NCBI GenBank assembly: GCA_001769655.1
Contig: MEPC01000029.1
Location: forward strand, 1-64,000
Origin: Bacteroidetes bacterium RIFCSPLOWO2_12_FULL_37_12
GTDB taxonomy: Bacteria > Bacteroidota > Bacteroidia > 2-12-FULL-37-12
DNA length: 64,000 nucleotides
Reading direction: 5' to 3'
Shown: in pieces, positions 1 through 64,000 of the stretch
Layout of the letters: each line of letters opens with the position of its first letter
Numbering within the stretch: position 1 is the first letter of the stretch
The notes under the pieces: generated by a model
What the model was told of the DNA's origin: nothing
The model's input: the letters and a program-made list of their open reading frames with translations, nothing else
Databases searched by the model: none
Program-made: the position numbers and the translations under genes

Positions 1-1
1 T

Positions 2-1603
2 GCCGCAGAAGGAATGTCTCAGGATGACTTAGGTAAAGCCGAAACTAAAATAAAAGAAATACATGATAAACTGACAAACAATACTGATACCTGGGAAAAT
101 TTGGTACGTCAATTTTCAGAAGAACCTAGCTCAGCAAAAAAAGGAGGAGCACTGCCACCTTTTACCACCGGAAAAATGCAACCTGCTTTTGAGGATGCCG
201 CCTTTGCTTTGAAAGATATAGGTCAGATTTCGAGTCCCGTTAAAACCCCTTATGGCTGGCATATTATAAAATTACTTGATTTTAAAGGAATTGATGATTA
301 TGATAAAATGAGAACCGGATTGCTGACAAAAGTCCAGAAAGATTCCCGGTCAGAACTGAACCGAACCTCTCTTATTAAAAAGCTGAAAGTGGAAAATATG
401 TTCAAAGAAATTATCAAAGCAAAAGAATTGGCTTTTACAACGGCTGATAATCTTTTGCCTGAAGGTACGTGGGATTTTAACGAAGCAAATAAGACCTTCG
501 AAGCCCCTTTGTTTACCATTGGAACCAAACCCTATTCTATTCTTGAATTTTTGAAATACGTTAGGTCTTCCCAGGTAAAAAGAGCAGGAATGAGTCCCCG
601 GAGAATTATGGAACAAACGTACAGTAAGTTTACTGACGAAAAAAATCTTGAGTACGAGGAAAGCCGTCTGGAAGTTAAAAATGATGAATTTCGCAGGTTA
701 ATTGGTGAGTACAAGGAAGGTATGTTGTTATTTGAAATGATGGATAAAATGGTATGGAGTAAATCCATTGAAGATACATCGGGTTTGCGTTCCTATTGGA
801 TTGAACACAAAGATAAATATCAATGGAAAGAACGCCTCGAAGCCACTATATACAGTGCCATTGATTCAATGACGCTTGCCAGGGTTATCAGAGAAATGGA
901 AAAAGGGCGTTATTATGTGAGTGATATGGCGTTGGATAATATTTATTATGATTTTGCAAAATTTACACTGCGTAATGATTCAAAATTAATCCTCGACAAA
1001 GTGGCATCCATCCTGAATGAATCAAAAGATTTAACCATGGATGTGGAGGCACACACTGACTCAAAAGGCACCGACCAACGTAATATGAATCTTTCCAAGA
1101 AAAGAGCGGAATCGGCAAGAGATTATATTGTAAGTAAAGGAATTGATAAGGGGAGAGTGAATGCCATTGGATTTGGCGAAACAAAACTTTTGGTAGCCGA
1201 TGCAAAAACAAATGAAGAACATCAAAAAAACAGACGCTCCACTTTTTCTGCTTATTCCTCTGATTTGAATGCCTTGGTTAAATTGATTAATAAAACATCC
1301 AGTTTGAATTTTAAAATCATGGAAAAGAAAATAGAAAAAGGAGACGATGAATTGAGCCGTGCCATTAAATGGGAAATTGGTTCCCAGTATGCACGGATTG
1401 AAAACCGTTGGGCTTATGTCGTTGTGAAACAACTACTTCCTCCTATGGTAAAAACGTTCGAAGAAGCGAAGGGAGAAGTTACTACCGATTATCAGAAATA
1501 CCTTGAAGATCTTTGGCTGGAAGAGCTGAGAAAAGCATATCCACCGATTATAAATGAAGTGGAAGTTAAGTCGCTTGTGAAACAACCTACGACCGTACAA
1601 TAA
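2..1603 (+). CDS. Parvulin-type peptidyl-prolyl isomerase with inserted OmpA-like domain (5' end outside window)
   Basis: The frame is open to the first base, so the N-terminus (signal peptide and probably a first rotamase domain) lies upstream. Numbered from the Met at 14, residues 1-92 end a PpiC/SurA-type rotamase domain (GGALPPFTTGKM, FEDAAFAL, TPYGWHIIKL). The C-terminal part (MVKTFEEAKGEVTTDYQKYL, WLEELRKAYPP) is the usual end of periplasmic PPIases of Bacteroidota. Between them, about residues 309-415, sits an OmpA/MotB-like peptidoglycan-binding segment (YYDFAKFTLRNDSKLILDKV, VEAHTDSKGTDQRNMNLSKK, RVNAIGFGE, NRRSTF). Family knowledge suggests a periplasmic chaperone for outer-membrane proteins; anchoring to peptidoglycan is my inference. 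The stop is 2 bases before the next ATG. Confidence 0.88.
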   Translation, partial: AAEGMSQDDLGKAETKIKEIHDKLTNNTDTWENLVRQFSEEPSSAKKGGALPPFTTGKMQPAFEDAAFALKDIGQISSPVKTPYGWHIIKLLDFKGIDDYDKMRTGLLTKVQKDSRSELNRTSLIKKLKVENMFKEIIKAKELAFTTADNLLPEGTWDFNEANKTFEAPLFTIGTKPYSILEFLKYVRSSQVKRAGMSPRRIMEQTYSKFTDEKNLEYEESRLEVKNDEFRRLIGEYKEGMLLFEMMDKMVWSKSIEDTSGLRSYWIEHKDKYQWKERLEATIYSAIDSMTLARVIREMEKGRYYVSDMALDNIYYDFAKFTLRNDSKLILDKVASILNESKDLTMDVEAHTDSKGTDQRNMNLSKKRAESARDYIVSKGIDKGRVNAIGFGETKLLVADAKTNEEHQKNRRSTFSAYSSDLNALVKLINKTSSLNFKIMEKKIEKGDDELSRAIKWEIGSQYARIENRWAYVVVKQLLPPMVKTFEEAKGEVTTDYQKYLEDLWLEELRKAYPPIINEVEVKSLVKQPTTVQ

Positions 1604-1605
1604 TA

Positions 1606-3261
1606 ATGGCTGAAACTAAAGAATCCTGGGGCTCCCGTGTTGGTTTAATACTTGCCATGGCTGGAAATGCTGTTGGACTTGGAAATTTTTTGCGTTTTCC
1701 GGTTCAGGCAGTACAGAATGGGGGAGGAGCTTTTATCATACCTTATCTCGTTTCCTTCTTGGTAATGGGAATCCCAATGCTATGGATCGAATGGGCTATT
1801 GGAAGATACGGTGGAAAATTCGGTGACCACTCTACCCCTTTTGTGCTGGGTAGAATGGGTAAAGCCAACTTTTGGAAATACTTCGGTGTTTTTGGTATTT
1901 GGACCAACCTGGCAGTGGCATCTTACTATTGTTACCTTGAATCATGGACACTTGCCTATACATGGTTTTCAATTGACGGTACTTTTGTTGGAAAATCTCT
2001 CGAAGATGTGTCTGCCTTTTTCAATTCTTATACCGATTTAGGTACAGGGGGAATCATTAATTTCCCAAAAGTAGCAATCATTTTTTTCCTGATTACCTTA
2101 ATTCTGAATACCTACATACTATCCAGAGGGTTGGATAAGGGGGTAGAACTTGCTTCTAAAATAGGAATGCCACTCTTAATACTCTTTGGCGTATTTTTAG
2201 CCATCAAAGGGGTCACTATGGTAGCCGGTACGGAACCACATTCACCAAAATTTGATGGAAGCGTAGGGCTTGATTTTCTTTGGTCACCCCAATTTGATTC
2301 CTTGAAAAATCCGAAAGTATGGATGGCGGCCGCCGGGCAAATATTTTTCACGTTGTCAGTAGGAATGGGAACTATTCAATGCTATGCCTCTTATGTAAAA
2401 CCGAAACAAGACATAGCCCTGAATGCCATGTCAGCCGGTTGGATGAATGAATTTGTGGAAGTAGTATTGGGAAGTGCAATAGTAATTCCCATCGCAGTAG
2501 GATACATGGGATTGGATTGGGTGAAAGCGAATGCAGGATTTATGATGGGCTTTAAAACGATGCCTTTTCTTTTTCAGCAATGGGGAACGGCACTTTCTGT
2601 ATTGGCAGGTATTTGCTGGTTTGGTTTGTTATTTTTTGCAGGAATTACTTCGTCTCTTGCCATGGGAACACCCTGGATGGGGTTCATTCAGGATGAATTC
2701 AAGTGGAGCCGGAATAAATCAGCTATTTCATTTGGCGTCATTATTTTTGTTCTTGCATTACCTTGTATATTATTTTTTGAAAAAGGGGTCTTTGATGAAT
2801 TTGATTATTGGGCAGGGACTTTTTCATTGGTTGTTTTTGCTCTTGCAGAGGTGATTATTTTTGCATGGGTAAAAAACAACTTGAAACTTGGGTGGGATGA
2901 AATCAATGAGGGTTCCGACATGAAAGTTCCGCACATTTATAAATTCATCATCCGTTTTGTTACTCCAGCTTTTTTGATTTTTGTATTTTTTGGTTCTATG
3001 ATAAATCCTCTTGGAGGGGATTGGTTGGGAGCTTTAAGTAGTTTGTTTTCAGGAAATGGCTGGCCCCTTGACAAAGGGAGCGTCATCAGTCAGATGTTTC
3101 ATTTGCATGTTGCAGACACCCGTTGGTTTATTGATGGAAGAATAACCGATTTGTTTATTACCGATATGTCACGATTCTTACTCATTCTTGTTTTTGCGGG
3201 TATCGGATATCTGGTTTATATTGCAGGAAAGAGGAGGAAGAGAGAGGGGAATTATGTATAG
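1606..3261 (+). CDS. Sodium-dependent transporter of the NSS/SNF family
   Basis: A 551-residue multispanning inner-membrane protein. The N-terminus carries the neurotransmitter:sodium symporter signature (WGSRVGLILAMAGNAVGLGN followed by FLRFP), where TM1 binds sodium and substrate. Family members import amino acids or related solutes with sodium; the substrate cannot be read here. A basic tail (AGKRRKRE) ends the protein. The start lies 2 bases after the PPIase stop, so co-transcription is likely. About 175 bases downstream is a MetS-like micro-subunit gene, which in other NSS systems accompanies methionine/alanine carriers and supports an amino-acid substrate. Confidence 0.93.
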   Translation: MAETKESWGSRVGLILAMAGNAVGLGNFLRFPVQAVQNGGGAFIIPYLVSFLVMGIPMLWIEWAIGRYGGKFGDHSTPFVLGRMGKANFWKYFGVFGIWTNLAVASYYCYLESWTLAYTWFSIDGTFVGKSLEDVSAFFNSYTDLGTGGIINFPKVAIIFFLITLILNTYILSRGLDKGVELASKIGMPLLILFGVFLAIKGVTMVAGTEPHSPKFDGSVGLDFLWSPQFDSLKNPKVWMAAAGQIFFTLSVGMGTIQCYASYVKPKQDIALNAMSAGWMNEFVEVVLGSAIVIPIAVGYMGLDWVKANAGFMMGFKTMPFLFQQWGTALSVLAGICWFGLLFFAGITSSLAMGTPWMGFIQDEFKWSRNKSAISFGVIIFVLALPCILFFEKGVFDEFDYWAGTFSLVVFALAEVIIFAWVKNNLKLGWDEINEGSDMKVPHIYKFIIRFVTPAFLIFVFFGSMINPLGGDWLGALSSLFSGNGWPLDKGSVISQMFHLHVADTRWFIDGRITDLFITDMSRFLLILVFAGIGYLVYIAGKRRKREGNYV

Positions 3262-3346
3262 AAATAGAAAATAGAAGATAGAAAATAGAAGATAGAAGAT
3301 AGAAAATAGAAGATAGAAAATAGAAGATAGAAAATAGAAAATAGAA
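3262..3346 (+). repeat. Tandem heptamer array (AGAAAAT/AGAAGAT)
   Basis: About twelve head-to-tail 7-base units alternating ATAGAAA and ATAGAAG fill the gap just after the transporter stop. The array resumes briefly after the dispersed element at 3351-3401 (3410-3430). Period 7 recurs in other gaps of the window with different unit sequences. Confidence 0.85.
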
Positions 3347-3350
3347 TAAA

Positions 3351-3401
3351 ACCTTCAAGGTTTGGTACGGATTTGAGGCGACAGATAACCTAGAAGGTTT
3401 G
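3351..3401 (+). repeat. Dispersed palindromic element, copy 1
   Basis: The element starts with ACCTTCAAGGTTT, has a core GATTTGAGGCG and ends AACCTAGAAGGTTTG, so the ends are inverted copies. A second copy in the opposite orientation lies at 27085-27136 with the same ends and core. Both copies are followed by AGAAAATAGAAAATAGAAAA heptamers, so the repeated unit may include them. Confidence 0.75.
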
Positions 3402-3436
3402 TATTAGTTTAGAAAATAGAAAATAGAAAAAAACTC

Positions 3437-3547
3437 ATGAGCACCGGAGCATTATTAATGATGGTCATCACCGAAGTAGTAATCACTTTCGTGACTGTCC
3501 GTTTCTTTATTTCTGTTTTAACTGTGAAACCGAAAGAAGGTGAGTAG
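3437..3547 (+). CDS. MetS-like small subunit of the NSS transporter (36 aa)
   Basis: A short gene of 36 codons: it starts MSTGALLMMVITEVVITF, spans the membrane once and ends in the charged tail KPKEGE. Position, size, the MST start and the single hydrophobic helix match the MetS-type small subunit that accompanies NSS-family methionine/alanine importers, known in Corynebacterium and present in other phyla. It probably assembles with the transporter encoded at 1606-3261, from which it is separated by about 175 bases of repeats. Assignment rests on pattern and neighbourhood, not on a database search. Confidence 0.72.
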   Translation: MSTGALLMMVITEVVITFVTVRFFISVLTVKPKEGE

Positions 3548-3633
3548 AGACATTGCATGCAACGTCTCTACATTCTGCTACTGCCGCTGTTAACTGCCAC
3601 TTTTTTGATTTTCTCAAACCTGTTTAAGACCGG

Positions 3634-4569
3634 TTAGCTTGTTGCCCCACGTCCCCATTCATCCATCTCCTCCTTACTCCATAAATCCGGAAAAAAAATC
3701 CTGCGCTGAAAACGCGGCGGTAAATATTTCTGCCAGTTTGTGCCACCGGTGGCGGCTATTACATCCGGGTCATTTTGTAAATACCTGACGGCAGAACGAT
3801 AGTGCACTAAGGGCCAATGTACGTTCACATTCAAATCAAATTGCTTATATTCTTTTTGCAGATTTTCATCTTTTCCATAAATAGATGCTGTTTGCTGAAA
3901 ATAGTTGTTTAAGTTTTTTTCTTTGAATTCGTAAGCGGTCTTTATAAATTGGGTTGAATACTTTTCTTCAAATTGACGCAAAGTAAGTGTTTTCTTACCG
4001 GTTTGAAGTTCCACCGAGCCGGTTTTCCAGTAAATATGTTCATACATTTCCTCGAAGCTCTCTGAATTTTTCAAATTATTTCTCGCGCCGGGTGACACTA
4101 AATTAATGAAATCAGTGGCACAAATTTCAATTAAACGGTATTGAGCCGACTGAAATCCGCTGGCGGGTAATAAAGCCATCCGGAATTTCATAAACTCTTC
4201 TTTATCCATGCCGTCCACCATGATATCAAAGGAACGTATCAGGTTTTCCCAATACCGGTTTATGCGGTGCATGCGGGTAGTCAGAAAATCCGGTTTGTGC
4301 TGTTGGTTGGTTATTTGCTGAATTTCCCACAAAATCAATTTAAAATATAACTCTGTTATCTGGTGATAAATGATGAATACGGTCTCATCGGGATATTTCG
4401 TCCTTGTGTTTTGTAAGGTAAGAAGTGTGTCAATATGAATATAATCCCAATAAGTGAGATAATCGGAATAAAGCAAACCATCGAGGTAGGAAACCATGTC
4501 CTGCCCCATGGATTTATATTTTTCTTCCAGTTGTGAAAGACGGGTTTTTATTTCGGGTGTGGGTTCCAT
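3634..4569 (-). CDS. kynA: Tryptophan 2,3-dioxygenase
   Basis: A 311-residue cytoplasmic heme enzyme that opens the indole ring of L-tryptophan with O2 to N-formylkynurenine, the first step of the kynurenine pathway. Visible family motifs are YLTYWDYIHIDTLLTLQ near the N-terminus, the substrate-pocket segment FIIYHQITELYFKLILWEI, and a C-terminal part with VHYRSAVRYL (likely proximal heme histidine), ATGGTNWQKYL and RRIFFPDLW. The start MEPTPEIKTRL is the first ATG of the frame. It stands alone: no kynurenine-pathway partners are adjacent, and upstream (right) lies repeat-rich DNA. Confidence 0.95.
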   Translation of the reverse strand: MEPTPEIKTRLSQLEEKYKSMGQDMVSYLDGLLYSDYLTYWDYIHIDTLLTLQNTRTKYPDETVFIIYHQITELYFKLILWEIQQITNQQHKPDFLTTRMHRINRYWENLIRSFDIMVDGMDKEEFMKFRMALLPASGFQSAQYRLIEICATDFINLVSPGARNNLKNSESFEEMYEHIYWKTGSVELQTGKKTLTLRQFEEKYSTQFIKTAYEFKEKNLNNYFQQTASIYGKDENLQKEYKQFDLNVNVHWPLVHYRSAVRYLQNDPDVIAATGGTNWQKYLPPRFQRRIFFPDLWSKEEMDEWGRGATS

Positions 4570-4570
4570 T

Positions 4571-4677
4571 TGTTTAGTTATTAGTCATTGGTCATTGTAT
4601 ATTGTTCATTTGTCATTGTTCATTTGTCATTGTAATTAACGCTTAATATCAAACATCAAACATCTAATATCCAATCT
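4571..4677. repeat. Intergenic short tandem repeats upstream of kynA
   Basis: Repeated TTCATTTGTCATTG units (4605-4635) are followed by AATATCAAACATCAAACATC heptamer-type units (4644-4677). No gene is visible here. The heptamers belong to the AACATCC/AACATCA family seen at 11539, 24417 and 57568. Confidence 0.7.
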
Positions 4678-4683
4678 TGTACA

Positions 4684-5232
4684 TCAATTTCCCCTGACAT
4701 TTATCTTATCTGAAATAATCAATGCCTCCGGAAAATCCTTTTTAGCGAGGTTGTATATTTGTTGTGCTTCAATGCGAGTCAGAAAATCACCTATTTTAAC
4801 TTTAAAATAGGGCTGATTATAAAAAAGATAGGTAGTGACATCAGGTATAATTTTAGATGCCAATTTCCGTTTTTCCATTGCTTCCGTTCTGTCACTGCCG
4901 GAAAAAACAAGAACCCTGTACCCTTGTGTCACTTGCTCTTCGTTATTGGGTCTCACTTGAATCAAGCTGTCCACCTCCTTGGAATCATCGTACTGAGTAT
5001 TCAAAGGGGGGGCTTTATATACTGCAACCGATTTGGAAGAATTTTTTGCATCCGGATATTTTTGTCTCAAGCCGGTTATGTCTTCATTGTATCCATAACT
5101 TCCGCCTGTGTTTTTTTTACCGGTTGAGTTGGAAGATGTTTGTGTCTGTGTACCGGCACAGGAAATACAAAAAAGTAGAACGAATAAATAAAGTACTCTG
5201 ATAATCATACTATTAGTAAACAAATGCTTCAT
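4684..5232 (-). CDS. SPOR-domain lipoprotein
   Basis: A 182-residue predicted lipoprotein. The hydrophobic segment IIRVLYLFVLLFCISC ends in a lipobox cysteine (ISC-A), followed by a Ser/Thr/Gly-rich linker. The last 75 residues fit a SPOR fold (QGYRVLVFSGSDRTEAMEKR, PYFKVKIGDFLTRIEAQQIY), which binds denuded glycan strands of peptidoglycan in known proteins. It is therefore probably attached to a periplasmic membrane face and associated with the cell wall. An internal ATG at codon 9 would also give a normal signal. The start lies inside octamer repeats. Confidence 0.82.
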   Translation of the reverse strand: MKHLFTNSMIIRVLYLFVLLFCISCAGTQTQTSSNSTGKKNTGGSYGYNEDITGLRQKYPDAKNSSKSVAVYKAPPLNTQYDDSKEVDSLIQVRPNNEEQVTQGYRVLVFSGSDRTEAMEKRKLASKIIPDVTTYLFYNQPYFKVKIGDFLTRIEAQQIYNLAKKDFPEALIISDKINVRGN

Positions 5233-5315
5233 TGTTATATAGTTTCATTGTTTGGTTGTATTAATATGACTCGTTAACAATGCAACAATGCAACAATGTA
5301 ACAATGCAACAATGA
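5228..5315. repeat. Octamer (ACAATGNA) arrays facing each other
   Basis: TTCATTGTTATATAGTTTCA at 5229 onward is the reverse-strand form of ACAATGAA units, and AACAATGCAACAATGCAACA from 5276 on is the forward form. About 20 bases lie between the two arms. This is the same repeat type that frames the four-helix-bundle cassette at 14149-14590, but here no gene lies between the arms. Confidence 0.7.
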
Positions 5316-5326
5316 AAATACAACTC

Positions 5327-8300
5327 TCAATCAATCAACACACACAAATTATTTTTAAAATCTTCCTCTACCGTCTTAAATTTCACATCTTTTTTTACTT
5401 GACCGTTTTTGTACTGGACGGAAACCCTGTCGTTCCTACCGGCAATTTTTTGAGAACGAACCGGCTCTTGTTTTTGTGGCGTTTCCTGGTTTCCATTGGT
5501 CATTTCAGGACGTTTGAATACCGATTGCGCCTCCTCTTTTGTTGTCCGCAGGTGGTCGGCTCTCCGTCTGGGAATCTGCGCCTCGTGTACTTGCTCTGAA
5601 TCCTGAACTGGAATAAACCCGTGGCATAGAAAACGAAGTGTTGAAAAGTTAACTTGCTCAATCATTCGTTTAAATAACTCAAAGGATTCAAATTTATAAA
5701 TAAGCAATGGGTCTTTTTGTTCGTAAACGGCATTCTGCACTGAAACTTTCAGGTCATCCATTTCCCGGAGATGTTCTTTCCATGAATCATCAATAATAGT
5801 TAGTGTCACTGCTTTTTCAATGGATTTTACCAATTCAAGGCATTTATTATTTATGGCTTTTTTAAGATTAACCACCACAGGAATTTGAACATGCCCGTTG
5901 GAGAATGGAACTAAAACATTCTCAATGGTTGCCCCTCTTGTTTTAAAAATATCAAGAAAAATGGGATATGATTTTTCTGCCATTAATTTATTCTTCCTAT
6001 GGTAAGTAGCCAGCGCTGATTCGTAAAGATTCTGAGTAATTTCATCGGGTTTCATCTCAGAAAGTCCTTTTTTCAATTCGGGTAAATCAACGGAAAGAAT
6101 ACGAATGGTATCCATCTTAAAATTTTCCACGTCATTTTCCGGATGATATTTTCTAACTAATTCCGCACAGGTATCATAAAGAATATTGCAAATATCTAAT
6201 TCAAGGCGGTCACCATACAAAGCGTTTCTTCTCCGTTTATAAACAATTTCACGTTGCGAATTCATTACATCGTCATATTCAAGCAGTCGTTTTCGCATGG
6301 CATAATTATTTTCTTCCACTTTTTTCTGAGCACGTTCAATGGATTTTGTAACCATGCTGTGTTGAATCACTTCTCCTTCTTTCAACCCCATTCTATCCAT
6401 CAGCCGGGCAATTCTGTCTGAACCAAACAAACGCATGAGGTCATCTTCTAAGCAAACAAAAAATTGAGAAGTACCCGGATCCCCCTGCCTGCCCGCACGT
6501 CCCCGCAACTGACGGTCAACTCTCCGTGATTCATGTCGTTCGGTACCCACAATTGCCAGTCCGCCTGCCTGTACAACCTCGGGGGTTAATTTAATATCAG
6601 TGCCACGACCTGCCATGTTTGTGGCAATGGTCACCGTAGATGGTTTTCCGGCATTTGCCACGATATCAGCTTCCTTTTTGTGTAACTTGGCATTTAAAAC
6701 CTGATGCTCTATGTTTTTCATTTTTAACATCCGGCTTAATAACTCAGAAACTTCCACTGAGGTTGTTCCCACCAATACAGGTCTTTTTTCTTTGGTTAAT
6801 TTTACAATTTCATTCACCGCCTCGTTATATTTTTCCCTCTTGGTTTTATAAACAAGGTCTTCCTTGTCGGAGCGAACCATTTTTTTATGGGTAGGAATTA
6901 CCACCACGTCGAGTTTGTAAATGTCCCAGAATTCATTGGCTTCAGTTTCGGCAGTACCGGTCATGCCCGCAAGTTTATGATACATGCGGAAATAATTTTG
7001 TAGGGTGACAGTAGCAAATGTCTGAGTGGCATCTTCCACTTTTACATTTTCTTTCGCTTCTATGGCTTGATGTAACCCATCTGAATAACGGCGACCTTCC
7101 AACACACGTCCCGTCTGTTCATCTACAATTTTTATTTTCCCTTCTACAATAATATATTCAACATCTTTTTCAAATAATGTATATGCTTTTAACAGTTGAT
7201 TGATGGCATGAATCCGCTGAGATTTTTCTGTATAATCCCGCATCAGGATATCTTTCTTTTCAATTTTATCTTCGCTGGAAAAAGAAGGGTTATTCTCAAT
7301 TTCAGCAATTTCAGCGCCTACATCCGGTAAAATAAAAAATTTAGGATCTTCGCCCTGATTGGTGATGAGGTCAACTCCTTTATCAGTTAACTCAATGGTA
7401 TTGTGTTTTTCATCAATAGTAAAAAATAAAGGAGCATCGGCTTCGGGCATCAATTTAGAATTATCCTGCAAATAAGTACTTTCCGATTTTAATAGGATCG
7501 ATTTTATTCCTTTTTCACCCAGAAATTTAATTAGCGCATTGTATTTAGGAAGACCTCTGAACGCTCTGAATAAAGCAGTTCCACCTTCTTTTTCGTTATC
7601 TTTTTCAATGAGTTTTTTTGCCTCGTTGAGAAAATTATTCACCAATTTTTTTTGTGCATCTACTAATTTCTGCACCCGGGGTCTTAGTTCATAAAACTCA
7701 TGTGACTCACCGCGCGGAACCGGTCCGGAAATAATTAAAGGCGTTCTTGCATCATCAATCAGCACAGAGTCCACTTCATCCACCATGGCAAAATGATGTT
7801 TCCGTTGAACCAACTCTTCAGGCGTTCGTGACATGTTGTCGCGTAAATAATCAAACCCGAATTCGTTGTTTGTTCCGTAGGTAATGTCAGCCAGGTAAGC
7901 CGATTTTCTTTCTTCGGTATGCGGTTGATATTTGTCTATGCAATCCACCCGTAACTGATGAAATTCAAAGATAGGTCCGTTCCACTCGGCGTCTCTTTTG
8001 GCTAGATAGTCGTTCACCGTTACAATATGCACGCCTTGTCCTGCAAGAGCATTCAGATAAGCCGGTAGCGTTGCCACTAATGTTTTACCTTCACCGGTTG
8101 CCATTTCAGAGATTTTTCCCTGATGCAAAACTACTCCGCCTATTAATTGCACGTCATAATGAACCATCTCCCAGGTAATTTCAGTACCTCCAGCCGTCCA
8201 ATGATTAAGCCATGTGGCAGTTTCACCCTCTATTACTACATTTTGTTTTTTAATTGAAATTTCTCGGTCCCATAAAGTGGCAGTGACAATTAATTTTTTG

Positions 8301-8683
8301 TTGACAGCATAACGCCGGGCTGTTTCTTTCACAACGGCAAAAGCTACAGGGAGAATTTCATTCAGCACTATTTCGGTTTGGTTGTCTTTTTCTTTTACTA
8401 ATCGGTCAATTTCTTTAAATAAATTTTCCTTTTTATCTATATCCACACCCTCATCTTCCGATTGATTTTTCAACGACTCAATTTCTTTGGAAATAGAGTC
8501 AAGTTTAGCAGAAATTATTTCTTTTAACTCTTTGGTTTTTTCACGAAGACCGTCATCGGTTAAGCCATGCAGTTTATCAAATTCAATAGTAATGGATTTA
8601 ACAATGGGCAGAATTTGTTCGGTGTCACGGGCTGACTTTGAGCCAAACAAGCCGGAAATTATTTTTGTAATGGAAAGTGCCAT
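5327..8683 (-). CDS. secA: Preprotein translocase ATPase SecA
   Basis: A 1118-residue motor that drives unfolded preproteins through SecYEG. It has a Walker A MATGEGKTLVAT near residue 195, the DEAD-type box MVDEVDSVLIDDARTPLI, GTDIKL and the IRA2 motifs ATNMAGRGTDIKL and QLRGRAGRQGDPG. It is longer than the Escherichia coli protein because of insertions in NBD1, as usual in Bacteroidota. The tail lacks the zinc-binding CxCxSG..CH motif; instead GRNDRVSVQYKNGQVKKD is present, a replacement I have seen described for this phylum. A TATTTTTG -7 box lies 13 bases upstream of the start. It stands as a single gene. Confidence 0.97.
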   Translation of the reverse strand: MALSITKIISGLFGSKSARDTEQILPIVKSITIEFDKLHGLTDDGLREKTKELKEIISAKLDSISKEIESLKNQSEDEGVDIDKKENLFKEIDRLVKEKDNQTEIVLNEILPVAFAVVKETARRYAVNKKLIVTATLWDREISIKKQNVVIEGETATWLNHWTAGGTEITWEMVHYDVQLIGGVVLHQGKISEMATGEGKTLVATLPAYLNALAGQGVHIVTVNDYLAKRDAEWNGPIFEFHQLRVDCIDKYQPHTEERKSAYLADITYGTNNEFGFDYLRDNMSRTPEELVQRKHHFAMVDEVDSVLIDDARTPLIISGPVPRGESHEFYELRPRVQKLVDAQKKLVNNFLNEAKKLIEKDNEKEGGTALFRAFRGLPKYNALIKFLGEKGIKSILLKSESTYLQDNSKLMPEADAPLFFTIDEKHNTIELTDKGVDLITNQGEDPKFFILPDVGAEIAEIENNPSFSSEDKIEKKDILMRDYTEKSQRIHAINQLLKAYTLFEKDVEYIIVEGKIKIVDEQTGRVLEGRRYSDGLHQAIEAKENVKVEDATQTFATVTLQNYFRMYHKLAGMTGTAETEANEFWDIYKLDVVVIPTHKKMVRSDKEDLVYKTKREKYNEAVNEIVKLTKEKRPVLVGTTSVEVSELLSRMLKMKNIEHQVLNAKLHKKEADIVANAGKPSTVTIATNMAGRGTDIKLTPEVVQAGGLAIVGTERHESRRVDRQLRGRAGRQGDPGTSQFFVCLEDDLMRLFGSDRIARLMDRMGLKEGEVIQHSMVTKSIERAQKKVEENNYAMRKRLLEYDDVMNSQREIVYKRRRNALYGDRLELDICNILYDTCAELVRKYHPENDVENFKMDTIRILSVDLPELKKGLSEMKPDEITQNLYESALATYHRKNKLMAEKSYPIFLDIFKTRGATIENVLVPFSNGHVQIPVVVNLKKAINNKCLELVKSIEKAVTLTIIDDSWKEHLREMDDLKVSVQNAVYEQKDPLLIYKFESFELFKRMIEQVNFSTLRFLCHGFIPVQDSEQVHEAQIPRRRADHLRTTKEEAQSVFKRPEMTNGNQETPQKQEPVRSQKIAGRNDRVSVQYKNGQVKKDVKFKTVEEDFKNNLCVLID

Positions 8684-8696
8684 ATATTAATTCACG

Positions 8697-8704
8697 CAAA
8701 AATA
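8697..8704 (-). promoter_or_regulatory. secA promoter -7 box
   Basis: The minus strand reads TATTTTTG, matching TAnnTTTG, 13 bases before the secA ATG. Confidence 0.5.
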
Positions 8705-8735
8705 CTACTTTTTTAAATTATCTTTCTTCTAAAAC

Positions 8736-8773
8736 CCTACCTCACCCCAGCCCCTCTCCAAAATGGAGAGGGG
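8736..8773 (+). repeat. Dispersed hairpin element (CCCCTCTCC...GGAGAGGGG), copy 1
   Basis: CCTCACCCCAG is followed by the perfect 9-bp stem CCCCTCTCC/GGAGAGGGG with an AAAAT loop. The same head-plus-hairpin occurs inverted at 49672-49710. It lies in the gap between the divergent secA and ABC exporter genes. Confidence 0.8.
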
Positions 8774-8827
8774 TGATAAATTAACTCAAAGCTTTATTAC
8801 AGTTATCTGTAAATGAAAAATTTCATG

Positions 8828-8835
8828 TAAGTTTG
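8828..8835 (+). promoter_or_regulatory. msbA-like gene promoter -7 box, decides the start
   Basis: TAAGTTTG matches TAnnTTTG and overlaps an in-frame TTG at 8833. Transcription would begin after this TTG, so the ATG at 8845 is the better start. Confidence 0.55.
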
Positions 8836-8844
8836 TCCCCTTCC

Positions 8845-10668
8845 ATGCGAACATATTTCAGGATTATCCGTTACCTCAAGCCCTATCGCAAAGAGGCGAT
8901 TTTTTACCTTATATTGATATTATTATCTATCCTTTTTGGATTGCTTAGTTTCATTTCCATTGTTCCGCTGTTAAAAGTAATTTTTGAAAAGAATACCGAA
9001 CAAGTTACCCAACCGGATTTTCATCTTAATCCGGCAGTCATGATTCAATGGCTGAAATTTTATGTGAACGAAATAAACCGGCATTTTGGAAAGCTCAATG
9101 CCCTGGGATTTATTTGTGTGTTCGCCATTTCTGCTACTTTTCTGAAAAACATTTTTCTCTATTTTGCCCAGCGGAATCTCGCCTCATTGCGCGCTTTTAT
9201 CATACGGGATCTACGTATGGAAATGTTTGATAAATTAAGCCGTTTGCATATTTCTTATTTCCGGAAAAGAAAAAAGGGTGACATCATCTCGCGCCTCACT
9301 TCCGATGTACAGGAAATTGAAAATTCTGTGGTCAGTACGCTGAATATTATTTTCCGCGAGCCCGTTACTATTATAATTTTTTATGCCGTATTGTTTGGCA
9401 TTTCATGGAAACTTACCTTGATTACCCTCATTCTGATTCCCCTTTCAGCGTTGATTATTGGAAGAATAGCGAAACGCTTAAAAGCCCAATCAAGTTTGCA
9501 TCAGGAATCGCTCGGAAAACTGCTTTCATTAACCGATGAAACCATCATGGGTACCCGGATTATAAAAGCATTCAATGCACAATCTTACGTAATTGAAAAA
9601 TTCAGAAATGAAAATAATTTTTACACCCGATTGTTCAAATCCATCATGTTCAAAAAGGATCTGGCATCCCCTTTTTCAGAATTTATGGGAGTAGCGGTAA
9701 TTTGTGTCATTATCTGGTACGGAGGACGGGAAATTTTTAATGAAACCGGTGGATTAGCTCCGGAAGATTTTATCGGTTACATAATAATTTATACACAGAT
9801 TCTGACTCCGGCAAAAGCATTTACATCCGCCATCAGTACTATTCAGAAAGGCATTGCTTCTGCGGAACGTATTTTTAATCTCACTGATGCACCGGTTATC
9901 ATCCGTAACAAGCCAAAACCCGTAACCATTAATTCATTTGAACGTGGAATTGAATTCAAAAACCTTACCTTTGCTTACGAAAATATTTATACCCTTCGCA
10001 GTATAAACCTTTATATTCCCAAAGGAAGAGTGTTGGCGTTGGTAGGTCCTTCGGGTGGTGGAAAATCAACCCTCGCTGATATGGTTCCCAGGTTTTACGA
10101 CCCACTGATGGGGGATATCCTGATTGATGATATTTCGATACGGGAGTTGGAACTTAACAGTGTCAGAGCGTTGATGGGCATTGTGACACAGGAACCGATT
10201 TTATTTAATGATACGTTGCTTAATAATATTTCCTTCGGTCAACCCCATATTACCGAAGAACAAATTATTAATGCCGCCAAGATTGCCAATGCGCATGATT
10301 TCATTGTAAAATTACCGAATGGATATCATACGAATATCGGTGACAGAGGGCAAAAATTATCGGGAGGTGAAAAGCAAAGGGTCAGCATTGCGAGAGCCAT
10401 TTTGAAAAATCCTCCGATTCTGATTCTGGATGAAGCCACTTCCTCTCTTGATTCAGAGTCGGAAAAACTTGTGCAGGATGCCATTTATAAGTTGATGGAA
10501 AACAGAACCTGCATTGTTATCGCACACCGGCTAAGCACCATTCAACATGCGCATGAAATTGTGGTCATTGAGAAAGGTGAAATAGTGCAAAGAGGAGTGC
10601 ATGACGAATTGATGCAAGTGGAAGGGGTTTACCGGCGGTTGAGCAGATTGCAGGGAGCGGGGGGGTGA
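8845..10668 (+). CDS. MsbA-like ABC exporter (fused permease-ATPase)
   Basis: A 607-residue half-transporter. Residues 1 to about 320 form six membrane helices; the ATPase domain follows with Walker A VGPSGGGKST (near residue 400), signature LSGGEKQRVS, Walker B ILILDEATSSLD and the H-loop IVIAHRLSTI. Family members work as homodimers that flip lipids, such as lipid A core, or export drugs. Nearby lpxD, bamA and uppS favour an envelope-lipid role, but the substrate is inferred. The ATG at 8845 is chosen over the in-frame TTG at 8833 because the latter lies inside the promoter box. Confidence 0.92.
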   Translation: MRTYFRIIRYLKPYRKEAIFYLILILLSILFGLLSFISIVPLLKVIFEKNTEQVTQPDFHLNPAVMIQWLKFYVNEINRHFGKLNALGFICVFAISATFLKNIFLYFAQRNLASLRAFIIRDLRMEMFDKLSRLHISYFRKRKKGDIISRLTSDVQEIENSVVSTLNIIFREPVTIIIFYAVLFGISWKLTLITLILIPLSALIIGRIAKRLKAQSSLHQESLGKLLSLTDETIMGTRIIKAFNAQSYVIEKFRNENNFYTRLFKSIMFKKDLASPFSEFMGVAVICVIIWYGGREIFNETGGLAPEDFIGYIIIYTQILTPAKAFTSAISTIQKGIASAERIFNLTDAPVIIRNKPKPVTINSFERGIEFKNLTFAYENIYTLRSINLYIPKGRVLALVGPSGGGKSTLADMVPRFYDPLMGDILIDDISIRELELNSVRALMGIVTQEPILFNDTLLNNISFGQPHITEEQIINAAKIANAHDFIVKLPNGYHTNIGDRGQKLSGGEKQRVSIARAILKNPPILILDEATSSLDSESEKLVQDAIYKLMENRTCIVIAHRLSTIQHAHEIVVIEKGEIVQRGVHDELMQVEGVYRRLSRLQGAGG

Positions 10669-10809
10669 TGAAGAAAAAAGAATAAAGAATGTCGAACAAA
10701 GAATGAAGAATGTTGATGTAGTCGTTATCTTCGAAATTCGTTATTCCTTGTTCAATATTCAATATTTTTTATAAGATACTATAAATGGTTGGTAATTTTT
10801 AATGTGACA

Positions 10810-11538
10810 ATGGAAAATTTTAAAAATCAAATCAATAAAGACAAACTACCCTCTCATATTGCCATCATTATGGATGGTAACGGCAGATGGGCAAAAAAAC
10901 AAGGAGCAAGACGTGTTTTTGGTCATCAGCATGGCGTAGAAGCTGTCAGAGATACTACGGAGGGCGCCGCTGAAATCGGTATTAAATTTTTGACGGTTTA
11001 TGCTTTTTCCACTGAAAACTGGGTTAGACCAAAATACGAAATAAATGCCTTGATGACGTTACTGGTAAAAACTATCCGTAAAGAAACAAAAACCCTTATG
11101 AACAACGATATCCGGTTAAAAGCCGTAGGAGATTTATTGTCGTTGCCCAAAGAGTGCATCCGGGAATTAAATGAAGCCATGACCATTACCCAAAATAACA
11201 AAAGAATGGTGCTGAACCTGGCGCTAAGTTATAGCGGAAGATGGGACATCTTGAATGCGGCAAAAAAATTAGCACAAAAATATAAAGAGGAATCCCTCGA
11301 TCTGAAAAAATTTTCTTACGAAGATTTTTCAAAACTACTCGATACCCACTGGTTACCGGATCCCGAATTGTTAATCCGCACAAGCGGCGAAATGAGAATC
11401 AGCAATTTTTTATTATGGGAAATAGCGTATTCAGAAATATATATCACCGAAAAATTATGGCCTGATTTTCGTAGGGAAGACCTGTTTCAGGCAATCGTAA
11501 ATTATCAAAACAGAGAGCGTAGATTCGGAGGGATTTGA
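10810..11538 (+). CDS. uppS: Isoprenyl transferase (undecaprenyl diphosphate synthase)
   Basis: A 242-residue cytosolic cis-prenyltransferase that extends farnesyl diphosphate with isopentenyl diphosphate to the C55 carrier lipid for cell-wall and glycan synthesis. Motifs: IAIIMDGNGRWAKKQG with the catalytic Asp, FLTVYAFSTENWVRP, LLIRTSGEMRISNFLLWE and the C-terminal RRFGGI. The ATG at 10810 gives the usual length; an in-frame TTG at 10789 would only add an unlike leader. It precedes bamA and the ompH genes, the common order uppS-bamA-ompH of Bacteroidota. Confidence 0.96.
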   Translation: MENFKNQINKDKLPSHIAIIMDGNGRWAKKQGARRVFGHQHGVEAVRDTTEGAAEIGIKFLTVYAFSTENWVRPKYEINALMTLLVKTIRKETKTLMNNDIRLKAVGDLLSLPKECIRELNEAMTITQNNKRMVLNLALSYSGRWDILNAAKKLAQKYKEESLDLKKFSYEDFSKLLDTHWLPDPELLIRTSGEMRISNFLLWEIAYSEIYITEKLWPDFRREDLFQAIVNYQNRERRFGGI

Positions 11539-11615
11539 AAACATCAAACATCAAACATCAAACATCAAACATCCAATATCCAATATCAAATATCCAACAT
11601 CCAACATCCAATATC
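11539..11615 (+). repeat. Tandem heptamer array (AACATCA/AACATCC/AATATCC)
   Basis: Roughly eleven 7-base units run from the uppS stop to 15 bases before the bamA ATG. The unit drifts from AACATCA to ATCCAAT along the array. Confidence 0.85.
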
Positions 11616-11629
11616 TTTATCTGTATTTA

Positions 11630-14143
11630 ATGAAAATTATCAAATCAATTTCCCTCCTGTTTTTCATATCCACTGTAAATTTTTGTTTTTCCCAAATTCG
11701 AATAGGGCAGACAAAACCTCCCGACATTGACTATGCAAACCCAAAAGAATATGAAATCGGGGGAATAAAAGTTAGCGGAGCAAATTTTTTAGATCAGAAT
11801 GCGCTGATAGCCATTTCTGGTTTAAAAGTGGGCGATAAAATAAAAGTTCCGGGCGAAGAAATTTCAAAAGCTATCCGCAATTTATGGAAACAGGGAATTC
11901 TTGGGGATGTGGAAATAAGAGTTGACAAACTGGAAGAACCGTTTGTTTTTCTTGAGTTTGCACTTAAAGAAAGACCACGTCTTTCGAAATTTTCATTTAC
12001 CGGAATCCGGAAAAGTACAGCCGAAGATTTACGCGAAAAAATTAAACTGATTAAAGGTAAAATTGTCACCGATGCCCTGCTCAGCAATACAAAAAACATT
12101 ATCAGAAATCATTTTATTGAAAAAGGATTTTTAAATATCCAGGTGACCATGGAAGAAGTGAATGATACTTCTCTTTCCAATAGCGTGATATTGAAAATTC
12201 AAGTGGATAAAAAAAAGAAAGTAAAAATCAATCAAATCAAATTTACCGGAAATCAGCAACTTTCTGCTTCAAAACTGAAAAGAAAATTAAAGGAAACCAA
12301 AGAGAAAAAGTGGTATCGTATATTTTCTACGTCTAAATTCATCCGCAAAGATTATGAAAGTGATAAACAAAAACTCGTTGAAAACTACAATTCCTTGGGT
12401 TACCGCGATGCTGTAATTCTTTCCGATTCAGTTTATCCGAATGACAACAAAACCATGAACATTATACTGCGTTTGCACGAAGGAAATAAATATTATTTCC
12501 GTAACATAACATGGACAGGTAATTACCTCCATTCTTCCAATGAATTAAATAAAATTCTGGGCATTAAAAACGGTGATATTTACAATCAAGAACTTCTGCA
12601 AAAACGTTTGAATTATAATCCCAATGGATTGGATGTAAGCTCTATTTACCTCGATGATGGATATTTATTTTTTACTGTACAGCCGGTTGAAATCAAAGTG
12701 GATAATGATTCCATTGATATTGAAATGCGGATTTATGAGGGCTCACAAGCCACCATTGATAAAGTGATTGTAAGTGGCAATACCCGCACAAACGACCATG
12801 TTATCTTGAGGGAGATACGCACTTTACCGGGTGAAAAATTTTCAAGATCCGACCTGATCCGTTCACAACGGGAACTGGCGCAACTTGGATTCTTTGATCA
12901 GGAAAAATTGGGAGTCAATCCTGTTCCAAATCCTCAGAAAAGCACGGTGGACATTGAATATACCGTGGAAGAAAAATCCAGTGACCAGGTTGAATTTTCA
13001 GGGGGTTGGGGAGGTCAACTTGGTTTTGTAGGAACCGTGGGATTGTCTTTTAATAATTTTTCGATTCGTAAAGTGCCACATCTGAATGAATGGAGTCCGT
13101 TACCTGCTGGGGATGGGCAAAAATTAGCGCTAAGAACACAACTTAATGGCAGAAGATGGCAGCAATATTCATTGTCATTTACCGAGCCATGGTTTGGTGG
13201 AAAAAAACCAAATTCATTTACATTCAGTATTTATCATTCCATTCAAAAAAATCTTGGTACAGCAGAAAATGGAGATGTCATAACATTGGGATCACTGAAA
13301 ATTACGGGGGTTACGGTAGGATTGGGAAAAAGAGTTACATGGCCCGATGATTATTTTACATTGAGCCGGGCACTTTCCTATCAGCTTTACCTGCTCGATA
13401 AGTTCAATGCCGGATTTTTATTTACTGACGGAAATGCTAACAATGTTTCCCTGAATCATACCTTAGCCAGAAACAGTTTGGATGTACCCGCTTATTTGTA
13501 TCCACGTAAGGGTTCTTCCATAAGTTTAAGCCTTAGTTTAACACCTCCTTATTCTCTTTTCAGTGACAGCTATCTATCAACCGACCCGCATGTACGGTAC
13601 AAATGGATTGAATATCATAAATGGAGATTTGATGCTTCCACGTTTATTAAAATTGCCGGAAATCTTGTATTAAACCCACGCGCCTATTTTGGATTATTGG
13701 GAAGGTATAATCAAAAAACAGAAAAACCGCCCTTTGAAAGATTCTATATGGGCGGTTCCGGTTTAGCTGGATTTTCATTAGATGGAAGAGAAATCATTGC
13801 TTTACGCGGGTATGTGGACGAAAATGTTTTGCCAGAACAGGATGGTCCGGTAGTTCAAAGAGGTGGCACTATATTTGACAAATTTACAGTTGAGTTAAGA
13901 TATCCTTTATCTCTAAACCCGATGGCAACTATTTATTTACTTAGTTTTGCAGAAGCCGGAAATGCCTGGTATGATTTCAATTCCTTTAATCCTTTTGAAT
14001 TAAAACGCTCCGCCGGAGTAGGTGTTCGTTTGTTTTTACCCATGTTTGGCATGCTTGGATTTGACTTTGGATATGGGTTTGATAAAGTTCAGGGAGTAGT
14101 ATCAGGTTTACAGCCGCATTTTATTATTGGATTTCAACCTTAA
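11630..14143 (+). CDS. bamA: Outer-membrane protein assembly factor BamA
   Basis: An 837-residue precursor with an N-terminal signal (ISLLFFISTVNFCFSQ). Five POTRA-like repeats cover about residues 40-430 (for example KISVSGANFLDQNALIAISG-type starts, LSKFSFTGIRKSTAEDLREK, INQIKFTGNQQLSASKLKRK, IDKVIVSGNTRTNDHVILRE). The C-terminal half is a 16-strand barrel of the Omp85 family, ending GFDFGYGFDKV...PHFIIGFQP with a final aromatic-rich strand. It inserts beta-barrel proteins into the outer membrane. The periplasmic chaperones encoded downstream (ompH) would deliver its clients. Confidence 0.95.
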   Translation: MKIIKSISLLFFISTVNFCFSQIRIGQTKPPDIDYANPKEYEIGGIKVSGANFLDQNALIAISGLKVGDKIKVPGEEISKAIRNLWKQGILGDVEIRVDKLEEPFVFLEFALKERPRLSKFSFTGIRKSTAEDLREKIKLIKGKIVTDALLSNTKNIIRNHFIEKGFLNIQVTMEEVNDTSLSNSVILKIQVDKKKKVKINQIKFTGNQQLSASKLKRKLKETKEKKWYRIFSTSKFIRKDYESDKQKLVENYNSLGYRDAVILSDSVYPNDNKTMNIILRLHEGNKYYFRNITWTGNYLHSSNELNKILGIKNGDIYNQELLQKRLNYNPNGLDVSSIYLDDGYLFFTVQPVEIKVDNDSIDIEMRIYEGSQATIDKVIVSGNTRTNDHVILREIRTLPGEKFSRSDLIRSQRELAQLGFFDQEKLGVNPVPNPQKSTVDIEYTVEEKSSDQVEFSGGWGGQLGFVGTVGLSFNNFSIRKVPHLNEWSPLPAGDGQKLALRTQLNGRRWQQYSLSFTEPWFGGKKPNSFTFSIYHSIQKNLGTAENGDVITLGSLKITGVTVGLGKRVTWPDDYFTLSRALSYQLYLLDKFNAGFLFTDGNANNVSLNHTLARNSLDVPAYLYPRKGSSISLSLSLTPPYSLFSDSYLSTDPHVRYKWIEYHKWRFDASTFIKIAGNLVLNPRAYFGLLGRYNQKTEKPPFERFYMGGSGLAGFSLDGREIIALRGYVDENVLPEQDGPVVQRGGTIFDKFTVELRYPLSLNPMATIYLLSFAEAGNAWYDFNSFNPFELKRSAGVGVRLFLPMFGMLGFDFGYGFDKVQGVVSGLQPHFIIGFQP

Positions 14144-14148
14144 TAAAT

Positions 14149-14590
14149 ATTGCTTCATTGTCACATTGTTTCATTGTTAAAAAAATGGAAAAAAAATACT
14201 TACAACTCAATGATATAGATGCTTATAAGACAGCATTTAATTTGAGTAACTATGTTTGGGAAATTGTTATTCACTGGAATTATTTTGCAAAAAATACAGT
14301 GGGTGAACAATTTGTAAGAGCAACAGATTCTATTTCAGCAAATATTGCTGAAGGATTCGGTAGATATTCAAAAAAGGATAAAATAAAATTTTTTCGGTAT
14401 AGTAATGGTTCGTTAAAAGAATCTTTTGACTGGAACCAAAAAGCAAAAGTAAGAAAATTATTATCGGATGAGGAATATGACCATATTTTTCAAGAACTTA
14501 ATAAACTCCCAAAAGGAATCAACCAACTTATCCAATTCACAAATCAAAAGTTGACTATATAACAATGAAACAATGTAACAATGAAACAAT
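14149..14590 (+). mobile_element. Gene cassette framed by 30-bp inverted octamer arrays
   Basis: The left arm 14149-14178, read on the minus strand, and the right arm 14561-14590 agree at 28 of 30 positions (both begin AACAATGAAACAATGT). They enclose only the four-helix-bundle gene. TAATAAA occurs just outside on both sides (14141-14147, the bamA stop, and 14595-14601), a possible but AT-rich target duplication. The unit splits the usual bamA-ompH neighbourhood. Mobility is inferred; no transposase is inside. Confidence 0.6.
14185..14562 (+). CDS. Four-helix-bundle protein of the 23S rRNA IVS type
   Basis: A 125-residue helical protein with the family pattern AYKTAFNLSNYVWEIV, VGEQFVRATDSISANIAEGF, GRYSKKDKIKFFRYSNGSLK. 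Relatives (also called S23 or IVS proteins) are encoded in rRNA intervening sequences and, in Bacteroidota, in scattered intergenic cassettes; related Avd proteins serve diversity-generating retroelements. Their biochemical role is unsettled and no reverse transcriptase is near. The ATG at 14185 is preferred because an in-frame TTG at 14158 lies in the flanking repeat. The stop overlaps the right-hand repeat by two bases. Confidence 0.85.
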   Translation: MEKKYLQLNDIDAYKTAFNLSNYVWEIVIHWNYFAKNTVGEQFVRATDSISANIAEGFGRYSKKDKIKFFRYSNGSLKESFDWNQKAKVRKLLSDEEYDHIFQELNKLPKGINQLIQFTNQKLTI

Positions 14591-14604
14591 GAAATAATAA
14601 AACA

Positions 14605-15177
14605 ATGAAAAAACCACTCATCATTTTAGCAATGGCATTGTTGCCAATATCCGGCATACATGCCCAAAAATTCGGATTTGTTGACACCGATAACATTTTA
14701 AAACAAATTCCAGAATATCAGGCGGCTCAAACAAAAATTGACCAGATTTCTGCTGACTGGCAATCGGAAATTGAAAAGATGTACCAGGAGATTGATAAAA
14801 TGTACCGATCCTATCAGGCAGAAGAAATTCTGCTGACAGAAGAGATGAAAAAAGAACGTCAGAATACCATCATTGCCAAAGAAAAAGGAGCGAAGGATTA
14901 TCAAAAAAAGAAATTCGGGTTTGAAGGTGAATTATTTCAGAAAAGGCAAGAACTTGTAAAACCGGTGCAGGATAAAGTGTACGAAGCCATTAAGAAAATT
15001 GCCAAAGACAAACAATTACAATTTATGTTTGACCGTTCTGCCGAATTGGTCATGTTATATGCCGATGAAAAATTCAATTTCACAAGAGATGTTCTACAGG
15101 AATTGGGCATAAACGAGAATCAGGAAAAATCTACTGAAAAACAGGAAGGAAAAGAGCAGAAACCAAAGGGGAAATAG
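14605..15177 (+). CDS. OmpH/Skp-family periplasmic chaperone, first copy
   Basis: A 190-residue precursor with signal MKKPLIILAMALLPISGIHAQ. The mature part starts KFGFVDTDNILKQIPEYQAA, the family start, followed by a long charged coiled-coil hairpin (residues 45-130) and the closing KQLQFMFDRSAELVMLYAD. Skp-type trimers hold unfolded outer-membrane proteins in a helical cage on the way to BamA. The C-terminus is a Lys/Glu/Gln-rich tail. Together with the next gene it forms the usual pair behind bamA, here separated from bamA by the inserted cassette. Confidence 0.92.
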   Translation: MKKPLIILAMALLPISGIHAQKFGFVDTDNILKQIPEYQAAQTKIDQISADWQSEIEKMYQEIDKMYRSYQAEEILLTEEMKKERQNTIIAKEKGAKDYQKKKFGFEGELFQKRQELVKPVQDKVYEAIKKIAKDKQLQFMFDRSAELVMLYADEKFNFTRDVLQELGINENQEKSTEKQEGKEQKPKGK

Positions 15178-15235
15178 GGGAAATAGGGGATAGGGTATAG
15201 GGGTATAGGGGCTAAACCTTTATACCCCTATAACT
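15178..15235. repeat. GGGGATA-type short tandem repeats with hairpin
   Basis: Units of AGGGGAAAT and AGGGGTAT follow the ompH stop. TAGGGGTATA and TATACCCCTATA further on can form a stem. It has no T-run, so it is not a convincing terminator. Similar GGGTATA units occur at 47219-47240. Confidence 0.6.
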
Positions 15236-15292
15236 TATACCCAATTATTCATTTATATTCCGTTACTTTGCCCCTCTTTTATACTAAACATC

Positions 15293-15898
15293 ATGAAACA
15301 AATAAAAATCATTTTCGCTTGTTTATTCTTCTTTTGCATGCTATCAGAAGGATTTTCACAGAGTAAAACATTGAAAATCGGATATACCAACGTGGATTAT
15401 ATTCTCAGTTTAATGCCAGAAAGCAAAAAAATTGAATCAGACATTAAGGTATATAAAACCCAATTGGAAAATCAAGCAAAAGAGAAATTAAAGGAATATC
15501 AGGAAAAGCTGGAGGCGTATCAGAAAGGTGCGGAGATGATGACCGATGTTATTAAATCATCAAAGGAAAGAGAGTTAATGAATCTTCAGCAAGAGATTCA
15601 GATGTTTCAGAAAGATGCAGAAGAATCACTTGCAAAAAAACAGCAGGAATCGCTGGAACCATTGCTCGATAAAATTCAAAAAGCCATTGATGCGGTTGCC
15701 CAGAAAAATGATATCACTTATGTTTTCAATTCAGATGCAGGATTTGGTTCTACCCCAATTCTTCTGCATGGACCAAAAGAAGATAACGTCTCTGATTTAA
15801 TTCTACGGGAGATGGGAATAACTCCGCCAACTGTTGATAAAAAGGAGGAAAAAGGGGGAACGAAGGGGAGTAAGACAGGGGAGAAGGGGGGGAAGTAG
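15293..15898 (+). CDS. OmpH/Skp-family periplasmic chaperone, second copy
   Basis: A 201-residue precursor with a signal ending GFSQ. The mature start KIGYTNVDYILSLMPESKKI, the long coiled coil (residues 45-125) and ITYVFNSDAGFGSTPILLHG are typical of Skp. The tail is rich in Lys, Gly and Glu (KKEEKGGTKGSKTGEKGGK). It is clearly related to the preceding gene but divergent, so the two may serve different clients. It ends 8 bases from the stop of the converging T9SS cargo gene. Confidence 0.92.
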   Translation: MKQIKIIFACLFFFCMLSEGFSQSKTLKIGYTNVDYILSLMPESKKIESDIKVYKTQLENQAKEKLKEYQEKLEAYQKGAEMMTDVIKSSKERELMNLQQEIQMFQKDAEESLAKKQQESLEPLLDKIQKAIDAVAQKNDITYVFNSDAGFGSTPILLHGPKEDNVSDLILREMGITPPTVDKKEEKGGTKGSKTGEKGGK

Positions 15899-15906
15899 AT
15901 GATATT

Positions 15907-17361
15907 TCAAATCTTTAAAAACTTCCTGTAGAAAACCATTTCTTTAATATTTATCCTTATTAAATAAATCCCCCTCCTAAGAAACCCTATATCAATCATC
16001 TTATCTTTGACCACATTTTGAGAAAAGAGAGTTCTTCCTGCTAAATCCAGTATATTAATTTTAATTGGCTCCTGAATTTTATTATTAATAGTTAGATTTA
16101 AGTATTTCCCACTGGGGGTTGGGAAAAAATTTATTTCATCATCCGGTAAAGGAAAATCATTTACAGAAGTGCTTTGAAAAATTTTTACCGGAAATGCCGT
16201 TGTGTCACCACCCTTATTGTGTTTGACAAGTAAAATGGCTCCCTGATTCTGATTAAATCCGTATGTTTCACCAACCAACGCTACCCCACTGTCACCGCAG
16301 TTGGCAAGCGCATGTGGGTAGTCCTCGTTGTAACTACCCCAACGATTTGTCCATTCTATATTTCCAAGTGAATCCGTGTGAATAAGATAAAAATCTTCCA
16401 TGTCATAATTTCCGACACTATCTGAAGAACATAATAAAGTGAGTGAACCATCTGTTAATTGAATCATGTCAATCCCCACATCGGTTCCTTTTGTATCAAT
16501 GAACTTTTTCCATAGTATATTTCCAATACTATCTGTCTTAATCAGCATAATATCATCGGTGATTGAGTCAAAACTATTGGTAGTACCTAGCAAATAAAAT
16601 CCACGATCCTTTGTTTCCAGAACTTTTCCCGCTTTTTCACTTTTTGTTCCTCCAATGTATTTGCGCCATAGTTCTTCTCCTTTATCATTGCATTTAATCA
16701 ATAGAAGTTCGGTAGTGCCATCTCCTAATTTGCTGTGACCAAATAAAATGTATCCTCTGTCAGAACAGACATCCATTGAGACAGCGAAGTCGTCGTAAAA
16801 TGTTCCGTACACATGAGACCATTCTTCTATACCCGTTGAGTCGGTTTTAATAAGATAAAAATACCTGGAAGTGTTTTCAAAACTTTTTGTTTCTCCAAAC
16901 AACACAAAACCTCCCTCTGAACTTCTTTTGACTTTTCTTCCTTCATCATCAAGCGTACCTCCAAAATAACGGCTCCATAAATACTTGTTGTTTTCATCGA
17001 AACGAATCAGAAAAAAATCTTTTTTGGTATCGGGATTAAAACGTTCGGAAGTTCCAAGTACTACAAAACCACCCAAGGGAAAATTTGAACAGGATTCGAT
17101 GGAATATCCTTCGTCGTTTCCAGTGTCACCAAAAAAGGAGGACCAGATTTCTTTGCCCGAACTATCAGTTCTCAACAGATATAAATCCTTTTTTCCTTTA
17201 CCGAAACTGGTGGTGGATCCTGCCATCATGAATCCTTTATCGTTCACAGGGATTACATCATAAGCGGTTTCAAAACGGGTACCTCCGTATGTTTTCAGAA
17301 ATGTATTTTGTGCATAAGACCCGGAGGAAAATGATATCAAAAAAAGAAAAAGGAGAATCAT
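15907..17361 (-). CDS. Secreted repeat protein with T9SS C-terminal sorting domain
   Basis: A 484-residue precursor: signal MILLFLFLISFSSGSYAQ, then about seven blade-like repeats of 50-55 residues of the form GGTxxExAxxVxxxxDxGFxxxGxTxSFG...DxxLIKTDSxGxxxWxKxFGG, most likely a beta-propeller. The last 75 residues (NFFPTPSGKYLNLTINNK, NILDLAGRTLFSQN, RRGIYLIRINIKEMVFYRKF) match a type A T9SS C-terminal domain. It should be exported through the machinery encoded at 34.4-40.1 kb and then cleaved and attached or released. The ligand or function of the propeller is not visible. Confidence 0.88.
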   Translation of the reverse strand: MILLFLFLISFSSGSYAQNTFLKTYGGTRFETAYDVIPVNDKGFMMAGSTTSFGKGKKDLYLLRTDSSGKEIWSSFFGDTGNDEGYSIESCSNFPLGGFVVLGTSERFNPDTKKDFFLIRFDENNKYLWSRYFGGTLDDEGRKVKRSSEGGFVLFGETKSFENTSRYFYLIKTDSTGIEEWSHVYGTFYDDFAVSMDVCSDRGYILFGHSKLGDGTTELLLIKCNDKGEELWRKYIGGTKSEKAGKVLETKDRGFYLLGTTNSFDSITDDIMLIKTDSIGNILWKKFIDTKGTDVGIDMIQLTDGSLTLLCSSDSVGNYDMEDFYLIHTDSLGNIEWTNRWGSYNEDYPHALANCGDSGVALVGETYGFNQNQGAILLVKHNKGGDTTAFPVKIFQSTSVNDFPLPDDEINFFPTPSGKYLNLTINNKIQEPIKINILDLAGRTLFSQNVVKDKMIDIGFLRRGIYLIRINIKEMVFYRKFLKI

Positions 17362-17389
17362 AAGTAAAGGATAAAATGCAAAAACGCTC

Positions 17390-18436
17390 TTACGTTTTCA
17401 ACACATCAGAGTTAAAAATTTCTTTTTCTATAGCCGCAAGTCGTTTTACAATATTCGGTAGATCCTGAAAATGTTTTAAACTTCTCAAGCTATCACGGTA
17501 GCCCATAGCAGGACTTCCGTTCACAAATGTATTTTCATCGGTAATAGATTTATTCACTCCTGTTTGAGCTCCCAACTTGGTACCTGTGGCAATGATGAGA
17601 TGGTCGGCAACAGCGGCTTGTCCTCCAAATACGCAATAGCTTCCTACCTGAGTGCTTCCAGCTATCCCCGATTGAGCAGAAAGACGTGTATATTCGCCTA
17701 TCTGTACATTATGGGCTATTTGTACGAGGTTATCAATTTTAACCCCTTTTTTAATAAGTGTGTTCCCGACAGTAGCGCGGTCAATGGTGGCATTTGCGCC
17801 AATTTCACAATCATCTTCAATGATAACTTTTCCGACATGAGGAATCTTCTGACATGACTTATCGTCATTAATTTTATATCCGAATCCATCGGCTCCTATT
17901 ACAGCCCCCGCATGAATGATGCAGTGCTTTCCAATAATAATATCCCTGTAAATTTTTACACCAGGATAAATGATGGAATGATCACCGATAGTTACATTTT
18001 CACCTATATAACTATTAGGATAAATCTTCACATTATACCCGGCTTTTACTCCTTTTCCCAGATAAGAAAAAGCTCCCAGATAAAAATCTTTACCATAAGA
18101 AACATCGGGAGAGATAAAACTTGGGTTTTCAATACCTGCATAATTTTGTTGCAGTTTTTTATAAAAATTGAGCAAGGTTATAAATGCGGCATGGGCATCG
18201 TTCACAAAAATGAGCGTGGATTTAATGGCGGCAGGAAAATTTAAACCCCTGTTGATGATGATAACCGTTGCGGTTGTACTTAATAGGTATTTTTCATACT
18301 TGTTATTATTGTAAAAACACAAAGAACCTTCTTTCCCTTCTTCAATGGAAGATAACGTGTTAATTTTAGCAGAATGATTTCCGTGAATTTCGCCCCCTAT
18401 CAGAGAAGCAATGTCTTTTGCACTGAATTCAAGCAT
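17390..18436 (-). CDS. lpxD: UDP-3-O-acylglucosamine N-acyltransferase LpxD
   Basis: A 348-residue acyltransferase of lipid A synthesis that transfers a 3-hydroxyacyl chain from acyl carrier protein to the 2-amino group of UDP-3-O-acylglucosamine. The N-terminal uridine-binding domain (FSAKDIASLIGGEIHGNHSA) is followed by a left-handed beta-helix of hexapeptide repeats (residues 105-300), with the catalytic-histidine region ADGFGYKINDDKSCQKIPHV and the family block ANATIDRATVGNTLIKKG. A near-consensus TACCTTCG box lies about 25 bases upstream. It precedes the T9SS cargo gene by 28 bases. Confidence 0.95.
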   Translation of the reverse strand: MLEFSAKDIASLIGGEIHGNHSAKINTLSSIEEGKEGSLCFYNNNKYEKYLLSTTATVIIINRGLNFPAAIKSTLIFVNDAHAAFITLLNFYKKLQQNYAGIENPSFISPDVSYGKDFYLGAFSYLGKGVKAGYNVKIYPNSYIGENVTIGDHSIIYPGVKIYRDIIIGKHCIIHAGAVIGADGFGYKINDDKSCQKIPHVGKVIIEDDCEIGANATIDRATVGNTLIKKGVKIDNLVQIAHNVQIGEYTRLSAQSGIAGSTQVGSYCVFGGQAAVADHLIIATGTKLGAQTGVNKSITDENTFVNGSPAMGYRDSLRSLKHFQDLPNIVKRLAAIEKEIFNSDVLKT

Positions 18437-18508
18437 GAATTTTATGGTTAAAATTAAGCGAAGGTACTTATTTTAATTCACAAAAAAAAAAAATTGTTTG
18501 GCTCCCTT

Positions 18509-19312
18509 TTAAATAATTGAATATTCCCTCAATACAGCGTTCAATGTTGTTTTCTTATCTGTACTTTCTTTTCTTTTCCCAATTATCAACGCGCAAGACA
18601 CCCCAAATTCACCTGCGGGAAATTTCTTTAAATAGGAACCGGGAATAACTACGGAACGCTCCGGAACAAGCCCTTTGTATTCGATGGGTTGCGAACCTGT
18701 AACATCCATTATTTTTGTACTTGAAGTCAACACCACATTGGCACCAAGCACGGCTTCTTTTTTAACTACCACTCCTTCTACAATTATACTTCTTGAACCC
18801 AGAAAAACATTATCTTCAATTATTACAGGTCTTGCCTGAACCGGTTCCAGTACTCCTCCGATTCCAACGCCACCACTTATGTGTACATTTTTTCCAATTT
18901 GAGCACAGGAGCCAACTGTTGCCCAGGTATCTACCAAAGTTCCTTCATCTATGTATGCACCAATATTTGTATATGAGGGCATTAAAATAACCCCTTTATT
19001 TATAAAAGAACCGTAACGTGCAATGGCATGAGGAACTACTCTGATACCAAGTTTTTTAAATCCTTTTTTTAATTTGATTTTATCGTGAAATTCCATAGGA
19101 CCTATTTCGTAGGTTTTCATTTTTTGGGTGAGAAAATAAAGGAGGATACCCTTTTTCACCCATTCATTCGCCACCCATTCCCTATTTATAAATTCAGCGG
19201 AACGGATATTTCCTTTGTCCAGTTGACTAATTAAATCTAAAATAGCCGTAACGTATTTTTTCTGTTTTAATAATTGCCGGTTTTCCCAGGCATCTGAAAT
19301 GAGAGTTGTCAT
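18509..19312 (-). CDS. dapD: 2,3,4,5-tetrahydropyridine-2,6-dicarboxylate N-succinyltransferase
   Basis: A 267-residue trimeric enzyme that succinylates tetrahydrodipicolinate in lysine and meso-diaminopimelate synthesis, and so supplies peptidoglycan. Motifs: RVVPHAIARYGSFI, EGTLVDTWATVGSCAQIG, the block VHISGGVGIGGVLEPVQARP, and a C-terminal hexapeptide beta-helix (EDNVFLGSRSIIVEGVVV). Length agrees with the family. It lies between lpxD and the CoA-transferase gene on the same strand, with gaps of 72 and 28 bases. Confidence 0.96.
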   Translation of the reverse strand: MTTLISDAWENRQLLKQKKYVTAILDLISQLDKGNIRSAEFINREWVANEWVKKGILLYFLTQKMKTYEIGPMEFHDKIKLKKGFKKLGIRVVPHAIARYGSFINKGVILMPSYTNIGAYIDEGTLVDTWATVGSCAQIGKNVHISGGVGIGGVLEPVQARPVIIEDNVFLGSRSIIVEGVVVKKEAVLGANVVLTSSTKIMDVTGSQPIEYKGLVPERSVVIPGSYLKKFPAGEFGVSCALIIGKRKESTDKKTTLNAVLREYSII

Positions 19313-19340
19313 ACAGTAGTAATTAAGTTAACATCCAACA

Positions 19341-20042
19341 TCAGCCCAACCTCTTCCTCACCGTTCTCTGCTCAATACGTTTTTCATAATTTACACCATG
19401 AAAAATCCGTTTTACAAAAACACCCGGGGTATGAATATGGTTTGGGTCCAATTCACCGGGTTCAACTAATTCTTCTACTTCGGCAATTGTAATTTTTGCC
19501 GCTGTTGCCATCATGGGATTAAAATTACGGGCAGTGCCTTTATAAATCAGGTTTCCAAATATATCGCCTTTCCATGCTTTTACAAGAGCGAAATCGGCTT
19601 TCAACCAGCTTTCTAGCAGATACATTTTGCCATCAAATTCCCTTGTTTCTTTACCATTTTCAATTTCAGAACCATAGCCAGCCGGAGTAAAGAATGCAGG
19701 AATTCCGGCTCCACCGGCTCTGAGCCGTTCTGCTAAGGTGCCTTGTGGTATCAGGTCCACTTCCAATTCACTCTGTAACAACTGTCTTTCAAATTCAGGA
19801 TTTTCTCCTACATAAGTAGAAATCATTTTCTTTACCTGACGGGTATGCAGTAATTTTCCGATCCCGAAATCATTCACACCGGCATTGTTTGAAATGCAGG
19901 TAAGATTTTTCACGCCTTTTTTAAGCAATGCAGAAATACAATTTTCCGGTATACCACATAAGCCGAACCCACCAAGCATGAGAGTGGCACCATCGGGGAT
20001 GTCGTAAATGGCTTCTTCAGCGTTTTTATAAACCTTGTTCAT
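19341..20042 (-). CDS. 3-oxoacid CoA-transferase subunit A
   Basis: A 233-residue alpha subunit of the SCOT/AtoD type. The motif GATLMLGGFGLCGIPENCIS near the N-terminus is the CoA-transferase signature, followed by LTCISNNAGVNDFGIGKLL and GAGIPAFFTPAGYGSEIENG. The enzyme moves CoA between succinyl-CoA and acetoacetate with a catalytic Glu in subunit B. Unusually, the usual downstream B-subunit gene is missing: dapD follows instead. A promoter box TACTTTTG on the minus strand lies 18 bases before the start. The diverging 3-hydroxybutyryl-CoA dehydrogenase fits the same C4-acid metabolism. Confidence 0.92.
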   Translation of the reverse strand: MNKVYKNAEEAIYDIPDGATLMLGGFGLCGIPENCISALLKKGVKNLTCISNNAGVNDFGIGKLLHTRQVKKMISTYVGENPEFERQLLQSELEVDLIPQGTLAERLRAGGAGIPAFFTPAGYGSEIENGKETREFDGKMYLLESWLKADFALVKAWKGDIFGNLIYKGTARNFNPMMATAAKITIAEVEELVEPGELDPNHIHTPGVFVKRIFHGVNYEKRIEQRTVRKRLG

Positions 20043-20060
20043 AGCAAGTTAAATTTCAGC

Positions 20061-20068
20061 CAAAAGTA
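20061..20068 (-). promoter_or_regulatory. CoA-transferase gene promoter -7 box
   Basis: TACTTTTG on the minus strand, 18 bases before the ATG of the subunit A gene. Confidence 0.5.
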
Positions 20069-20103
20069 TGAAATAAAACATAAATCGGGAATAATTTATG
20101 GTT

Positions 20104-20111
20104 TATATTTG
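20104..20111 (+). promoter_or_regulatory. Dehydrogenase gene promoter -7 box, decides the start
   Basis: TATATTTG lies 19 bases before the ATG at 20131 and downstream of another in-frame ATG at 20098, which argues for the shorter protein. Confidence 0.55.
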
Positions 20112-20130
20112 GGGTTTATTTATTAAATTC

Positions 20131-21021
20131 ATGAAAAACATCACCATTATCGGCGCAGGTACCATGGGAAATGGCATTGCGCATGTTTTTGCACTCAATA
20201 ATTTTAATGTATCTCTGATTGACACATTCCCCGGTGCCATTGAAAAAGCAAAAGCTAACATTCTTAAAAATCTGGAAAGACAGGTTTTAAAAAATATCAT
20301 TACATCCGAACAGAAGGAAAATACTCTCAAAAACATTTCCTGGAATAATGAAATAGAAAAAGGTCTCCACCAACCCGATTTAGTTATTGAAGCAATTAAC
20401 GAAAATCCTGAGTTGAAACTGAAACTTTTCAAACTACTCGATGAAAAATGTTTGGAGCATACCATTCTTGCCTCTAACACTTCTTCCATCTCTATCACCC
20501 GAATAGGAGCGGCAACCAAACGACCGGAAAAAGTAATAGGTATGCATTTTATGAACCCGGTACCGGTGATGAAATTAGTAGAAATTATCAAAGGATATTC
20601 CACTTCTACTGTGACAACCAAAACAGTTATGGAATTATCAAAACAGCTCGGAAAAATTCCTGTTGAAGTGAATGATTACCCCGGGTTTATCAGCAATCGT
20701 ATCCTTTTACCCATGCTCAACGAAGCCATTCAGGCATTATTTGAAGGAGTTGCCGGAGTACAGGAAATTGATACCGTAATGAAATTAGGAATGGCACACC
20801 CGATGGGACCTTTACAATTGGCAGATTTTATCGGATTAGATGTTTGCATTGCTATATTGAATGTGCTTTATGATGGTTTAGGAAATCAGAAATACGCTCC
20901 ATGCCCCTTGCTCGTAAATATGGTTAACGCCGGGCATTTAGGTGTAAAAACAGGTTGTGGGTTTTATAATTACTCCGGGAGAGGGAAGGAATTGGTAGTG
21001 GCGGGGAGGTTTGAGGGGTAG
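20131..21021 (+). CDS. hbd: 3-hydroxybutyryl-CoA dehydrogenase
   Basis: A 296-residue NAD(P)-dependent dehydrogenase interconverting acetoacetyl-CoA and 3-hydroxybutyryl-CoA. The Rossmann start ITIIGAGTMGNGIAHVFA is perfect; ASNTSSISITRIGAATKRPE and GMHFMNPVPVMKLVEII contain the catalytic His-Glu region, and the C-terminal domain has VNDYPGFISNRILLPMLNEA and GMAHPMGPLQLADFIGLDV. The ATG at 20131 is chosen because an upstream in-frame ATG precedes the promoter box. It diverges from the CoA-transferase subunit gene, so both may serve acetoacetate/butyrate metabolism. Confidence 0.94.
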   Translation: MKNITIIGAGTMGNGIAHVFALNNFNVSLIDTFPGAIEKAKANILKNLERQVLKNIITSEQKENTLKNISWNNEIEKGLHQPDLVIEAINENPELKLKLFKLLDEKCLEHTILASNTSSISITRIGAATKRPEKVIGMHFMNPVPVMKLVEIIKGYSTSTVTTKTVMELSKQLGKIPVEVNDYPGFISNRILLPMLNEAIQALFEGVAGVQEIDTVMKLGMAHPMGPLQLADFIGLDVCIAILNVLYDGLGNQKYAPCPLLVNMVNAGHLGVKTGCGFYNYSGRGKELVVAGRFEG

Positions 21022-21113
21022 GATGCATTAGTAATTATTCATTTCTTGTTTAATGTTATATGTTTCTTTTTCTAAAACCTGAGTTAGTTAGGTAAAATTA
21101 AACCATTAATTTG

Positions 21114-21755
21114 TCAATCAGCCGAATACGTCTTTATTTTAAAATGCACATCTATGGATGGAATAATATAGTGCCTAACTCCGAAATTATCAATGGGATG
21201 ATGAATAAGTGAAAACGGAAATGGAATTTTTAGACCTATATTAATAAATTTGACTTGTTTGGAAAATATAATGATGTAATCATAATAAATAGGTCTTATA
21301 TACCCTGTTTCCCAGTAGTTAATAGATAAAACGTAATATTTTATTTCTATCCACTCTGTGAAATCTTTTTCCTTGGAAAAGCCAACGCTTAATATAAAAG
21401 GGTTTGGGTTAACTTTTGAAAGTTTATAGTTGATTAAAAAAAACTGGGTAAAATATTCTAAAAGAACTGATTCATAATAATTTTTAAAAGATGCTCTTGA
21501 GTCAATTCCTATTTCATTAATGTACTTTAAACCCAATCTTGAATCTTTAAAAAATATATCAAAACCCCATACGGGAACAACATCATTCCATTTTCTTTCG
21601 TTGCTAATTCCAAGATTTAAAAAGCACTCGGGCGAAATAATTTTCTTCTTCCAATTCAATTTATTTAAGCTATCTTTTTCTGATTTAAAGTTAGTGGAAA
21701 ATGCTGTATTTTTCAATAGGAAGAACAGTAATGTTAAAATGAGTTTTTTTTTCAT
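21114..21755 (-). CDS. Hypothetical secreted protein
   Basis: A 213-residue protein I do not recognise. It begins MKKKLILTLLFFLLKNTAFS, a clear signal peptide, and the rest is rich in alternating aromatic and polar residues (LGLKYINEIGIDSRASFKNY, LSINYWETGYIRPIYYDYII), suggesting a beta-rich, possibly outer-membrane or periplasmic protein. The ATG at 21755 is preferred to one nine codons upstream because it begins the signal peptide. No functional partner is evident. Confidence 0.6.
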   Translation of the reverse strand: MKKKLILTLLFFLLKNTAFSTNFKSEKDSLNKLNWKKKIISPECFLNLGISNERKWNDVVPVWGFDIFFKDSRLGLKYINEIGIDSRASFKNYYESVLLEYFTQFFLINYKLSKVNPNPFILSVGFSKEKDFTEWIEIKYYVLSINYWETGYIRPIYYDYIIIFSKQVKFINIGLKIPFPFSLIHHPIDNFGVRHYIIPSIDVHFKIKTYSAD

Positions 21756-21766
21756 ATTATTTAAAT

Positions 21767-21871
21767 TTATTTTGAAAACCACTCAAAATGGCATTTAAAC
21801 CCTTTATTGGTTGCAATATCACGCCAGGTTTCCGGTTTATTCACAGCATCAAAATCGGCTCTATATATCAC
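21767..21871 (-). pseudogene. Short coding remnant
   Basis: A minus-strand frame of 34 codons reads IYRADFDAVNKPETWRDIAT and ends CHFEWFSK just before the hypothetical gene. It has only a GTG as possible start and a stop codon close upstream. The natural-looking composition suggests the C-terminus of a lost gene, but I cannot name the family. Confidence 0.3.
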
Positions 21872-22068
21872 ATTGCTTTTTAGATTAAGTTAAATTAATA
21901 AACAACGAAAGTAATAAAAGAAATAATAAAAAACAATTTATTTTTAAATAAAACAACCGCTATATTTTCTCTTTATTTGTGATTTTTTTCTTTGCGCTCT
22001 TAGCGACTTTGCGTGAAAACTATTTTTTTGCTGAGTTGTTACAAACTATTTAATACTCGTCTTCCCCC

Positions 22069-23100
22069 TCACTTTCTACCAACCGAAAAATCTATCATCC
22101 TCCTCAAATCCCCACCAAACACCCTCTCCAGCACCTCCTCCAACCCGCTTTGCTTGCTATGATAATTTTTGTAAATCATAAAAAATGCATTATTGATTTT
22201 TTTCTTTTTAAAATGCGCAAATTTTATTTTCCGGAAGGAAATAGTATCCATCGTTTCTTTAATTTCATTTATCATAGAATCTTTGCGTACTAAAATCAAA
22301 GAGACCGGTAGATTATATTGAAAAGATGAACTATACAAGCTATCTAACAAACGGCAACCTCTCAACAAATGTTCTACATATTTTTTTCTGTCACTTTTCT
22401 CGTCCTTATAATTCAATAACTGAAGCGATTGAGAGCCATATTTCTTTGAAAGAAACATTTCAGCTCCTTTATCGCCCACGAAGGTTGCCATATTTTCATT
22501 TTTCTCTGTTGAGTCGGGAATAAATAGAGTGGCATGCGTTAATTCATGAATAATTGTATTTGCTATTTCGCCTTCGCTGTCTTCCAGCATGGATGATAAA
22601 ATGGGATCCTTAAACCATCCCAGGGTTGACCAACCCGCCACCTCTGATATCCAGGTTTCATACCCATCTTTTTCTAATTCCTTTTTTTCTTTTTCAAGTA
22701 AATCATAGTCAAAAAATCCTTTATAAGGAAAGGAACCAATCAGGGGAAAGTTCCAGATTTTTTCTTCAAACGAATACGGCTTGCAGGCATACAAATTCCA
22801 CAACACCGGCTTTCCTTTCTGGTCATAAAAAGTAGTGTAATTTTTAGTGTCACTCAACCCTAACTCATGCCTGGCAAATATCCGTACAGAGTCAATAAAA
22901 CGTAATTTTAATTTCAAACCTTCGGATACAGCAGTATCATTCATTATTTCAATGACCGGTTTTGAAAGGTAAATGATTTGTAGTTGATGGGCACCCTGTG
23001 ACACCAGATACCGAACCAAGTTAAAATTTAAACTTATCCAACCCACTAGTGCCACTAAAAAAAAGATAAAAGATAATTTAATTTTCCGTTTGACTGACAT
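22069..23100 (-). CDS. Putative zinc aminopeptidase (PF10023-like)
   Basis: A 343-residue protein with one N-terminal membrane segment (LSFIFFLVALVGWISLNFNL) and an extracytoplasmic body. It has the features I associate with the putative aminopeptidase family: the block VAGWSTLGWFKDPILSSML and the zinc motif IIHELTHATLF (HExxH), followed by ENMATFVGDKGAEMFL with a likely third ligand glutamate. In Gram-negative relatives this is a membrane-anchored metallopeptidase of unknown substrate. It overlaps the preceding gene of the strand by 23 bases, indicating translational coupling with the membrane protein. Confidence 0.82.
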   Translation of the reverse strand: MSVKRKIKLSFIFFLVALVGWISLNFNLVRYLVSQGAHQLQIIYLSKPVIEIMNDTAVSEGLKLKLRFIDSVRIFARHELGLSDTKNYTTFYDQKGKPVLWNLYACKPYSFEEKIWNFPLIGSFPYKGFFDYDLLEKEKKELEKDGYETWISEVAGWSTLGWFKDPILSSMLEDSEGEIANTIIHELTHATLFIPDSTEKNENMATFVGDKGAEMFLSKKYGSQSLQLLNYKDEKSDRKKYVEHLLRGCRLLDSLYSSSFQYNLPVSLILVRKDSMINEIKETMDTISFRKIKFAHFKKKKINNAFFMIYKNYHSKQSGLEEVLERVFGGDLRRMIDFSVGRK

Positions 23101-24046
23101 TAGTGTTTAGCGTTTCGCTAAGTATCTTTCTCGATTTTACATTATAATATAATAAGGTAGAAACAATGGGTTCAAGCGGAGTAGCAAGGGTGTAAGCGGT
23201 TGACATGATTAAAGCATAAAGCCAATACCGGTGTTCAATTCTTTTAAAGATATCCATGCAAAAATCCAATACTTGTTGGGTGGTGGGAGAATCCATATTA
23301 ATTAATTCCATTAGACCATTCAGGTTCAGGGCATCTAAGAAAAGTGGAATGCTTATGAGCGTTTGAATGATTACAATGGGGATTCCGAGCGCCAGTGTCA
23401 TGACAATTCCGTTGAGCAACGTATTCCAGAAATAATTACTCACGAGATTGAAACTTCTTTTAAGTGCTTTTATAGGACCTCTTCTCTCAATGACAACTAC
23501 GGGTAATACAAATAATAGGGAGATGGTAAGCCATATTCCAATGATAAAGGCGCCTAAGAGTAAAGCGATAAGTCCTATCATAGCACCCAGTTGTATTACC
23601 CCCTGTACAATGACAGCCGCAATTACAGCATAAATAAACGGGTGTTGAAATGTGAATTTAAGATTTTCCCACAAGGTTTCTTCTCTTCCAATTCCTTTGT
23701 TTTCGATGAAACGGACATAAAAGGAAGAAATAAAGATTTTTTCCACAAATACCAAAAAAACAAAGACGAGAAATAGTGAATAAATTTTTAATATGGGCAA
23801 AATATTTTGAGAAACAATTCCGAACGCCTGTTCAGATGCTTTGGTAGAAAATGAAAAGGAGCAGGTAAGTAAAAATTCTTTTACTTTATCAATGAGATAT
23901 AAACCGAAAGCAAGGAATGTGATAAAATATATCAGTAAAGAGGGGAAAAAAAATCGAAAAAAATTCTGGAAATAAATTTTATACGCTGAGGACGTGAGTT
24001 CTGAGGTCGTTGAAGGATGTAAGTTTAAATTACCGGTAGAGGACAT
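23078..24046 (-). CDS. Multispanning membrane protein of unknown function
   Basis: A 322-residue protein with about six hydrophobic segments (FFFPSLLIYFITFLAFGLYL, IYSLFLVFVFLVFVEKIFI, LIALLLGAFIIGIWLTISLL, LNGIVMTLALGIPIVIIQTL). The segment VVVIERRGPIKALKRSFNLV resembles the repeated motif of GPDPase-type membrane domains and DUF975-like proteins. No catalytic residues are visible. Its stop overlaps the start of the putative aminopeptidase, so the two probably act together. Confidence 0.65.
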   Translation of the reverse strand: MSSTGNLNLHPSTTSELTSSAYKIYFQNFFRFFFPSLLIYFITFLAFGLYLIDKVKEFLLTCSFSFSTKASEQAFGIVSQNILPILKIYSLFLVFVFLVFVEKIFISSFYVRFIENKGIGREETLWENLKFTFQHPFIYAVIAAVIVQGVIQLGAMIGLIALLLGAFIIGIWLTISLLFVLPVVVIERRGPIKALKRSFNLVSNYFWNTLLNGIVMTLALGIPIVIIQTLISIPLFLDALNLNGLMELINMDSPTTQQVLDFCMDIFKRIEHRYWLYALIMSTAYTLATPLEPIVSTLLYYNVKSRKILSETLNTNVSQTEN

Positions 24047-24124
24047 GAGGAATTACGAATTACGATTTTTGAATTACGATTGAATTTGGAAGTTCTATGA
24101 TTTTTCTGACAATTTCGGGAGCGT

Positions 24125-24157
24125 CATGTCCCCCGCTGGCGGGGGCAGGGGGTGGAA
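24125..24157 (+). repeat. GC-rich hairpin element, copy 1
   Basis: ATGTCCCCCGCTGGCGGGGG folds into a strong stem and is followed by CAGGGGGTGG. A diverged copy in the same orientation lies at 59462-59492. It stands out as the most GC-rich spot of the region. Confidence 0.65.
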
Positions 24158-24310
24158 TTTTTATATACGATTTACAAATTAGGTGCTAAAAAGTAAAATA
24201 TTTAATTGAATAGAAATAAAAGGCAAACATACATGAAATTTTTGAATTATGAACAAACTGTGAAAATTCGTAGCTATCGTAGTGAAAGTAAAAAAAAATT
24301 ATTAATTTCG

Positions 24311-24408
24311 TGCCCGGGTAAGCCGATACGACCAGCTCCTGTCAAACTCCTCCAGGTCCGGAAGGAAGCAAAGGTAGATGGTTGAGCGGTGCGATATTGG
24401 TTTACCTT
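24311..24408 (+). ncRNA. ffs: Signal recognition particle RNA, small bacterial type
   Basis: The conserved SRP domain is plain: CTCCAGGTCCGGAAGGAAGC followed by AAAGGTAGATGG. The ends GGGTAAGCC and GGTTTACC pair to form the long helix, with a G-U pair. A T-run (CTTTTTTT) follows the stem and should terminate transcription. The RNA binds Ffh and targets membrane proteins to FtsY and the translocon. Exact 5' and 3' ends are estimated to within a few bases. Confidence 0.93.
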
Positions 24409-24416
24409 TTTTTATT

Positions 24417-24525
24417 GACAACATCCAACATCCAACATCCAACATCCAATATCCAATATCCAATATCTAACATCCATTATCCAACATCCAACATCCAACA
24501 TCCAACATCCAACATCCAATACCCA
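24417..24525 (+). repeat. Tandem heptamer array (AACATCC)
   Basis: About fifteen units of AACATCC/AATATCC run between the SRP RNA terminator and the transaldolase gene. It is the longest array of this family in the window. Confidence 0.88.
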
Positions 24526-24544
24526 TTGACTAATAACCAGTAAC

Positions 24545-25207
24545 ATGAAATTCTTTATTGACACCGCCAATCTTACTGAAATAAAAGAAGCCCAGGATCT
24601 TGGAGTTCTTGATGGAGTGACTACTAATCCATCGTTGATGGCTAAAGAAGGAATTACAGGTGAACAAAATATTATTGATCACTATAAAAAAATCTGCCAG
24701 GTGGTTGATGATAATGTGAGCGCAGAAGTAATATCTGTGGACTTCAAAGGAATGATAGAGGAAGGATTAAAACTTGCCGCTCTTGATAAAAAAATAGTGG
24801 TTAAAGTTCCATTAATCAAAGAAGGAATCAAGGCAACAAAATATTTGACGGAGAAAGGAATCAGGGTTAACTGCACGTTAGTATTTACTGCCGGACAAGC
24901 GCTACTCGCCGCCAAAGCTGGTGCATATCTTGTTTCTCCGTTTATCGGACGTTTGGACGATGCCGGACATAATGGGGCTGACTTAATCAAACAAATCGTA
25001 CAAATCTACCGGAATTACAACTATAAAACATGGGTCTTAGCCGCTTCTATCCGTCATGTTCCTCATATAATTCAATGTGCTGAAGCCGGATCCGATGTAA
25101 TTACAGCACCCTTCAAAGCGTTGATGGGACTTCTGCAACATCCGCTGACTGATAAAGGTCTTGCGCAATTTCTGGCAGACCATGAAAAAGTGAAGCAAAA
25201 ATTTTAG
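24545..25207 (+). CDS. tal: Transaldolase (small FSA/TalC-type)
   Basis: A 220-residue decameric-type transaldolase that moves a dihydroxyacetone unit between sugar phosphates in the pentose phosphate pathway, via a Schiff-base lysine. Motifs: MKFFIDTANLTEIKEAQDLG, VTTNPSLMAKEG, the lysine strand KKIVVKVPLI, VNCTLVFTAGQALLAAKAGA and VSPFIGRLDDAGHNG. The residue following the family pattern suggests transaldolase rather than fructose-6-phosphate aldolase, which I infer rather than see. It is followed after 8 bases by the MITE-like element, so no operon partner is downstream. Confidence 0.94.
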   Translation: MKFFIDTANLTEIKEAQDLGVLDGVTTNPSLMAKEGITGEQNIIDHYKKICQVVDDNVSAEVISVDFKGMIEEGLKLAALDKKIVVKVPLIKEGIKATKYLTEKGIRVNCTLVFTAGQALLAAKAGAYLVSPFIGRLDDAGHNGADLIKQIVQIYRNYNYKTWVLAASIRHVPHIIQCAEAGSDVITAPFKALMGLLQHPLTDKGLAQFLADHEKVKQKF

Positions 25208-25215
25208 ATTTATAT

Positions 25216-25376
25216 GGGCTTGTTAAGAAATAAGGTTTACAGAATTGACGAAGATATTTTGTCATTTTTCAAGGCGCAAATTGTAGCTAATAGTAGGTGA
25301 CTATAAGCAAAATTTGTAACATAGAAAAATGGCAAAAGAACAAGTCAAAATGTAAAGATTATTTCTTAACAAGCCC
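25216..25376. mobile_element. MITE-like full-length palindrome with 18-bp perfect ends
   Basis: The element begins GGGCTTGTTAAGAAATAA and ends with its exact reverse complement. The inner parts also pair imperfectly to the centre (AAATTGTAGCTAATAGT against ACTATAAGCAAAATTT), so the whole 161 bases can fold into one long hairpin. It encodes no protein. It looks like a non-autonomous transposable element; the parent transposase is not in this window, because the ends differ from those of the IS1595-type transposon. It directly precedes a small gene. Confidence 0.7.
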
Positions 25377-25383
25377 TAAGGAT

Positions 25384-25755
25384 ATGCCAAATTCCGAAAC
25401 CCCACCTTACGACCGTTTTTACCGCTGTATAAAAATTATAACCGGTGCATGGAAAAGCAAAGAGGGCTACCATTACGATGCTGACCGCGCTATGGCAAAA
25501 ATAGACGACCTAATTTCGGAAGGTAAATTTCTCTGGAAGGAAGAAGAAATTTCAGAAGAACTGGCGGATTTCTTCCCCGAAGAAATGAATAAGGAGGAAA
25601 TATTGGAAACAGCAAGAGATGAATCAAAACCTCATGAAAAAGGAACAAGCATGTTTAAATCAAGAACAAATCTATTTTTTTTTCTGTTCCTGTTCCTTAT
25701 GTTTCTTATCACAATTTTCTTTTTATTCCCGTTCTTTTTTGGTCAGGGAAATTGA
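25384..25755 (+). CDS. Hypothetical tail-anchored small protein
   Basis: A 123-residue protein of unknown function. The first 95 residues are charged and soluble (YDRFYRCIKIITGAWKSKEG, YDADRAMAKIDDLISEGKFL); the last 25 residues are very hydrophobic (FFFLFLFLMFLITIFFLFPF), so it is probably anchored by its C-terminus. A GTG further upstream lies inside the palindromic element and would translate its end; the ATG at 25384 lies 7 bases after the element and is preferred. Transcription may start inside the element. Confidence 0.55.
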   Translation: MPNSETPPYDRFYRCIKIITGAWKSKEGYHYDADRAMAKIDDLISEGKFLWKEEEISEELADFFPEEMNKEEILETARDESKPHEKGTSMFKSRTNLFFFLFLFLMFLITIFFLFPFFFGQGN

Positions 25756-25874
25756 AAAGATTTTCTAACTGAAGCCATCGGAGTTTATAAAATTTTTAAA
25801 CGCGGAGTACTAATACACAGAACAATTAGTAAAAGAGCTTTACGAATCAATTTCAGATTAATCCACTGCGTCCC

Positions 25875-27056
25875 CTAAATCCCTTCCAACCACCCTGCAT
25901 ACTCATTATACACTTTCTCAGCCGAAAAATTTTCTCCATGATACAGTGAATCCTTCCTGTCCAACATTTCCAATTCCTCAATTCTTTCAGCCAGCTTGCT
26001 AATTTTTCCGGAAGGGTAATACTTAACTGCCTCTTCATTTTTTGCAAACTCTAGAAACTCTTCATTCTGAATATTAGTTATATACGGGAGGTTTGCCGAC
26101 ATATAATAAAATATTTTGGAAGGAAAAGAAGTAAATGACTCAGAATCTGCCAATGCAAATCCAGCGTGAGAACGAAAAAGTAAATTCACTAAATCATGAA
26201 AAGGCAATCCCCCTGTGACACAAACATTGGGTGGTAAATTTTTATGGCTTCTGTTAAAATCTTTTTGATTTTTATGCCCTTTTCCAACCAATAGCAGATG
26301 ATATGCAGGAAACTTTTTCATTGCATTAAAGAGGACTTGCAATTCCCGGTTATGAGTTGAACTCCCAAGATATACAAAATATTTTTTATCCGGATGAAAA
26401 AAATCTTTTTTCCAGTTTTGCTCATACATGGAATAAAATAATCCCGAATTTATTCCTATTGGAAAATGCGAGTTCTTTTTATTACCGATTTGTTTTTTTA
26501 GAAAATTCAAGTAATACGACGATACACTACATATGGCATTTGCGTTCTTTATTGAAAAATTCCTCAAAGCCCCATGAAACCGGAGTGGAAATTTGAGAAT
26601 CTGGGATTTTACAAACCGTTCCATGGACTCAGGCCAAAGATCTTGAATATCCAGAACCACCGGTACGTTATATTTTTTGCCAATTTTAACGATGAAATAG
26701 GAGGAAAGCACGGGCGGAAAAGCACAAACTATTAAATCAGGTTTTTCTGCAGAAATCAACTTTTTCAATAATTTTTTTAACCGGAATGCAAATTGGACGT
26801 GATTCAGGATGCGCCCTAACGATACATTTTTTTTATAGGACGATGTTGAAATAAGATGCCACTTAATTTCGGAAAATGGCTTTACAAGTTTCACGGGAAA
26901 TTCCCTTTGACATTTATTCAGATGAAAAAAGGATGATGAAATATAAGAAACAGTGTGTCCCCGCTCCACCAAAGTTGCCGCAAGATATCCATAACGAATC
27001 AACTGGGCATCATCCCATGGCAAAGGATCAAAAGCACTGATAATAATGATTTTCAT
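25875..27056 (-). CDS. Glycosyltransferase of the GT4/WcaI-like type
   Basis: A 393-residue GT-B enzyme. The N-terminus IIIISAFDPLPWDDAQLIRY, the block VPVVLDIQDLWPESMERFV, the second-domain strand KKYFVYLGSSTHNRELQVLF and the ending FPSKIFYYMSANLPYITNIQ ... VKYYPSGKISKLAERIEELE with the conserved acidic-Phe nucleotide-sugar region are typical for transferases of cell-surface polysaccharide synthesis. Donor and acceptor cannot be told. The next gene on the same strand is a multispanning protein with a GT-C look, and a WecA-type transferase lies at 31 kb, so a surface glycan is likely. Confidence 0.85.
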   Translation of the reverse strand: MKIIIISAFDPLPWDDAQLIRYGYLAATLVERGHTVSYISSSFFHLNKCQREFPVKLVKPFSEIKWHLISTSSYKKNVSLGRILNHVQFAFRLKKLLKKLISAEKPDLIVCAFPPVLSSYFIVKIGKKYNVPVVLDIQDLWPESMERFVKSQILKFPLRFHGALRNFSIKNANAICSVSSYYLNFLKKQIGNKKNSHFPIGINSGLFYSMYEQNWKKDFFHPDKKYFVYLGSSTHNRELQVLFNAMKKFPAYHLLLVGKGHKNQKDFNRSHKNLPPNVCVTGGLPFHDLVNLLFRSHAGFALADSESFTSFPSKIFYYMSANLPYITNIQNEEFLEFAKNEEAVKYYPSGKISKLAERIEELEMLDRKDSLYHGENFSAEKVYNEYAGWLEGI

Positions 27057-27084
27057 TTTTTCTATTTTCTATTTTTTTATTATC

Positions 27085-27136
27085 CAAACCTTCAAGGTTT
27101 TCCTGCGCCTCAAATCATTATTAAACCTTGAAGGTC
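27085..27136 (-). repeat. Dispersed palindromic element, copy 2
   Basis: The minus strand reads ACCTTCAAGGTTT, then core GATTTGAGGCG, then AACCTTGAAGGTTTGG, matching copy 1 at 3351-3401. AATAGAAAATAGAAAA heptamers follow here as well, at 27059-27076. Confidence 0.75.
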
Positions 27137-27187
27137 ATTCACTATTTTAACCATTTAAACCATTTAACCATTTTAACTTTTACATTT

Positions 27188-28657
27188 TTAATTTTTTATT
27201 CCTTGTAGCACTCTTCTCACCCTTCCTCTTTCATAAATCAGTGCCACCACATTTTCGGTAATTTTGATTTCAGGCACACGATGAAGCGGAACAACCCTTG
27301 CCATCAGATTATCTCTTTTTAAACGGACGTTCAGGATGTTTTTAATATCAGGAGCATTAAAAATCAATTGAAATCCTTCCTGCAAATAAATGGAATAAGT
27401 GACCGCTTCCTTTTCTCCATCAAACATAATCAGTGAGTCGGCTTTATCTATTTCTTTTTTGTAAGTAAGAACTTCTGAAATTATTTTTTCAGCCGATTTT
27501 CCGTTTCGTAAAAGCAACTCAATTTTGTTTCGAACAGATATAAAACTTATTATGATAAAAATACCCATAAACAGATAAGTGGCAAATTTATACCGCTTAT
27601 TTAAATTAAATAATTCATTTACTACAAATCCCATAAAAATAGAAAATATTCCCAACGGTTGATAAACATATCCCTCGCTGGCTTTACGAAGGAGAATATA
27701 AGGGAGTGTAGATGCTAAAAAAAGTAATATAAAAAAAACTCCGGTTCGGATATTATTCTTAATGAAAAACAGAAAGCCGAAAATAAACGGGATTGTAAAA
27801 ATCACAAGCAATAATGATAAAAAAATATAATCTTCAGCCAATCCTAATTGAAATAAATGCACTGATGAAAAAGGAGAACAAATTACAAGAAGATACCTTC
27901 CGAGATTTTCAATAACATTTAACCCAAACATCATACGGTAATCCTGTTCTCCAAAAAACTGAATGTTCTCCATGCAAAATAGACGGATGTACGAATAACC
28001 AACTGTTATCAGGAAAAAGGGAATAAGTAAAAGCCATCGTTTTGTATGTTGATTACTTCGGCATTCCGTCTCCCGTCTTCTGAATTGAAAATAGAAAGTG
28101 ACAATTAACATAATACCAAAGGCATTTACACCCGATTCTTTACAGAATATAGAAAGAGCAAAAAACAAAAAGCATAGCAAATAATATCTTAGGAATTGTT
28201 GAGACGAATGATTATATAAATAGCAAAACCATCCGGTCAAAAGCACAAAAACAGAAACCATGCTTTGATGTATTTCACCAACCCACGAAACAGGCGTAAC
28301 GGTTACGGAGTGAAAAAGAAAAAACATGGCTCCCAAAATCGCGGCATGGACTTGCATAAATTTTTTAAGTATAAAAAAAATCATCCAGCTATAAAATCCA
28401 TGCAGAATTATGGCTGTGAAATGAGAAAAATAGGGTGGATTATTATCGTATAATATATCCAGTTTGACAAGAGAATAGGCGAGGGGTTGATACCACCTTC
28501 GGCAAGTACCTGTAAAAAAATCAGTGAACGTAAGACACTCATTGGTAAAATGGTCAAAATCATCCATAAAGAAATTTCCGTTGCTGGCTGGCTGGTAAAC
28601 CAAATAAGCCATTAATAAAAACCCAAAAAAATACAATGTGGATAAATAGTGTTTCAT
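27188..28657 (-). CDS. Multispanning membrane protein, GT-C glycosyltransferase-like
   Basis: A 489-residue protein with roughly ten membrane segments. The first periplasmic loop carries NGNFFMDDFDHFTNE, an acidic pair in the position where GT-C enzymes (PMT/ArnT-like) bind the polyprenyl-phosphate sugar. The last 100 residues form a small soluble domain (SLIMFDGEKEAVTYSIYLQE). The role in surface glycan synthesis is inferred from the fold type and from the GT4 gene next to it. It diverges from the helicase gene. Confidence 0.6.
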   Translation of the reverse strand: MKHYLSTLYFFGFLLMAYLVYQPASNGNFFMDDFDHFTNECLTFTDFFTGTCRRWYQPLAYSLVKLDILYDNNPPYFSHFTAIILHGFYSWMIFFILKKFMQVHAAILGAMFFLFHSVTVTPVSWVGEIHQSMVSVFVLLTGWFCYLYNHSSQQFLRYYLLCFLFFALSIFCKESGVNAFGIMLIVTFYFQFRRRETECRSNQHTKRWLLLIPFFLITVGYSYIRLFCMENIQFFGEQDYRMMFGLNVIENLGRYLLVICSPFSSVHLFQLGLAEDYIFLSLLLVIFTIPFIFGFLFFIKNNIRTGVFFILLFLASTLPYILLRKASEGYVYQPLGIFSIFMGFVVNELFNLNKRYKFATYLFMGIFIIISFISVRNKIELLLRNGKSAEKIISEVLTYKKEIDKADSLIMFDGEKEAVTYSIYLQEGFQLIFNAPDIKNILNVRLKRDNLMARVVPLHRVPEIKITENVVALIYERGRVRRVLQGIKN

Positions 28658-28703
28658 TATGGATGATTTTTTATTTTACTTTGCAGTTTTTCACGCCAAA
28701 TCT

Positions 28704-31052
28704 ATGGATTTTTTATCTCAGCTAAATCCTGAACAGCAAAAAGCAGTGACGGAACTCGAGGGACCCTCTATTATTATAGCCGGCGCCGGTTCAGGAAAAA
28801 CCCGCGTCCTCACCTACAGAATTGCCTGGTTACTTTCTAAAGGAGTAAAACCCTACCACATTCTTGCGCTGACTTTTACCAACAAAGCATCCAAGGAAAT
28901 GAAAAAACGCATCGGGGAGTTAATCGGACCTCAATCCGAAGATTTGTGGATGGGCACTTTTCACCGTTTGTTTGGTAAAATGCTGAGAATAGATGGGCAT
29001 TATCTTGGGTATCAATCAAATTTTACGATTTATGATACAGAGGATTCCAAATGTCTCCTGAGAAACATTATTAAAGAATTAATGCTTGATGAAAAAGCTT
29101 ATCCACACAATCTGATTCATAAAATTATCTCTCTTTCCAAAAACCGTCTGATAGACAGCGCTGAATATCTCAACAATTCCCAGTATTCAACGGAAGATTC
29201 TATAGCAAGACGACCCTTAACTGGTAAAATTTATTCAATCTATCAGAATCGCTGTTTCCAAGCCATGGCAATGGATTTCGATGACCTTTTATTAAAAATG
29301 TATTATTTACTGCGGGACTTTAATGAAGTGCTTGAAAAATATCAAAACAGATTCCGTTATATTTTAGTGGATGAATACCAGGACACAAATTTTGCCCAAT
29401 ACATGGTGTTGAAAAAATTAGCCGCAAAATTTCAGAATATTTGCGTTGTAGGAGATGACTCGCAAAGTATTTATGGATTCCGTGGCGCGGATATCAGCAA
29501 TATTTTAAATTTTAAAAAGGACTACCCCAATGCCCATGTTTTTCGTCTGGAACAAAATTACAGATCCACAAAAACGATTGTCGAAGCATCAAACAATATC
29601 ATCCTGAATAACCGGAAACGGTTAGATAAAAAAATATGGACCGAAAATGATACCGGAGCCGGCATAACCCTGCTGAAAGCAGTCAGTGATAACGAAGAAG
29701 GATGGAATGTGGCAAACAGTATTTTTGACAATAAGATGAATCAAAAACTCAATAATGCAGATTTTGCCATATTGTATCGCACGAATGCGCAATCCCGGGT
29801 GCTGGAAGAATCCCTCAGAAGATTAAACTTACCGTATCGCATTTATGGCGGTTTGTCTTTTTATCAAAGACGGGAAATTAAGGACTTGCTGGCGTATTTA
29901 CGCTTGACTGTGAATTCCAAAGATGAAGAAGCGCTACGCAGGATCATTAATTATCCGAGAAGGGGCATTGGAGAAAGCACGATATCTAAATTGCAGGAAT
30001 TTGCACAAAAACGTCAGATTTCTCTTTGGGAATCTATGGAAATAAACAATCAAACAAGTGAAATTGGAACCTTGCCAAAAACACTCCCCGAGTTTGAAAA
30101 GAAAATAAAATCGTATCAGAATTTGTTACTTGAGAAAGATGCTTATTCGATTTCTGAACATGTAGCAAAAACTTCCGGAATCATGCAGGAATTAAGAGAG
30201 GATAAAACACTCGAGGGTGTATCGCGTTATGAAAACCTTCAGGAATTACTGAATGGCATTAAAGAATTTGTGGATGATGAAAATAATGAAGATAAATCAT
30301 TAGTATCCTACCTCCAGCAAGTGGCGCTTTATACAGACGCCGATAAAGAAGAAGCTGGCAACGACACCCTCAGTTTGATGACCATCCATTCAGCTAAAGG
30401 GCTTGAATTTCCGTTTGTTTATATAACCGGCTTAGAGGAGAATTTATTTCCTTCTTCTATGGCTCTCGGTGAAAATAACAACCTGGAAGAAGAAAGAAGA
30501 TTATTTTATGTCGCCGTCACTCGTGCTAAAGTAAAATTGTTTTTGTCGTATGCAAAATCCCGCTATAAATGGGGACAACTGACCCAAGCGCAACCCAGCC
30601 GTTTTCTGAATGAAATTGATTCAAAATACTTTGAGCAGGTAACCGCAAGGAGTCGTTCCTTCCATGCTAATAATAATTTTAATTTATCGTCCCATTCATC
30701 CGGTAATTTTGAGCCATATTTCAAATCCAAATCACGTACTAAAAATAATTTTTTGAATGGAAATGGTTTAAAGACAGTCAACAAGTCATTCTCAGGAATT
30801 TCAAGTAATTTAAGTCCCATTTCCAAAAATCCGTCAATTAGAAAAGTATCCATGGCTCCTTCCGTGAATTTTACACCCAGTGACACTACAGGATTGGACA
30901 CCGGAATGCGGGTTGAGCATGCCCGGTTTGGTATTGGCAAAGTAATTAAGATGTCAACTGCTTCAGGCGATCGAAAAGCCACTATTCTGTTTGAAAATAT
31001 TGGTGAGAAAACGCTTTTGCTCGGGTATGCGCGGTTAAAAATTTTGGAATAA
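28704..31052 (+). CDS. UvrD/PcrA-type DNA helicase
   Basis: A 782-residue superfamily 1A helicase acting in excision repair and replication restart. Motifs: LNPEQQKAV (Q motif), AGAGSGKTRVLTYRIAWLL, VDEYQDTNFAQ, CVVGDDSQSIYGFRGADI, LEQNYRSTKTI, LMTIHSAKGLEFPFVYITGL and FYVAVTRAK. The C-terminus has a Tudor-like module (GMRVEHARFGIGKVIKM) as in PcrA, which contacts RNA polymerase there. The ATG at 28704 begins MDFLSQLNPEQ, the family start; an ATG 15 codons upstream lies in the promoter-like stretch TTACTTTG and overlaps the diverging gene. Confidence 0.95.
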   Translation: MDFLSQLNPEQQKAVTELEGPSIIIAGAGSGKTRVLTYRIAWLLSKGVKPYHILALTFTNKASKEMKKRIGELIGPQSEDLWMGTFHRLFGKMLRIDGHYLGYQSNFTIYDTEDSKCLLRNIIKELMLDEKAYPHNLIHKIISLSKNRLIDSAEYLNNSQYSTEDSIARRPLTGKIYSIYQNRCFQAMAMDFDDLLLKMYYLLRDFNEVLEKYQNRFRYILVDEYQDTNFAQYMVLKKLAAKFQNICVVGDDSQSIYGFRGADISNILNFKKDYPNAHVFRLEQNYRSTKTIVEASNNIILNNRKRLDKKIWTENDTGAGITLLKAVSDNEEGWNVANSIFDNKMNQKLNNADFAILYRTNAQSRVLEESLRRLNLPYRIYGGLSFYQRREIKDLLAYLRLTVNSKDEEALRRIINYPRRGIGESTISKLQEFAQKRQISLWESMEINNQTSEIGTLPKTLPEFEKKIKSYQNLLLEKDAYSISEHVAKTSGIMQELREDKTLEGVSRYENLQELLNGIKEFVDDENNEDKSLVSYLQQVALYTDADKEEAGNDTLSLMTIHSAKGLEFPFVYITGLEENLFPSSMALGENNNLEEERRLFYVAVTRAKVKLFLSYAKSRYKWGQLTQAQPSRFLNEIDSKYFEQVTARSRSFHANNNFNLSSHSSGNFEPYFKSKSRTKNNFLNGNGLKTVNKSFSGISSNLSPISKNPSIRKVSMAPSVNFTPSDTTGLDTGMRVEHARFGIGKVIKMSTASGDRKATILFENIGEKTLLLGYARLKILE

Positions 31053-31077
31053 TGATGATTAGAAAAAGGGGAATTAA

Positions 31078-31186
31078 TGAATAACACATAACATATAATG
31101 ATACTATTAAATAATGGAAAATAATAGAATATGGGTACTTCTAAAAACTTAAACATTATTCATTTTTTGTTATGTGTTATGTGTTT
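31078..31186 (+). repeat. Dispersed inverted-repeat element (TTGTTATGTGTTAT), copy A
   Basis: The left arm GAATAACACATAACATA is mirrored by TTTTTTGTTATGTGTTATG on the right. The right arm ACATTATTCATTTTTTGTTA also occurs, with few changes and in the same orientation, at 41864-41952. Confidence 0.5.
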
Positions 31187-31255
31187 TTAATAATAATGAA
31201 AAATTAAAATATCTTTAATATTATTAGTTGAAATATTATTGATAAAACACTAATC

Positions 31256-32302
31256 ATGGACATATATATTTTAAAATGCTCTCTGGCGCTTTTAATCTCC
31301 TTTGCAGTTTCACTTTATGCGATTCCGCCTTTGATAACTATTGCCCTTGAAAAAAAATTATTCGATATTCCAAATCCCTATAAAGTCCATGTTGATCCGA
31401 TCCCCAGGTTGGGTGGTCTTGCCATTTTTGTCGGGTTCATGGTTTCGCTTTTTCTACTTGGGAATTTAGGACAGGGAATTCAGCAGATTATTGCAGGATG
31501 TGTCATCATTTTTTTTATCGGACTGAAGGATGATTTGATTCCTATTTCTGCATTGAAAAAATTTCTCGGCCAACTACTTGCCGCCGGTATCGTCATGTTT
31601 ATGGGAAACATAAGGATTACCAGTTTTCAGGGGTTCTTGGGGATTTATGAGTTGGATTCATTAAACCCAGGATTAAGTTACATTTTAACTTTTGTAACCA
31701 TTATCGGAATTACAAATGCTATAAATCTGATTGATGGAATTGATGGATTAGCCGGTACGCTTATATTTCTATTTTCAGTGACCTTTGGATTGGTTTTTTT
31801 ATTCCATAATAAACCGTACCTATCCATTGTCGCATTCTCGCTCACCGGAAGTGTTCTTGCTTTTTTACGATTTAATATAGTGAATGCAAAAATTTTTATG
31901 GGGGATACCGGATCATTATTGTGCGGTTTTCTTCTGTCTGTATTAGCTATTGAATTTATAGAACTAAAACATTTAGGAACAAACCCCATGGTCGCTGTAT
32001 CTGTTCTTTGTCTCCCATTAATTGATACGATTAGGGTTTTTTCTTTAAGAATTTATTACGGACTCTCCCCTTTTCTTCCCAACCGGGATCATGTGTATCA
32101 CCGCTTATTAGATGCCGGGTTTACTCATTTTTTTACTACCTTTTTATTAAGTTTTTTTAATCTTTTTGTTATTGCCGGAGCATTTTATCTTTCTGAACAG
32201 GGAAATTTAACCTTGCTTTTATTTCTTATAATTAGTCATGTTATTTTATACTTGCTGGTGCTTCTACTCCGTTTTAAAAAATTAAAAGAATTGAAAATTT
32301 AA
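31256..32302 (+). CDS. MraY/WecA-family glycan-1-phosphate transferase
   Basis: A 348-residue, about 11-helix enzyme that transfers a sugar-1-phosphate, usually GlcNAc-1-P, from UDP to undecaprenyl phosphate and so starts a surface polysaccharide. Motifs: VDPIPRLGGLAIFVGF, IGLKDDLI with the catalytic Asp pair, AINLIDGIDGLAGT, AKIFMGDTGSLLCGFLL and FLPNRDHVYHRLLDAGF. It is not MraY itself since the cell-wall cluster is elsewhere and the HxH-type loop is of WecA style. It uses the undecaprenyl phosphate made via uppS (10.8 kb). Confidence 0.9.
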   Translation: MDIYILKCSLALLISFAVSLYAIPPLITIALEKKLFDIPNPYKVHVDPIPRLGGLAIFVGFMVSLFLLGNLGQGIQQIIAGCVIIFFIGLKDDLIPISALKKFLGQLLAAGIVMFMGNIRITSFQGFLGIYELDSLNPGLSYILTFVTIIGITNAINLIDGIDGLAGTLIFLFSVTFGLVFLFHNKPYLSIVAFSLTGSVLAFLRFNIVNAKIFMGDTGSLLCGFLLSVLAIEFIELKHLGTNPMVAVSVLCLPLIDTIRVFSLRIYYGLSPFLPNRDHVYHRLLDAGFTHFFTTFLLSFFNLFVIAGAFYLSEQGNLTLLLFLIISHVILYLLVLLLRFKKLKELKI

Positions 32303-33469
32303 ATGGTTGTAGTTTATCCAACATCCAATATCCAACAACCTCTAATTCCACCAACTATTTTCAGATATCTATATATCCTCGCCTTTTTGGTCTCTTCGGA
32401 AATTTCGCTGAGTCGCGACATAGACCAGCGCGATATTTCGAATGATTGGTTATTTCAATCTCCCGAAACCGGCGAGTTAGTGCCTTACCATGGTAACCAG
32501 AAGACCAAGTATTTATGTCAGTGGCTCCCTTTTTCACAGGTTCAGGGATCCATTTTATCCTTTAAAGCCCAAAAAGGACTTTGCTTGTTTATTGACAATA
32601 AATTAATGTGGACCTCTGATAAAATAAGCAATTGTTCCCTGGAAATAGGAAAAGATGTTTTGGTAAAAAAAAATAATCATTCCCCCTTATTGCTTCTCTT
32701 CTGGCATCCGGAGGGTAAACTTCCTTTTCATTCAGTTTTTTTACAATTTATAAATACAAGAGATTCTCAGACCGATGATGAGGATATAACCCCCCTTAGA
32801 TTCCCATATTTTAAAAATTATTTTTTTTTAATAATTATTATTATTCTTTCCGGGATCATGTTTCTACAAATCAGTTATCCTGGTTTTATCATTAGAAGTT
32901 TTCAACAGTTGATTAGTGAGAACAGAAGCCGGGAACTGGAAAAGGCAACGGGCTTTTTTTTAACTTCCTATCATATACTGTTTTCACTTATTTTCGTTTT
33001 GACAATTGCCTGGCATGTAGTATTAATTTTACATTACGTTTATCCTGATCTGACCCCCATGAATTTTTTTTCTTCAAACCCTTTCTCCCAAACCGTTTAT
33101 TTTGCAGGAATGGTTGTATTTATCTATTTGGCAAAATTTATTATCTATCGGATTTGTGGGTACATTTTTAATCATTCCCGTCTCCTGAACCGTATGTTTG
33201 GTCTCACAGTACAATGGGATTTTTTCCTGAGCTTATTTCTGTTTACAGGAATTTTATTTTTTGCCACTATCCCCGCACGATTTTTCCTGATATGCTTAAA
33301 AATAGAGATGTTTTTAGTTTTTATTTACATCGCTTACCGCTCTGTAAAAGTGTATCATTACCTGGCAACTGAAAAATCATTTCTCAAATTGCATTTATTT
33401 TTCTACCTTTGCACCCTTGAAATAATTCCAATCTGCATTTTGACCAGATTTCTGTTATATACAAATTGA
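32303..33469 (+). CDS. DUF4271 membrane protein
   Basis: A protein of up to 388 residues. The C-terminal half (residues 175-388) has about six membrane segments with the DUF4271 look (SYHILFSLIFVLTIAWHVVL, FFYLCTLEIIPICIL). The N-terminal 150 residues seem extracytoplasmic (VPYHGNQKTKYLCQWLPFSQ, LCLFIDNKLMWTSDKI). In Bacteroidota this family commonly precedes hemD, as here (3 bases apart). The first 13 codons read through a heptamer-repeat patch (TATCCAACATCCAATATCCA), so the true start may be further in; no other ATG is available before codon 100. Confidence 0.78.
   Translation: MVVVYPTSNIQQPLIPPTIFRYLYILAFLVSSEISLSRDIDQRDISNDWLFQSPETGELVPYHGNQKTKYLCQWLPFSQVQGSILSFKAQKGLCLFIDNKLMWTSDKISNCSLEIGKDVLVKKNNHSPLLLLFWHPEGKLPFHSVFLQFINTRDSQTDDEDITPLRFPYFKNYFFLIIIIILSGIMFLQISYPGFIIRSFQQLISENRSRELEKATGFFLTSYHILFSLIFVLTIAWHVVLILHYVYPDLTPMNFFSSNPFSQTVYFAGMVVFIYLAKFIIYRICGYIFNHSRLLNRMFGLTVQWDFFLSLFLFTGILFFATIPARFFLICLKIEMFLVFIYIAYRSVKVYHYLATEKSFLKLHLFFYLCTLEIIPICILTRFLLYTN
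33414..33421 (+). promoter_or_regulatory. Internal -7 box before hemD
   Basis: TACCTTTG, the ideal Bacteroidota -7 box, lies inside the end of the DUF4271 gene, 51 bases before the hemD start. Confidence 0.45.
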
Positions 33470-33472
33470 ATT

Positions 33473-34279
33473 ATGCTTAAAGTTAAATCAAACTCTCTTG
33501 AAAAAAGAAGCCCTATTAAAATTAAGAATATTCTTATTACTCAGCCAGAACCAATTGATTCCAGTTCACCCTATCAGGATTTGAGATCAAGATATAATGT
33601 GAACCTTGATTTCAGGTCATTTATTCATGTGGAAGGGGTCTCACTTAAGGAATTCCGCCAGCAAAAAATCCACTTTCTCGAATTTACGGCTATCATTTTT
33701 ACTAGCAAAAATGCCGTAGATAATTTTTTTAGGATTTGTCAGGAAACCAGAGTCGAAATGCCTCAGGAAACTAAGTATTTTTGTGTGTCCGAACAAACCT
33801 CAAATTATTTACAGAAGTATATTATTCTACGCAAAAGAAAGGTATTTTCAGGTTCTGGTTCCGCCACCGGACTGGTTGACCTATTCAAAAAATACAAAAA
33901 GGAAAGATACCTTTATCCTTGCTCTGATATTCGGAAAAATGAGATCCCTCAATTTTTGTCTGCCAACGGCTTATTTTATAAAGAGGTTATACTATATAGA
34001 ACTGTCGCCAGTGATCTCTCCGGGTTTGACCCGCTTAATTATGATGTTATCGCTTTTTATAGTCCCTCAGGAGTTCAGGCGCTTTTGAAAAATTTCCCTG
34101 AATTTAAACAAAAGAACACGTTGATAGCCGCCTTTGGTCCTACCACTGCCAAGTCGGTTTTAGATGCCGGACTTTCTCTGGATATTTCAGCGCCACAACC
34201 GAATATACCCTCTATGGCAGGTGCTATTGAAAGTTACATTAAAAAGTACAAAGGAGTTGGCAATGGACACAGAGTATAG
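33473..34279 (+). CDS. hemD: Uroporphyrinogen-III synthase
   Basis: A 268-residue cytosolic enzyme that closes hydroxymethylbilane with inversion of ring D, leading to heme, which kynA in this window uses. The HemD fold is recognisable: IKNILITQPEPIDSSSPYQD at the start, FTAIIFTSKNAVDNFFRIC, YPCSDIRKNEIPQFLSANGL, and VIAFYSPSGVQALLKNFPEF ... TLIAAFGPTTAKSVLDAGL. It follows DUF4271 after 3 bases, so they form an operon, with a possible extra promoter inside the upstream gene. Confidence 0.9.
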   Translation: MLKVKSNSLEKRSPIKIKNILITQPEPIDSSSPYQDLRSRYNVNLDFRSFIHVEGVSLKEFRQQKIHFLEFTAIIFTSKNAVDNFFRICQETRVEMPQETKYFCVSEQTSNYLQKYIILRKRKVFSGSGSATGLVDLFKKYKKERYLYPCSDIRKNEIPQFLSANGLFYKEVILYRTVASDLSGFDPLNYDVIAFYSPSGVQALLKNFPEFKQKNTLIAAFGPTTAKSVLDAGLSLDISAPQPNIPSMAGAIESYIKKYKGVGNGHRV

Positions 34280-34395
34280 CGTACGCAGGTAGGTTTAAGT
34301 ACCTGCCACTCTTTCTTAACTACATACTTAAACCAGATTTAGACACAGAATTCAATAATTTTTCACAAAATTTGCATTTTATAATACCTTTTATA

Positions 34396-34403
34396 TATAT
34401 TTG
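34396..34403 (+). promoter_or_regulatory. porP/sprF promoter -7 box
   Basis: TATATTTG lies 24 bases before the porP ATG. Confidence 0.55.
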
Positions 34404-34427
34404 GGGAATTTTAGTCAAACCATATAA

Positions 34428-35381
34428 ATGCGCAAGTCCCTTTTAGTTCTCTTTTTATCGGTCTCCTTTTATTCTTTTTCGCAAACAGACCCAATGTTTA
34501 CGCATTATATGTACAATGGCTTATTCCTTAACCCTGGTTCAACCGGCATTGGAATTTCTGAAAAACCCGTAACTGAATTTGGAACTCTTGTCCGACTACA
34601 ATGGATAGGTATAGAAGGCGCTCCCAGAAGCCAGGTTTTTTGGGGACATACACCTATAAGTAAAATTAACAGCGGAATAGGAATACATGTTTTCAATGAT
34701 AACGCCGGACCCCTTCACCAACTTACTGTTAATCTTGATTATGCATATCACCTTGAAATAGGGGATGGAATTCTTGGTATCGGACCTAGTTTGGGAATAC
34801 TGAATAATGCACTTGATGGGACGATGTTAAAACCAAATGATGTGGACCCTATTTTACCAAAAAGTGGTAAAAGCGAAATGAAATTCGATTTGTCGGCAGG
34901 TGCATGGTATAAAGCCAAAAAATATTATGTTGGCTTATCTTCCTTGCATCTTATACCTAATGAATATAATTTCAGCGATTTAGCCGCCAGTCCTTCCAAA
35001 TATGAAGTCCCTTTTCACTTTTATTTAACAGGAGGGTATCATTTTGACATTACCCGGGAAATTGACCTGACCCCCTCGCTCATTGCAAAAAATACTAAAT
35101 CCATCACACAATTTGAAGGAAGTGCTATGGCAGGATACAACAAAAGATTCTATTTCGGATTGGCTTACAGACAACTCGAATCAGCCAGCGTGTTGGTGGG
35201 CTTTAATTTTCTAAAAGACAATGCCGCCCATTTTGGCTATTCTTACGATTTTATTCTTAACGATTTAAACACTGTTTCCAGTGGTTCACATGAGTTTCTT
35301 TTAACCTATAGTATTCCCAAAAAGATTGTACTTCCTCCAGCAAAAATTATCATCCGGACTCCCCGGTTCCGTCTTGAATAA
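34428..35381 (+). CDS. porP: PorP/SprF-family outer-membrane protein of T9SS
   Basis: A 317-residue precursor with signal LLVLFLSVSFYSFSQ. The mature start TDPMFTHYMYNGLFLNPGST and the block LRQWIGIEGAPRSQVFWGH-like region (VRLQWIGIEGAPRSQVFWGH) define the PorP/SprF family, a small outer-membrane barrel. In Porphyromonas PorP is needed for T9SS function, and in Flavobacterium SprF handles the adhesin SprB. Placement directly before gldK equals the P. gingivalis porPKLMN order, favouring a core role. The stop codon lies within a terminator-like hairpin. Confidence 0.92.
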   Translation: MRKSLLVLFLSVSFYSFSQTDPMFTHYMYNGLFLNPGSTGIGISEKPVTEFGTLVRLQWIGIEGAPRSQVFWGHTPISKINSGIGIHVFNDNAGPLHQLTVNLDYAYHLEIGDGILGIGPSLGILNNALDGTMLKPNDVDPILPKSGKSEMKFDLSAGAWYKAKKYYVGLSSLHLIPNEYNFSDLAASPSKYEVPFHFYLTGGYHFDITREIDLTPSLIAKNTKSITQFEGSAMAGYNKRFYFGLAYRQLESASVLVGFNFLKDNAAHFGYSYDFILNDLNTVSSGSHEFLLTYSIPKKIVLPPAKIIIRTPRFRLE

Positions 35382-35398
35382 GGGCTTATTTTTTTTTG
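35377..35398 (+). terminator. Terminator-like hairpin at the porP stop
   Basis: AATAAGGGCTTATT is a 6-bp stem with a GG loop, followed by eight T. It overlaps the stop codon. It would separate porP from gldK transcription, consistent with the gldK promoter boxes downstream. Confidence 0.55.
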
Positions 35399-35564
35399 TT
35401 TTTTTTATTTCATGTTTTTTCTATAACTTTGCAACCCTGTTAGGATAAGATGGATGCACTGTATAGTTTTTGTAATGGTTGAAGTTGTATATTTTATTCC
35501 ACACTTGTGTGTTATTTGTTGAAATGTTTAACAATAAAATCTGATTCGTAACCGTTAATCTCTT

Positions 35565-35572
35565 TAAATTTG
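35565..35572 (+). promoter_or_regulatory. gldK promoter -7 box
   Basis: TAAATTTG lies 39 bases before the gldK ATG. A second candidate, TAACTTTG, is at 35424-35431. Confidence 0.5.
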
Positions 35573-35611
35573 CACCTGTATTCCTGAACAAGGGAATGGC
35601 TACACTATAAA

Positions 35612-36634
35612 ATGTTAAATACAAAAGAAAAATTATCGTTATGGTTTCTGGTGGTTGCCATAGCGCCAATTCTGACACATTGCGGTAAAAAAGACAGCGG
35701 GGGAGAGCTTGTCGGAACCCAGGAGAGAGGGGGATGGTACATGTCAAATCCTTTTGGCACCGTATTAGTCCCTTCCGGTACTTTTTATATGGGTCAAAGT
35801 GACCAGGACGTGCCGGCTACTCAAATAAATCATAATAAGCAAGTAACTATCGCTGGCTTTTATATGGATGATACAGAAATCACCAATGACGAATACCGCC
35901 AGTTTATTCAGGTTATGTTAAATGATTCGTTGGATGCACTCGGAGAGGACTATATTAAAACCCAATTGTATCCAGATACAACAGTTTGGGCAAGGGATTT
36001 TGCCTATCACCTGGGAGATCCTATGATGGAACATTATTTTTGGCACCCTGCTTTTGATGATTATCCTGTTACCGGTGTTGACTGGCACGCATGCAAATAT
36101 TTTTGCAAATGGAGAACCAACCACATGAATCAGTGGAGGGCTGAAAATGAATTATGGCCCATGCCTCAGTTTCGTCTTCCTACCGAAGCCGAATGGGAAT
36201 ATGCCGCAAGAGGAAGTCGCAAATCATCGCCTTATCCATGGGGAGGTCCTTATATTCGTAATGCCAAAGGTTGCCTTTTAGCTAATTTCAAACCCGGAAG
36301 AGGAAACTACTATGATGATGGTTTCCAATACACTTCGCCGGTAGCATCCTATTTTCCAAACGATTTCGGTTTATATGATATGTCTGGTAATGTTGCGGAA
36401 TGGACCAGCGATGCCTATTACGATGCGGCAATGCCCGTTGTGTGGGATATGAACCCAACGTTTGCCAAAGACGATGAACCGAGAAAAATAATTAGAGGTG
36501 GTTCTTATAAGGATATCGGATACTATCTCTCTGTTGGAACACGCTCGTATGAATATGAAGACACAACCAAGTCCTATTTAGGTTTTAGAACAGTAATAAC
36601 CTATTTGGGTCGTTCTTCCGGTACAAGCTTCTGA
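35612..36634 (+). CDS. gldK: T9SS/gliding lipoprotein GldK (PorK)
   Basis: A 340-residue lipoprotein: the signal ends LTHC with the lipidated Cys near residue 24. The rest is a formylglycine-generating-enzyme-like (SUMF1) fold with FGTVLVPSGTFYMGQSDQD, FRLPTEAEWEYAARG, YPWGGPYIRNAKGC, YDMSGNVAEWTSDAYYDA and KIIRGGSYKD. In T9SS the fold is structural, not catalytic: PorK/GldK and PorN/GldN form the large periplasmic ring beneath the outer membrane. Genes for its partners follow in canonical order. Confidence 0.95.
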   Translation: MLNTKEKLSLWFLVVAIAPILTHCGKKDSGGELVGTQERGGWYMSNPFGTVLVPSGTFYMGQSDQDVPATQINHNKQVTIAGFYMDDTEITNDEYRQFIQVMLNDSLDALGEDYIKTQLYPDTTVWARDFAYHLGDPMMEHYFWHPAFDDYPVTGVDWHACKYFCKWRTNHMNQWRAENELWPMPQFRLPTEAEWEYAARGSRKSSPYPWGGPYIRNAKGCLLANFKPGRGNYYDDGFQYTSPVASYFPNDFGLYDMSGNVAEWTSDAYYDAAMPVVWDMNPTFAKDDEPRKIIRGGSYKDIGYYLSVGTRSYEYEDTTKSYLGFRTVITYLGRSSGTSF

Positions 36635-36681
36635 TCGGTAACGAAATTTTTTTATTTTTTTGATTTATTACAAGAGTATTA

Positions 36682-36689
36682 TATATTTG
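36682..36689 (+). promoter_or_regulatory. gldL promoter -7 box
   Basis: TATATTTG lies 47 bases before the gldL ATG, in a 102-base gap after gldK. Confidence 0.5.
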
Positions 36690-36736
36690 CACCCCCTAGT
36701 AAATTTAATAATTCCAACACTTAACTTTAAATTATC

Positions 36737-37651
36737 ATGGCAAAGCAACAAAGCATGAAATTCCTCAAAATTAACCAGATGATCACCGGGCTGGGAGCCG
36801 CAGTGGTTATTGCTGGGGCAATGTTTAAAATTAACCATTGGAATGGAGCTACCTTGATGCTTATTTTAGGTCTTTCGACGGAAGCTGTTATTTTCTCAAT
36901 AAGCGCTTTTCTTCCCATTCATAAGGAACCGGATTGGACACGAGTTTATCCTGAACTGAGAGATGAGGAAGAAGGAGAAATAGTTACCGAAGAAGAATCA
37001 TCATTGCTGGAAGAAAAATCCGGTTCTGAGACACTTGATGATCTGATTAAGAAAAATATTGACCCATCCATTGTCGAAAATTTAGGAAAAGGATTAAGCA
37101 GTTTAAGTAGTTCTGTATCGAACTTAAGTAACATTACGGATGCCTCGGTAGCCACTTCTGAATATGCAGGAAAAGTCAAACAGGCGTCATTAGCAGTTTC
37201 AGAACTTAATCTTACATATGGTAAAGCCATAGATGCAGTATCATCTCTTTCAAAAGCAGGCGCTGATGCTCAAGGTTATCAGGAACAAGTTCAACAAGTA
37301 ACTAAAAATCTTAGCTCTCTTAATTCAATCTATGAAATTGAATTACAAGACGCCAATCAACATATCAAAGCGCTCAACAAATTCTACGGTAATATGGCTG
37401 AAGCCATGAATAATATGGGTGAAGTTGCCACTCAGTCAGGTGAGTATAAAAACCAGATGACCGAGTTAGTGAGGAATTTAAGCTCAATTAATAACCTCAC
37501 CGGAGCCATGGGGCTTGCAATGAATAATATGAATGAAGTAGCCGTTCAGTCAGAAGAATATAAAAACCAAATTTCAGCGCTCAACAAACATTTGAGTAAT
37601 TTAAATACAGTTTATGGCAATATGCTTACTGCCATGAATGTTCGTGCATAA
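36737..37651 (+). CDS. gldL: T9SS/gliding motor protein GldL (PorL)
   Basis: A 304-residue inner-membrane protein. Two membrane helices lie near the N-terminus (MITGLGAAVVIAGAMFKINH and NGATLMLILGLSTEAVIFSI) with HWNGA between them; with GldM it forms the proton-driven motor that powers secretion and gliding. The rest is cytoplasmic coiled coil. Residues 205-304 contain two to three related repeats of about 37 residues (FYGNMAEAMNNMGEVATQSG, AMGLAMNNMNEVAVQSEEYK), usual for GldL of gliding species. The gldM start is 57 bases downstream. Confidence 0.95.
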   Translation: MAKQQSMKFLKINQMITGLGAAVVIAGAMFKINHWNGATLMLILGLSTEAVIFSISAFLPIHKEPDWTRVYPELRDEEEGEIVTEEESSLLEEKSGSETLDDLIKKNIDPSIVENLGKGLSSLSSSVSNLSNITDASVATSEYAGKVKQASLAVSELNLTYGKAIDAVSSLSKAGADAQGYQEQVQQVTKNLSSLNSIYEIELQDANQHIKALNKFYGNMAEAMNNMGEVATQSGEYKNQMTELVRNLSSINNLTGAMGLAMNNMNEVAVQSEEYKNQISALNKHLSNLNTVYGNMLTAMNVRA

Positions 37652-37708
37652 GGATTAATTTGTCTCAAATCCTAACTATTTAATTCTGAATAATTAATTT
37701 AAAAATTT

Positions 37709-39289
37709 ATGTCAGGCGGAAAAGAAACTCTTAGGCAAAAAATGATCGGGATGATGTATCTCGTTCTTACAGCCCTCCTTGCCTTGCAGGTAAGCACAAA
37801 CATACTGGACAAATTTGAAAGTATTGATAAAAGTTTATCAGAGTCAGCTTTGGCAAGAAAGACCCAAAACGAAAAACAGCTCGCAGTCATCACTTCAGTT
37901 GTTAATAAAGACAGAAGAAAACAGGCATTTGCAGTATTAGATATGGCAAATAAGGTGCGTAGTGACGCAAAAAAACTTTGCGAAAGAATTGAAGAAATTA
38001 AGGAAAAGGCAATTAAAGCTTCCGGTGGCAGGGAAGGTGGTAAAATTGTTAATACAAAAGATGAAATGGAATCCCTTGCCATTATCATGGGACCGGGTGA
38101 ATCTAAAAAAGGTGAAGCATATTCTCTCCAGAAAGAGCTGAATGAATATGCTAAAAAAATGTCAACATACATCCCAAAAGTTAAATTTGAACCCATGGCT
38201 GTTGACTCAAGGGATGAAGGGGGTAATAAAGCCGACTGGGTGTTCAATAACTTCAACGCGGCACCTATAGTCGCTTCTCTTTGTATTTTTTCGAAATTGC
38301 AAAACGATGTACTCAATATGGAAGGAACAGTTCTTATTCAATTAGCCAGTTTAATTGGCGCCGGTGATATTTCTTTTGACCAGGTAAAAGCTCAGGTGAC
38401 TCCTGAACAATCCATTCTTGCCGCCGGTACAAAATATAAAGCACGTCTTTTTATTGCCGCATCTTCTTCCTCTATTAAACCAACCATGAAATTAAATGGC
38501 TCACCCATAAACGTTGATGCAGAAGGTTATGGACAAATTGAGTTTACGGCTCAGGGTGGAACTTATGATAAAGACGGAAAAATTGAGAAATCATGGACAG
38601 GGAGCATTTCTATTCCCAAAAAGGAAGGGGGGGACACGGTTTACGCAGTAACTCAAAAATATACAGTCGTTAAACCGGTTATTCAAATTCAATCGGCTTC
38701 TGTATCAGCTCTTTATCTGAATTGTGGAAATAAATTGAGCGTACAGGTTCCCGCACTTGGCGACACGTATTCCCCTTCATTCTCAGTAACCGGCGGAGAT
38801 GCTATTCCCGGTCAAAAAACAGGAGAGGTTACCATTGTACCCACTTCAGCACTCGTAAAACTAGATGTAAAAAGCAGTGGAAATTACATTGGAACTGAAG
38901 AATTTAAAGTACGTGGGATCCCACTTCCCACAATCAGTGTACTTTGTGGAGGTAGCAGACCTTGTAATGAAAAAGAAGGAGAAAAAGATTGCCCAAGATC
39001 GTTGGTAATTAAAGCAATTCCTGATGAAAGTTTTAAAAACTTCTTACCGGAAGATGCACGATATAAAGTATCGGATTATAATATTACTCTCGCGAGAGGT
39101 AAAAGACCTGTGGCAGGTCCTATTAACTTTGAATCAGACAATGCAAATTTAACCCAGCTTGCAAGCCAGGCACGTTCAGGTGACCGGCTAATTGTAGAAA
39201 TAAAAGGGGTAACCCGTAGAAATTTTAGAAACGTAAATGATAAAGTAAACATGGGTTCTTTAATTTATAAAAACATACCCATACAATAA
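37709..39289 (+). CDS. gldM: T9SS/gliding protein GldM (PorM)
   Basis: A 526-residue protein with one N-terminal membrane helix (MIGMMYLVLTALLALQVSTN) and a long periplasmic part made of a helical domain (residues 35-210) and beta domains, as in known GldM dimers that reach through the periplasm to the GldK/GldN ring. The typical start MSGGKETLRQKMIGMMYLVL is intact, and the C-terminal domain begins near IPLPTISVLCGGSRPC. Length is normal for the family. It lies between gldL and gldN with short gaps (57 and 47 bases). Confidence 0.96.
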   Translation: MSGGKETLRQKMIGMMYLVLTALLALQVSTNILDKFESIDKSLSESALARKTQNEKQLAVITSVVNKDRRKQAFAVLDMANKVRSDAKKLCERIEEIKEKAIKASGGREGGKIVNTKDEMESLAIIMGPGESKKGEAYSLQKELNEYAKKMSTYIPKVKFEPMAVDSRDEGGNKADWVFNNFNAAPIVASLCIFSKLQNDVLNMEGTVLIQLASLIGAGDISFDQVKAQVTPEQSILAAGTKYKARLFIAASSSSIKPTMKLNGSPINVDAEGYGQIEFTAQGGTYDKDGKIEKSWTGSISIPKKEGGDTVYAVTQKYTVVKPVIQIQSASVSALYLNCGNKLSVQVPALGDTYSPSFSVTGGDAIPGQKTGEVTIVPTSALVKLDVKSSGNYIGTEEFKVRGIPLPTISVLCGGSRPCNEKEGEKDCPRSLVIKAIPDESFKNFLPEDARYKVSDYNITLARGKRPVAGPINFESDNANLTQLASQARSGDRLIVEIKGVTRRNFRNVNDKVNMGSLIYKNIPIQ

Positions 39290-39336
39290 AAATTCTCATA
39301 CTCCGTTTTATTTGCAATACTTATTCATCCTGTAAA

Positions 39337-40137
39337 ATGAAAAACAACTTTAAAATATTTAATATCGTTTTCTTTGTAACGTTTGGTTTATTTTCCATTG
39401 ATGCTTTTTCTCAACGGGAAATCAGGGTAGCTGACCAGATGTATAAGAAAAGATTATTGAGACGGTTGGACCTGCGCGAAAAAGCAAACAAGCCCATGTT
39501 TTCAGAGCAAAGATGGATTACCAAAGTCATGCTTGAGGCATTTACCTCAGGGCAATTAATTGCTTACCGGAATGATTCATTAACTTCTACTCAAACTCAG
39601 GAAGAAGTGGATGCGGTTTTGTCTAAACAAATGGCTGTCGCTGAAGATACATTGGCACAACAACTATCAGATGATTCATGGGGTGACGATTCAACCGCGG
39701 CAGAAGCCCCAACAGGTCCCGAAAAGTTTTTTCCTAAAGACCTGGATCAACTTGAATTAACGGAAGATATCATTTTTGACAAGCAACATTCCCGTATGTA
39801 TTTTAATATTTTATCCTTGACACTTATTATCCCTGCCAGTAAGAATGAGGCGGGTATTGATAAACCGGTTTGTACGTTCGATTATAAAGAATTAGCGGCT
39901 GTTTTTGCAGATAAAGAAAAAGCCGAATGGTATAATCGCGAAAACGATGCCATGCACTTATCATTGAAAGATGCCTTTGACTTAAGATTATTCAGTTCAT
40001 TTATCATTATGATCAGTAACGCTAAAGCAGAACGTCTGGTTGACAAATACGGTGGAGATGAAAGAGTTGCTATTCGCTCGGCAGATTGGGTAAAGCAACA
40101 ATTGGTTGAATACGAGCATCATCTTTGGTCGTTATAG
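39337..40137 (+). CDS. gldN: T9SS/gliding protein GldN (PorN)
   Basis: A 266-residue periplasmic precursor with signal FNIVFFVTFGLFSIDAFSQ. Family segments include KKRLLRRLDLREKANKPMFS, RWITKVMLEAFTSGQLIAYR, FDKQHSRMYFNILSLTLIIP and the end SADWVKQQLVEYEHHLWSL. It pairs with GldK in the periplasmic ring. The final 68 bases overlap, tail to tail, the end of uvrC on the other strand; the GldN ending looks normal, so uvrC is the gene that has been altered here. Confidence 0.95.
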   Translation: MKNNFKIFNIVFFVTFGLFSIDAFSQREIRVADQMYKKRLLRRLDLREKANKPMFSEQRWITKVMLEAFTSGQLIAYRNDSLTSTQTQEEVDAVLSKQMAVAEDTLAQQLSDDSWGDDSTAAEAPTGPEKFFPKDLDQLELTEDIIFDKQHSRMYFNILSLTLIIPASKNEAGIDKPVCTFDYKELAAVFADKEKAEWYNRENDAMHLSLKDAFDLRLFSSFIIMISNAKAERLVDKYGGDERVAIRSADWVKQQLVEYEHHLWSL

Positions 40138-41764
40138 TTTTTTCTATATTTTTACTTCTTGTTCTCCTGTGAAAACTTATCGCAAACCTGTGCGCTTCGT
40201 TTCGAATTTGCTGAATTAACTTTAAGGAAGGACTTCTTTTATCTATATGAACAGGAGTAGAGTCACCCGGAAAATAAATTTCTTCTAATTTTTTTGCAAT
40301 ACCGATAACCTGAAATTTGCCATAAAGGTTCATCTCTTTCAACGCTTCCACTGTTGCACTCAATTGTCCTTTACCCCCGTCAATAATTAATAAATTGGGT
40401 AACGGTTTATTTTCGTTTGTCAATCTTTTGTACCTGCGTGTCACAATTTCTTTCATGCTTGCGAAATCATCAATGCCCGTTACACTCTTTATGTGGAATT
40501 TTCTATAATCTGACTTACTTGGTTTTCCTTTGCGGAAACATACCAACGCCGCCACCGGAAAAGCACCTTGAAAATTTGAATTGTCTATACATTCAATATA
40601 TTCCGGAATATCGCTCAAATTCAAATCTGTTTTCAATCGTTCCAGCGTTTTCGATTTTTTATATTTATTTTTAAGGGTTTGTTTTTGATTCAAATAATCT
40701 TTCTTATAATACAATAAGTTTCTATACGCAAGCTGAAGGAGTTTTTTCTTATCGCCTTTTGCAGGAATAGTAATTGGAATGGGACTGTCAGGAAGAAATA
40801 CTTTAACCGGTAAAATGATTTCATCTGGTCTGCTCTGATATTCATCTGTGATTTTGGCAATCGCTAATTCCAAAACCTCTGAATCATGCTCTTCCAACTT
40901 TTTCTTAAACTCAAACACACGGGAGATAACCACACACCCGCTTACTACCCGTAAGTAGGAAATGAAGGCAATGTTTTTTTCCGATTGAATGGAGTAAACA
41001 TCTAAATTATTCAGGTTGGAATTGACTACGGTTGACTTACTTCTGTAATTACTCAATGACTCTAATTTATTCTTTAGTATTTCGGCTTTCTCAAATTCCA
41101 TCTTTTCTACAGACAATTTTATTAACGATTTTAAATATTCCATTACTTGACTCAAATGACCTTTCAGTATATTTTCTACTTGCGAAATGGAATTAGTGTA
41201 GTCAGTTTCTCTCTGTAAACCTTCACAAGGTCCCAGACAATTGCCTAAATGATATTCGAGACAAACTTTAAATTTTTTATTTTTTATATTTTTTTCTGTT
41301 AAATTCAGCGTGCAGTTTCTCAATGGAAATAATGTTTTGATTAATTCATTTAACGTATGCATAAGAGAAATATTCGGATACGGTCCATAATACGCAGATC
41401 CATTTTTTATTACTTTCCGCACTGGTAATACTCTTGGAAAACGCTCATTTGTGACACACAAAAAGGGATAGCTTTTGCCATCTTTCAATGCAGAATTGTA
41501 TTTTGGCTGATGTTTTTTTATCAGGTTGTTTTCAAGCAAAAGTGCATCGTATTCCGAATCAACAACGGTATATTCAATGCGCTGAATCTGTGCAACCAAG
41601 TAACGGATTTTCCCAATCTGATTTTTTTCATTCATAAAATAAGATGATACTCTTTTTTTAAGATTTTTTGCTTTCCCTACATACAGCAGAATATCATTCT
41701 TATCAAAAAATTTATAAATACCCGGCTCTTCCGGTAGTTGGCGAGCGGTTTCTTTTATGTTCAT
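40070..41764 (-). CDS. uvrC: Excinuclease ABC subunit C lacking the C-terminal HhH domain
   Basis: A 564-residue UvrC, which makes both incisions in nucleotide excision repair with UvrA/UvrB. The GIY-YIG domain is at the start (PEEPGIYKFFDKNDILLYVG), the UVR motif near residues 190-225 (SVEKMEFEKAEILKNKLESL) and the RNase H-like nuclease near 385-540 (CIDNSNFQGAFPVAALVCF, LLIIDGGKGQLSATVEAL). After NEAHRFAISFHRRTRSKN the usual helix-hairpin-helix domain is absent; 24 unrelated residues encoded opposite the gldN end follow. The ATG at 41764 begins MNIKETARQLPEEPG, the family start. Confidence 0.92.
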   Translation of the reverse strand: MNIKETARQLPEEPGIYKFFDKNDILLYVGKAKNLKKRVSSYFMNEKNQIGKIRYLVAQIQRIEYTVVDSEYDALLLENNLIKKHQPKYNSALKDGKSYPFLCVTNERFPRVLPVRKVIKNGSAYYGPYPNISLMHTLNELIKTLFPLRNCTLNLTEKNIKNKKFKVCLEYHLGNCLGPCEGLQRETDYTNSISQVENILKGHLSQVMEYLKSLIKLSVEKMEFEKAEILKNKLESLSNYRSKSTVVNSNLNNLDVYSIQSEKNIAFISYLRVVSGCVVISRVFEFKKKLEEHDSEVLELAIAKITDEYQSRPDEIILPVKVFLPDSPIPITIPAKGDKKKLLQLAYRNLLYYKKDYLNQKQTLKNKYKKSKTLERLKTDLNLSDIPEYIECIDNSNFQGAFPVAALVCFRKGKPSKSDYRKFHIKSVTGIDDFASMKEIVTRRYKRLTNENKPLPNLLIIDGGKGQLSATVEALKEMNLYGKFQVIGIAKKLEEIYFPGDSTPVHIDKRSPSLKLIQQIRNEAHRFAISFHRRTRSKNIEKTITTKDDARIQPIVALPNLPSE

Positions 41765-41863
41765 GATTATAAGAAAATTTGTGTAAAATAATTTTATTTT
41801 TCTTTTCACATGGCTTGAAAGGACAAATAAAAATTATTAAACCAAACCAATTCGAGGTATAAG

Positions 41864-41952
41864 AAAAACATATAACACTAAACACGAAATAAATAACTTC
41901 TAAGTAATCAACCCCTTTGACATTATTTATTTTTTGTTATATGTTATTAATT
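41864..41952 (+). repeat. Dispersed inverted-repeat element, copy B
   Basis: AACATATAACAC on the left faces TTTTTTGTTATATGTTATTA on the right. The right part CATTATTTATTTTTTGTTAT matches copy A at 31078-31186 in sequence and orientation. Confidence 0.5.
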
Positions 41953-42007
41953 TTTTAGAAAACCTGATTAATTTTTATATACTCATTCACCATTTTTACC
42001 ACCCCCC

Positions 42008-44326
42008 TCACTCCCTTTCCTCCGAATAATTATACTGCGAGGGATAGTACTTTTTCTTGTCATTTAGCACAGAATCAGCGCCATCATTTTTACGATGACA
42101 GTTAAACTCGGATGGAAGTGGTTTTAACGGTTTTGTAAATGTATCCTCTTCTTTTATTCCTAAGGTAGTGTCCGCTAAAATTTTCTTCATAAATAATGCC
42201 CACATAGGCATGGCTAAACGGGCGCCCTGACCATAAGCCATTGATCTGAAGTGAATGAACTTATCTTCACCGCCCACCCAACAGCCAGCCACCAGATGTG
42301 GAGTAATTCCTACAAACCATGCATCAGAATAGTTTTGCGTAGTTCCTGTTTTAGCCGCTATTTCTCCTCTGAATTTGTATCGCCCCCTCAATGCGATGGC
42401 AGTTCCGTTTTTTTCTTCCGTTGCTCCTTTCATCATATAGAGCATGGTATAAGCCGTTTCTTCTCCAAATGCCTCCACAGTTTTTGGGATAAATTCCTGT
42501 AAAATATTTCCATTTTTATCTTCAATACGGGTGATCAGCAAGGGTTGTGTCCATACGCCATGATTTACAAAAGTGCCATAAGCACTCACAATTTCATAAA
42601 CAGAAACATCGGAAGTTCCGAGACAAAGTGAAGGAGTCGGATCTAAAAATCCTTCCACCCCCATCCTGCGAGCATAGTTAATAACCATGTTAGGTCCGAA
42701 TTGTTTTATAACCCATGCTGTTACGGAGTTAATTGAACGGGCAAGACCTTGGCGTAACGTTAACATCTCACCGGTATATTTACCATCTGAATTTCTGGGA
42801 ATCCATCTTTTTCCATCTGCCAGTTCTACTGTGACCGGTACATCGGGCACTTTAAAACACGGTGAATACCCATTATCTATTGCCGCAGTATATACAAATG
42901 GTTTAAAAAGTGATCCGGGTTGACGTTTTCCCTGCTTTACATGGTCGTATTTAAAATACTTATGATTGATGCCACCGACCCATGCTTTGATATGTCCCAT
43001 TTCAGGATCCATAGCCATAAAACCGGTTCGTAAAAAATATTTATAATAAATCAACGAATCCCGTGGAGAGAAAAAAGTGTCACGTTCACCATTCCATGAA
43101 AAAATTCTCATTTTAATTTTTTTATTCAGATAGAATTTAATGGAATCTTTATTTGTTCCAAATTGATTTAACAATTGCTTGTACCTTGGAGTTTTTTTCA
43201 AAGCAACCTCGACGAAGTTTTTTATTTCCCGGTAGTTTTCATCAATCCATGGTTTTCTTCCTTTCCAATGAGTATAAAAAATTTTCTGATAAGTTGCCAT
43301 GTGTTCCGATACTGCTTCTTCGGCATATTGCTGAATTTTTGAGTTTATAGTAGTGTAAATCTTCAACCCACTGTTAAACAAATCGTATCCGTGGCTGGCA
43401 CACCAGCGTTGAAGTTCTTTTTTGACTTCTTCACGAAAATACGGAGCAAGTCCAGTATTCTGATTTTCCACATTATAATCCAATAAAATAGGAATTTTAA
43501 CAAGCGAGTCATACGTTTTCTTATCTAAGTATTTGTATTTATACATCTGATGTAATACGACATTTCTTCTGCGTAATGATTTATCGGGATTAAGAACAGG
43601 GGAATAGAGAGTAGGAGCTTTTAAAATTCCAACCAATAATGCCGCTTCTTCAATCGTTAATTCTTCAGATGCTTTATTAAAAAAGGTTAATGCTCCGGTT
43701 TTTAATCCGAATGCATTGCTCCCGAATTCTACAGTGTTAAGATACATCATCAGAATTTCGTTTTTGGTATAGGAGCGTTCAATCCGTATGGCAGTAATCC
43801 ATTCTTTTATTTTGATTATGATTTTATTTAACACTGGAATATTACTGAAAAGTCCTTCGTATTCATCGGAACGGGTTTTAAATAAATTTTTAGCCGTTTG
43901 CTGAGATAAGGTACTGGAACCTCTCAAGTCCCCTTTTAATAAATATGGAATGATGGCGAGAAGCCCTTTTAAATCAATGCCACTGTGCTTAAAAAATCTG
44001 ACATCTTCAGTGGCATACAATGCCTTTAAAACATTGGGGGAAATTTCTTCAAAGTTCACCGTGGTTCGGTTCTCACGAAAATACTTTCCAAGCAGTTGCC
44101 TGTCGGATGAATATAATTCGGATGCCAGATTAGAACGGGGATTTTCAAGCAAATCAAAAGAAGGAATTTCTCCAAAGAAGTTCAGTAGATTAAATTGCAC
44201 GGAAACGATAAGCAGAAAAAGAAACAGGTAGCTGGATGCAAAAAATAACCAAAGAAAAAGAGCCGCTTTTCCAGGGGTTTTTATAAGTGATTTTATTTTA
44301 TGCTTTACCAATGGCGTAAATTTCAA
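42008..44326 (-). CDS. Class A penicillin-binding protein 1A
   Basis: A 772-residue bifunctional peptidoglycan synthase with one N-terminal membrane helix (AALFLWLFFASSYLFLFLLI). The glycosyltransferase domain shows ALYATEDVRFFKHSGIDLKG (catalytic Glu), RGSSTLSQQTAKNL and KEWITAIRIERSYTKNEIL. The transpeptidase has SxxK as PGSLFKPFVY, SxN as SINSVTAW and KTGTTQNYSDAWFVGITP. It polymerises and cross-links murein at the periplasmic face. A Lys/Asp/Tyr-rich tail ends the protein. It lies 45 bases after dxs on the same strand. Confidence 0.95.
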   Translation of the reverse strand: MKFTPLVKHKIKSLIKTPGKAALFLWLFFASSYLFLFLLIVSVQFNLLNFFGEIPSFDLLENPRSNLASELYSSDRQLLGKYFRENRTTVNFEEISPNVLKALYATEDVRFFKHSGIDLKGLLAIIPYLLKGDLRGSSTLSQQTAKNLFKTRSDEYEGLFSNIPVLNKIIIKIKEWITAIRIERSYTKNEILMMYLNTVEFGSNAFGLKTGALTFFNKASEELTIEEAALLVGILKAPTLYSPVLNPDKSLRRRNVVLHQMYKYKYLDKKTYDSLVKIPILLDYNVENQNTGLAPYFREEVKKELQRWCASHGYDLFNSGLKIYTTINSKIQQYAEEAVSEHMATYQKIFYTHWKGRKPWIDENYREIKNFVEVALKKTPRYKQLLNQFGTNKDSIKFYLNKKIKMRIFSWNGERDTFFSPRDSLIYYKYFLRTGFMAMDPEMGHIKAWVGGINHKYFKYDHVKQGKRQPGSLFKPFVYTAAIDNGYSPCFKVPDVPVTVELADGKRWIPRNSDGKYTGEMLTLRQGLARSINSVTAWVIKQFGPNMVINYARRMGVEGFLDPTPSLCLGTSDVSVYEIVSAYGTFVNHGVWTQPLLITRIEDKNGNILQEFIPKTVEAFGEETAYTMLYMMKGATEEKNGTAIALRGRYKFRGEIAAKTGTTQNYSDAWFVGITPHLVAGCWVGGEDKFIHFRSMAYGQGARLAMPMWALFMKKILADTTLGIKEEDTFTKPLKPLPSEFNCHRKNDGADSVLNDKKKYYPSQYNYSEERE

Positions 44327-44371
44327 AAGAAGTATTGATAAAGAATGTTATCACTTTCCACTTATCACTTT

Positions 44372-46309
44372 TCAGATTAAAACATTAATTCTCACTTCGA
44401 CAATTTTTCTTGCGGCACTTTCTATATCAACTACATTATACCCACATTCAGAATACAATTCAGATTGAGTGCCATGCTCCACAATTTTATCAGGAATACC
44501 AAGACGTCTGAACGTAAAACCGGAATAATTATTATCTGCCGCAAATTCAAGTATTGCCGAACCAAAACCGCCGGTAATACAACCATCCTCTACCGAAATT
44601 ATTTTTGTGAACTGTGAAAAGATTTCATGCAAAAGTTTTTCATCAAGGGGTTTTATAAAGCGCATATCGTAAAGAGCGGCAGAAATTCCATCTATGGTCA
44701 ATTTCTTACACGCATCTTTAGCCAGATTACCAATATGTCCGATGCTGATAATTGCTAAGTCCTTTCCATCCAATATTTTTCTGCCTGTTCCAATTTTTAT
44801 TTCTTGGAATGGTGTCTTCCATTCCGGTATAATTCCCTGACCTCTTGGATATCGTATTGAAAAAGGAGAAGTTGGATTTAATTGAGCGGTAAACATCAGA
44901 TTTCGCAACTCAGATTCATCCATAGGAGCGGAAACAATCATATTAGGAATGCACCGCAAATAAGCAATATCATAAGCGCCATGATGTGTTGGACCATCAG
45001 CGCCTGCCAAGCCGGCTCTATCAAGGCAAAAGATTACAGGAATGTTTTGAAGGCATACATCATGAATCACCTGGTCATAAGCCCGTTGCATGAAACTGGA
45101 ATAAATATTACAAAATGGAATCAAGCCCTGAGATGCCAAACCGGCTGAAAATGTCACCGCATGTTGTTCCGCAATTCCTACATCAAAAGCACGTTCCGGC
45201 ATTTCTTTTATCATGATATTCATTGATGAACCGGAAGGCATTGCCGGGGTTATTCCGATTATTTTATCATTTTTTTTAGCAAGTTCAACAAGCGTATGAC
45301 CGAAAACATCCTGGTATCTGGGTGGCTGGGGTTCCTGATGAATCTTCTTAAACATCTCACCGGTTATTTTATCAAACCGGTCAGTAGCATGCCACTTGGT
45401 CTGATCATCTTCCGCTGGTTTGAATCCTTTGCCTTTTACCGTCAAGCAGTGCAACAATTTTGGACCGGGGATATTTTTTAAGTCATTAAATACTTTTACA
45501 AGATGTTTTACATCATGACCATCCACCGGACCGAAATACCTGAATTTTAATGATTCAAAAAGATTACTTTCTTTAAGCAAAAAAGTTTTTAATCCCTTTT
45601 CCATTTTCGAGGCAATATCTCTGGGATTTGGCAATTTTTTAGGATGGAACTTACCGAGCAATGTCCAAAGTTCGTCCCGGAATTTGTTAAAAGTTTTTGA
45701 AGTAGTAATATCTGTTAAATATTCTTTCATCGCTCCCACATTCGGGTCAATAGACATGCAATTATCATTCAGCACAACCAATAAATCAGTGTTAGCAACT
45801 CCGGCGTGATTTAACCCTTCAAAAGCAAGACCTGCAGTCAATGCTCCATCACCAATCACTGCAATTACGTTTTTTGAATTATCGGCATTAAAATGCTCAG
45901 CCATTGCAACGCCCAGAGCCGCGGAAATAGAAGTTGAGGCATGTCCTACTCCAAAAGTATCATACTCACTTTCTGATCGTTTAGGAAATCCTGAAATTCC
46001 TTTATAAATACGGTTAGTATGGAAACGGTTTCTTCGCCCTGTGATTATCTTATGTCCGTATGCCTGATGACCTACATCCCAGATAAGTTTATCCTTTGGG
46101 GTATTAAAAGCATAATGCAGCGCCACCGTTAACTCGACAACGCCCAAACTGGCTCCAAAATGCCCTCCATAAACCGATACTACGTCTATGATATATTGAC
46201 GTAATTCACGGCAAACCTCTTCCAACTCTTCGGTGGTTAATTTCCTTAAGTCATCAGGAGTATTTATGGCAGACAATAAAGGTCCGGCGTTTATCAAAGG
46301 TGGTTCCAA
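44372..46309 (-). CDS. dxs: 1-deoxy-D-xylulose-5-phosphate synthase
   Basis: A 645-residue thiamine-diphosphate enzyme that condenses pyruvate and glyceraldehyde 3-phosphate in the first step of the MEP isoprenoid pathway, which feeds uppS. Motifs: LIWDVGHQAYGHKIITGR, FGVGHASTSISAALGVAMAE, the TPP motif VIGDGALTAGLAFEGLNHAG, DNCMSIDPNVG, and in the second half FDVGIAEQHAVTFSAGLASQ and CLDRAGLAGADGPTHHGAYD. A TACATTTG box on the minus strand lies 20 bases before the ATG. PBP1A follows on the same strand. Confidence 0.96.
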   Translation of the reverse strand: MEPPLINAGPLLSAINTPDDLRKLTTEELEEVCRELRQYIIDVVSVYGGHFGASLGVVELTVALHYAFNTPKDKLIWDVGHQAYGHKIITGRRNRFHTNRIYKGISGFPKRSESEYDTFGVGHASTSISAALGVAMAEHFNADNSKNVIAVIGDGALTAGLAFEGLNHAGVANTDLLVVLNDNCMSIDPNVGAMKEYLTDITTSKTFNKFRDELWTLLGKFHPKKLPNPRDIASKMEKGLKTFLLKESNLFESLKFRYFGPVDGHDVKHLVKVFNDLKNIPGPKLLHCLTVKGKGFKPAEDDQTKWHATDRFDKITGEMFKKIHQEPQPPRYQDVFGHTLVELAKKNDKIIGITPAMPSGSSMNIMIKEMPERAFDVGIAEQHAVTFSAGLASQGLIPFCNIYSSFMQRAYDQVIHDVCLQNIPVIFCLDRAGLAGADGPTHHGAYDIAYLRCIPNMIVSAPMDESELRNLMFTAQLNPTSPFSIRYPRGQGIIPEWKTPFQEIKIGTGRKILDGKDLAIISIGHIGNLAKDACKKLTIDGISAALYDMRFIKPLDEKLLHEIFSQFTKIISVEDGCITGGFGSAILEFAADNNYSGFTFRRLGIPDKIVEHGTQSELYSECGYNVVDIESAARKIVEVRINVLI

Positions 46310-46329
46310 ACAGAAAAGATAATAAGAAG

Positions 46330-46337
46330 CAAATGTA
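46330..46337 (-). promoter_or_regulatory. dxs promoter -7 box
   Basis: TACATTTG on the minus strand, 20 bases before the dxs ATG. Confidence 0.5.
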
Positions 46338-46405
46338 CAAAAAAATTAAATTATCAACGGAATAAGCTAACTTTACAACCCTAAACAACACCTGAAAATC
46401 CATAC

Positions 46406-47218
46406 ATGGAAAAAGAATTTGCCATAAAGCTCCCCTTTTTCGAAGGTCCCTTCGACTTATTGTTATTTTTCATTGAAAGGGATGAACTTGATATCCACAA
46501 TATTCCTATCTCTCAAATAACCTCCGAATTTCTGGAATACCTGAAGACCATTGAGAAAATGAATCTCGAAGTAGCCAGCGAATTTATTCTTGTGGCATCT
46601 ACCCTTATGCATATTAAAGCAAAAATGTTATTGCCAAAACCGGAATTGGATGCCGCAGGAAATGAAATTGATCCGCGTGAAGAATTGGTGAAACGCTTAT
46701 TGGAGTACAAACAATTCAAAGAAGTCAGTGAGCACATTAAACAATTAGAAGCCACACGAATGCAAATGTTACCCAGAGGGAATGTGATGACAGAAATTAA
46801 AAATTACGAAAGAGCCAGTCATATAGAAGAGGATCTGGAAGAAGTGGATTTGTATAAAATAATGAAAGTTTTTACCCGCATTATGGCGCGTTTTGATGAA
46901 CGTAATTTAATGGTTGTTCATAATGTTGAACCCTTTCCATATACATTAGAAGAACAAAAAATAAAGGTCAAAAATTGGATTTCTTCCTCGACACAACCGC
47001 TGTCTTTTATAGATGTGATGATGAAATGCAAGGAAAAAGTAGAACTCATTTTCAGTTTTATTGCCATCTTAGAACTTCTTCAGGATCATTTAGTGGAAAT
47101 TCAGATTGGGGAAGGATTTAATAATTTTTGGGTGACACCAGTCAATGTTGTTTTATCATCAGATACACAGTTGCCCGGTAACGATTTACTAAACAAACAC
47201 GATTCTGAAAACAAATAA
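46406..47218 (+). CDS. scpA: Segregation and condensation protein A
   Basis: A 270-residue kleisin that, with ScpB, bridges SMC heads in chromosome condensation. Motifs: KLPFFEGPFDLLLFFIERDE, LDIHNIPISQITSEFLEYL and EFILVASTLMHIKAKMLLPK, with a winged-helix C-terminus (FIAILELLQDHLVEIQIGEG). No scpB or smc gene is adjacent. It diverges from dxs. A short GGGTATA repeat patch follows the stop, before the flippase-like gene. Confidence 0.93.
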   Translation: MEKEFAIKLPFFEGPFDLLLFFIERDELDIHNIPISQITSEFLEYLKTIEKMNLEVASEFILVASTLMHIKAKMLLPKPELDAAGNEIDPREELVKRLLEYKQFKEVSEHIKQLEATRMQMLPRGNVMTEIKNYERASHIEEDLEEVDLYKIMKVFTRIMARFDERNLMVVHNVEPFPYTLEEQKIKVKNWISSSTQPLSFIDVMMKCKEKVELIFSFIAILELLQDHLVEIQIGEGFNNFWVTPVNVVLSSDTQLPGNDLLNKHDSENK

Positions 47219-47275
47219 AGGGTATAAGGGTATAGGGTAAAATATTCAAAAACAAATTATAGTTTAAGGACCTTA

Positions 47276-48331
47276 GTGAAAATTTCAGCAAAGGAAGTTC
47301 TAAAGACACTTTCAGTAAAAAACATTTTTCTGCCTTTACTCATCGGCATCGGTGTTTCCGTTTATCTGGTATATGATAAAATTTCATGGTCGCAGATAAA
47401 TGAATTAAAAACAGCCAATCTCTTCTGGATTTGGGCTTCGGTCATCATGTTATTTCTGAGAAATGGTGGCTATATATATCGTTTGCGATTAATCACTGAA
47501 AAGGAATTAAGCTGGAAAGCATCCTTTAATGTAGTCATGCTTTGGGAGTTTACCTCGGCAGTTACTCCTACTGCTGTTGGTGGCACTGCCATTGCGGCAT
47601 TCTTTCTGCTTTCTGAAAAAATTCCGTTAGCCCGTGCTATTGCTTTTGTGGTGGTCACAGCGGTTTTTGATAATCTTTTTTTGATTATTGTAGGAATTCT
47701 CCCTGTATTTTTCAGAGGGAAAGAAATGTTTCCAAACCCGGAGCTTCTCAATCTGAAAGTAGGATCATCCATTGAATATTTTTATGGATTGAGTTATTTT
47801 TTGATACTGTTTTACACTGCCTTTATGGTATATGGACTTTTTATCAGACCCAGAGGACTGAAATGGATTATCATCAAATTATTTTCAATCTCGTTACTGA
47901 AAAGATGGAAAGTAGGAGCGGCAGATTTTGGTGAAGATATTATCAGTGCATCGCAGGAACTCAAACATCAGAAATTCGGTTATTGGTTTTCAATTTTTAT
48001 CACCACATTTATTGTCTGGACTTCCAGATTTTTCTTTGTGAATTGCCTGACGGCGGCTGTAAATCCGGATATTAATCACTTGTTTGTGTTTGCCCGTCAT
48101 TGTCTGTTATGGATAGTAATTCTGGTGGCGCCCACACCCGGCGGAAGTGGCATTGCTGAAATATCTTTCAACACATTTTTCGGAGAGTTTCTTAATAATC
48201 ACCTCACAGCTATTGTTATTTTCTGGAGAATTTTAACTTACTGGATATATCTCCTCGGTGGAATTATTCTTTTAGCTCTCTGGCTTCCCAAAAAAGTGCT
48301 GAAGGATGGTAGTAAGGTCACAAAACAATGA
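47276..48331 (+). CDS. Flippase-like integral membrane protein (LPG_synthase_TM family)
   Basis: A 351-residue protein with eight or nine membrane segments of the UPF0104/lysylphosphatidylglycerol-synthase TM type: LFWIWASVIMLFLRNGGYIY, SAVTPTAVGGTAIAAFFLLS, and the late block LLWIVILVAPTPGGSGIAEI, which are family hallmarks. Relatives flip aminoacylated lipids or glycolipids; there is no aminoacyl-transferase domain here, so the substrate is unknown. It starts with GTG, preceded by AAGGA about 8 bases upstream, a fair Shine-Dalgarno site. Its stop overlaps the next ATG in ATGA. Confidence 0.85.
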   Translation: MKISAKEVLKTLSVKNIFLPLLIGIGVSVYLVYDKISWSQINELKTANLFWIWASVIMLFLRNGGYIYRLRLITEKELSWKASFNVVMLWEFTSAVTPTAVGGTAIAAFFLLSEKIPLARAIAFVVVTAVFDNLFLIIVGILPVFFRGKEMFPNPELLNLKVGSSIEYFYGLSYFLILFYTAFMVYGLFIRPRGLKWIIIKLFSISLLKRWKVGAADFGEDIISASQELKHQKFGYWFSIFITTFIVWTSRFFFVNCLTAAVNPDINHLFVFARHCLLWIVILVAPTPGGSGIAEISFNTFFGEFLNNHLTAIVIFWRILTYWIYLLGGIILLALWLPKKVLKDGSKVTKQ

Positions 48332-49605
48332 CCCGCAATAAATCCGCTCTTTTTCTCTTATACACTGCCAATTCCATTTCCGGATTTGCCCAGGGAATCT
48401 CCATGTTGTCTATCCCCTGGTATTTTGCAAAAAACCAGCAATCAACGGTTTTCAATTTGTTTTATGGTCTTCTCACTTTCATTGCTTTATTCTGGGGCTT
48501 GTATGCCGGTACGCTGATAGATAAATATAACCGCAAAAAAGTTTTTATCATATTAAATATTGTGTGTGGCATTATGGTGACGGGTATTGGTTTTGTGGGC
48601 TTGATGGACACATTTTTACCATTGTGGTTAATAGCCGCTGTTTTTGGTATCACTATGTTCAATTATAATATTCATTACCCCGCTTTATATGCTTTTGGGC
48701 AGGAAATTACAGAACCCGAAAATTATGGTCAATTAAATTCTCAGATTGAAATTGTGGGGCAAAGCACTTCATTTCTCGCAGGTCTAATCGGAGCCCAGTT
48801 AATTGACGGAGTCAATACTTCTTTTACCTGTAATTTTCTTCTGTTTTCAAAGACATTTACTGTTCACATTTCACAATGGAAAATCTGGGAAATATTCCTG
48901 CTCGATGGATTCACTTATTTCTTAGCTATTACACTGATATTTTTTATCCGGTACAAACCGCAAGTAGTGAGAAATATTGAAACAGGGAATATGCTCAAGA
49001 GAATTAAAACCGGTTTTTCATTTCTTAAAAAAAATAAAAACATTTTCCTTTTCGGACTAATGTCCTACGCCATTTTTGCAACGGTTTTGGTTGAGTTTCA
49101 TGCGGTTTTGCCCATGTACATCAGCAACCATTTGCACTCAAAAGGGTATGTATTTGCCATCAGCGAAGGCACTTTTTCCCTTGGGGCTTTATTGGCGGGT
49201 ATTTTCATCAGGAAACTCTCTAAAAAACACAACATTATAAAATCAATCATTTTTATGATGCTGGTTACCGGAGGAATTTACTTAGTTACTGCATTTACCT
49301 GTCAGATTAGCGTTGTTTATATTTATTCAGCCATCTTAGGATTCACAAACGCAGGAACTCGAGTGTTAAGAATGACTTTTCTTTTCAAATCGGTTTCAAA
49401 CGATTTGATGGGAAGGGTAAACAGTGTCTTCAACATGCTTAATGTGCTCACACGAACCGGATTTATTTTACTTTTTGGAATGGTATTTTTTTCAAACGGC
49501 TCTAACATTACCCACGCATTTACCATTTTAGCTGTTTTCCTTTTTATTTCAACGATTCCGATTTTTTTTATTCCAAACGAGAATGAGCCACATTCAAAAA
49601 AATAG
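48328..49605 (+). CDS. MFS transporter
   Basis: A 425-residue carrier with 12 predicted membrane helices. The MFS loop 2-3 motif is present as YAGTLIDKYNRKKVFIILN (G-x-x-x-D-x-x-x-R-K/R). The N-terminus ISGFAQGISMLSIPWYFAKN resembles efflux pumps of the MFS-1/enterobactin-exporter type, so export of a drug or metabolite is likely but the substrate is not visible. It is translationally coupled to the flippase-like gene through a 4-base ATGA overlap. The tail is short and charged. Confidence 0.85.
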   Translation: MTRNKSALFLLYTANSISGFAQGISMLSIPWYFAKNQQSTVFNLFYGLLTFIALFWGLYAGTLIDKYNRKKVFIILNIVCGIMVTGIGFVGLMDTFLPLWLIAAVFGITMFNYNIHYPALYAFGQEITEPENYGQLNSQIEIVGQSTSFLAGLIGAQLIDGVNTSFTCNFLLFSKTFTVHISQWKIWEIFLLDGFTYFLAITLIFFIRYKPQVVRNIETGNMLKRIKTGFSFLKKNKNIFLFGLMSYAIFATVLVEFHAVLPMYISNHLHSKGYVFAISEGTFSLGALLAGIFIRKLSKKHNIIKSIIFMMLVTGGIYLVTAFTCQISVVYIYSAILGFTNAGTRVLRMTFLFKSVSNDLMGRVNSVFNMLNVLTRTGFILLFGMVFFSNGSNITHAFTILAVFLFISTIPIFFIPNENEPHSKK

Positions 49606-49671
49606 CTACTTAATCTACAAAATAAATTTTTATTGTCCGTAATTTATAGTTTTCACTTAACGGATTTCTTG

Positions 49672-49710
49672 CCCCTCTCCATTTTTTTGGAGAGGGGCTG
49701 GGGTGAGGTC
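49672..49710 (-). repeat. Dispersed hairpin element, copy 2 (inverted)
   Basis: Plus strand: CCCCTCTCC, loop ATTTTTTT, GGAGAGGGG, then CTGGGGTGAGG. The reverse complement matches copy 1 at 8736-8773 over head and stem. Confidence 0.8.
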
Positions 49711-49852
49711 TTTAAGATTGACGCGTATTCCACCCTCCCCCCTCGTTTCAATTACTCTACAATTCACATTCTCTTATTGAAAAAAAACTTAGATAATCGT
49801 AAAAAAACATAGGAATTCACGAATGAATTTAGTAATTTTAGCCCCTAATGAA

Positions 49853-51888
<2,036 letters not shown>

Positions 51889-51993
51889 ATATTTATTGAT
51901 TACTATGTAAAAGTTTTGTTTTCATAATTTTTTTTTAGGGTGTTGTAATGTCGAATTCACGAGAATATGCTTTAATATTTAATTTAATTTACA

Positions 51994-52001
51994 TACTTTT
52001 G
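51994..52001 (+). promoter_or_regulatory. -7 box upstream of the MORN-protease gene
   Basis: TACTTTTG lies about 180 bases before the ATG at 52182. The 292-base gap after gyrB holds nothing else that I can identify. Confidence 0.35.
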
Positions 52002-52181
52002 CCATGATTTTAAAAAAGATAGTTCAAATATCTGCTGTTTTTCCGGACCAAAACTTCAGAAATTAAATTTTTCTTACAAATATTTCAGATAATAATCCTA
52101 TTGGTAATGGCCGGAATCAGATTTAATTTCATCAATACATTATTGCAATATAGCGTTAAATGTTTTTTTTATATTGCGCCT

Positions 52182-53819
52182 ATGAAATCAATTCCGGTAA
52201 TACTTGCATTTACGTTATATACTGCATTTGCGGCGGCTCAGGTTGATAAAACAAAAACCTATTTTGATAAATCGGGTATTGCAAGTAGTGAGAGCTCCGC
52301 TTACTATTATAGGGAAAAAGCCAAGAAAAAAGATAATTATAAATCGTTTTATGTTCTTGGAAAAACACTTTATTTTGAAGGTAAAATACTAAAAGCAAGT
52401 TATGAAGATGAAAATAAAAATGTTTATGCCGGAACCTGCACATGGTACTATAAGAATGGAAATAAAAAAGCAGTGAGAACATTTACAGAAGAAGGGATTG
52501 AAAATGGCACAACATTTTTATATTATGAAAGCGGGAAAATCTGGAAAGAAATTGAATATGCGGACGGTAAAGCTGTCAAAAACAGCTATAAAGAATATAC
52601 AGAAGACGGTCAGGCAAGCAGAATTTATGAAGAAGAATTTGATAATAATAACAACGATTGGGACCTGTACAAAAGCGATAAAAGTGCGGCACAAATTAAT
52701 GATGGAATGTTATCTATAAGCTCTTTTACCAGTGAGGGTACTTCCAGATACGTGAGCTTCCCGGGGCAACTGCAAGAATTTATTTTAGAAGCAAATATGT
52801 CTATTCAGGATTTGAAAGAAGGAGAACATGCCGGAATTCTCTTTGGATTTAAAGATTGGCAGAACTATAGTTTTTTCTCTATTTCATCAGGATCATTTAA
52901 TATAGGGTCATATTTTGAAGGAGTTAGCTTAATGGAAGTAGAAGGTATGTATTCCAGTGCCGTGAATAATAAAGCATTTAATAATATTAAAATATTAAGT
53001 ATCGGTGGCGAGAATAATATATACTCCATTAATGGCGAAATTCAATACAAAGGGAAAAAAACAAGGAGCTACGGAAGTAAAATTGGTTTCGCAGTAAGCG
53101 GTAAATCGGTTGCCCAAATCAACAAGTTAATATTAAAGGAAATTGACTTAAAAGGACAGGGCTTATCGTCTTCCAATGAGGACATGAGCATAAAATCCAG
53201 TGGTTCCGGTCTTATTTTTTCTGCCTCAGGATATATCATAACGAATCACCACGTAATAGAAAATGCAGATAAAATAATGGTTGATTTACAGCGTGGCGGA
53301 ATTTCTAAAACATACAAGGCAAGTATTATCCAAAAGGATGCGGTAAATGACCTCGCAATTATTAAAATTGAGGATGAGAATTTTACTACTTTATCAAAAC
53401 TGAGGTATGCTTTTTTAGATAAAGGGGGCTTGGATGTAGGGGCAAGTGTATTTACTATCGGCTATCCGTTAGCATTATCCGGAATGGGGAAAGAACCAAA
53501 ATTTACCGATGGAAAAATCAGTTCAAAAACCGGTTATAATAATGCCCTGAACACATATCAAACCTCCATCCCCGTTCAACCGGGAAGTAGCGGAAGTCCG
53601 CTATTTAATAAAAATGGACAATTTATAGGAATAATCAATGCAAAAATTATGGATGCTGATAATGTATCTTATGCCATAAAACTCAATTATATAAAAAATA
53701 TAATTGACTTGTTACCTGATATTCCTGAGCTTCCTAATGACGGTAGCATATCGGAATTATCATTGGAAGAAAAAGTAAAAATTCTATCAGGTTATATTGT
53801 ATTTATTAAAATTAAATGA
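52182..53819 (+). CDS. Secreted trypsin-like serine protease with MORN-like and lectin-like domains
   Basis: A 545-residue precursor with signal MKSIPVILAFTLYTAFAAAQ. Residues 80-145 contain YwqK/MORN-like repeats (GTCTWYYKNGNKKAVRTFTE, GTTFLYYESGKIWKEIEYAD); 155-320 look like a concanavalin-type (DUF1080-like) domain (HAGILFGFKDWQNYSFFSIS); 335-515 are a DegP-like trypsin domain with the triad His357 (ITNHHVIENA), Asp390 (VNDLAIIKI) and Ser470 (VQPGSSGSPLF). No PDZ domain is visible. The order MORN, lectin, protease is unusual. The stop overlaps the next ATG, so translation is coupled. Cleavage target is unknown. Confidence 0.8.
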   Translation: MKSIPVILAFTLYTAFAAAQVDKTKTYFDKSGIASSESSAYYYREKAKKKDNYKSFYVLGKTLYFEGKILKASYEDENKNVYAGTCTWYYKNGNKKAVRTFTEEGIENGTTFLYYESGKIWKEIEYADGKAVKNSYKEYTEDGQASRIYEEEFDNNNNDWDLYKSDKSAAQINDGMLSISSFTSEGTSRYVSFPGQLQEFILEANMSIQDLKEGEHAGILFGFKDWQNYSFFSISSGSFNIGSYFEGVSLMEVEGMYSSAVNNKAFNNIKILSIGGENNIYSINGEIQYKGKKTRSYGSKIGFAVSGKSVAQINKLILKEIDLKGQGLSSSNEDMSIKSSGSGLIFSASGYIITNHHVIENADKIMVDLQRGGISKTYKASIIQKDAVNDLAIIKIEDENFTTLSKLRYAFLDKGGLDVGASVFTIGYPLALSGMGKEPKFTDGKISSKTGYNNALNTYQTSIPVQPGSSGSPLFNKNGQFIGIINAKIMDADNVSYAIKLNYIKNIIDLLPDIPELPNDGSISELSLEEKVKILSGYIVFIKIK

Positions 53820-54649
53820 AGAATATGAAGGCAATTTTTTTATTTTTCTTCTTTTTCTTGACTGGAGCAATTCTGCACGTACATGCCCAAAAAAATAAAG
53901 GGGAGCCCAATGAATTAGATAAGTTATACATTCCAACGCAGAATTCAGTTTTCAATCCAGGTAAAAGTTCAACAAAAAACAGCTCACCAAGTGAAAACAA
54001 TAACGCTATAAAGTTTAACCCCGTGCTACTCACTCGAAGTATTGGCGCCTTATTCTATGAAAAATGGCTCTCTGATGAAATCAGTGTGCAGGGTGGACTC
54101 GGAATTTGTTATAATAAAGATATCATGATGGGTAAGTTGTCAGAGATACAACGGGAATTTAACTTTTCAAGAGACGCAACCTCAAGTTTTAATATTTCGG
54201 ATATTATGCTAAGGGGAGAATTCAGTTCTGGTAGCACACCATTCATTTCTTTTGCTTTTCGTTTTTTCGGGAGTGGCTATTATGATTCTGAGAGTTATTT
54301 TGAATTAAATTTCCGCTACTATTCCAACACGTTAAAAATACCTGATGCCACTGAATCCTATAATAAACGCGTATTGGATTTACCCGAAGTAACGGTGAGG
54401 AATTTTAATTATTTATTAACGTATGGTTACCAGGTTTATACCTCCGGAAAAATCCGTACTTCTCATGATTTTTATTATGGGATTGGCTTAAGAAATACAT
54501 CTTATGATAGTTTTAGGGAAGAAAAAATGACTGTTATGGATGAGTTTGGATATCCAAGAGAAATAGATGTACATAAAAAAACAGGTTCCCGGGAAACGGT
54601 ATTAATGCCCTTTATGATTATTGGATATGCCTTTGGATTTTTATTTTAA
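53816..54649 (+). CDS. Hypothetical outer-membrane beta-barrel-like protein
   Basis: A 277-residue precursor: signal MKAIFLFFFFFLTGAILHVH ending before AQK, a Ser/Asn-rich linker to residue 60, then a barrel-like part with alternating hydrophobic strands and a final strand LMPFMIIGYAFGFLF, ending in Phe as outer-membrane barrels do. Function is unknown. Its ATG overlaps the protease stop (ATGA), suggesting the two proteins act together. The stop lies 22 bases before the left end of the IS1595-type transposon, which has inserted immediately behind it. Confidence 0.7.
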   Translation: MKNMKAIFLFFFFFLTGAILHVHAQKNKGEPNELDKLYIPTQNSVFNPGKSSTKNSSPSENNNAIKFNPVLLTRSIGALFYEKWLSDEISVQGGLGICYNKDIMMGKLSEIQREFNFSRDATSSFNISDIMLRGEFSSGSTPFISFAFRFFGSGYYDSESYFELNFRYYSNTLKIPDATESYNKRVLDLPEVTVRNFNYLLTYGYQVYTSGKIRTSHDFYYGIGLRNTSYDSFREEKMTVMDEFGYPREIDVHKKTGSRETVLMPFMIIGYAFGFLF

Positions 54650-54739
54650 TGTAAAGGTGCCTCTAAAAAAAGGTAACTATATATTTCTTTGCACAATAAG
54701 GCGTGTATGTCTATGAAAATCAAATAGTTGCAATTAAAT

Positions 54740-54862
54740 CTACCATTTGCTTTTTTTCTTTCTATTCTTTGGCTTTGGTGCCGGATTGTCACCTACGGCA
54801 ATTCTTATCACATCTTCAAGTGTTCCGGTAATTTTGAGTGGTTTTTCTTTTTTGTTTTTCAT
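54740..54862 (-). CDS. Small basic passenger protein (40 aa)
   Basis: MKNKKEKPLKITGTLEDVIR continues IAVGDNPAPKPKNRKKKSKW. The ITGTLEDVIRIAV helix between lysine-rich ends resembles very small proteins seen in accessory regions of Bacteroidota; I know no function. The promoter box TATCTTTG (54871-54878, minus) ends only 9 bases before the ATG, so the mRNA has almost no leader. The clear promoter and reading frame make it a likely real gene. Confidence 0.65.
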   Translation of the reverse strand: MKNKKEKPLKITGTLEDVIRIAVGDNPAPKPKNRKKKSKW

Positions 54863-54870
54863 ATTAAAAA

Positions 54871-54878
54871 CAAAGATA
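54871..54878 (-). promoter_or_regulatory. -7 box of the 40-aa gene
   Basis: TATCTTTG on the minus strand, matching TAnnTTTG, 9 bases before the ATG. Confidence 0.55.
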
Positions 54879-55030
54879 TGTCTTTTAAATGAAAAAATTA
54901 ACCGTCTTCCTATCTATGGGACAAATGTTTTCAAAACACAAAAATAACAATTTAATTCAAATATACTTTACCCACACCAATTGTGGATAAGTTTTTTATT
55001 GTTTCTGTTGTTTTTCAAATTCAAACTATT

Positions 55031-55038
55031 TACCTTTG
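55031..55038 (+). promoter_or_regulatory. -7 box of the 134-aa passenger gene
   Basis: TACCTTTG, an ideal box, 24 bases before the ATG at 55063. Confidence 0.6.
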
Positions 55039-55062
55039 TAATCGAAAACAATATAAATCAAA

Positions 55063-55467
55063 ATGAAAAATAAACCAGATGATAATTTCTTAAATACGTT
55101 ATTTGAGAAAAAACAAGAGTTACTACAGCAAGTGACCACCATTGATAATACTATTTTAATGTTTGGTGGGGAGATTAATCCAGAAATAAATGGAAAGAAT
55201 GGAAAAAACATTATAAACATGGATATTCCCAATGAATATGATTTTAATTTAACGTGGGAAGAAAAAACCATGTTTGCACTAAAACATTTAAAAAAAGAAG
55301 CATTGGTAGAAGAAATTGTTAGTTATTTAAAAAAACTTGAACCTGACGAAAAAGAGGACATTTTGTTTAAGAGGGTAAGGGTTGCCGCCTCCAATTTATG
55401 TCATAAACGTGGTTTAATTGAAATAGCTAAAAAAATAGGCAAGAAGGTTGTGTATAGATATAAATAA
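55063..55467 (+). CDS. Passenger protein with C-terminal winged-helix-like region
   Basis: A 134-residue protein I cannot name. Residues 5-30 form a coiled-coil-like helix (FLNTLFEKKQELLQQVTTID). The C-terminal 70 residues (TWEEKTMFALKHLKKEALVE, LFKRVRVAASNLCHKRGLIE, IAKKIGKKVVYRYK) show the helix-helix-wing pattern of a small winged-helix domain, so it may bind nucleic acid, perhaps the element's own ends or RNA. It has its own promoter box and a strong hairpin terminator starting at the stop codon. Confidence 0.72.
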   Translation: MKNKPDDNFLNTLFEKKQELLQQVTTIDNTILMFGGEINPEINGKNGKNIINMDIPNEYDFNLTWEEKTMFALKHLKKEALVEEIVSYLKKLEPDEKEDILFKRVRVAASNLCHKRGLIEIAKKIGKKVVYRYK

Positions 55468-55498
55468 GAAACCGTTACTCTGAATCAGTAACGGTTTC
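55468..55498. terminator. Perfect 12-bp hairpin after the 134-aa gene
   Basis: GAAACCGTTACT, loop CTGAATC, AGTAACGGTTTC. It is weakly T-rich to the right and more T-rich on the minus strand. It can end the gene to its left or a leftward transcript from 55692. Confidence 0.7.
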
Positions 55499-55506
55499 TA
55501 AAATAT

Positions 55507-55577
55507 TGCCTCGTTGAGTGCCAACTCTGCAACGGCTTTCAACCGTTTGTAACAAGGTTCGTAACCTTGCGGGGCAA
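55507..55577 (+). ncRNA. tRNA-like cloverleaf RNA (anticodon position UUC)
   Basis: Folds with tRNA geometry. The acceptor is TGCCTCG/CGGGGCA (7 bp, one G-U), then TT (U8), then D-like arm GAGT/ACTC with loop GCCA. A 3-base linker leads to the anticodon arm AACGG/CCGTT with loop CTTTCAA (U33, UUC, A37), a 5-base variable loop, and T arm CAAGG/CCTTG with loop TTCGTAA joined directly to the acceptor. A73 follows, then CTA instead of CCA. Missing features are G18G19 in the D loop and A58 in the T loop, so it is probably a tRNA-derived or mimicking RNA, not a standard tRNA. The strand is fixed by the T loop and the G-U pair. Confidence 0.5.
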
Positions 55578-55599
55578 CTAATTAAAAGAGGAATAAGAA

Positions 55600-55690
55600 A
55601 ACCTATAAGAAAAAACTAATTGTAGGTTGTGGGGTTGTTTGATGACGTACCATTAACCGAATTAAACGACCCTCTTATCCTTTTTATTTT
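55600..55690 (+). ncRNA. Two further hairpins downstream of the cloverleaf, last one terminator-like
   Basis: AACCTATAA (55600-55608) pairs with TTGTAGGTT (55620-55628), with one G-U pair. GGGTTGTTTGAT (55632-55643) pairs with ATTAAACGACCC (55661-55672) over 12 bp, with two G-U pairs, and is followed by T-rich TCTTATCCTTTTTATTTT. All G-U pairs exist only on the plus strand; on the minus strand they would be A-C mismatches. Together with the cloverleaf this suggests one plus-strand RNA ending near 55690. Confidence 0.45.
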
Positions 55691-55691
55691 A

Positions 55692-55699
55692 CAAAGGTA
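55692..55699 (-). promoter_or_regulatory. Leftward -7 box facing the structured RNA
   Basis: TACCTTTG on the minus strand with a TTG 20 bases upstream. It would drive an antisense transcript through the cloverleaf region to the 55468-55498 hairpin, a possible control of the plus-strand RNA. Confidence 0.4.
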
Positions 55700-55737
55700 A
55701 GCAGTAAATCTGAAATTAACAAGTTTGTATTTACGTT

Positions 55738-55750
55738 GTTTATACAATGT
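55738..55750 (-). promoter_or_regulatory. Candidate RHH operator, site 1
   Basis: The minus strand reads ACATTGTATAAACAA, one of three copies of AC(A/T)TTGTATAAACAA around the ribbon-helix-helix gene. It lies about 50 bases before the -7 box. Confidence 0.5.
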
Positions 55751-55776
55751 GGATAACTTTTTCTTTAAAAATATTT

Positions 55777-55789
55777 GTTTATACAAAGT
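55777..55789 (-). promoter_or_regulatory. Candidate RHH operator, site 2
   Basis: The minus strand reads ACTTTGTATAAACAA. It lies between the TTTG (-33) and TATCTTTG (-7) boxes of the RHH gene, where bound protein would block polymerase. Confidence 0.5.
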
Positions 55790-55797
55790 AATACACG

Positions 55798-55805
55798 TAT
55801 CTTTG
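55798..55805 (+). promoter_or_regulatory. -7 box of the RHH gene
   Basis: TATCTTTG, with TTTG at 55774-55777 as -33 box (20-base spacing), 28 bases before the ATG. Confidence 0.6.
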
Positions 55806-55833
55806 TACCGTACCTGAGGTTAATAACCAAAAA

Positions 55834-55974
55834 ATGAAAAAAGAAACGGTTATCATTATAAGGATTGATAATGAAATGAAAAAAGAAATAAAAAAGTTGG
55901 CTGAAAAAGATAGTCGCACCCTAAGCGATTTTATCAGATTACAATTAAAAAAATTGACCGAAAAAGTCAAATAA
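55834..55974 (+). CDS. Ribbon-helix-helix (CopG/Arc-like) regulator, 46 aa
   Basis: MKKETVIIIRIDNEMKKEIK begins with a short beta strand (TVIIIRID), followed by two helices (EMKKEIKKLAEKDS and LSDFIRLQLKKLTEK), the layout of Arc/MetJ/CopG dimers that insert the strand pair into the major groove. No toxin-like partner is adjacent, so a regulator of the element is more likely than an antitoxin. Three copies of a 13-15-base motif flank the gene: two in its promoter and one just before the transposase start, suggesting self-control and control of transposition. Confidence 0.72.
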   Translation: MKKETVIIIRIDNEMKKEIKKLAEKDSRTLSDFIRLQLKKLTEKVK

Positions 55975-55996
55975 TTTTTTTTGCCCTTAATGTAAT

Positions 55997-56009
55997 ACAT
56001 TGTATAAAC
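55997..56009 (+). promoter_or_regulatory. Candidate RHH operator, site 3 (transposase leader)
   Basis: ACATTGTATAAAC followed by AA, in the 49-base gap between the RHH stop and the transposase ATG. It includes the overlapping near-palindrome AATGTAATACATT (55990-56001). Confidence 0.5.
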
Positions 56010-56023
56010 AAAATAAATTTATT

Positions 56024-56968
56024 ATGAACACACAAACACAATTCACCAACCTTATAGAGTTGCAAAAGCAATTCAGAGATGAGGATACTTGCTGGAAGTA
56101 TTTAGAGAAACTACGTTGGACGGAGACAAAGGGGAACCCCATTTGTCCGTTCTGTTCCTCTAATAAGTTTTATGAACTAAAAAGAAAATTTAATTACCGG
56201 TGTGCCAACAGCGATTGTAGAAAAACCTATAATGTAAAAACAGGAAGTATTTTTGAAAACACCAAAATTCCTTTACGCACTTGGTTTATTGCTATCTATG
56301 TTGAAACCTCACACAAAAAAGGAATTTCCTCTTTACAATTACATAGAGATTTGGGGATTACTCAAAAAACTGCGTGGTTCATTTTGCACAGGGTTCGTGA
56401 AATGCTAAAAAGCAAGGCACCACACATGCTAAACAGCACCGTTGAAATTGATGAGACCTATGTAGGTGGAAAAGAAAGATTCAAACACACAAGACAAAGA
56501 AAAGATTTAAAAGAAGGCAGAGGATGTGTAAATAAAACAATGGTGTTCTCTATACTTGATAGAAACAGCGGGGTGTATTCTCAGGTCGTTAATAATGTTG
56601 ATGGAGAAACGCTAAAGCCGATTATCAGAACAGCGGTAGATAAATCTACGGTTATTGTTACAGATGGTTTTGGGGCGTATCAGGGACTTAATAAAGATTA
56701 TCGGCACGAGGTTGTTAATCATGCCCAAGATGAGTGGGTGTGTGGACAATTCCACACCAACAGCGTAGAGGGATTTTTTGGACTACTTAAAAGAGGTATA
56801 ATAGGAATTTATCATTATGTAAGTCCGAAACACCTGCACAGGTATTGTAATGAGTTTGGGTTTCGCTACAATACACGAACACAAGCAGAGGCAGAAAGGT
56901 TTGATAATGCTTTGTCCCAATGTGATAAGAGATTAAAATATACAGATTTGATTAAGAAAACAGTATGA
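56024..56968 (+). CDS. IS1595-family transposase
   Basis: A 314-residue transposase. An N-terminal zinc ribbon (NPICPFCSSNKFYELKRKFN ... RCANSDCRKTYNVKTGSIFE, CxxC...CxxxxC) is followed by a helical region and the ISXO2-like catalytic core: STVEIDETYVGGKERF (first Asp), STVIVTDGFGAYQGL (second Asp), and HTNSVEGFFGLLKRGIIG (third acidic/polar position and Lys). It cuts at the GGTAAC ends and makes 8-bp duplications. The ATG at 56024 is preferred over an in-frame TTG at 56000, which lies in operator site 3. No separate promoter is visible; it may be read from the RHH promoter. Confidence 0.94.
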   Translation: MNTQTQFTNLIELQKQFRDEDTCWKYLEKLRWTETKGNPICPFCSSNKFYELKRKFNYRCANSDCRKTYNVKTGSIFENTKIPLRTWFIAIYVETSHKKGISSLQLHRDLGITQKTAWFILHRVREMLKSKAPHMLNSTVEIDETYVGGKERFKHTRQRKDLKEGRGCVNKTMVFSILDRNSGVYSQVVNNVDGETLKPIIRTAVDKSTVIVTDGFGAYQGLNKDYRHEVVNHAQDEWVCGQFHTNSVEGFFGLLKRGIIGIYHYVSPKHLHRYCNEFGFRYNTRTQAEAERFDNALSQCDKRLKYTDLIKKTV

Positions 56969-57021
56969 TTTTTTAGCAATAGCTACCTATAACACTGGGA
57001 AATGATTGAAATAAAAATCAT

Positions 57022-57029
57022 TACCTTTG
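57022..57029 (+). promoter_or_regulatory. -7 box of the 87-aa gene (leaderless start)
   Basis: TACCTTTG ends 4 bases before the GTG at 57034, so transcription should start at or next to the start codon. Confidence 0.6.
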
Positions 57030-57033
57030 CATT

Positions 57034-57297
57034 GTGAAAAACAATTCAAAAAATAAACCAATAGTTTTGATTGAATGGAATGATTCTGTATTAGGATTCC
57101 AGGGATGGAAAATAGCAAAAGAAAACATTGAAAACATTACCCGTTTTCTTTCGGTAGGGTTTTTAATTTATAAAGACAAAGAAAAAACCATTCTTTATCC
57201 ACACATTGAAGACACAAAAGAAAATGACATGGTGGGTTCTGGAGATATAACCATTCCCAACTCTGCAATAAAAAAAATAACTATTCTAAAAAAATAA
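57034..57297 (+). CDS. Passenger protein of unknown function, probably leaderless (87 aa)
   Basis: An 87-residue soluble protein read from GTG. The start PIVLIEWNDSVLGFQGW followed by KIAKENIENITRFLSVGFLI and KEKTILYPHIEDTKEND is the look of small beta-rich proteins found in phages and mobile DNA, but I know no function. There is no other good start before the conserved-looking IEWND segment. The promoter box sits so close that the mRNA has no leader, which fits the absent Shine-Dalgarno site. It converges with the 46-aa gene on the other strand with one base between. Confidence 0.65.
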   Translation: MKNNSKNKPIVLIEWNDSVLGFQGWKIAKENIENITRFLSVGFLIYKDKEKTILYPHIEDTKENDMVGSGDITIPNSAIKKITILKK

Positions 57298-57298
57298 A

Positions 57299-57439
57299 TT
57301 ACTTCTTTTTGCTTTTCCCCCTTGATTGTGCTAAATCAGAGGCGGCAACGCTTTTTTCTCTTTTAGTGCTTGTCGGGTCTCTTAAAATTTGAGAAGCCAA
57401 TGAAGCTACTTTTTTTGATGTTTGTTTCGTATTTGACAT
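57299..57439 (-). CDS. Small basic passenger protein (46 aa)
   Basis: MSNTKQTSKKVASLASQILR continues DPTSTKREKSVAASDLAQSR and ends GKSKKK. The pattern KKVASxASxxLRDPxSxKxxKSVAxSxLxQ matches small lysine-rich proteins that I recall from accessory regions of many bacteria; function is not known to me. A TATCTTTG box on the minus strand at 57457-57464 lies 17 bases before the ATG. Confidence 0.68.
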   Translation of the reverse strand: MSNTKQTSKKVASLASQILRDPTSTKREKSVAASDLAQSRGKSKKK

Positions 57440-57456
57440 AACAACTTGTTTTTTTT

Positions 57457-57464
57457 CAAAGATA
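57457..57464 (-). promoter_or_regulatory. -7 box of the 46-aa gene at the right end
   Basis: TATCTTTG on the minus strand, 17 bases before the ATG at 57439. Confidence 0.55.
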
Positions 57465-57567
57465 GTAATTTTTAACTAATTACGTAGATATTTACTTTCT
57501 ATTAGGTTTGTGCAAACAGAGATATAGTTACCTAAAAAAAAATGTACACTTATCTTTAAATATTATA

Positions 57568-57615
57568 TATCAAACAACCAATATCAAATATCCATCATCA
57601 AACATCCAAATTCCA
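57568..57615 (+). repeat. Heptamer repeat patch (ATATCAA/ACATCCA)
   Basis: About six loosely matched 7-base units between the transposon's right end and the next gene, of the same family as at 24417. Confidence 0.7.
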
Positions 57616-57633
57616 ACTTTAAACACAAAAAAA

Positions 57634-59376
57634 ATGAAAAAAGTCATTCTTTTAATTGCAATCTGCTCTGTCCTTTTTTTTACTAAAACGACGGCACAGA
57701 AACTTTCTGTTCAATGGTCAGAAAAACAGTTTTATAATTCTAAAAGTGACGGATATTTCAACAGTTATGTTGGAGGAAATTCCAAATTTATATATGCAAA
57801 ATTTACAGAGGTCCATCCTAAGCGTAGGAAATCAGATACTAGAATAAAAATTCTTGGTTTTGATAAAACGACAATGAAAAAACTGGGAGATGTAACATTG
57901 TTGGATGTAAAAAATGAAGAAAGTAAAAATAAATACAAGGACATGTTGTATTTCAGGACTATAGTATTTGAGAACATAGTATATGTATTCTGGACTAAAG
58001 AAACAAAAACTGAGAAAGAATTATATGCGGAAAGTTACACCAACAAACTTAAACCAAACATGAAACTTAAAAAGGTCTACGGGCTAAAATTTGGCGAAAG
58101 AAGAGATAAACAAGGACAATTTATTGTAATGAGCAATAAAAATATCGGTGAACAAATCCTGATTGGCGGAGAGTTGACTGCCAGTATAGATAAAAATGTA
58201 GTCATGGAATATAAACTGCTGAATAGTGACTTTTCCTTTTCGGATGCAAATCAAATTACCTTACCTATTATCATTAAGAGTGTTTGGGGTGGTTTATCTT
58301 CGTCTTATGAACTGGGAGATGATAACAACCTGCATATAAAAACATACGTGACGATGGATAAAGAAGAGGCAAAAGGAGCAAAGAAAGGTGAATCAACTAG
58401 TTACCCGATCTATACGGTGGTTAATCCTAAAACGGGTGCCAAGCAGACCTACAATGTTAAGTTTGAAAACAAGAACATCTTCAACTTTGATTTCATCGTA
58501 GGTAAATCTAACATTAAACTGTTTGGTTTTTTCTGCGATCTTCTTAAAGACCCGAAGGGATATGATAATCATGGAATTTTTTATGGAATGTTAGACAGCA
58601 AAACATTTAAGATGAACAACTTGAAATTTTCTTATTTTAACAAAACCCAATTAGATCAACTATTTGCAAGTGACAAAATGGATAGAAAAGATGAAAAACT
58701 TTTCTCTTCAGCTAAGAAGAAAAAATCAGAAGAGGAATCTGTTCCTTCTGATTACGAAATTGAAGATGTTCATTCCATAAATAATGATTTGGTCCTTTTT
58801 TGTTCGCGAATGAACAATTATACTGTAACAACCAGAACTAAAGATGGAGGTTCTACAACAAGATATTATTGTGAAAAAAGTAACGTAACCACTTTCAGAA
58901 TTAATGCAGAAGGTAGTATTGTTTGGGCTTCTAATATTGATAGATATATGAAGTATGATGAATGGAATGTTTATGATTTGAAAGTTGCTCTTAAGGGCGA
59001 AAACTTTTATATAATGTATGGATCTAACCAAAAAAATGCAAGGGTGAGGAGCAGTTCATACAAAGAAAGCCCACCAAAAACAAAGGACTATTTTGAATAT
59101 GCTGTAATAGACAATAAGACAGGAAATTACTCTGTAAAATACTATTCTCCAAACGCATTAAATACACCCAAAAAAGAAAGAAAAGAAATTTCAGTAGCAG
59201 ATATTCAGGTTGTTGATGATCAGCTATATGTCAATTCTTCAAGGTTACATGCTGAACCGATAATATGGGTTATAGGATGTGCAGGAGCTTTAATATGCCC
59301 CCCACTCATTTTGCTCCCATTTACTTATAGATTTCAAGTGGGTGACGGCTATCTGGGTAAAATAGTGACTGAATAA
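57634..59376 (+). CDS. Hypothetical secreted protein, 580 aa
   Basis: Signal MKKVILLIAICSVLFFTKTT, cleaved after TAQ. The body is beta-rich with lysine-rich loops (FIYAKFTEVHPKRRKSDTRI, NIFNFDFIVGKSNIKLFGFF, LVLFCSRMNNYTVTTRTKDG) and may be a propeller-like fold; there is no T9SS sorting domain. Near the end is a hydrophobic stretch (PIIWVIGCAGALICPPLILL). I do not recognise the family. The ATG at 57634 is used since the frame upstream runs through repeats and the transposon end. A diverged remnant of its last codons occurs at 60270-60329. Confidence 0.68.
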   Translation: MKKVILLIAICSVLFFTKTTAQKLSVQWSEKQFYNSKSDGYFNSYVGGNSKFIYAKFTEVHPKRRKSDTRIKILGFDKTTMKKLGDVTLLDVKNEESKNKYKDMLYFRTIVFENIVYVFWTKETKTEKELYAESYTNKLKPNMKLKKVYGLKFGERRDKQGQFIVMSNKNIGEQILIGGELTASIDKNVVMEYKLLNSDFSFSDANQITLPIIIKSVWGGLSSSYELGDDNNLHIKTYVTMDKEEAKGAKKGESTSYPIYTVVNPKTGAKQTYNVKFENKNIFNFDFIVGKSNIKLFGFFCDLLKDPKGYDNHGIFYGMLDSKTFKMNNLKFSYFNKTQLDQLFASDKMDRKDEKLFSSAKKKKSEEESVPSDYEIEDVHSINNDLVLFCSRMNNYTVTTRTKDGGSTTRYYCEKSNVTTFRINAEGSIVWASNIDRYMKYDEWNVYDLKVALKGENFYIMYGSNQKNARVRSSSYKESPPKTKDYFEYAVIDNKTGNYSVKYYSPNALNTPKKERKEISVADIQVVDDQLYVNSSRLHAEPIIWVIGCAGALICPPLILLPFTYRFQVGDGYLGKIVTE

Positions 59377-59461
59377 TTGTCTTTTAGGGATTGTTAATAT
59401 GATATAGAAATAATTTTTTATGACATAATGTTACTTACAACGACTTTGACAGTGTTGCGGA

Positions 59462-59492
59462 AATGTCCCCATTGACGGGGGTAGAGGGTCAA
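59462..59492 (+). repeat. GC-rich hairpin element, copy 2
   Basis: AATGTCCCCATTGACGGGGG followed by TAGAGGGTCAAA, a diverged form of the element at 24125-24157 in the same orientation. The rest of the gap 59377-59637 shows nothing I can name. Confidence 0.5.
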
Positions 59493-59637
59493 ACTGGTTA
59501 TAGAAGTAGATGGAATTACTCATAACTTACAAGAAATATTATTTACAAAAACAATAAAGTGGAGACCAGAGACCACTCCAAAAACGGGGCGTATTCTGAA
59601 AAGCCAAATGAGTAGGAAAAATAAACAAAGTAATTAT

Positions 59638-60183
59638 ATGAAAACAATAAGCAAATTATTATTGATTAGCATGACTATTTTCACTGCTATACAAGTTACT
59701 TATGGACAAATTTCTTTCTCTCATTCGGGTGGTGCTTCATTTTATGGTAGTTCATTAGCATCGGCTCCAGGACTTATGTATTCACCAAGAATTAATTTTT
59801 TAGAATTAAGGGATGAATTGACTATTTCAGCAGGTACACATTTAGGATTAGGAGTAGTTTATAGTCGAGATGAAGGTGCTAGTTCGTTTGCTTTTGATTT
59901 ACCTTTAGTTGCAGAAATTAATTTTGGACATGGCGCCAATCCAGACACAAGATCTTCTTTCGGTGGGTTTGGTGGGTTCGGTTTTGGAATAAGTAAAATT
60001 GGTTCGGCAGGTGCATTTGGAGCTGATTATAATGATGCGGCAGGTATCGTATTAAACGGAGGCATACGTGCAATTATTAACAAAAACCCATTAGGTTTGA
60101 GATTATCTTATTTGATAAATACAAAAGAAGGGTTTGAAAATGTTATAAGTTTAGGAATCTTTTTCACTTTTGGTGATTTTTAA
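59638..60183 (+). CDS. Small outer-membrane beta-barrel-like protein
   Basis: A 181-residue precursor: signal MKTISKLLLISMTIFTAIQV cleaved near YGQ, then a glycine/serine-rich barrel-like body (SFSHSGGASFYGSSLASAPG, AGTHLGLGVVYSRDEGASSF, FGGFGGFGFGISKIGSAGAF) with the end VISLGIFFTFGDF, a typical last strand with Phe at the end. Probably eight strands. Function is unknown. The ATG at 59638 starts the signal peptide; one 10 codons upstream would spoil it. Confidence 0.7.
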   Translation: MKTISKLLLISMTIFTAIQVTYGQISFSHSGGASFYGSSLASAPGLMYSPRINFLELRDELTISAGTHLGLGVVYSRDEGASSFAFDLPLVAEINFGHGANPDTRSSFGGFGGFGFGISKIGSAGAFGADYNDAAGIVLNGGIRAIINKNPLGLRLSYLINTKEGFENVISLGIFFTFGDF

Positions 60184-60269
60184 ATCATTGAAATTAAAAT
60201 AAATACCATCCCATAACACATAGGCGGCTATTTCGGGTTTAGTAGTTAATTGAACATTTGTACTACCCG

Positions 60270-60329
60270 ATTCTGATTCCTTATCTTAAGTTAGGTGAGG
60301 GTTGCCTGTGTAAAATAGTGATTGAATAG
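60270..60329 (+). pseudogene. Remnant resembling the end of the 580-aa gene
   Basis: GTAAAATAGTGATTGAATAG with the preceding codons reads LGEGCLCKIVIE and stop, close to VGDGYLGKIVTE and stop at the end of the gene at 57634-59376, and similarity continues for about 15 bases beyond the stop. No longer frame is left. Confidence 0.4.
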
Positions 60330-60336
60330 TTGTCCG

Positions 60337-61158
60337 TTATTTAGGATTTACAGGAAAATCTATCATAATTTTATTATAAGCATTAAGGCAACTATCAGCC
60401 AATTTACTTTTTATCAATGCTTCTTTTTTTTCAAGCATCCTGTTAGTGAGCTGAATATTACCTGCATAAAATTTTGATCCTAGGGAAGTACCCCAAACAA
60501 TACTGTTAATATACAGGTTGTTCGTTGCAAGAGCATAAACAAAATAACCAACTCCTCCTACTAAAGCCAAAGAATTAAATCCCTTGAATATATTCCCGCT
60601 TAAAGCTGTTCCCAAACCAGGAACAATAGCGGAAGCAACCACATAAATATTTTTATTTCTGATTTCAAAAGATATTACATCTATTATGCATGTCAAACAT
60701 TGAAAGCGGCTATCTATCCCGGTTAAATAATGAATGCGTTCTCTAATGTAAGAAGTATCGTATTGGCTGTTGAGCATTATGGCAAGAAGATTAGCTTCTA
60801 TGCTTGAATCCGGATAATGCTGTTGGTATAGCTCATAGTAATGCAGTCCTGCACTAAACTCACCGTTTAATTTGGCTATTAAAGAAGCATTCCACAAAAA
60901 ACGTCTCTGTTCAATGGAATCAATAACTAATTTATAGTTTATTCTTCGTGCCTCATTGAACGCAGCGTATGAAAAATCCTTATGTTCAATATAAATATCT
61001 AATTTCTGTAAATTCAGTTTAGAAGTTTGTTTGTCATCATTACATAGAAATATTTCTTTCTCTATAGAGAGCAAATCCTTCTCAAAAGAACTTTGCGAAA
61101 AAACGTTATCAGTATAAATCGCGAGAATAATGAAAATTATAATATTCGGATGCGTCAT
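60337..61158 (-). CDS. Hypothetical protein with PGLG-type membrane domain, 273 aa
   Basis: A 273-residue precursor with signal IIIFIILAIYTDNVFSQ. Residues 25-150 are helical and TPR-like (AGLHYYELYQQHYPDSSIEA). The last part has two membrane segments opening with VASAIVPGLGTALSGNIFKG and LALVGGVGYFVYALATNNLY, resembling the DUF5683/TM2-like domain of Bacteroidota. The same layout, helical domain then PGLG membrane domain, is found in the gene before it on this strand, so the two are probably distant paralogs. It overlaps that gene's end by 50 bases and closes the YidD-like operon. Confidence 0.65.
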   Translation of the reverse strand: MTHPNIIIFIILAIYTDNVFSQSSFEKDLLSIEKEIFLCNDDKQTSKLNLQKLDIYIEHKDFSYAAFNEARRINYKLVIDSIEQRRFLWNASLIAKLNGEFSAGLHYYELYQQHYPDSSIEANLLAIMLNSQYDTSYIRERIHYLTGIDSRFQCLTCIIDVISFEIRNKNIYVVASAIVPGLGTALSGNIFKGFNSLALVGGVGYFVYALATNNLYINSIVWGTSLGSKFYAGNIQLTNRMLEKKEALIKSKLADSCLNAYNKIMIDFPVNPK

Positions 61159-61906
61159 TTAAAAATTGTGTTTTAGATTCTTTATTGACTTCTTTTACGT
61201 CTTGATAACTACCGTAGATATTGGCCACATAAAAAACTCCAAGAAAACTAAGTGACACAATGCTGAATGGATTTTGAATGCCTAACCTGTTTATAAGTTC
61301 GTAATTCTGGGCGCCGTAAATCAGATGAAAAAAAAGTACGGTATAAAATGACCGCTTTCTTCCCGCGTATAATTTTCCCAAACCGGGTATTAATCCTGAT
61401 AGCATTGCGGCAACTACAGGTTTTTTTTTCTCAGATTTTTTATACTTGTTAAAACCAAATTGTAGTTTGTCAGGCAATAAACCGGCGTCAAAATCTAAAG
61501 GATTTATACTTGCCATATATGCATCCTGAATAATCTTATTTTCTTCAGATACATTCCTATCTTTATATGAATCAAACCAAAGTTTTTGAAAAGAGTTATT
61601 TTCTTTAAGAAAGCGGATATTCGCCATGATAAAAGCGTTTGAATCCCGCATAAACATTTCCTTGCTACCCAAGTAAAAAGAAATGAATAAAGAATCATTA
61701 AAATATTGTAAATAATACTTAGCGAATAGATAATTACGGGAATCCTGTTCGGTTTCCGGCAACTCCTGAAGGTAGGTAAAATGTTCCTTTTGAAGATTAT
61801 GGGTGCTTAAATGTTTAACAAATGAATAATTGAATTGAGCATTTGTCGGATTAGCTATGAGAAAGTGCAGAATTATGAATAGTATTCTTTTCTTATTGCC
61901 AATCAT
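61109..61906 (-). CDS. Hypothetical protein with PGLG-type membrane domain, 265 aa
   Basis: A 265-residue precursor with signal RILFIILHFLIANPTNAQ. Residues 20-160 are helical with TPR-like spacing; then comes VVAAMLSGLIPGLGKLYAGR and FYTVLFFHLIYGAQNYELIN, a clear DUF5683/TM2-like domain with the PGLGxxYxG signature. The ATG at 61906 lies 13 bases inside the preceding YidD-like gene and starts a normal signal; an ATG 38 codons upstream would make a longer overlap and an odd N-terminus. Function is unknown; coupling with yidD suggests an envelope role. Confidence 0.7.
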   Translation of the reverse strand: MIGNKKRILFIILHFLIANPTNAQFNYSFVKHLSTHNLQKEHFTYLQELPETEQDSRNYLFAKYYLQYFNDSLFISFYLGSKEMFMRDSNAFIMANIRFLKENNSFQKLWFDSYKDRNVSEENKIIQDAYMASINPLDFDAGLLPDKLQFGFNKYKKSEKKKPVVAAMLSGLIPGLGKLYAGRKRSFYTVLFFHLIYGAQNYELINRLGIQNPFSIVSLSFLGVFYVANIYGSYQDVKEVNKESKTQFLNDASEYYNFHYSRDLY

Positions 61907-62336
61907 TATGATTATTGATTTTAAGATTCTTGGAAACTTTATACTCCGGATAATCAAAAATGACCGATGGAAAACAATTGTTCCACTGGTTGATTCCGGA
62001 TAAAAAACCCTTAAATCCATGCCTCTCTATGGAAAATTTTGTGTAGTCAGAACAACTTATTTCGTATGTGCACTCTGCCTGAATTTGTTCAGATACGATC
62101 CTCTGATAAAAAAACAACATTCCAGCAGAAACATAAAGGAGAGGATTAAATTTAGCTATGGTGCTTCTATTTTTTAAGTAAAGTATCTTCCTTTCCGGTA
62201 TTGGATGGAATTGAAAAGGGGCAAAAACTACATCCAGAAGTTTTTTATTAAAACTATTCCTATCCTGTGCAGTTGCTTGACGAACAAATACGAAAATAAC
62301 TGTGATAAAAAATAGTTGCTTTAACAATAAATTCAT
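61893..62336 (-). CDS. Secreted YidD-like protein
   Basis: A 147-residue protein with an N-terminal signal (LFFITVIFVFVRQATAQ). Residues 75-125 match the YidD (membrane protein insertion efficiency factor) core: FFYQRIVSEQIQAECTYEIS followed by CSDYTKFSIERHGFKGFLSG and NQWNNC, with the three conserved cysteines and the SCS-Y and HG motifs. Standard YidD is a 70-90-residue cytoplasmic-face protein encoded between rnpA and yidC; here it is fused to a signal peptide and heads an operon with two PGLG-domain proteins, so it is a paralog with another task. Confidence 0.82.
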   Translation of the reverse strand: MNLLLKQLFFITVIFVFVRQATAQDRNSFNKKLLDVVFAPFQFHPIPERKILYLKNRSTIAKFNPLLYVSAGMLFFYQRIVSEQIQAECTYEISCSDYTKFSIERHGFKGFLSGINQWNNCFPSVIFDYPEYKVSKNLKINNHNDWQ

Positions 62337-62401
62337 CTTATACCAGCGATTAAATGATTTTGTGGTTAATGGTATCTGCTGAGCTTTTACTTATTATTTT
62401 A

Positions 62402-64000
62402 CTAATAGTTATAATACACCCTCTTCACCCTTTCCCCCACTTTCGTTAATATCTCGTAAGGTATCGTACCGATCTTTGTTGCAAGTTCCCATATAGGGTT
62501 TTCTTCCCCGAATACCAAAACCTCATTCCCTTCTTCCGCGTCAATTCCCGTTATATCCACCATACACATGTCCATGCAAATATTTCCGACTACAGGAGCT
62601 TTTTTTCCATTGATAATGACACTACCCACACCATTCCCGAAGCGCCGGTCAAACCCATCTGCGTAACCAATACCTATGGTGGCAATTTTCATGGCATCTT
62701 TCGCTTTTCCTTTTCGGCTGTATCCAACAGTGTCACCCTTTTTTAATTTTCTTATTTGCGAGATGCTTGTTTTTAATTGTGCCACAGTGTGTAATCTGGA
62801 TTGAGATTCCGGGTCATTCACCGTACCATACAAACCAATGCCAAGACGAACATAATCCATTTGCGCTTGAGGGAAATTCAGTAATCCTGGTGTATTTAAT
62901 ATGTGACACTTCATCGGATAACCCAATTCTTTTTCTAACCTATGTGCGAATTTTTTTAACGTTGAAATCTGTTTTAGCGTGAAACGTTTTTCATTTATAT
63001 CGTCTGCGGCGGCAAGATGGGAAAAAACAGATGCCACTTTAATTTCAGGAATCTTTTTAAGCATGCCTATTATAATTTCCGTTTGCTTCACCTCAAATCC
63101 AAGCCGGCGCATACCGGTATCAAGTTTAATGTGAATATGGCAGAATTTTTTGGAATGTTTCTTATCAGTGACTTTAGGATTTTTATTCCGGTTTTGTAAC
63201 AGAGGGATTAATTGTTCCAATTGTTCTATTCTGAAAATTTCCGGTTCTAATCCGTATTCCAGCAGTTTATCAAAATTACCCGGCTGAGGGTTCATTACAA
63301 GTATTGGTAAATGAATTCCTTTTTCTCTTAAAAGTACTCCTTCATCAATGTACGCTACGGCTAAATAATTTACGCCGTGGTATTGAAGAAAATTAGCGAT
63401 TTCGTAACTGCCGGAACCATAAGAAAATGCTTTCACCATGGCAATGATTCCGGTACCCGGATTCAAACGGGCGCGAAAAAAATGAAGGTTTTGCAAAAGA
63501 GCATTCAGATTTATTTCAAGGACCGTCTCGTGGGTTTTCATCTGAAGTTTTTGTGCAATCTTTTCTAATTCAAAAACCCTTGCCCCTTTAAGTAAGATAG
63601 CTTCATTTATAAAATTATCCGGATGAAAATCGTGAAAAAAATCGTTCGTTGAGGAAAAAAATTTACTTCCTTTTGGAAAAAATGATTGATTTTTTTGCAA
63701 GACACTCCCTATCCCGATAAAACGATCAACCCCTTTTTGAAATACCATTTTAGATACCCGTGCATAAAGTTCATCTGCTTTTTTATCTGATTGGAGAATG
63801 TCTGATAGGATGAGGGTCTTCTTTTTATTTTGTGTTTGTAAGCATAAAAATTCAAGAGAGGTCTCTAATGACACCAGGTCGTTGTTATAAGTGTCATTGA
63901 TTATAGTGCATTGATTTATTCCGGCTTTCAATTCCATGCGCATCTCCAGCGGTTTTAGTGTCACCATGCGCGATTTAATTTCATCTTCAGGTAAATTAAA
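62402..64000 (-). CDS. Bifunctional MurF ligase/alanine racemase, 3' part
   Basis: The frame is open to the window end, so the MurF ATPase core lies outside. Visible first is the end of MurF (LEMRMELKAGINQCTIINDT, YNNDLVSLETSLEFL), then a complete alanine racemase: EINLNALLQNLHFFRARLNP, IIAMVKAFSYGSGSYEIANF with the PLP lysine, LDTGMRRLGFE, MDYVRLGIGLYGTV, the catalytic tyrosine region TVGYSRKGKAKDAMKIATIG and VVGNICMDMCMVDIT. The MurF-Alr fusion is characteristic of Bacteroidota; it makes D-alanine and adds D-Ala-D-Ala to the murein precursor. Confidence 0.94.
   Translation of the reverse strand, partial: FNLPEDEIKSRMVTLKPLEMRMELKAGINQCTIINDTYNNDLVSLETSLEFLCLQTQNKKKTLILSDILQSDKKADELYARVSKMVFQKGVDRFIGIGSVLQKNQSFFPKGSKFFSSTNDFFHDFHPDNFINEAILLKGARVFELEKIAQKLQMKTHETVLEINLNALLQNLHFFRARLNPGTGIIAMVKAFSYGSGSYEIANFLQYHGVNYLAVAYIDEGVLLREKGIHLPILVMNPQPGNFDKLLEYGLEPEIFRIEQLEQLIPLLQNRNKNPKVTDKKHSKKFCHIHIKLDTGMRRLGFEVKQTEIIIGMLKKIPEIKVASVFSHLAAADDINEKRFTLKQISTLKKFAHRLEKELGYPMKCHILNTPGLLNFPQAQMDYVRLGIGLYGTVNDPESQSRLHTVAQLKTSISQIRKLKKGDTVGYSRKGKAKDAMKIATIGIGYADGFDRRFGNGVGSVIINGKKAPVVGNICMDMCMVDITGIDAEEGNEVLVFGEENPIWELATKIGTIPYEILTKVGERVKRVYYNY

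Follow-up and report, generated by a model that had tools for sequence, protein, structure and literature searches.

The window examined here, a stretch of 64,000 nucleotides, contains a transposase gene surrounded by small genes between two inverted ends, and the question this locus raises is which of these genes are simply carried and which belong to the transposition machinery. The initial annotation described a complete IS1595-type transposon with cargo, both of its borders being set by an exact 8-bp target duplication and by ends that match at 22 of 25 positions. Upon re-measurement the same borders were obtained, both exact to the base (54672-57532, 2,861 bp), and the ends, the duplication, an open and intact transposase, five passenger ORFs and a structured stretch are all present.

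54664-54671, no strand: left copy of the 8-bp target duplication, TAAAAAAA, an exact direct repeat
54672-54696, plus strand: left terminal inverted repeat, GGTAACTATATATTTCTTTGCACAA, 22/25 against the right end; related transposases are flanked by similar ends
56024-56968, plus strand: IS1595-family (ISXO2-like) transposase, 314 aa, with Pfam and NCBIfam matches
57508-57532, minus strand: right terminal inverted repeat, GGTAACTATATCTCTGTTTGCACAA, 22/25 against the left end
57533-57540, no strand: right copy of the target duplication, TAAAAAAA, an exact direct repeat

Among the 20,020 pairs of exact 8-bp direct repeats spaced 0.7-8 kb across the whole window, this pair had the best inverted ends, the runner-up reaching 16/25. 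The element is a single copy in its own genome and lies in an AT-rich, intergenic site. No empty site was found among the relatives which possess the right-hand flanking gene, as these are distant and lack the left-hand flanking gene; neither was a related genome found which holds the small genes at this place without the insertion.

The transposase matches DDE_Tnp_IS1595 (PF12762, 8.6e-42) and Zn_ribbon_IS1595 (PF12760, 5e-10) in Pfam and NF033547 in NCBIfam (2.9e-61, 207 bits against a cut-off of 75), with full-length matches to PF12762 and NF033547. The GGTAACTATATAC-type ends are common to this element and those of related transposases, most of which are also flanked by 8-bp duplications; the combination of a DDE transposase with a zinc ribbon, an 8-bp duplication and inverted ends shared with relatives places the element in the IS1595 family. 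The searches gave no identical or nearly identical element, and the closest transposase found shares 56-58% identity (L005/L213). The length had been called well above that of a plain IS1595, which is true in comparison to a bare IS (approximately 1 kb), but it is mid-range for the transposase group, in which the related elements have a median size of 2,959 bp (n=113). As passenger cargo is usual in this group, and as the IS ends enclose five passenger ORFs (their dispensability being presumed), the element is a complete transposon of the IS1595 family that carries passenger genes, and it falls in the known class of “transporter IS”. The full gene order of 40 aa, 134 aa, RNA, RHH, transposase, 87 aa and 46 aa was found in no other element, although pieces of it recur separately (L213, L230, L040, L049).

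Control of the transposase is suggested by a ribbon-helix-helix (RHH) gene immediately upstream and by three copies of a short repeat around it.

55736-55747, plus strand: putative operator copy 1, TTGTTTATACAA, exact
55775-55786, plus strand: putative operator copy 2, TTGTTTATACAA, overlapping the upstream part of the rhh promoter
55834-55974, plus strand: RHH protein, 46 aa, proposed autorepressor of rhh and tnp on the basis of an RHH_1 match and the operators
56000-56011, minus strand: putative operator copy 3, TTGTTTATACAA, 12 bp ahead of the transposase start

The protein falls slightly below the cut-off for Pfam RHH_1 (E 5.9e-4, 20.1 bits against 20.5) and gives several Arc/CopG matches in PHROGs (E 1e-4 to 1e-3), whilst its matches to RelB, CopG and HicB are all below cut-off. 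Exact copies of TTGTTTATACAA number four in the 3.94-Mb genome, three of them within 276 bp of the element: two at the rhh promoter, which has its -7 box (TATCTTTG) at 55798, and one immediately upstream of tnp. The same layout, two copies before an RHH gene and one before tnp, is seen in another element (L049) with an unrelated putative operator, TTGTAAGACAAA. From this placement, which fits transposase control, we are fairly confident that the RHH protein binds the three operators and represses both its own gene and the transposase.

At the left end of the element is a microprotein gene, p40, with a short peptide motif.

54740-54862, minus strand: p40, free tag microprotein of 40 aa (LEDVIRIAVGDNPAPK plus a basic tail), found by position-blind profile searches; -7 box TATCTTTG at 54878 (minus strand)

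The tag has the motif F-x3-L-x3-L-x3-P-K, or in its wider form F-x3-[LIV]-x3-[LV]-x3-P-K, and was covered by no Pfam or NCBIfam model in the proteins scanned. In p40 (E 4.4e-7 against the profile) the F/L-x3-hydrophobic-x3-hydrophobic-x3-P spacing and the basic tail are present, the departures being an L in place of F at the first position and an A following the P. Genes for p40-like tags are found at the matching left-end, minus-strand position in four other elements (L213, L042, L070, L136). A tag-motif gene at 9909-10091 of another locus (L253) is absent from the gene table of its plasmid; some annotation overlooks the motif. When transposases that read through into an in-frame tag were modelled with AlphaFold, the tag was predicted to be a helix with only moderate confidence (pLDDT 69 in L036 and 82 in L142).

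The tag motif co-occurs with IS1595 transposases. The searches picked it up in 63 of the 107 related elements with ends. In some it forms a free microprotein; in others it is attached, N- or C-terminally, to mutually unrelated proteins that bind or modify DNA, namely P63C, KilA-N, RhuM, Bro-N and DNA methylases. Position-blind profiles were run on 971 kb of sequence lying no further than 3 kb from a transposase and on 761 kb lying further away, and the matches in the nearer set were 23/23 for C1, 10/11 for C2, 21/21 for N1 and 15/15 for N2, counts which should be considered with caution as the training and counting sets overlap. In searches of whole genomes 9 of 11 matches were no more than 3 kb from an IS1595 transposase; for matches outside the profile training, five of nine, mostly weak, had no cargo-type IS1595 transposase adjoining. 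Ten more distant plasmid loci gave one significant tag, and two others agreed with the pattern on visual inspection. One position-specific matrix meant to cover every tag, which recovered 15 of 72 next genes in a held-out half against 1 of 404 distant ORFs at a threshold of 10, was rejected as it underfits, the motif having sub-types. Where tagged genes lie downstream of tnp, 45 of 64 overlap its end by 1, 4, 8 or 11 bp, which suggests that they are translationally coupled to it.

The remaining passengers are less informative.

55063-55467, plus strand: p134, small protein of a weakly conserved family, with a coiled coil and winged helix seen only on inspection; -7 box at 55031; homologues in other loci
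55467-55690, no strand: strongly structured stretch that may be an RNA of the minus strand, from its folding z, a -7 box at 55699 (minus strand) and a terminator-like hairpin at 55499-55467
57034-57297, plus strand: p87, small cargo protein with a GTG start; -7 box at 57022; phrog_25889, E 5.4e-4
57299-57439, minus strand: p46, small cargo protein whose family occurs in phages and plasmids; -7 box at 57464 (minus strand); phrog_5079, E 7.9e-15

No function could be assigned to the 134-, 87- and 46-aa genes in searches of Pfam, NCBIfam, PHROG and PADLOC. No family was found for p134 in Pfam, NCBIfam or PADLOC; a FliG-like match among solved structures was doubtful (E 0.034). Homologues of p134 are present in L230 (E 6e-6, within an IS1595 element), L100 and L040, and this family, recurring in the transposase group, may be part of the control circuit. 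Plasmids held no relatives of p134 or p87, and the 149 genomes none of p87, whilst the p46 family is found in 18 plasmid records. The folding z of the structured stretch is -5.05 for the plus strand (55500-55700) and -3.86 for the minus strand (55458-55690). Only chance-level matches were found in Rfam, no credible relatives in 232 loci, plasmids, phages or viral contigs, and short AT-rich matches alone in the 149 genomes. L230 has a counterpart of similar position and branched shape; an RNA common to the two was considered, but as there is no alignable sequence or covariation the likeness is no more than noted. The consensus promoters reported for most of the cargo genes hold for the Bacteroidota -7 box (TAnnTTTG) and fail for sigma-70, with 12 sites against 14.6 expected.

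Taken as a whole, the locus is best read, with a probability of about 0.6, as an IS1595 transporter IS with a putative RHH repressor acting on TTGTTTATACAA, a p40 tag proposed to dock onto the transposase, and accessory cargo. The RHH protein on its three operators would keep rhh and tnp repressed, p40 as a free microprotein would modulate or bridge the transposase, and the 134-, 87- and 46-aa genes would be accessory cargo. In sister elements the tag would bring the DNA-binding or DNA-methylating proteins to which it is fused to the transposition complex. That the tag acts together with the transposase in some way seems probable; that it does so as a short amphipathic helix docking onto the transposase falls a little short of even odds. 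Slightly more tentative is the proposal of a universal transposase-docking tag of about 20 residues, passed between cargo proteins so that partners which bind or modify DNA could be exchanged on one transposition machine; the partners swapped on it would be methylases, KilA-N, P63C, RhuM, Bro-N, HTH proteins or none, with p40 as the bare plug, a tag without a cargo domain.

The tag could instead bind a protein of the host, such as a replication or nucleoid protein, that many bacteria have in common, and serve a general need of the element. This is unlikely, even though many partners could be bound by a short helix with P-K and a basic tail behind it, and the surroundings of a few tag-like microproteins (L215, L216, L232) lack a transposase. 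A host-factor partner would be expected to cluster tags by host; however, the tag sub-type tracks the transposase tree and not the cargo, with 8 changes over 173 rows compared to a minimum of 45 in 200 shuffles, and 3 changes among the 44 fused forms. This extends across host phyla, as the Streptococcus elements (L083, L084, L098) carry the C1 tag, as expected from their Bacteroidota-type transposases.

It is distinctly improbable that the element is a plain transporter IS whose small cargo is incidental, the likeness of the 40-aa protein to the others reflecting only a basic, low-complexity composition with no role in transposition. Noisy profile matches do arise from short basic proteins, and most of the cargo lacks an assignable function, yet the spacing of the tag is conserved (F in 81/95, P at position 13 in 55/95), its matches are very rare in distant ORFs and in shuffled sequences, and, in elements with known ends, 62 tags fall between the ends and one beyond them. 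The tag is moreover fused at either end to unrelated domains, the same domain bearing it at opposite ends in different elements: C-terminal in L015 and N-terminal in L085, L099 and L103 for P63C, C-terminal in L063 and N-terminal in L164 for RhuM. Least credible, and indeed very improbable, is a toxin-antitoxin or defence module that stabilises the element through addiction. RHH proteins are often antitoxins, and other elements of the group bear PIN-domain, ImmA/IrrE-like and restriction genes (as judged from inspection and plasmid annotations), but the RHH gene here has no adjoining toxin-like partner and its putative operators, on its own promoter and just upstream of tnp, fit transposase control. 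This function, suggested in the initial annotation, was dropped because PADLOC gave no family match for the cargo (at a threshold of E 0.1). The wider suggestion, that the small genes serve the element itself, is upheld for two of them only, the RHH gene, counted as a control function because of its operators, and the 40-aa gene, as a transposase-linked tag.

The element itself is an ordinary-sized transporter IS; its value is that it leads to a motif which tracks the transposase and not the cargo. If the tag docks as proposed, this would account for the unrelated DNA-binding and methylase genes kept in the transposase operon, provide a simple handle with which to study or re-target an IS family, and test which “passenger” genes truly belong to the transposition machinery.

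Tethering of a recombinase by a bound peptide or domain is known from the LEDGF IBD with retroviral integrase, from MuB and from TniQ/TnsD. The logic proposed here would, by analogy, be similar, in that a module holds on to the recombinase and supplies it with a partner that binds DNA; unlike those systems, the tag is of only about 20 residues, element-encoded and shuffled between cargo proteins of unrelated kinds, and the contact it would make with the transposase is only proposed. Amongst insertion sequences, the full-length model match (PF12762, NF033547) and the GGTAACTATATAC-type ends ally the element with the ISXO2-like IS1595 group, its nearest transposase found being the one of 56-58% identity noted above. 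No paper linking IS1595 with KilA-N, P63C, RhuM or a tag-like motif was found in the literature collection searched, nor any earlier description of a transposase-linked tag gene in transporter IS; Siguier et al. (2009), cited in PMC3129680 for the transporter IS class, may hold one. The named transporter IS of the family, MTnSag1/tISSag10 and tISCpe8, are mobilizable or lincomycin-resistance elements (PMC5704250), and share with the present element an IS1595 DDE transposase, inverted ends, an 8-bp duplication and passenger genes unrelated to transposition. In contrast to these, the element described here carries no resistance gene and has instead a putative repressor with its operators and a transposase-linked tag gene.

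The initial annotation described a complete IS1595-type transposon with five passenger genes and an exact 8-bp target duplication, and this observation is confirmed as a whole: the proposed borders are exact, with the duplication on both sides of an element of 2,861 bp (54672-57532) whose ends match at 22 of 25 positions. When every exact 8-bp direct-repeat pair spaced 0.7-8 kb apart in the whole window (20,020 pairs) was scored for its inner ends, this element's pair was the best at 22/25 and the runner-up reached 16/25, so that the A-rich duplication is no chance product of AT-rich DNA. The insertion lies between the reading frames 53816-54649 and 57634-59376, the element is present as one copy in its genome, and the genome sets searched offer neither a close relative of that genome nor an empty site. 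Its main features are as follows.

54664-54671 and 57533-57540: target duplication TAAAAAAA, exact 8 bp, flanking the element
54740-54862, minus strand: p40, a 40-aa protein carrying the short motif termed here the tag
55736, 55775 and 56000 (reverse): copies of the 12-mer TTGTTTATACAA, two at the rhh promoter and one 12 bp ahead of the transposase start
55834-55974: ribbon-helix-helix (RHH) protein, 46 aa, borderline in Pfam (20.1 bits, cut-off 20.5)
56024-56968: transposase, 314 aa, matched by IS1595 models over the zinc ribbon and DDE domain

The closest transposase relative found shares 56-58% identity. Of about 190 related loci gathered for comparison, 113 have assignable inverted ends with an exact 8-bp duplication, the prevailing ends being GGTAACTATATAC...TTTACACNAA and variants; these elements measure 960 to 5,946 bp (median 2,959 bp). 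In this branch of transposases elements normally carry cargo, and a length of 2.86 kb is typical.

No Pfam, NCBIfam, PHROG or PADLOC model matched p40, and short proteins sharing its core were found by a position-blind search of all ORFs of the related loci. The core reads F-[DEN]-[DEQK]-x-[LIVM]-K-x-x-[LV]-x-x-x-P-K, often with a basic tail behind it; position 1 is F in 81 of 95 sequences, position 5 L, I, M or V in 88, position 9 L, V or I in 73 and position 13 P in 55. Profiles were made for five sub-types, four fused to other proteins and one free, with training and counting data that overlap. For the four fused types, matches in sequence up to 3 kb from a transposase (971 kb) as against sequence farther away (761 kb) numbered 23:0, 10:1, 21:0 and 15:0; the free type of the window is similarly placed. 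Of the tags at loci with known element ends, 62 fall within the element and 1 falls beyond it; 63 of 107 such elements have a tag. In 45 of 64 cases the tagged gene overlaps the 3' end of tnp by 1, 4, 8 or 11 bp. In the held-out half of a test with an earlier, cruder matrix, 15 of 72 genes following the transposase scored, against 1 of 404 distant ORFs. The tag gene is a member of a transposase-linked motif family that is apparently undescribed.

The free-tag profile had 11 matches across 149 whole genomes; several of these are rows of the profile itself, and 9 of the 11 have an IS1595 transposase no more than 3 kb away. Nine matches from these genomes and a 395-genome phylum sample had no part in building the profile: four adjoin a cargo-type transposase (in genomes G083:C134, G058, G517 and G344:C2), and the other five, mostly weaker, do not. 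The G058 element (locus L213, 2724-6949) has the ends GGCAACTATATACGAGTTAGACC and the duplication CAACCAAA, and its tag gene, on the minus strand, occupies the left end of the element, like p40 in the window. A 143-aa piece related to the N-terminal part of an IS1595 transposase (L213:4025-4456, minus strand) lies in divergent orientation next to the intact transposase in this element, the one most like the window's. Ten more distant plasmid loci yielded one strong tag, and two others look consistent with the pattern on inspection; the rest of their 163 kb has no strong match. The strong one, a Methylocystis microprotein (L253:9909-10091, plus strand), lies directly 3' of the transposase with a 4-bp overlap with its stop, and is missing from the plasmid record's gene table. 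Tag-like microproteins at L215:4854-5003, L216:3507-3665 and L232:434-646 have no IS1595 transposase in the fetched surroundings and may be part of other elements or relics.

The fusion partners comprise P63C, KilA-N, RhuM, Bro-N, D12 and N6/N4 DNA methylases, an HsdS-like domain and, by eye, small helix-turn-helix proteins, while some tags are free. With P63C and RhuM the tag is C-terminal in some elements and N-terminal in others, and it was therefore joined to each independently. Mapped onto a 173-transposase tree, the sub-type shows 8 changes, where 200 shuffles gave a mean of 52 and never fewer than 45; for the 44 fused forms alone there are just 3. Shuffles and tree test are free of any hand-chosen position. 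In Streptococcus elements the sub-type matches that of their Bacteroidota-like transposases. These sequence patterns are most simply read as the tag and the transposase working together. Models of read-through chains from L036 and L142, in which the transposase stop codon is followed in frame by a tag gene, give a confident transposase (mostly >90) and a tag helix at pLDDT 69 and 82, above the surrounding residues; they fit a structured tag helix, and docking goes beyond what they show. The fold is that of an RNase-H-type DDE transposase, the nearest solved structures being the ISCth4 transposase and retroviral integrases. That the tag docks onto the transposase is our best guess, at slightly under even odds (about 0.45).

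Several Arc/CopG phage families also match the RHH protein. The exact 12-mer TTGTTTATACAA has four copies in the 3.94 Mb genome, three of them within the element. In the independent element L049 an RHH gene lies immediately 5' of the transposase gene, with a different sequence, TTGTAAGACAAA, in two copies ahead of rhh and a third ahead of tnp. This identical layout with another operator is good evidence for RHH-operator control of the transposase, through putative binding of the RHH protein to the operators, and the window element's repressor circuit can be read from its operators. A 69-aa XRE-like helix-turn-helix gene overlaps or touches the transposase stop in the IS1595 elements L052, L060, L144 and L137, the first two with a tag-like microprotein upstream on the minus strand.

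Of the remaining cargo, p134 has three homologues: one in element L230, whose ends match exactly (26/26) and enclose it upstream of transposase and tag, one adjoining a tag gene in L040, and one in L100. The p46 protein belongs to phrog_5079, found on plasmids from many phyla, its nearest relatives in other genomes not being next to transposases, and p87 is weakly related to phrog_25889. The stretch 55467-55690 folds much better than shuffles on both strands (z -5.05 plus, -3.86 minus) and is possibly a 230-nt RNA, the minus strand being favoured by a -7 box (the Bacteroidota promoter element) at 55699 and a terminator-like hairpin at 55499-55467; no relatives are known from Rfam, related loci, plasmids, phages, viral contigs or the 149 genomes. 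A structured stretch in L230 (6200-6530, minus strand, z -4.5), directly 3' of the p134 homologue and ahead of the transposase, has the same place and no alignable sequence in common. Elsewhere, large genes opposite in strand to the transposase (L136:2917-5859, 980 aa; L120:3115-5874, 919 aa) look like restriction-modification or methylase proteins, and Methylobacterium and Roseomonas plasmids (L255:757-3310, L256:8977-11456) have one common order of IS1595 transposase, hypothetical protein, PIN/VapC-type toxin and small hypothetical protein.

The window's element is a new member of the known "transporter IS" class, for which PMC3129680 and PMC5704250 cite Siguier et al. (2009).

Follow-up and report, generated by a model that had tools for sequence, protein, structure and literature searches.

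Catalogues of transposon cargo usually list protein genes. On bacterial mobile DNA the closest described systems are the IS200/IS605 transposons, with TnpB or IscB and their omega RNA, and the tRNA genes of phages, plasmids and ICEs. The closest tRNA-like RNAs in form are the human mascRNA and menRNA, which keep the acceptor and T arm of a tRNA together with a reduced D arm, and which are substrates of RNase P and RNase Z and remain uncharged (PMC11693755, PMC4919922); mascRNA needs its two D-loop guanosines for elbow recognition (PMC11693755). Searches of the open-access literature turned up no report of IS1595 transposons with tRNA-like cargo, in agreement with a preliminary description of the locus reported here, which knew of no earlier account of a structured RNA of this kind for these elements. 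At this locus, a divergent tRNA-like RNA lies on the plus strand inside an IS1595 transposon, between a gene of a coiled-coil/winged-helix-type protein family and a second RNA domain, and other elements likewise combine such an RNA with such a gene.

The window, by which we mean the whole 64,000-nucleotide stretch of DNA that was analysed, contains an IS1595-family transposon of 2861 bp at 54672-57532 (plus strand), with passenger genes inside and with the ends GGTAACTATAT... and ...ATATAGTTACC. The two copies of its 8-bp target-site duplication, TAAAAAAA, were read by eye at 54664-54671 (left) and 57533-57540 (right) and carry the same letters, with no strand assigned. The transposase, P0001 (56024-56968, plus strand), matched the Pfam family DDE_Tnp_IS1595 at 8.6e-42 and a zinc ribbon at 5e-10. 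Both marks of IS1595 membership, a transposase with zinc ribbon and terminal inverted repeats with an 8-bp duplication, are present, and the IS1595-type setting given in the preliminary description is upheld. A search of its own genome showed a single copy of the element. In plasmids, phages and 395 Bacteroidia genomes, searches for DNA homologues of the region gave nothing but short AT-rich matches.

The element also encodes a 46-amino-acid ribbon-helix-helix protein, P0002 (55834-55974, plus strand), with a Pfam RHH_1 match at 5.9e-4 that falls slightly under the cut-off. Three operator-like palindromes of the TTGTTTATACAATG type (55737-55752, 55776-55791 and 55997-56012) are placed around this gene and just 5' of the transposase; P0002 may be a repressor of its own gene, of the transposase and of a divergent transcript. 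Two small minus-strand ORFs are found by the element ends, at 54743-54865 (MKNKKEKPLKITGTLEDVIRIAVGDNPAP...) and 57302-57439 (MSNTKQTSKKVASLASQILRDPTS...), the first of a type with relatives at other IS1595 loci. Elsewhere in the window, Rfam identified a DUF805 RNA (83.7 bits, 59554-59622, plus strand) and a Bacteroidales small SRP RNA (74.8 bits, 24309-24411, plus strand).

Another passenger gene encodes a 134-amino-acid protein, P0003 (55063-55467, plus strand), preceded at 55031-55038 on the same strand by TAccTTTG, which we take from the Bacteroidetes consensus to be its -7 element. A 12-bp hairpin (55468-55498) follows the stop codon immediately on the plus strand, and it resembles a terminator in the minus-strand reading only. 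Next comes the cloverleaf at 55507-55577 (plus strand, A73 included), and every element that had been named for this 71-base stretch, namely the tRNA spacing, the stems, U33, the UUC triplet and the loop TTCGTAA, was found in place. The acceptor TGCCTCG/CGGGGCA is paired at 7/7 positions and followed by TT, the D-like arm GAGT-GCCA-ACTC is followed by TGC, the anticodon arm AACGG-CTTTCAA-CCGTT carries U33 and UUC and is followed by the variable TGTAA, and the T arm CAAGG-TTCGTAA-CCTTG abuts the acceptor. The D loop GCCA and the T loop confirm the absence of G18G19 and A58, and A73 is followed by CTA (55578-55580) in place of CCA, also as described before. A point absent from that description is that three bases (TGC), not one, separate the D and anticodon arms. 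In the energy optimum, the anticodon stem is longer and bulged, and the T arm has 7 bp and a 3-nt loop. A second structured domain lies at 55585-55685 (plus strand), consisting of a closing helix with two inner hairpins and then a TTTTTATTTT-like tail.

Over 223 nt, the plus strand folded at -77.1 kcal/mol (z -6.8, reached by 0/200 shuffles) and the minus strand at -60.2 kcal/mol (z -4.1), and the cloverleaf region formed the main peak of a sliding-window fold scan across the element. The second domain gave -33.1 kcal/mol on the plus strand versus -18.1 on the minus strand; it contains four G-U pairs on the plus strand and none on the minus strand, which bears out the earlier remark that such pairs are possible on the plus strand only.

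To compare the cloverleaf with tRNAs we used two covariance models. The model R2 was built from 32 tRNAs, 30 of them from the element's own genome and none from the element, and with filters off it matched the cloverleaf over its full length (positions 1-73) with 27.1 bits on the plus strand versus 10.3 on the minus strand (E 5.5e-9 in 501 bp and 9.7e-7 in 88 kb); with default filters it missed it. A custom tRNA scanner scored the cloverleaf 41.0; dinucleotide-preserving shuffles amounting to about 2.5 Mb gave 36.9 at best. The model R1, built from the window cloverleaf alone and run on 395 Bacteroidia genomes, gave 30 non-self matches, of which the best 19 were fetched; all 19 are tRNAs according to ARAGORN, 17 of them tRNA-Gln(UUG), one Arg and one Lys. 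Against these real tRNAs, 92% of the cells in the window stems were paired and 17 pairs had changed on both sides (0/500 shuffles), a count that leans toward structure because the alignment was fitted to the structure. With a full-length match to an independent tRNA model, the window RNA is a divergent tRNA-like RNA. It is not an ordinary tRNA, as had been proposed: ARAGORN found 0 tRNA genes and 0 tmRNA, the cloverleaf was not among the 43 matches of Rfam RF00005 at E<=10 in its own genome or in a 281-nt scan, and these results together with the missing G18G19 and A58 led us to reject a canonical tRNA. A tmRNA, with a tRNA-like domain and a tag reading frame, was rejected on the ARAGORN result, and neither a T-box nor any other Rfam RNA matched the region.

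The resemblance to tRNA-Gln raises the question of whether the RNA could be charged. By this reading its ends would be processed and CCA added, and the product would be aminoacylated or become a ligand of EF-Tu, a synthetase or an amidotransferase, in the service of translation or as a decoy; the window copy would then combine an acceptor of Gln type (U1-A72, A73) with the Glu anticodon UUC. The prevalence of tRNA-Gln among the best-scoring R1 matches in other genomes (17/19) and the well-formed anticodon loop CU-UUC-AA speak for it, while the 4-nt D loop without G18G19 speaks against it, as does the presence of tRNA-Gln and tRNA-Glu in the element's own genome, which also led us to reject a role of the element as source of a missing tRNA.

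Other IS1595 elements bear on this question. We surveyed about 157 loci (80 on genome contigs, 17 on viral contigs and 59 in a second genome set), detecting tRNA-like sequences with ARAGORN, R2 and the custom scanner. R1, applied to the 80 loci on genome contigs, found no copy of the window cloverleaf, and the closest IS1595 relatives, with 55-58% transposase identity, do not carry it. Other tRNA-like sequences were found within the terminal repeats of L024, L032, L055, L060/L061, L063, L066, L068, L082, L197, L203, L220 and L235. Those of L023, L241 and L252 are less certain because the element ends are unclear, and those of L009, L046, L226 and L230 are weaker by R2. We considered that these might be mere neighbours of transposase genes, and rejected this since the tandem or near-canonical tRNAs of 56-85 bits lie outside the repeats and the divergent ones, of mostly 18-63 bits, mostly inside, a contrast that was modest by the scanner alone (p 0.013). 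As a separate observation, a passenger protein (MSEDIIKQINDRAIGFRGTILNQTVILEKAIDQYISKYL...; L025 3388-3894, minus strand) is common to 16 IS1595 elements, and a tRNA-like sequence was detected in 0/16 of them.

The tRNA-like sequences of the elements resemble several types (Arg, Ile, Gly, Cys/Ala, and tmRNA-like Ala acceptors), and therefore do not represent one inherited gene. In 19 tRNA-like sequences the acceptor is paired at 128/133 positions and the T stem at 93/95, and T54, T55, C56 and A58 are retained in 17-19 of 19, although detection favours exactly these parts; the middle region ranges from 28 to 68 nt, with variable D and anticodon regions. In L197 (3700-3799) and L203 (4929-5044) the middle holds 25-45 extra nt, possibly insertions or extended arms, and in L046 (1775-1843), L230 (5807-5876) and L284 (4788-4854), the last a locus without IS1595, the motif G(A/G/C)(C/T)TTGA(G/C)ACC replaces the normal anticodon arm. 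L066 and L235 are near-canonical, the former being a tRNA-Arg(CCG) with 53.3 bits in Rfam, on the strand of the neighbouring ORF. The tRNA-like sequences of L055 (3487-3552) and L032 (5756-5824) have the tmRNA-type acceptor GGGGCTG/CAGCTCC-A with G3:U70, and G3:U70 with A73 is the alanine signal of the tRNA identity rules. A chargeable RNA or mimic gains from L066, from this alanine signal in L055 and L032 and from the TCCA encoded at the ends of the copies in L284. It loses from the lack of a recognisable anticodon arm in several copies (L055, L032 and L241), and from the four other tRNA-Arg of the L066 host, whose anticodons include TCG and ACG. Taken together, we regard charging or mimicry as rather unlikely.

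Beside ten of the tRNA-like sequences we found small ORFs that fit a single architecture, with a winged-helix-type domain after a coiled coil (P0003 in the window, and those of L009, L032, L055, L063, L066, L068, L197, L226 and L230). The distance between ORF and tRNA-like sequence is 6-72 nt and the strand is shared in 10/10 (chance 1/1024), with the tRNA-like sequence 5' of the ORF in L055, L032 and L068. This family is absent from Pfam, NCBIfam and PADLOC. Plain sequence search gave no homologues of P0003, and the profile route alone succeeded: an HMM of 12 members built without P0003 found it with E 5e-9 and 32.2 bits, and profile comparison with hhalign gave 91.5% and E 8.6e-7. Weak members are L009 (E 0.068), L023 (E 0.013) and L195 (E 0.3). 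AlphaFold predicted a long helix and a winged helix for the L068 member (pLDDT 82.5), for which Foldseek returned general winged-helix matches only (best E 0.02); P0003 alone gave a pLDDT of 44. The preliminary description, sound on the tRNA-likeness of the plus strand, on IS1595 and on the departure from an ordinary tRNA, had not seen this link to the neighbouring ORF.

The association was also found by counting loci. A tRNA-like sequence was present in 11/21 family-positive loci versus 10/136 others (Fisher 2.6e-6), and among loci with credible terminal repeats in 9/17 versus 7/81 (1e-4), p-values that are optimistic because the loci are related. No tRNA-like sequence was detectable in 10/21 family-positive loci, and we accordingly rejected the idea that every family member has one. 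The protein family was present in 58/395 Bacteroidia genomes, and of 40 further family loci a single one had an IS1595 transposase within 5 kb. One of the 40, L284, has the ORF, a 16-bp hairpin and two tRNA-like sequences ending in TCCA (40 and 18.5 bits) on one strand, and no IS1595 in 18.9 kb. The link between protein and tRNA is therefore not confined to IS1595, and a module unique to these transposons was rejected.

Perhaps the tRNA-like sequences are neutral cargo, host tRNA genes captured by chance that drift without a function for the element. The very variable passenger content of the elements and the spread of scores from 63 bits to about 10 would fit such drift. However, every stem pair of the window copy is intact (acceptor 7, D 4, anticodon 5, T 5) though it is far from any tRNA, whereas the T arm is broken in L353 (32.7 bits), a true host pseudogene; moreover, adjacency to one ORF family, a shared strand and repeats from different tRNA types would not be expected by chance. 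We consider neutral cargo quite improbable.

The regions 3' of the family ORFs are themselves structured. For 22 ORFs the 3' flanks had a mean z of -4.4 on the sense and -3.2 on the antisense strand, with -1.5 for the 5' flanks, and most of the ORFs, that of the window included, have a hairpin right after the stop codon. Homologous copies of an RNA of about 130 nt, with the core GTGTGCCGTCTCTCATTAGGATAGGGC and double-sided changes in its hairpins, occur in nine IS1595 elements; its sites include L066 5030-5168 (minus), L055 2582-2724 (minus), L060 3730-3870 (plus) and L027 3530-3698 (plus). The order in L066 is ORF, hairpin, tRNA-Arg, this RNA and a terminator. Rfam, run on 13 member loci, matched two tRNAs only, and the RNA of about 130 nt was absent from its matches; the alignment does not demonstrate that the second domain of the window belongs to it. 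Repeated hairpins with the loop GCTTCCAAAAC occur upstream of the GTGTGCCGTCTCTCATTAGGATAGGGC core in L055, L049 and L036, in the 3' flank or near the left end.

The same flanks contain signals on the opposite strand. A promoter-like site, TTG-N20-TACCTTTG, is found at 55692-55722 on the minus strand of the window, from where transcription would read through the structured region toward the terminator-like hairpin at 55499-55467. An antisense TTG-N19..21-TAnnTTTG is present in 6/21 family 3' flanks, the window among them, versus 0.32 in shuffles (0/200 reach 6), and after the post-stop hairpins U is more frequent on the antisense than on the sense strand (3.9 versus 2.2 of 8). From these signals, a minus-strand RNA that covers exactly the cloverleaf region is plausible. 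The functional transcript could then start at about 55685 and end at the terminator, the plus-strand cloverleaf being mainly its mirror image, or both strands could be expressed with the minus strand as antisense regulator of the ORF 3' region. The plus strand is nevertheless preferred by fold energy, by the wobble pairs and by the tRNA model, the sense strand was the more structured one in 18/22 flanks (Wilcoxon p 0.0017), and near-canonical tRNAs such as that of L066 are on the ORF strand. A functional minus-strand transcript thus seems unlikely to us.

The explanation that we prefer, tentatively and at somewhat less than an even chance, is that the tRNA-like RNA is a maturation signal of the RNase P / RNase Z type which joins the P0003 mRNA to the downstream structured RNA. 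It is favoured by the steady acceptor and T arm, the parts that mascRNA and menRNA keep, and is consistent with the R2 match to 55507-55577 on the plus strand, with the adjacency and common strand in 10/10 cases and in L284, with the excess of tRNA-like sequences in family-positive loci, and with structured RNA after the ORFs. The ORF, the tRNA-like RNA and the downstream RNA would be one cargo module transcribed from the ORF promoter. Enzymes of tRNA maturation would recognise the tRNA-like part, with RNase P acting on the 5' end and RNase Z or trimming nucleases on the 3' end. In the manner of the tRNA-like mascRNA at MALAT1, cleavage would free both an mRNA with the stop-codon hairpin as protected 3' end and a downstream structured RNA. 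The predicted winged helix suggests that the protein might control transcription or transposition, perhaps with an RNA partner. Several observations count against a maturation signal: the window copy lacks G18G19, the tRNA-like sequence is 5' of the ORF and not between ORF and RNA in L055, L032 and L068, 10/21 family-positive loci have no detectable one, L066 and L235 are nearly canonical, beyond the needs of a cut signal, a putative minus-strand promoter and terminator bracket the region, and the AlphaFold model of P0003 alone was poor.

More broadly, it is possible, though we would put it no higher than that, that Bacteroidota transposons carry an undescribed ribonucleoprotein cargo of a coiled-coil/winged-helix protein and a partner RNA, into which different tRNAs were drawn again and again and then remodelled; the tRNA-like RNA, for example the Gln acceptor/Glu anticodon hybrid of the window, would be a functional part and not a passive relic. 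That the coupling of a tRNA-like RNA to a protein family and a further RNA is a new kind of module we likewise offer as a tentative proposal. Should this pattern hold up, members of a common bacterial transposon family would have captured tRNAs many times over and reduced them to acceptor and T arm. They would also have coupled these tRNAs to proteins of a family missing from Pfam, NCBIfam and PADLOC, and to structured RNAs that match nothing in Rfam. This would be natural tRNA mimicry in bacterial mobile DNA and would invite tests of roles in RNA processing, translation or transposition control. Genome annotation would currently overlook most such RNAs, as ARAGORN and Rfam were silent on the window copy.

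Compared with the known systems, the window copy shares with the tRNA-Gln(UUG) of Bacteroidia U1-A72, G2-C71, A73, the T-arm sequence AAGGTTCG and the cloverleaf geometry, but differs in its 4-nt D loop, its lack of G18G19 and A58, its UUC anticodon and the three bases between D and anticodon arms. The tRNA-like domain of tmRNA also has an acceptor and T arm with a changed middle, and L055 and L032 carry an acceptor of this type, GGGGCTG/CAGCTCC-A with G3:U70; the window region, in contrast, has no tag ORF and no ARAGORN tmRNA, and its acceptor is of the Gln type. Like mascRNA and menRNA, the 3'-terminal tRNA-like RNAs of MALAT1 and MEN-beta, the window RNA keeps acceptor and T arm, has a reduced D arm and belongs to the end of a longer transcript, as we infer, but those are human nuclear lncRNAs and not bacterial transposons, their cleavage is shown whereas ours is inferred, and mascRNA keeps two D-loop guanosines (PMC11693755), which the window copy does not. 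As with TnpB/IscB and omega RNA, a structured RNA beside or overlapping a protein gene is carried as transposon cargo, although P0003 is of the 134-amino-acid coiled-coil/winged-helix type, with no nuclease match, and there is no sequence relation. Finally, phages, plasmids and ICEs are alike in having tRNA genes on mobile DNA, but those of IS1595 are mostly divergent, are tied to one ORF family and lie within a DDE transposon.
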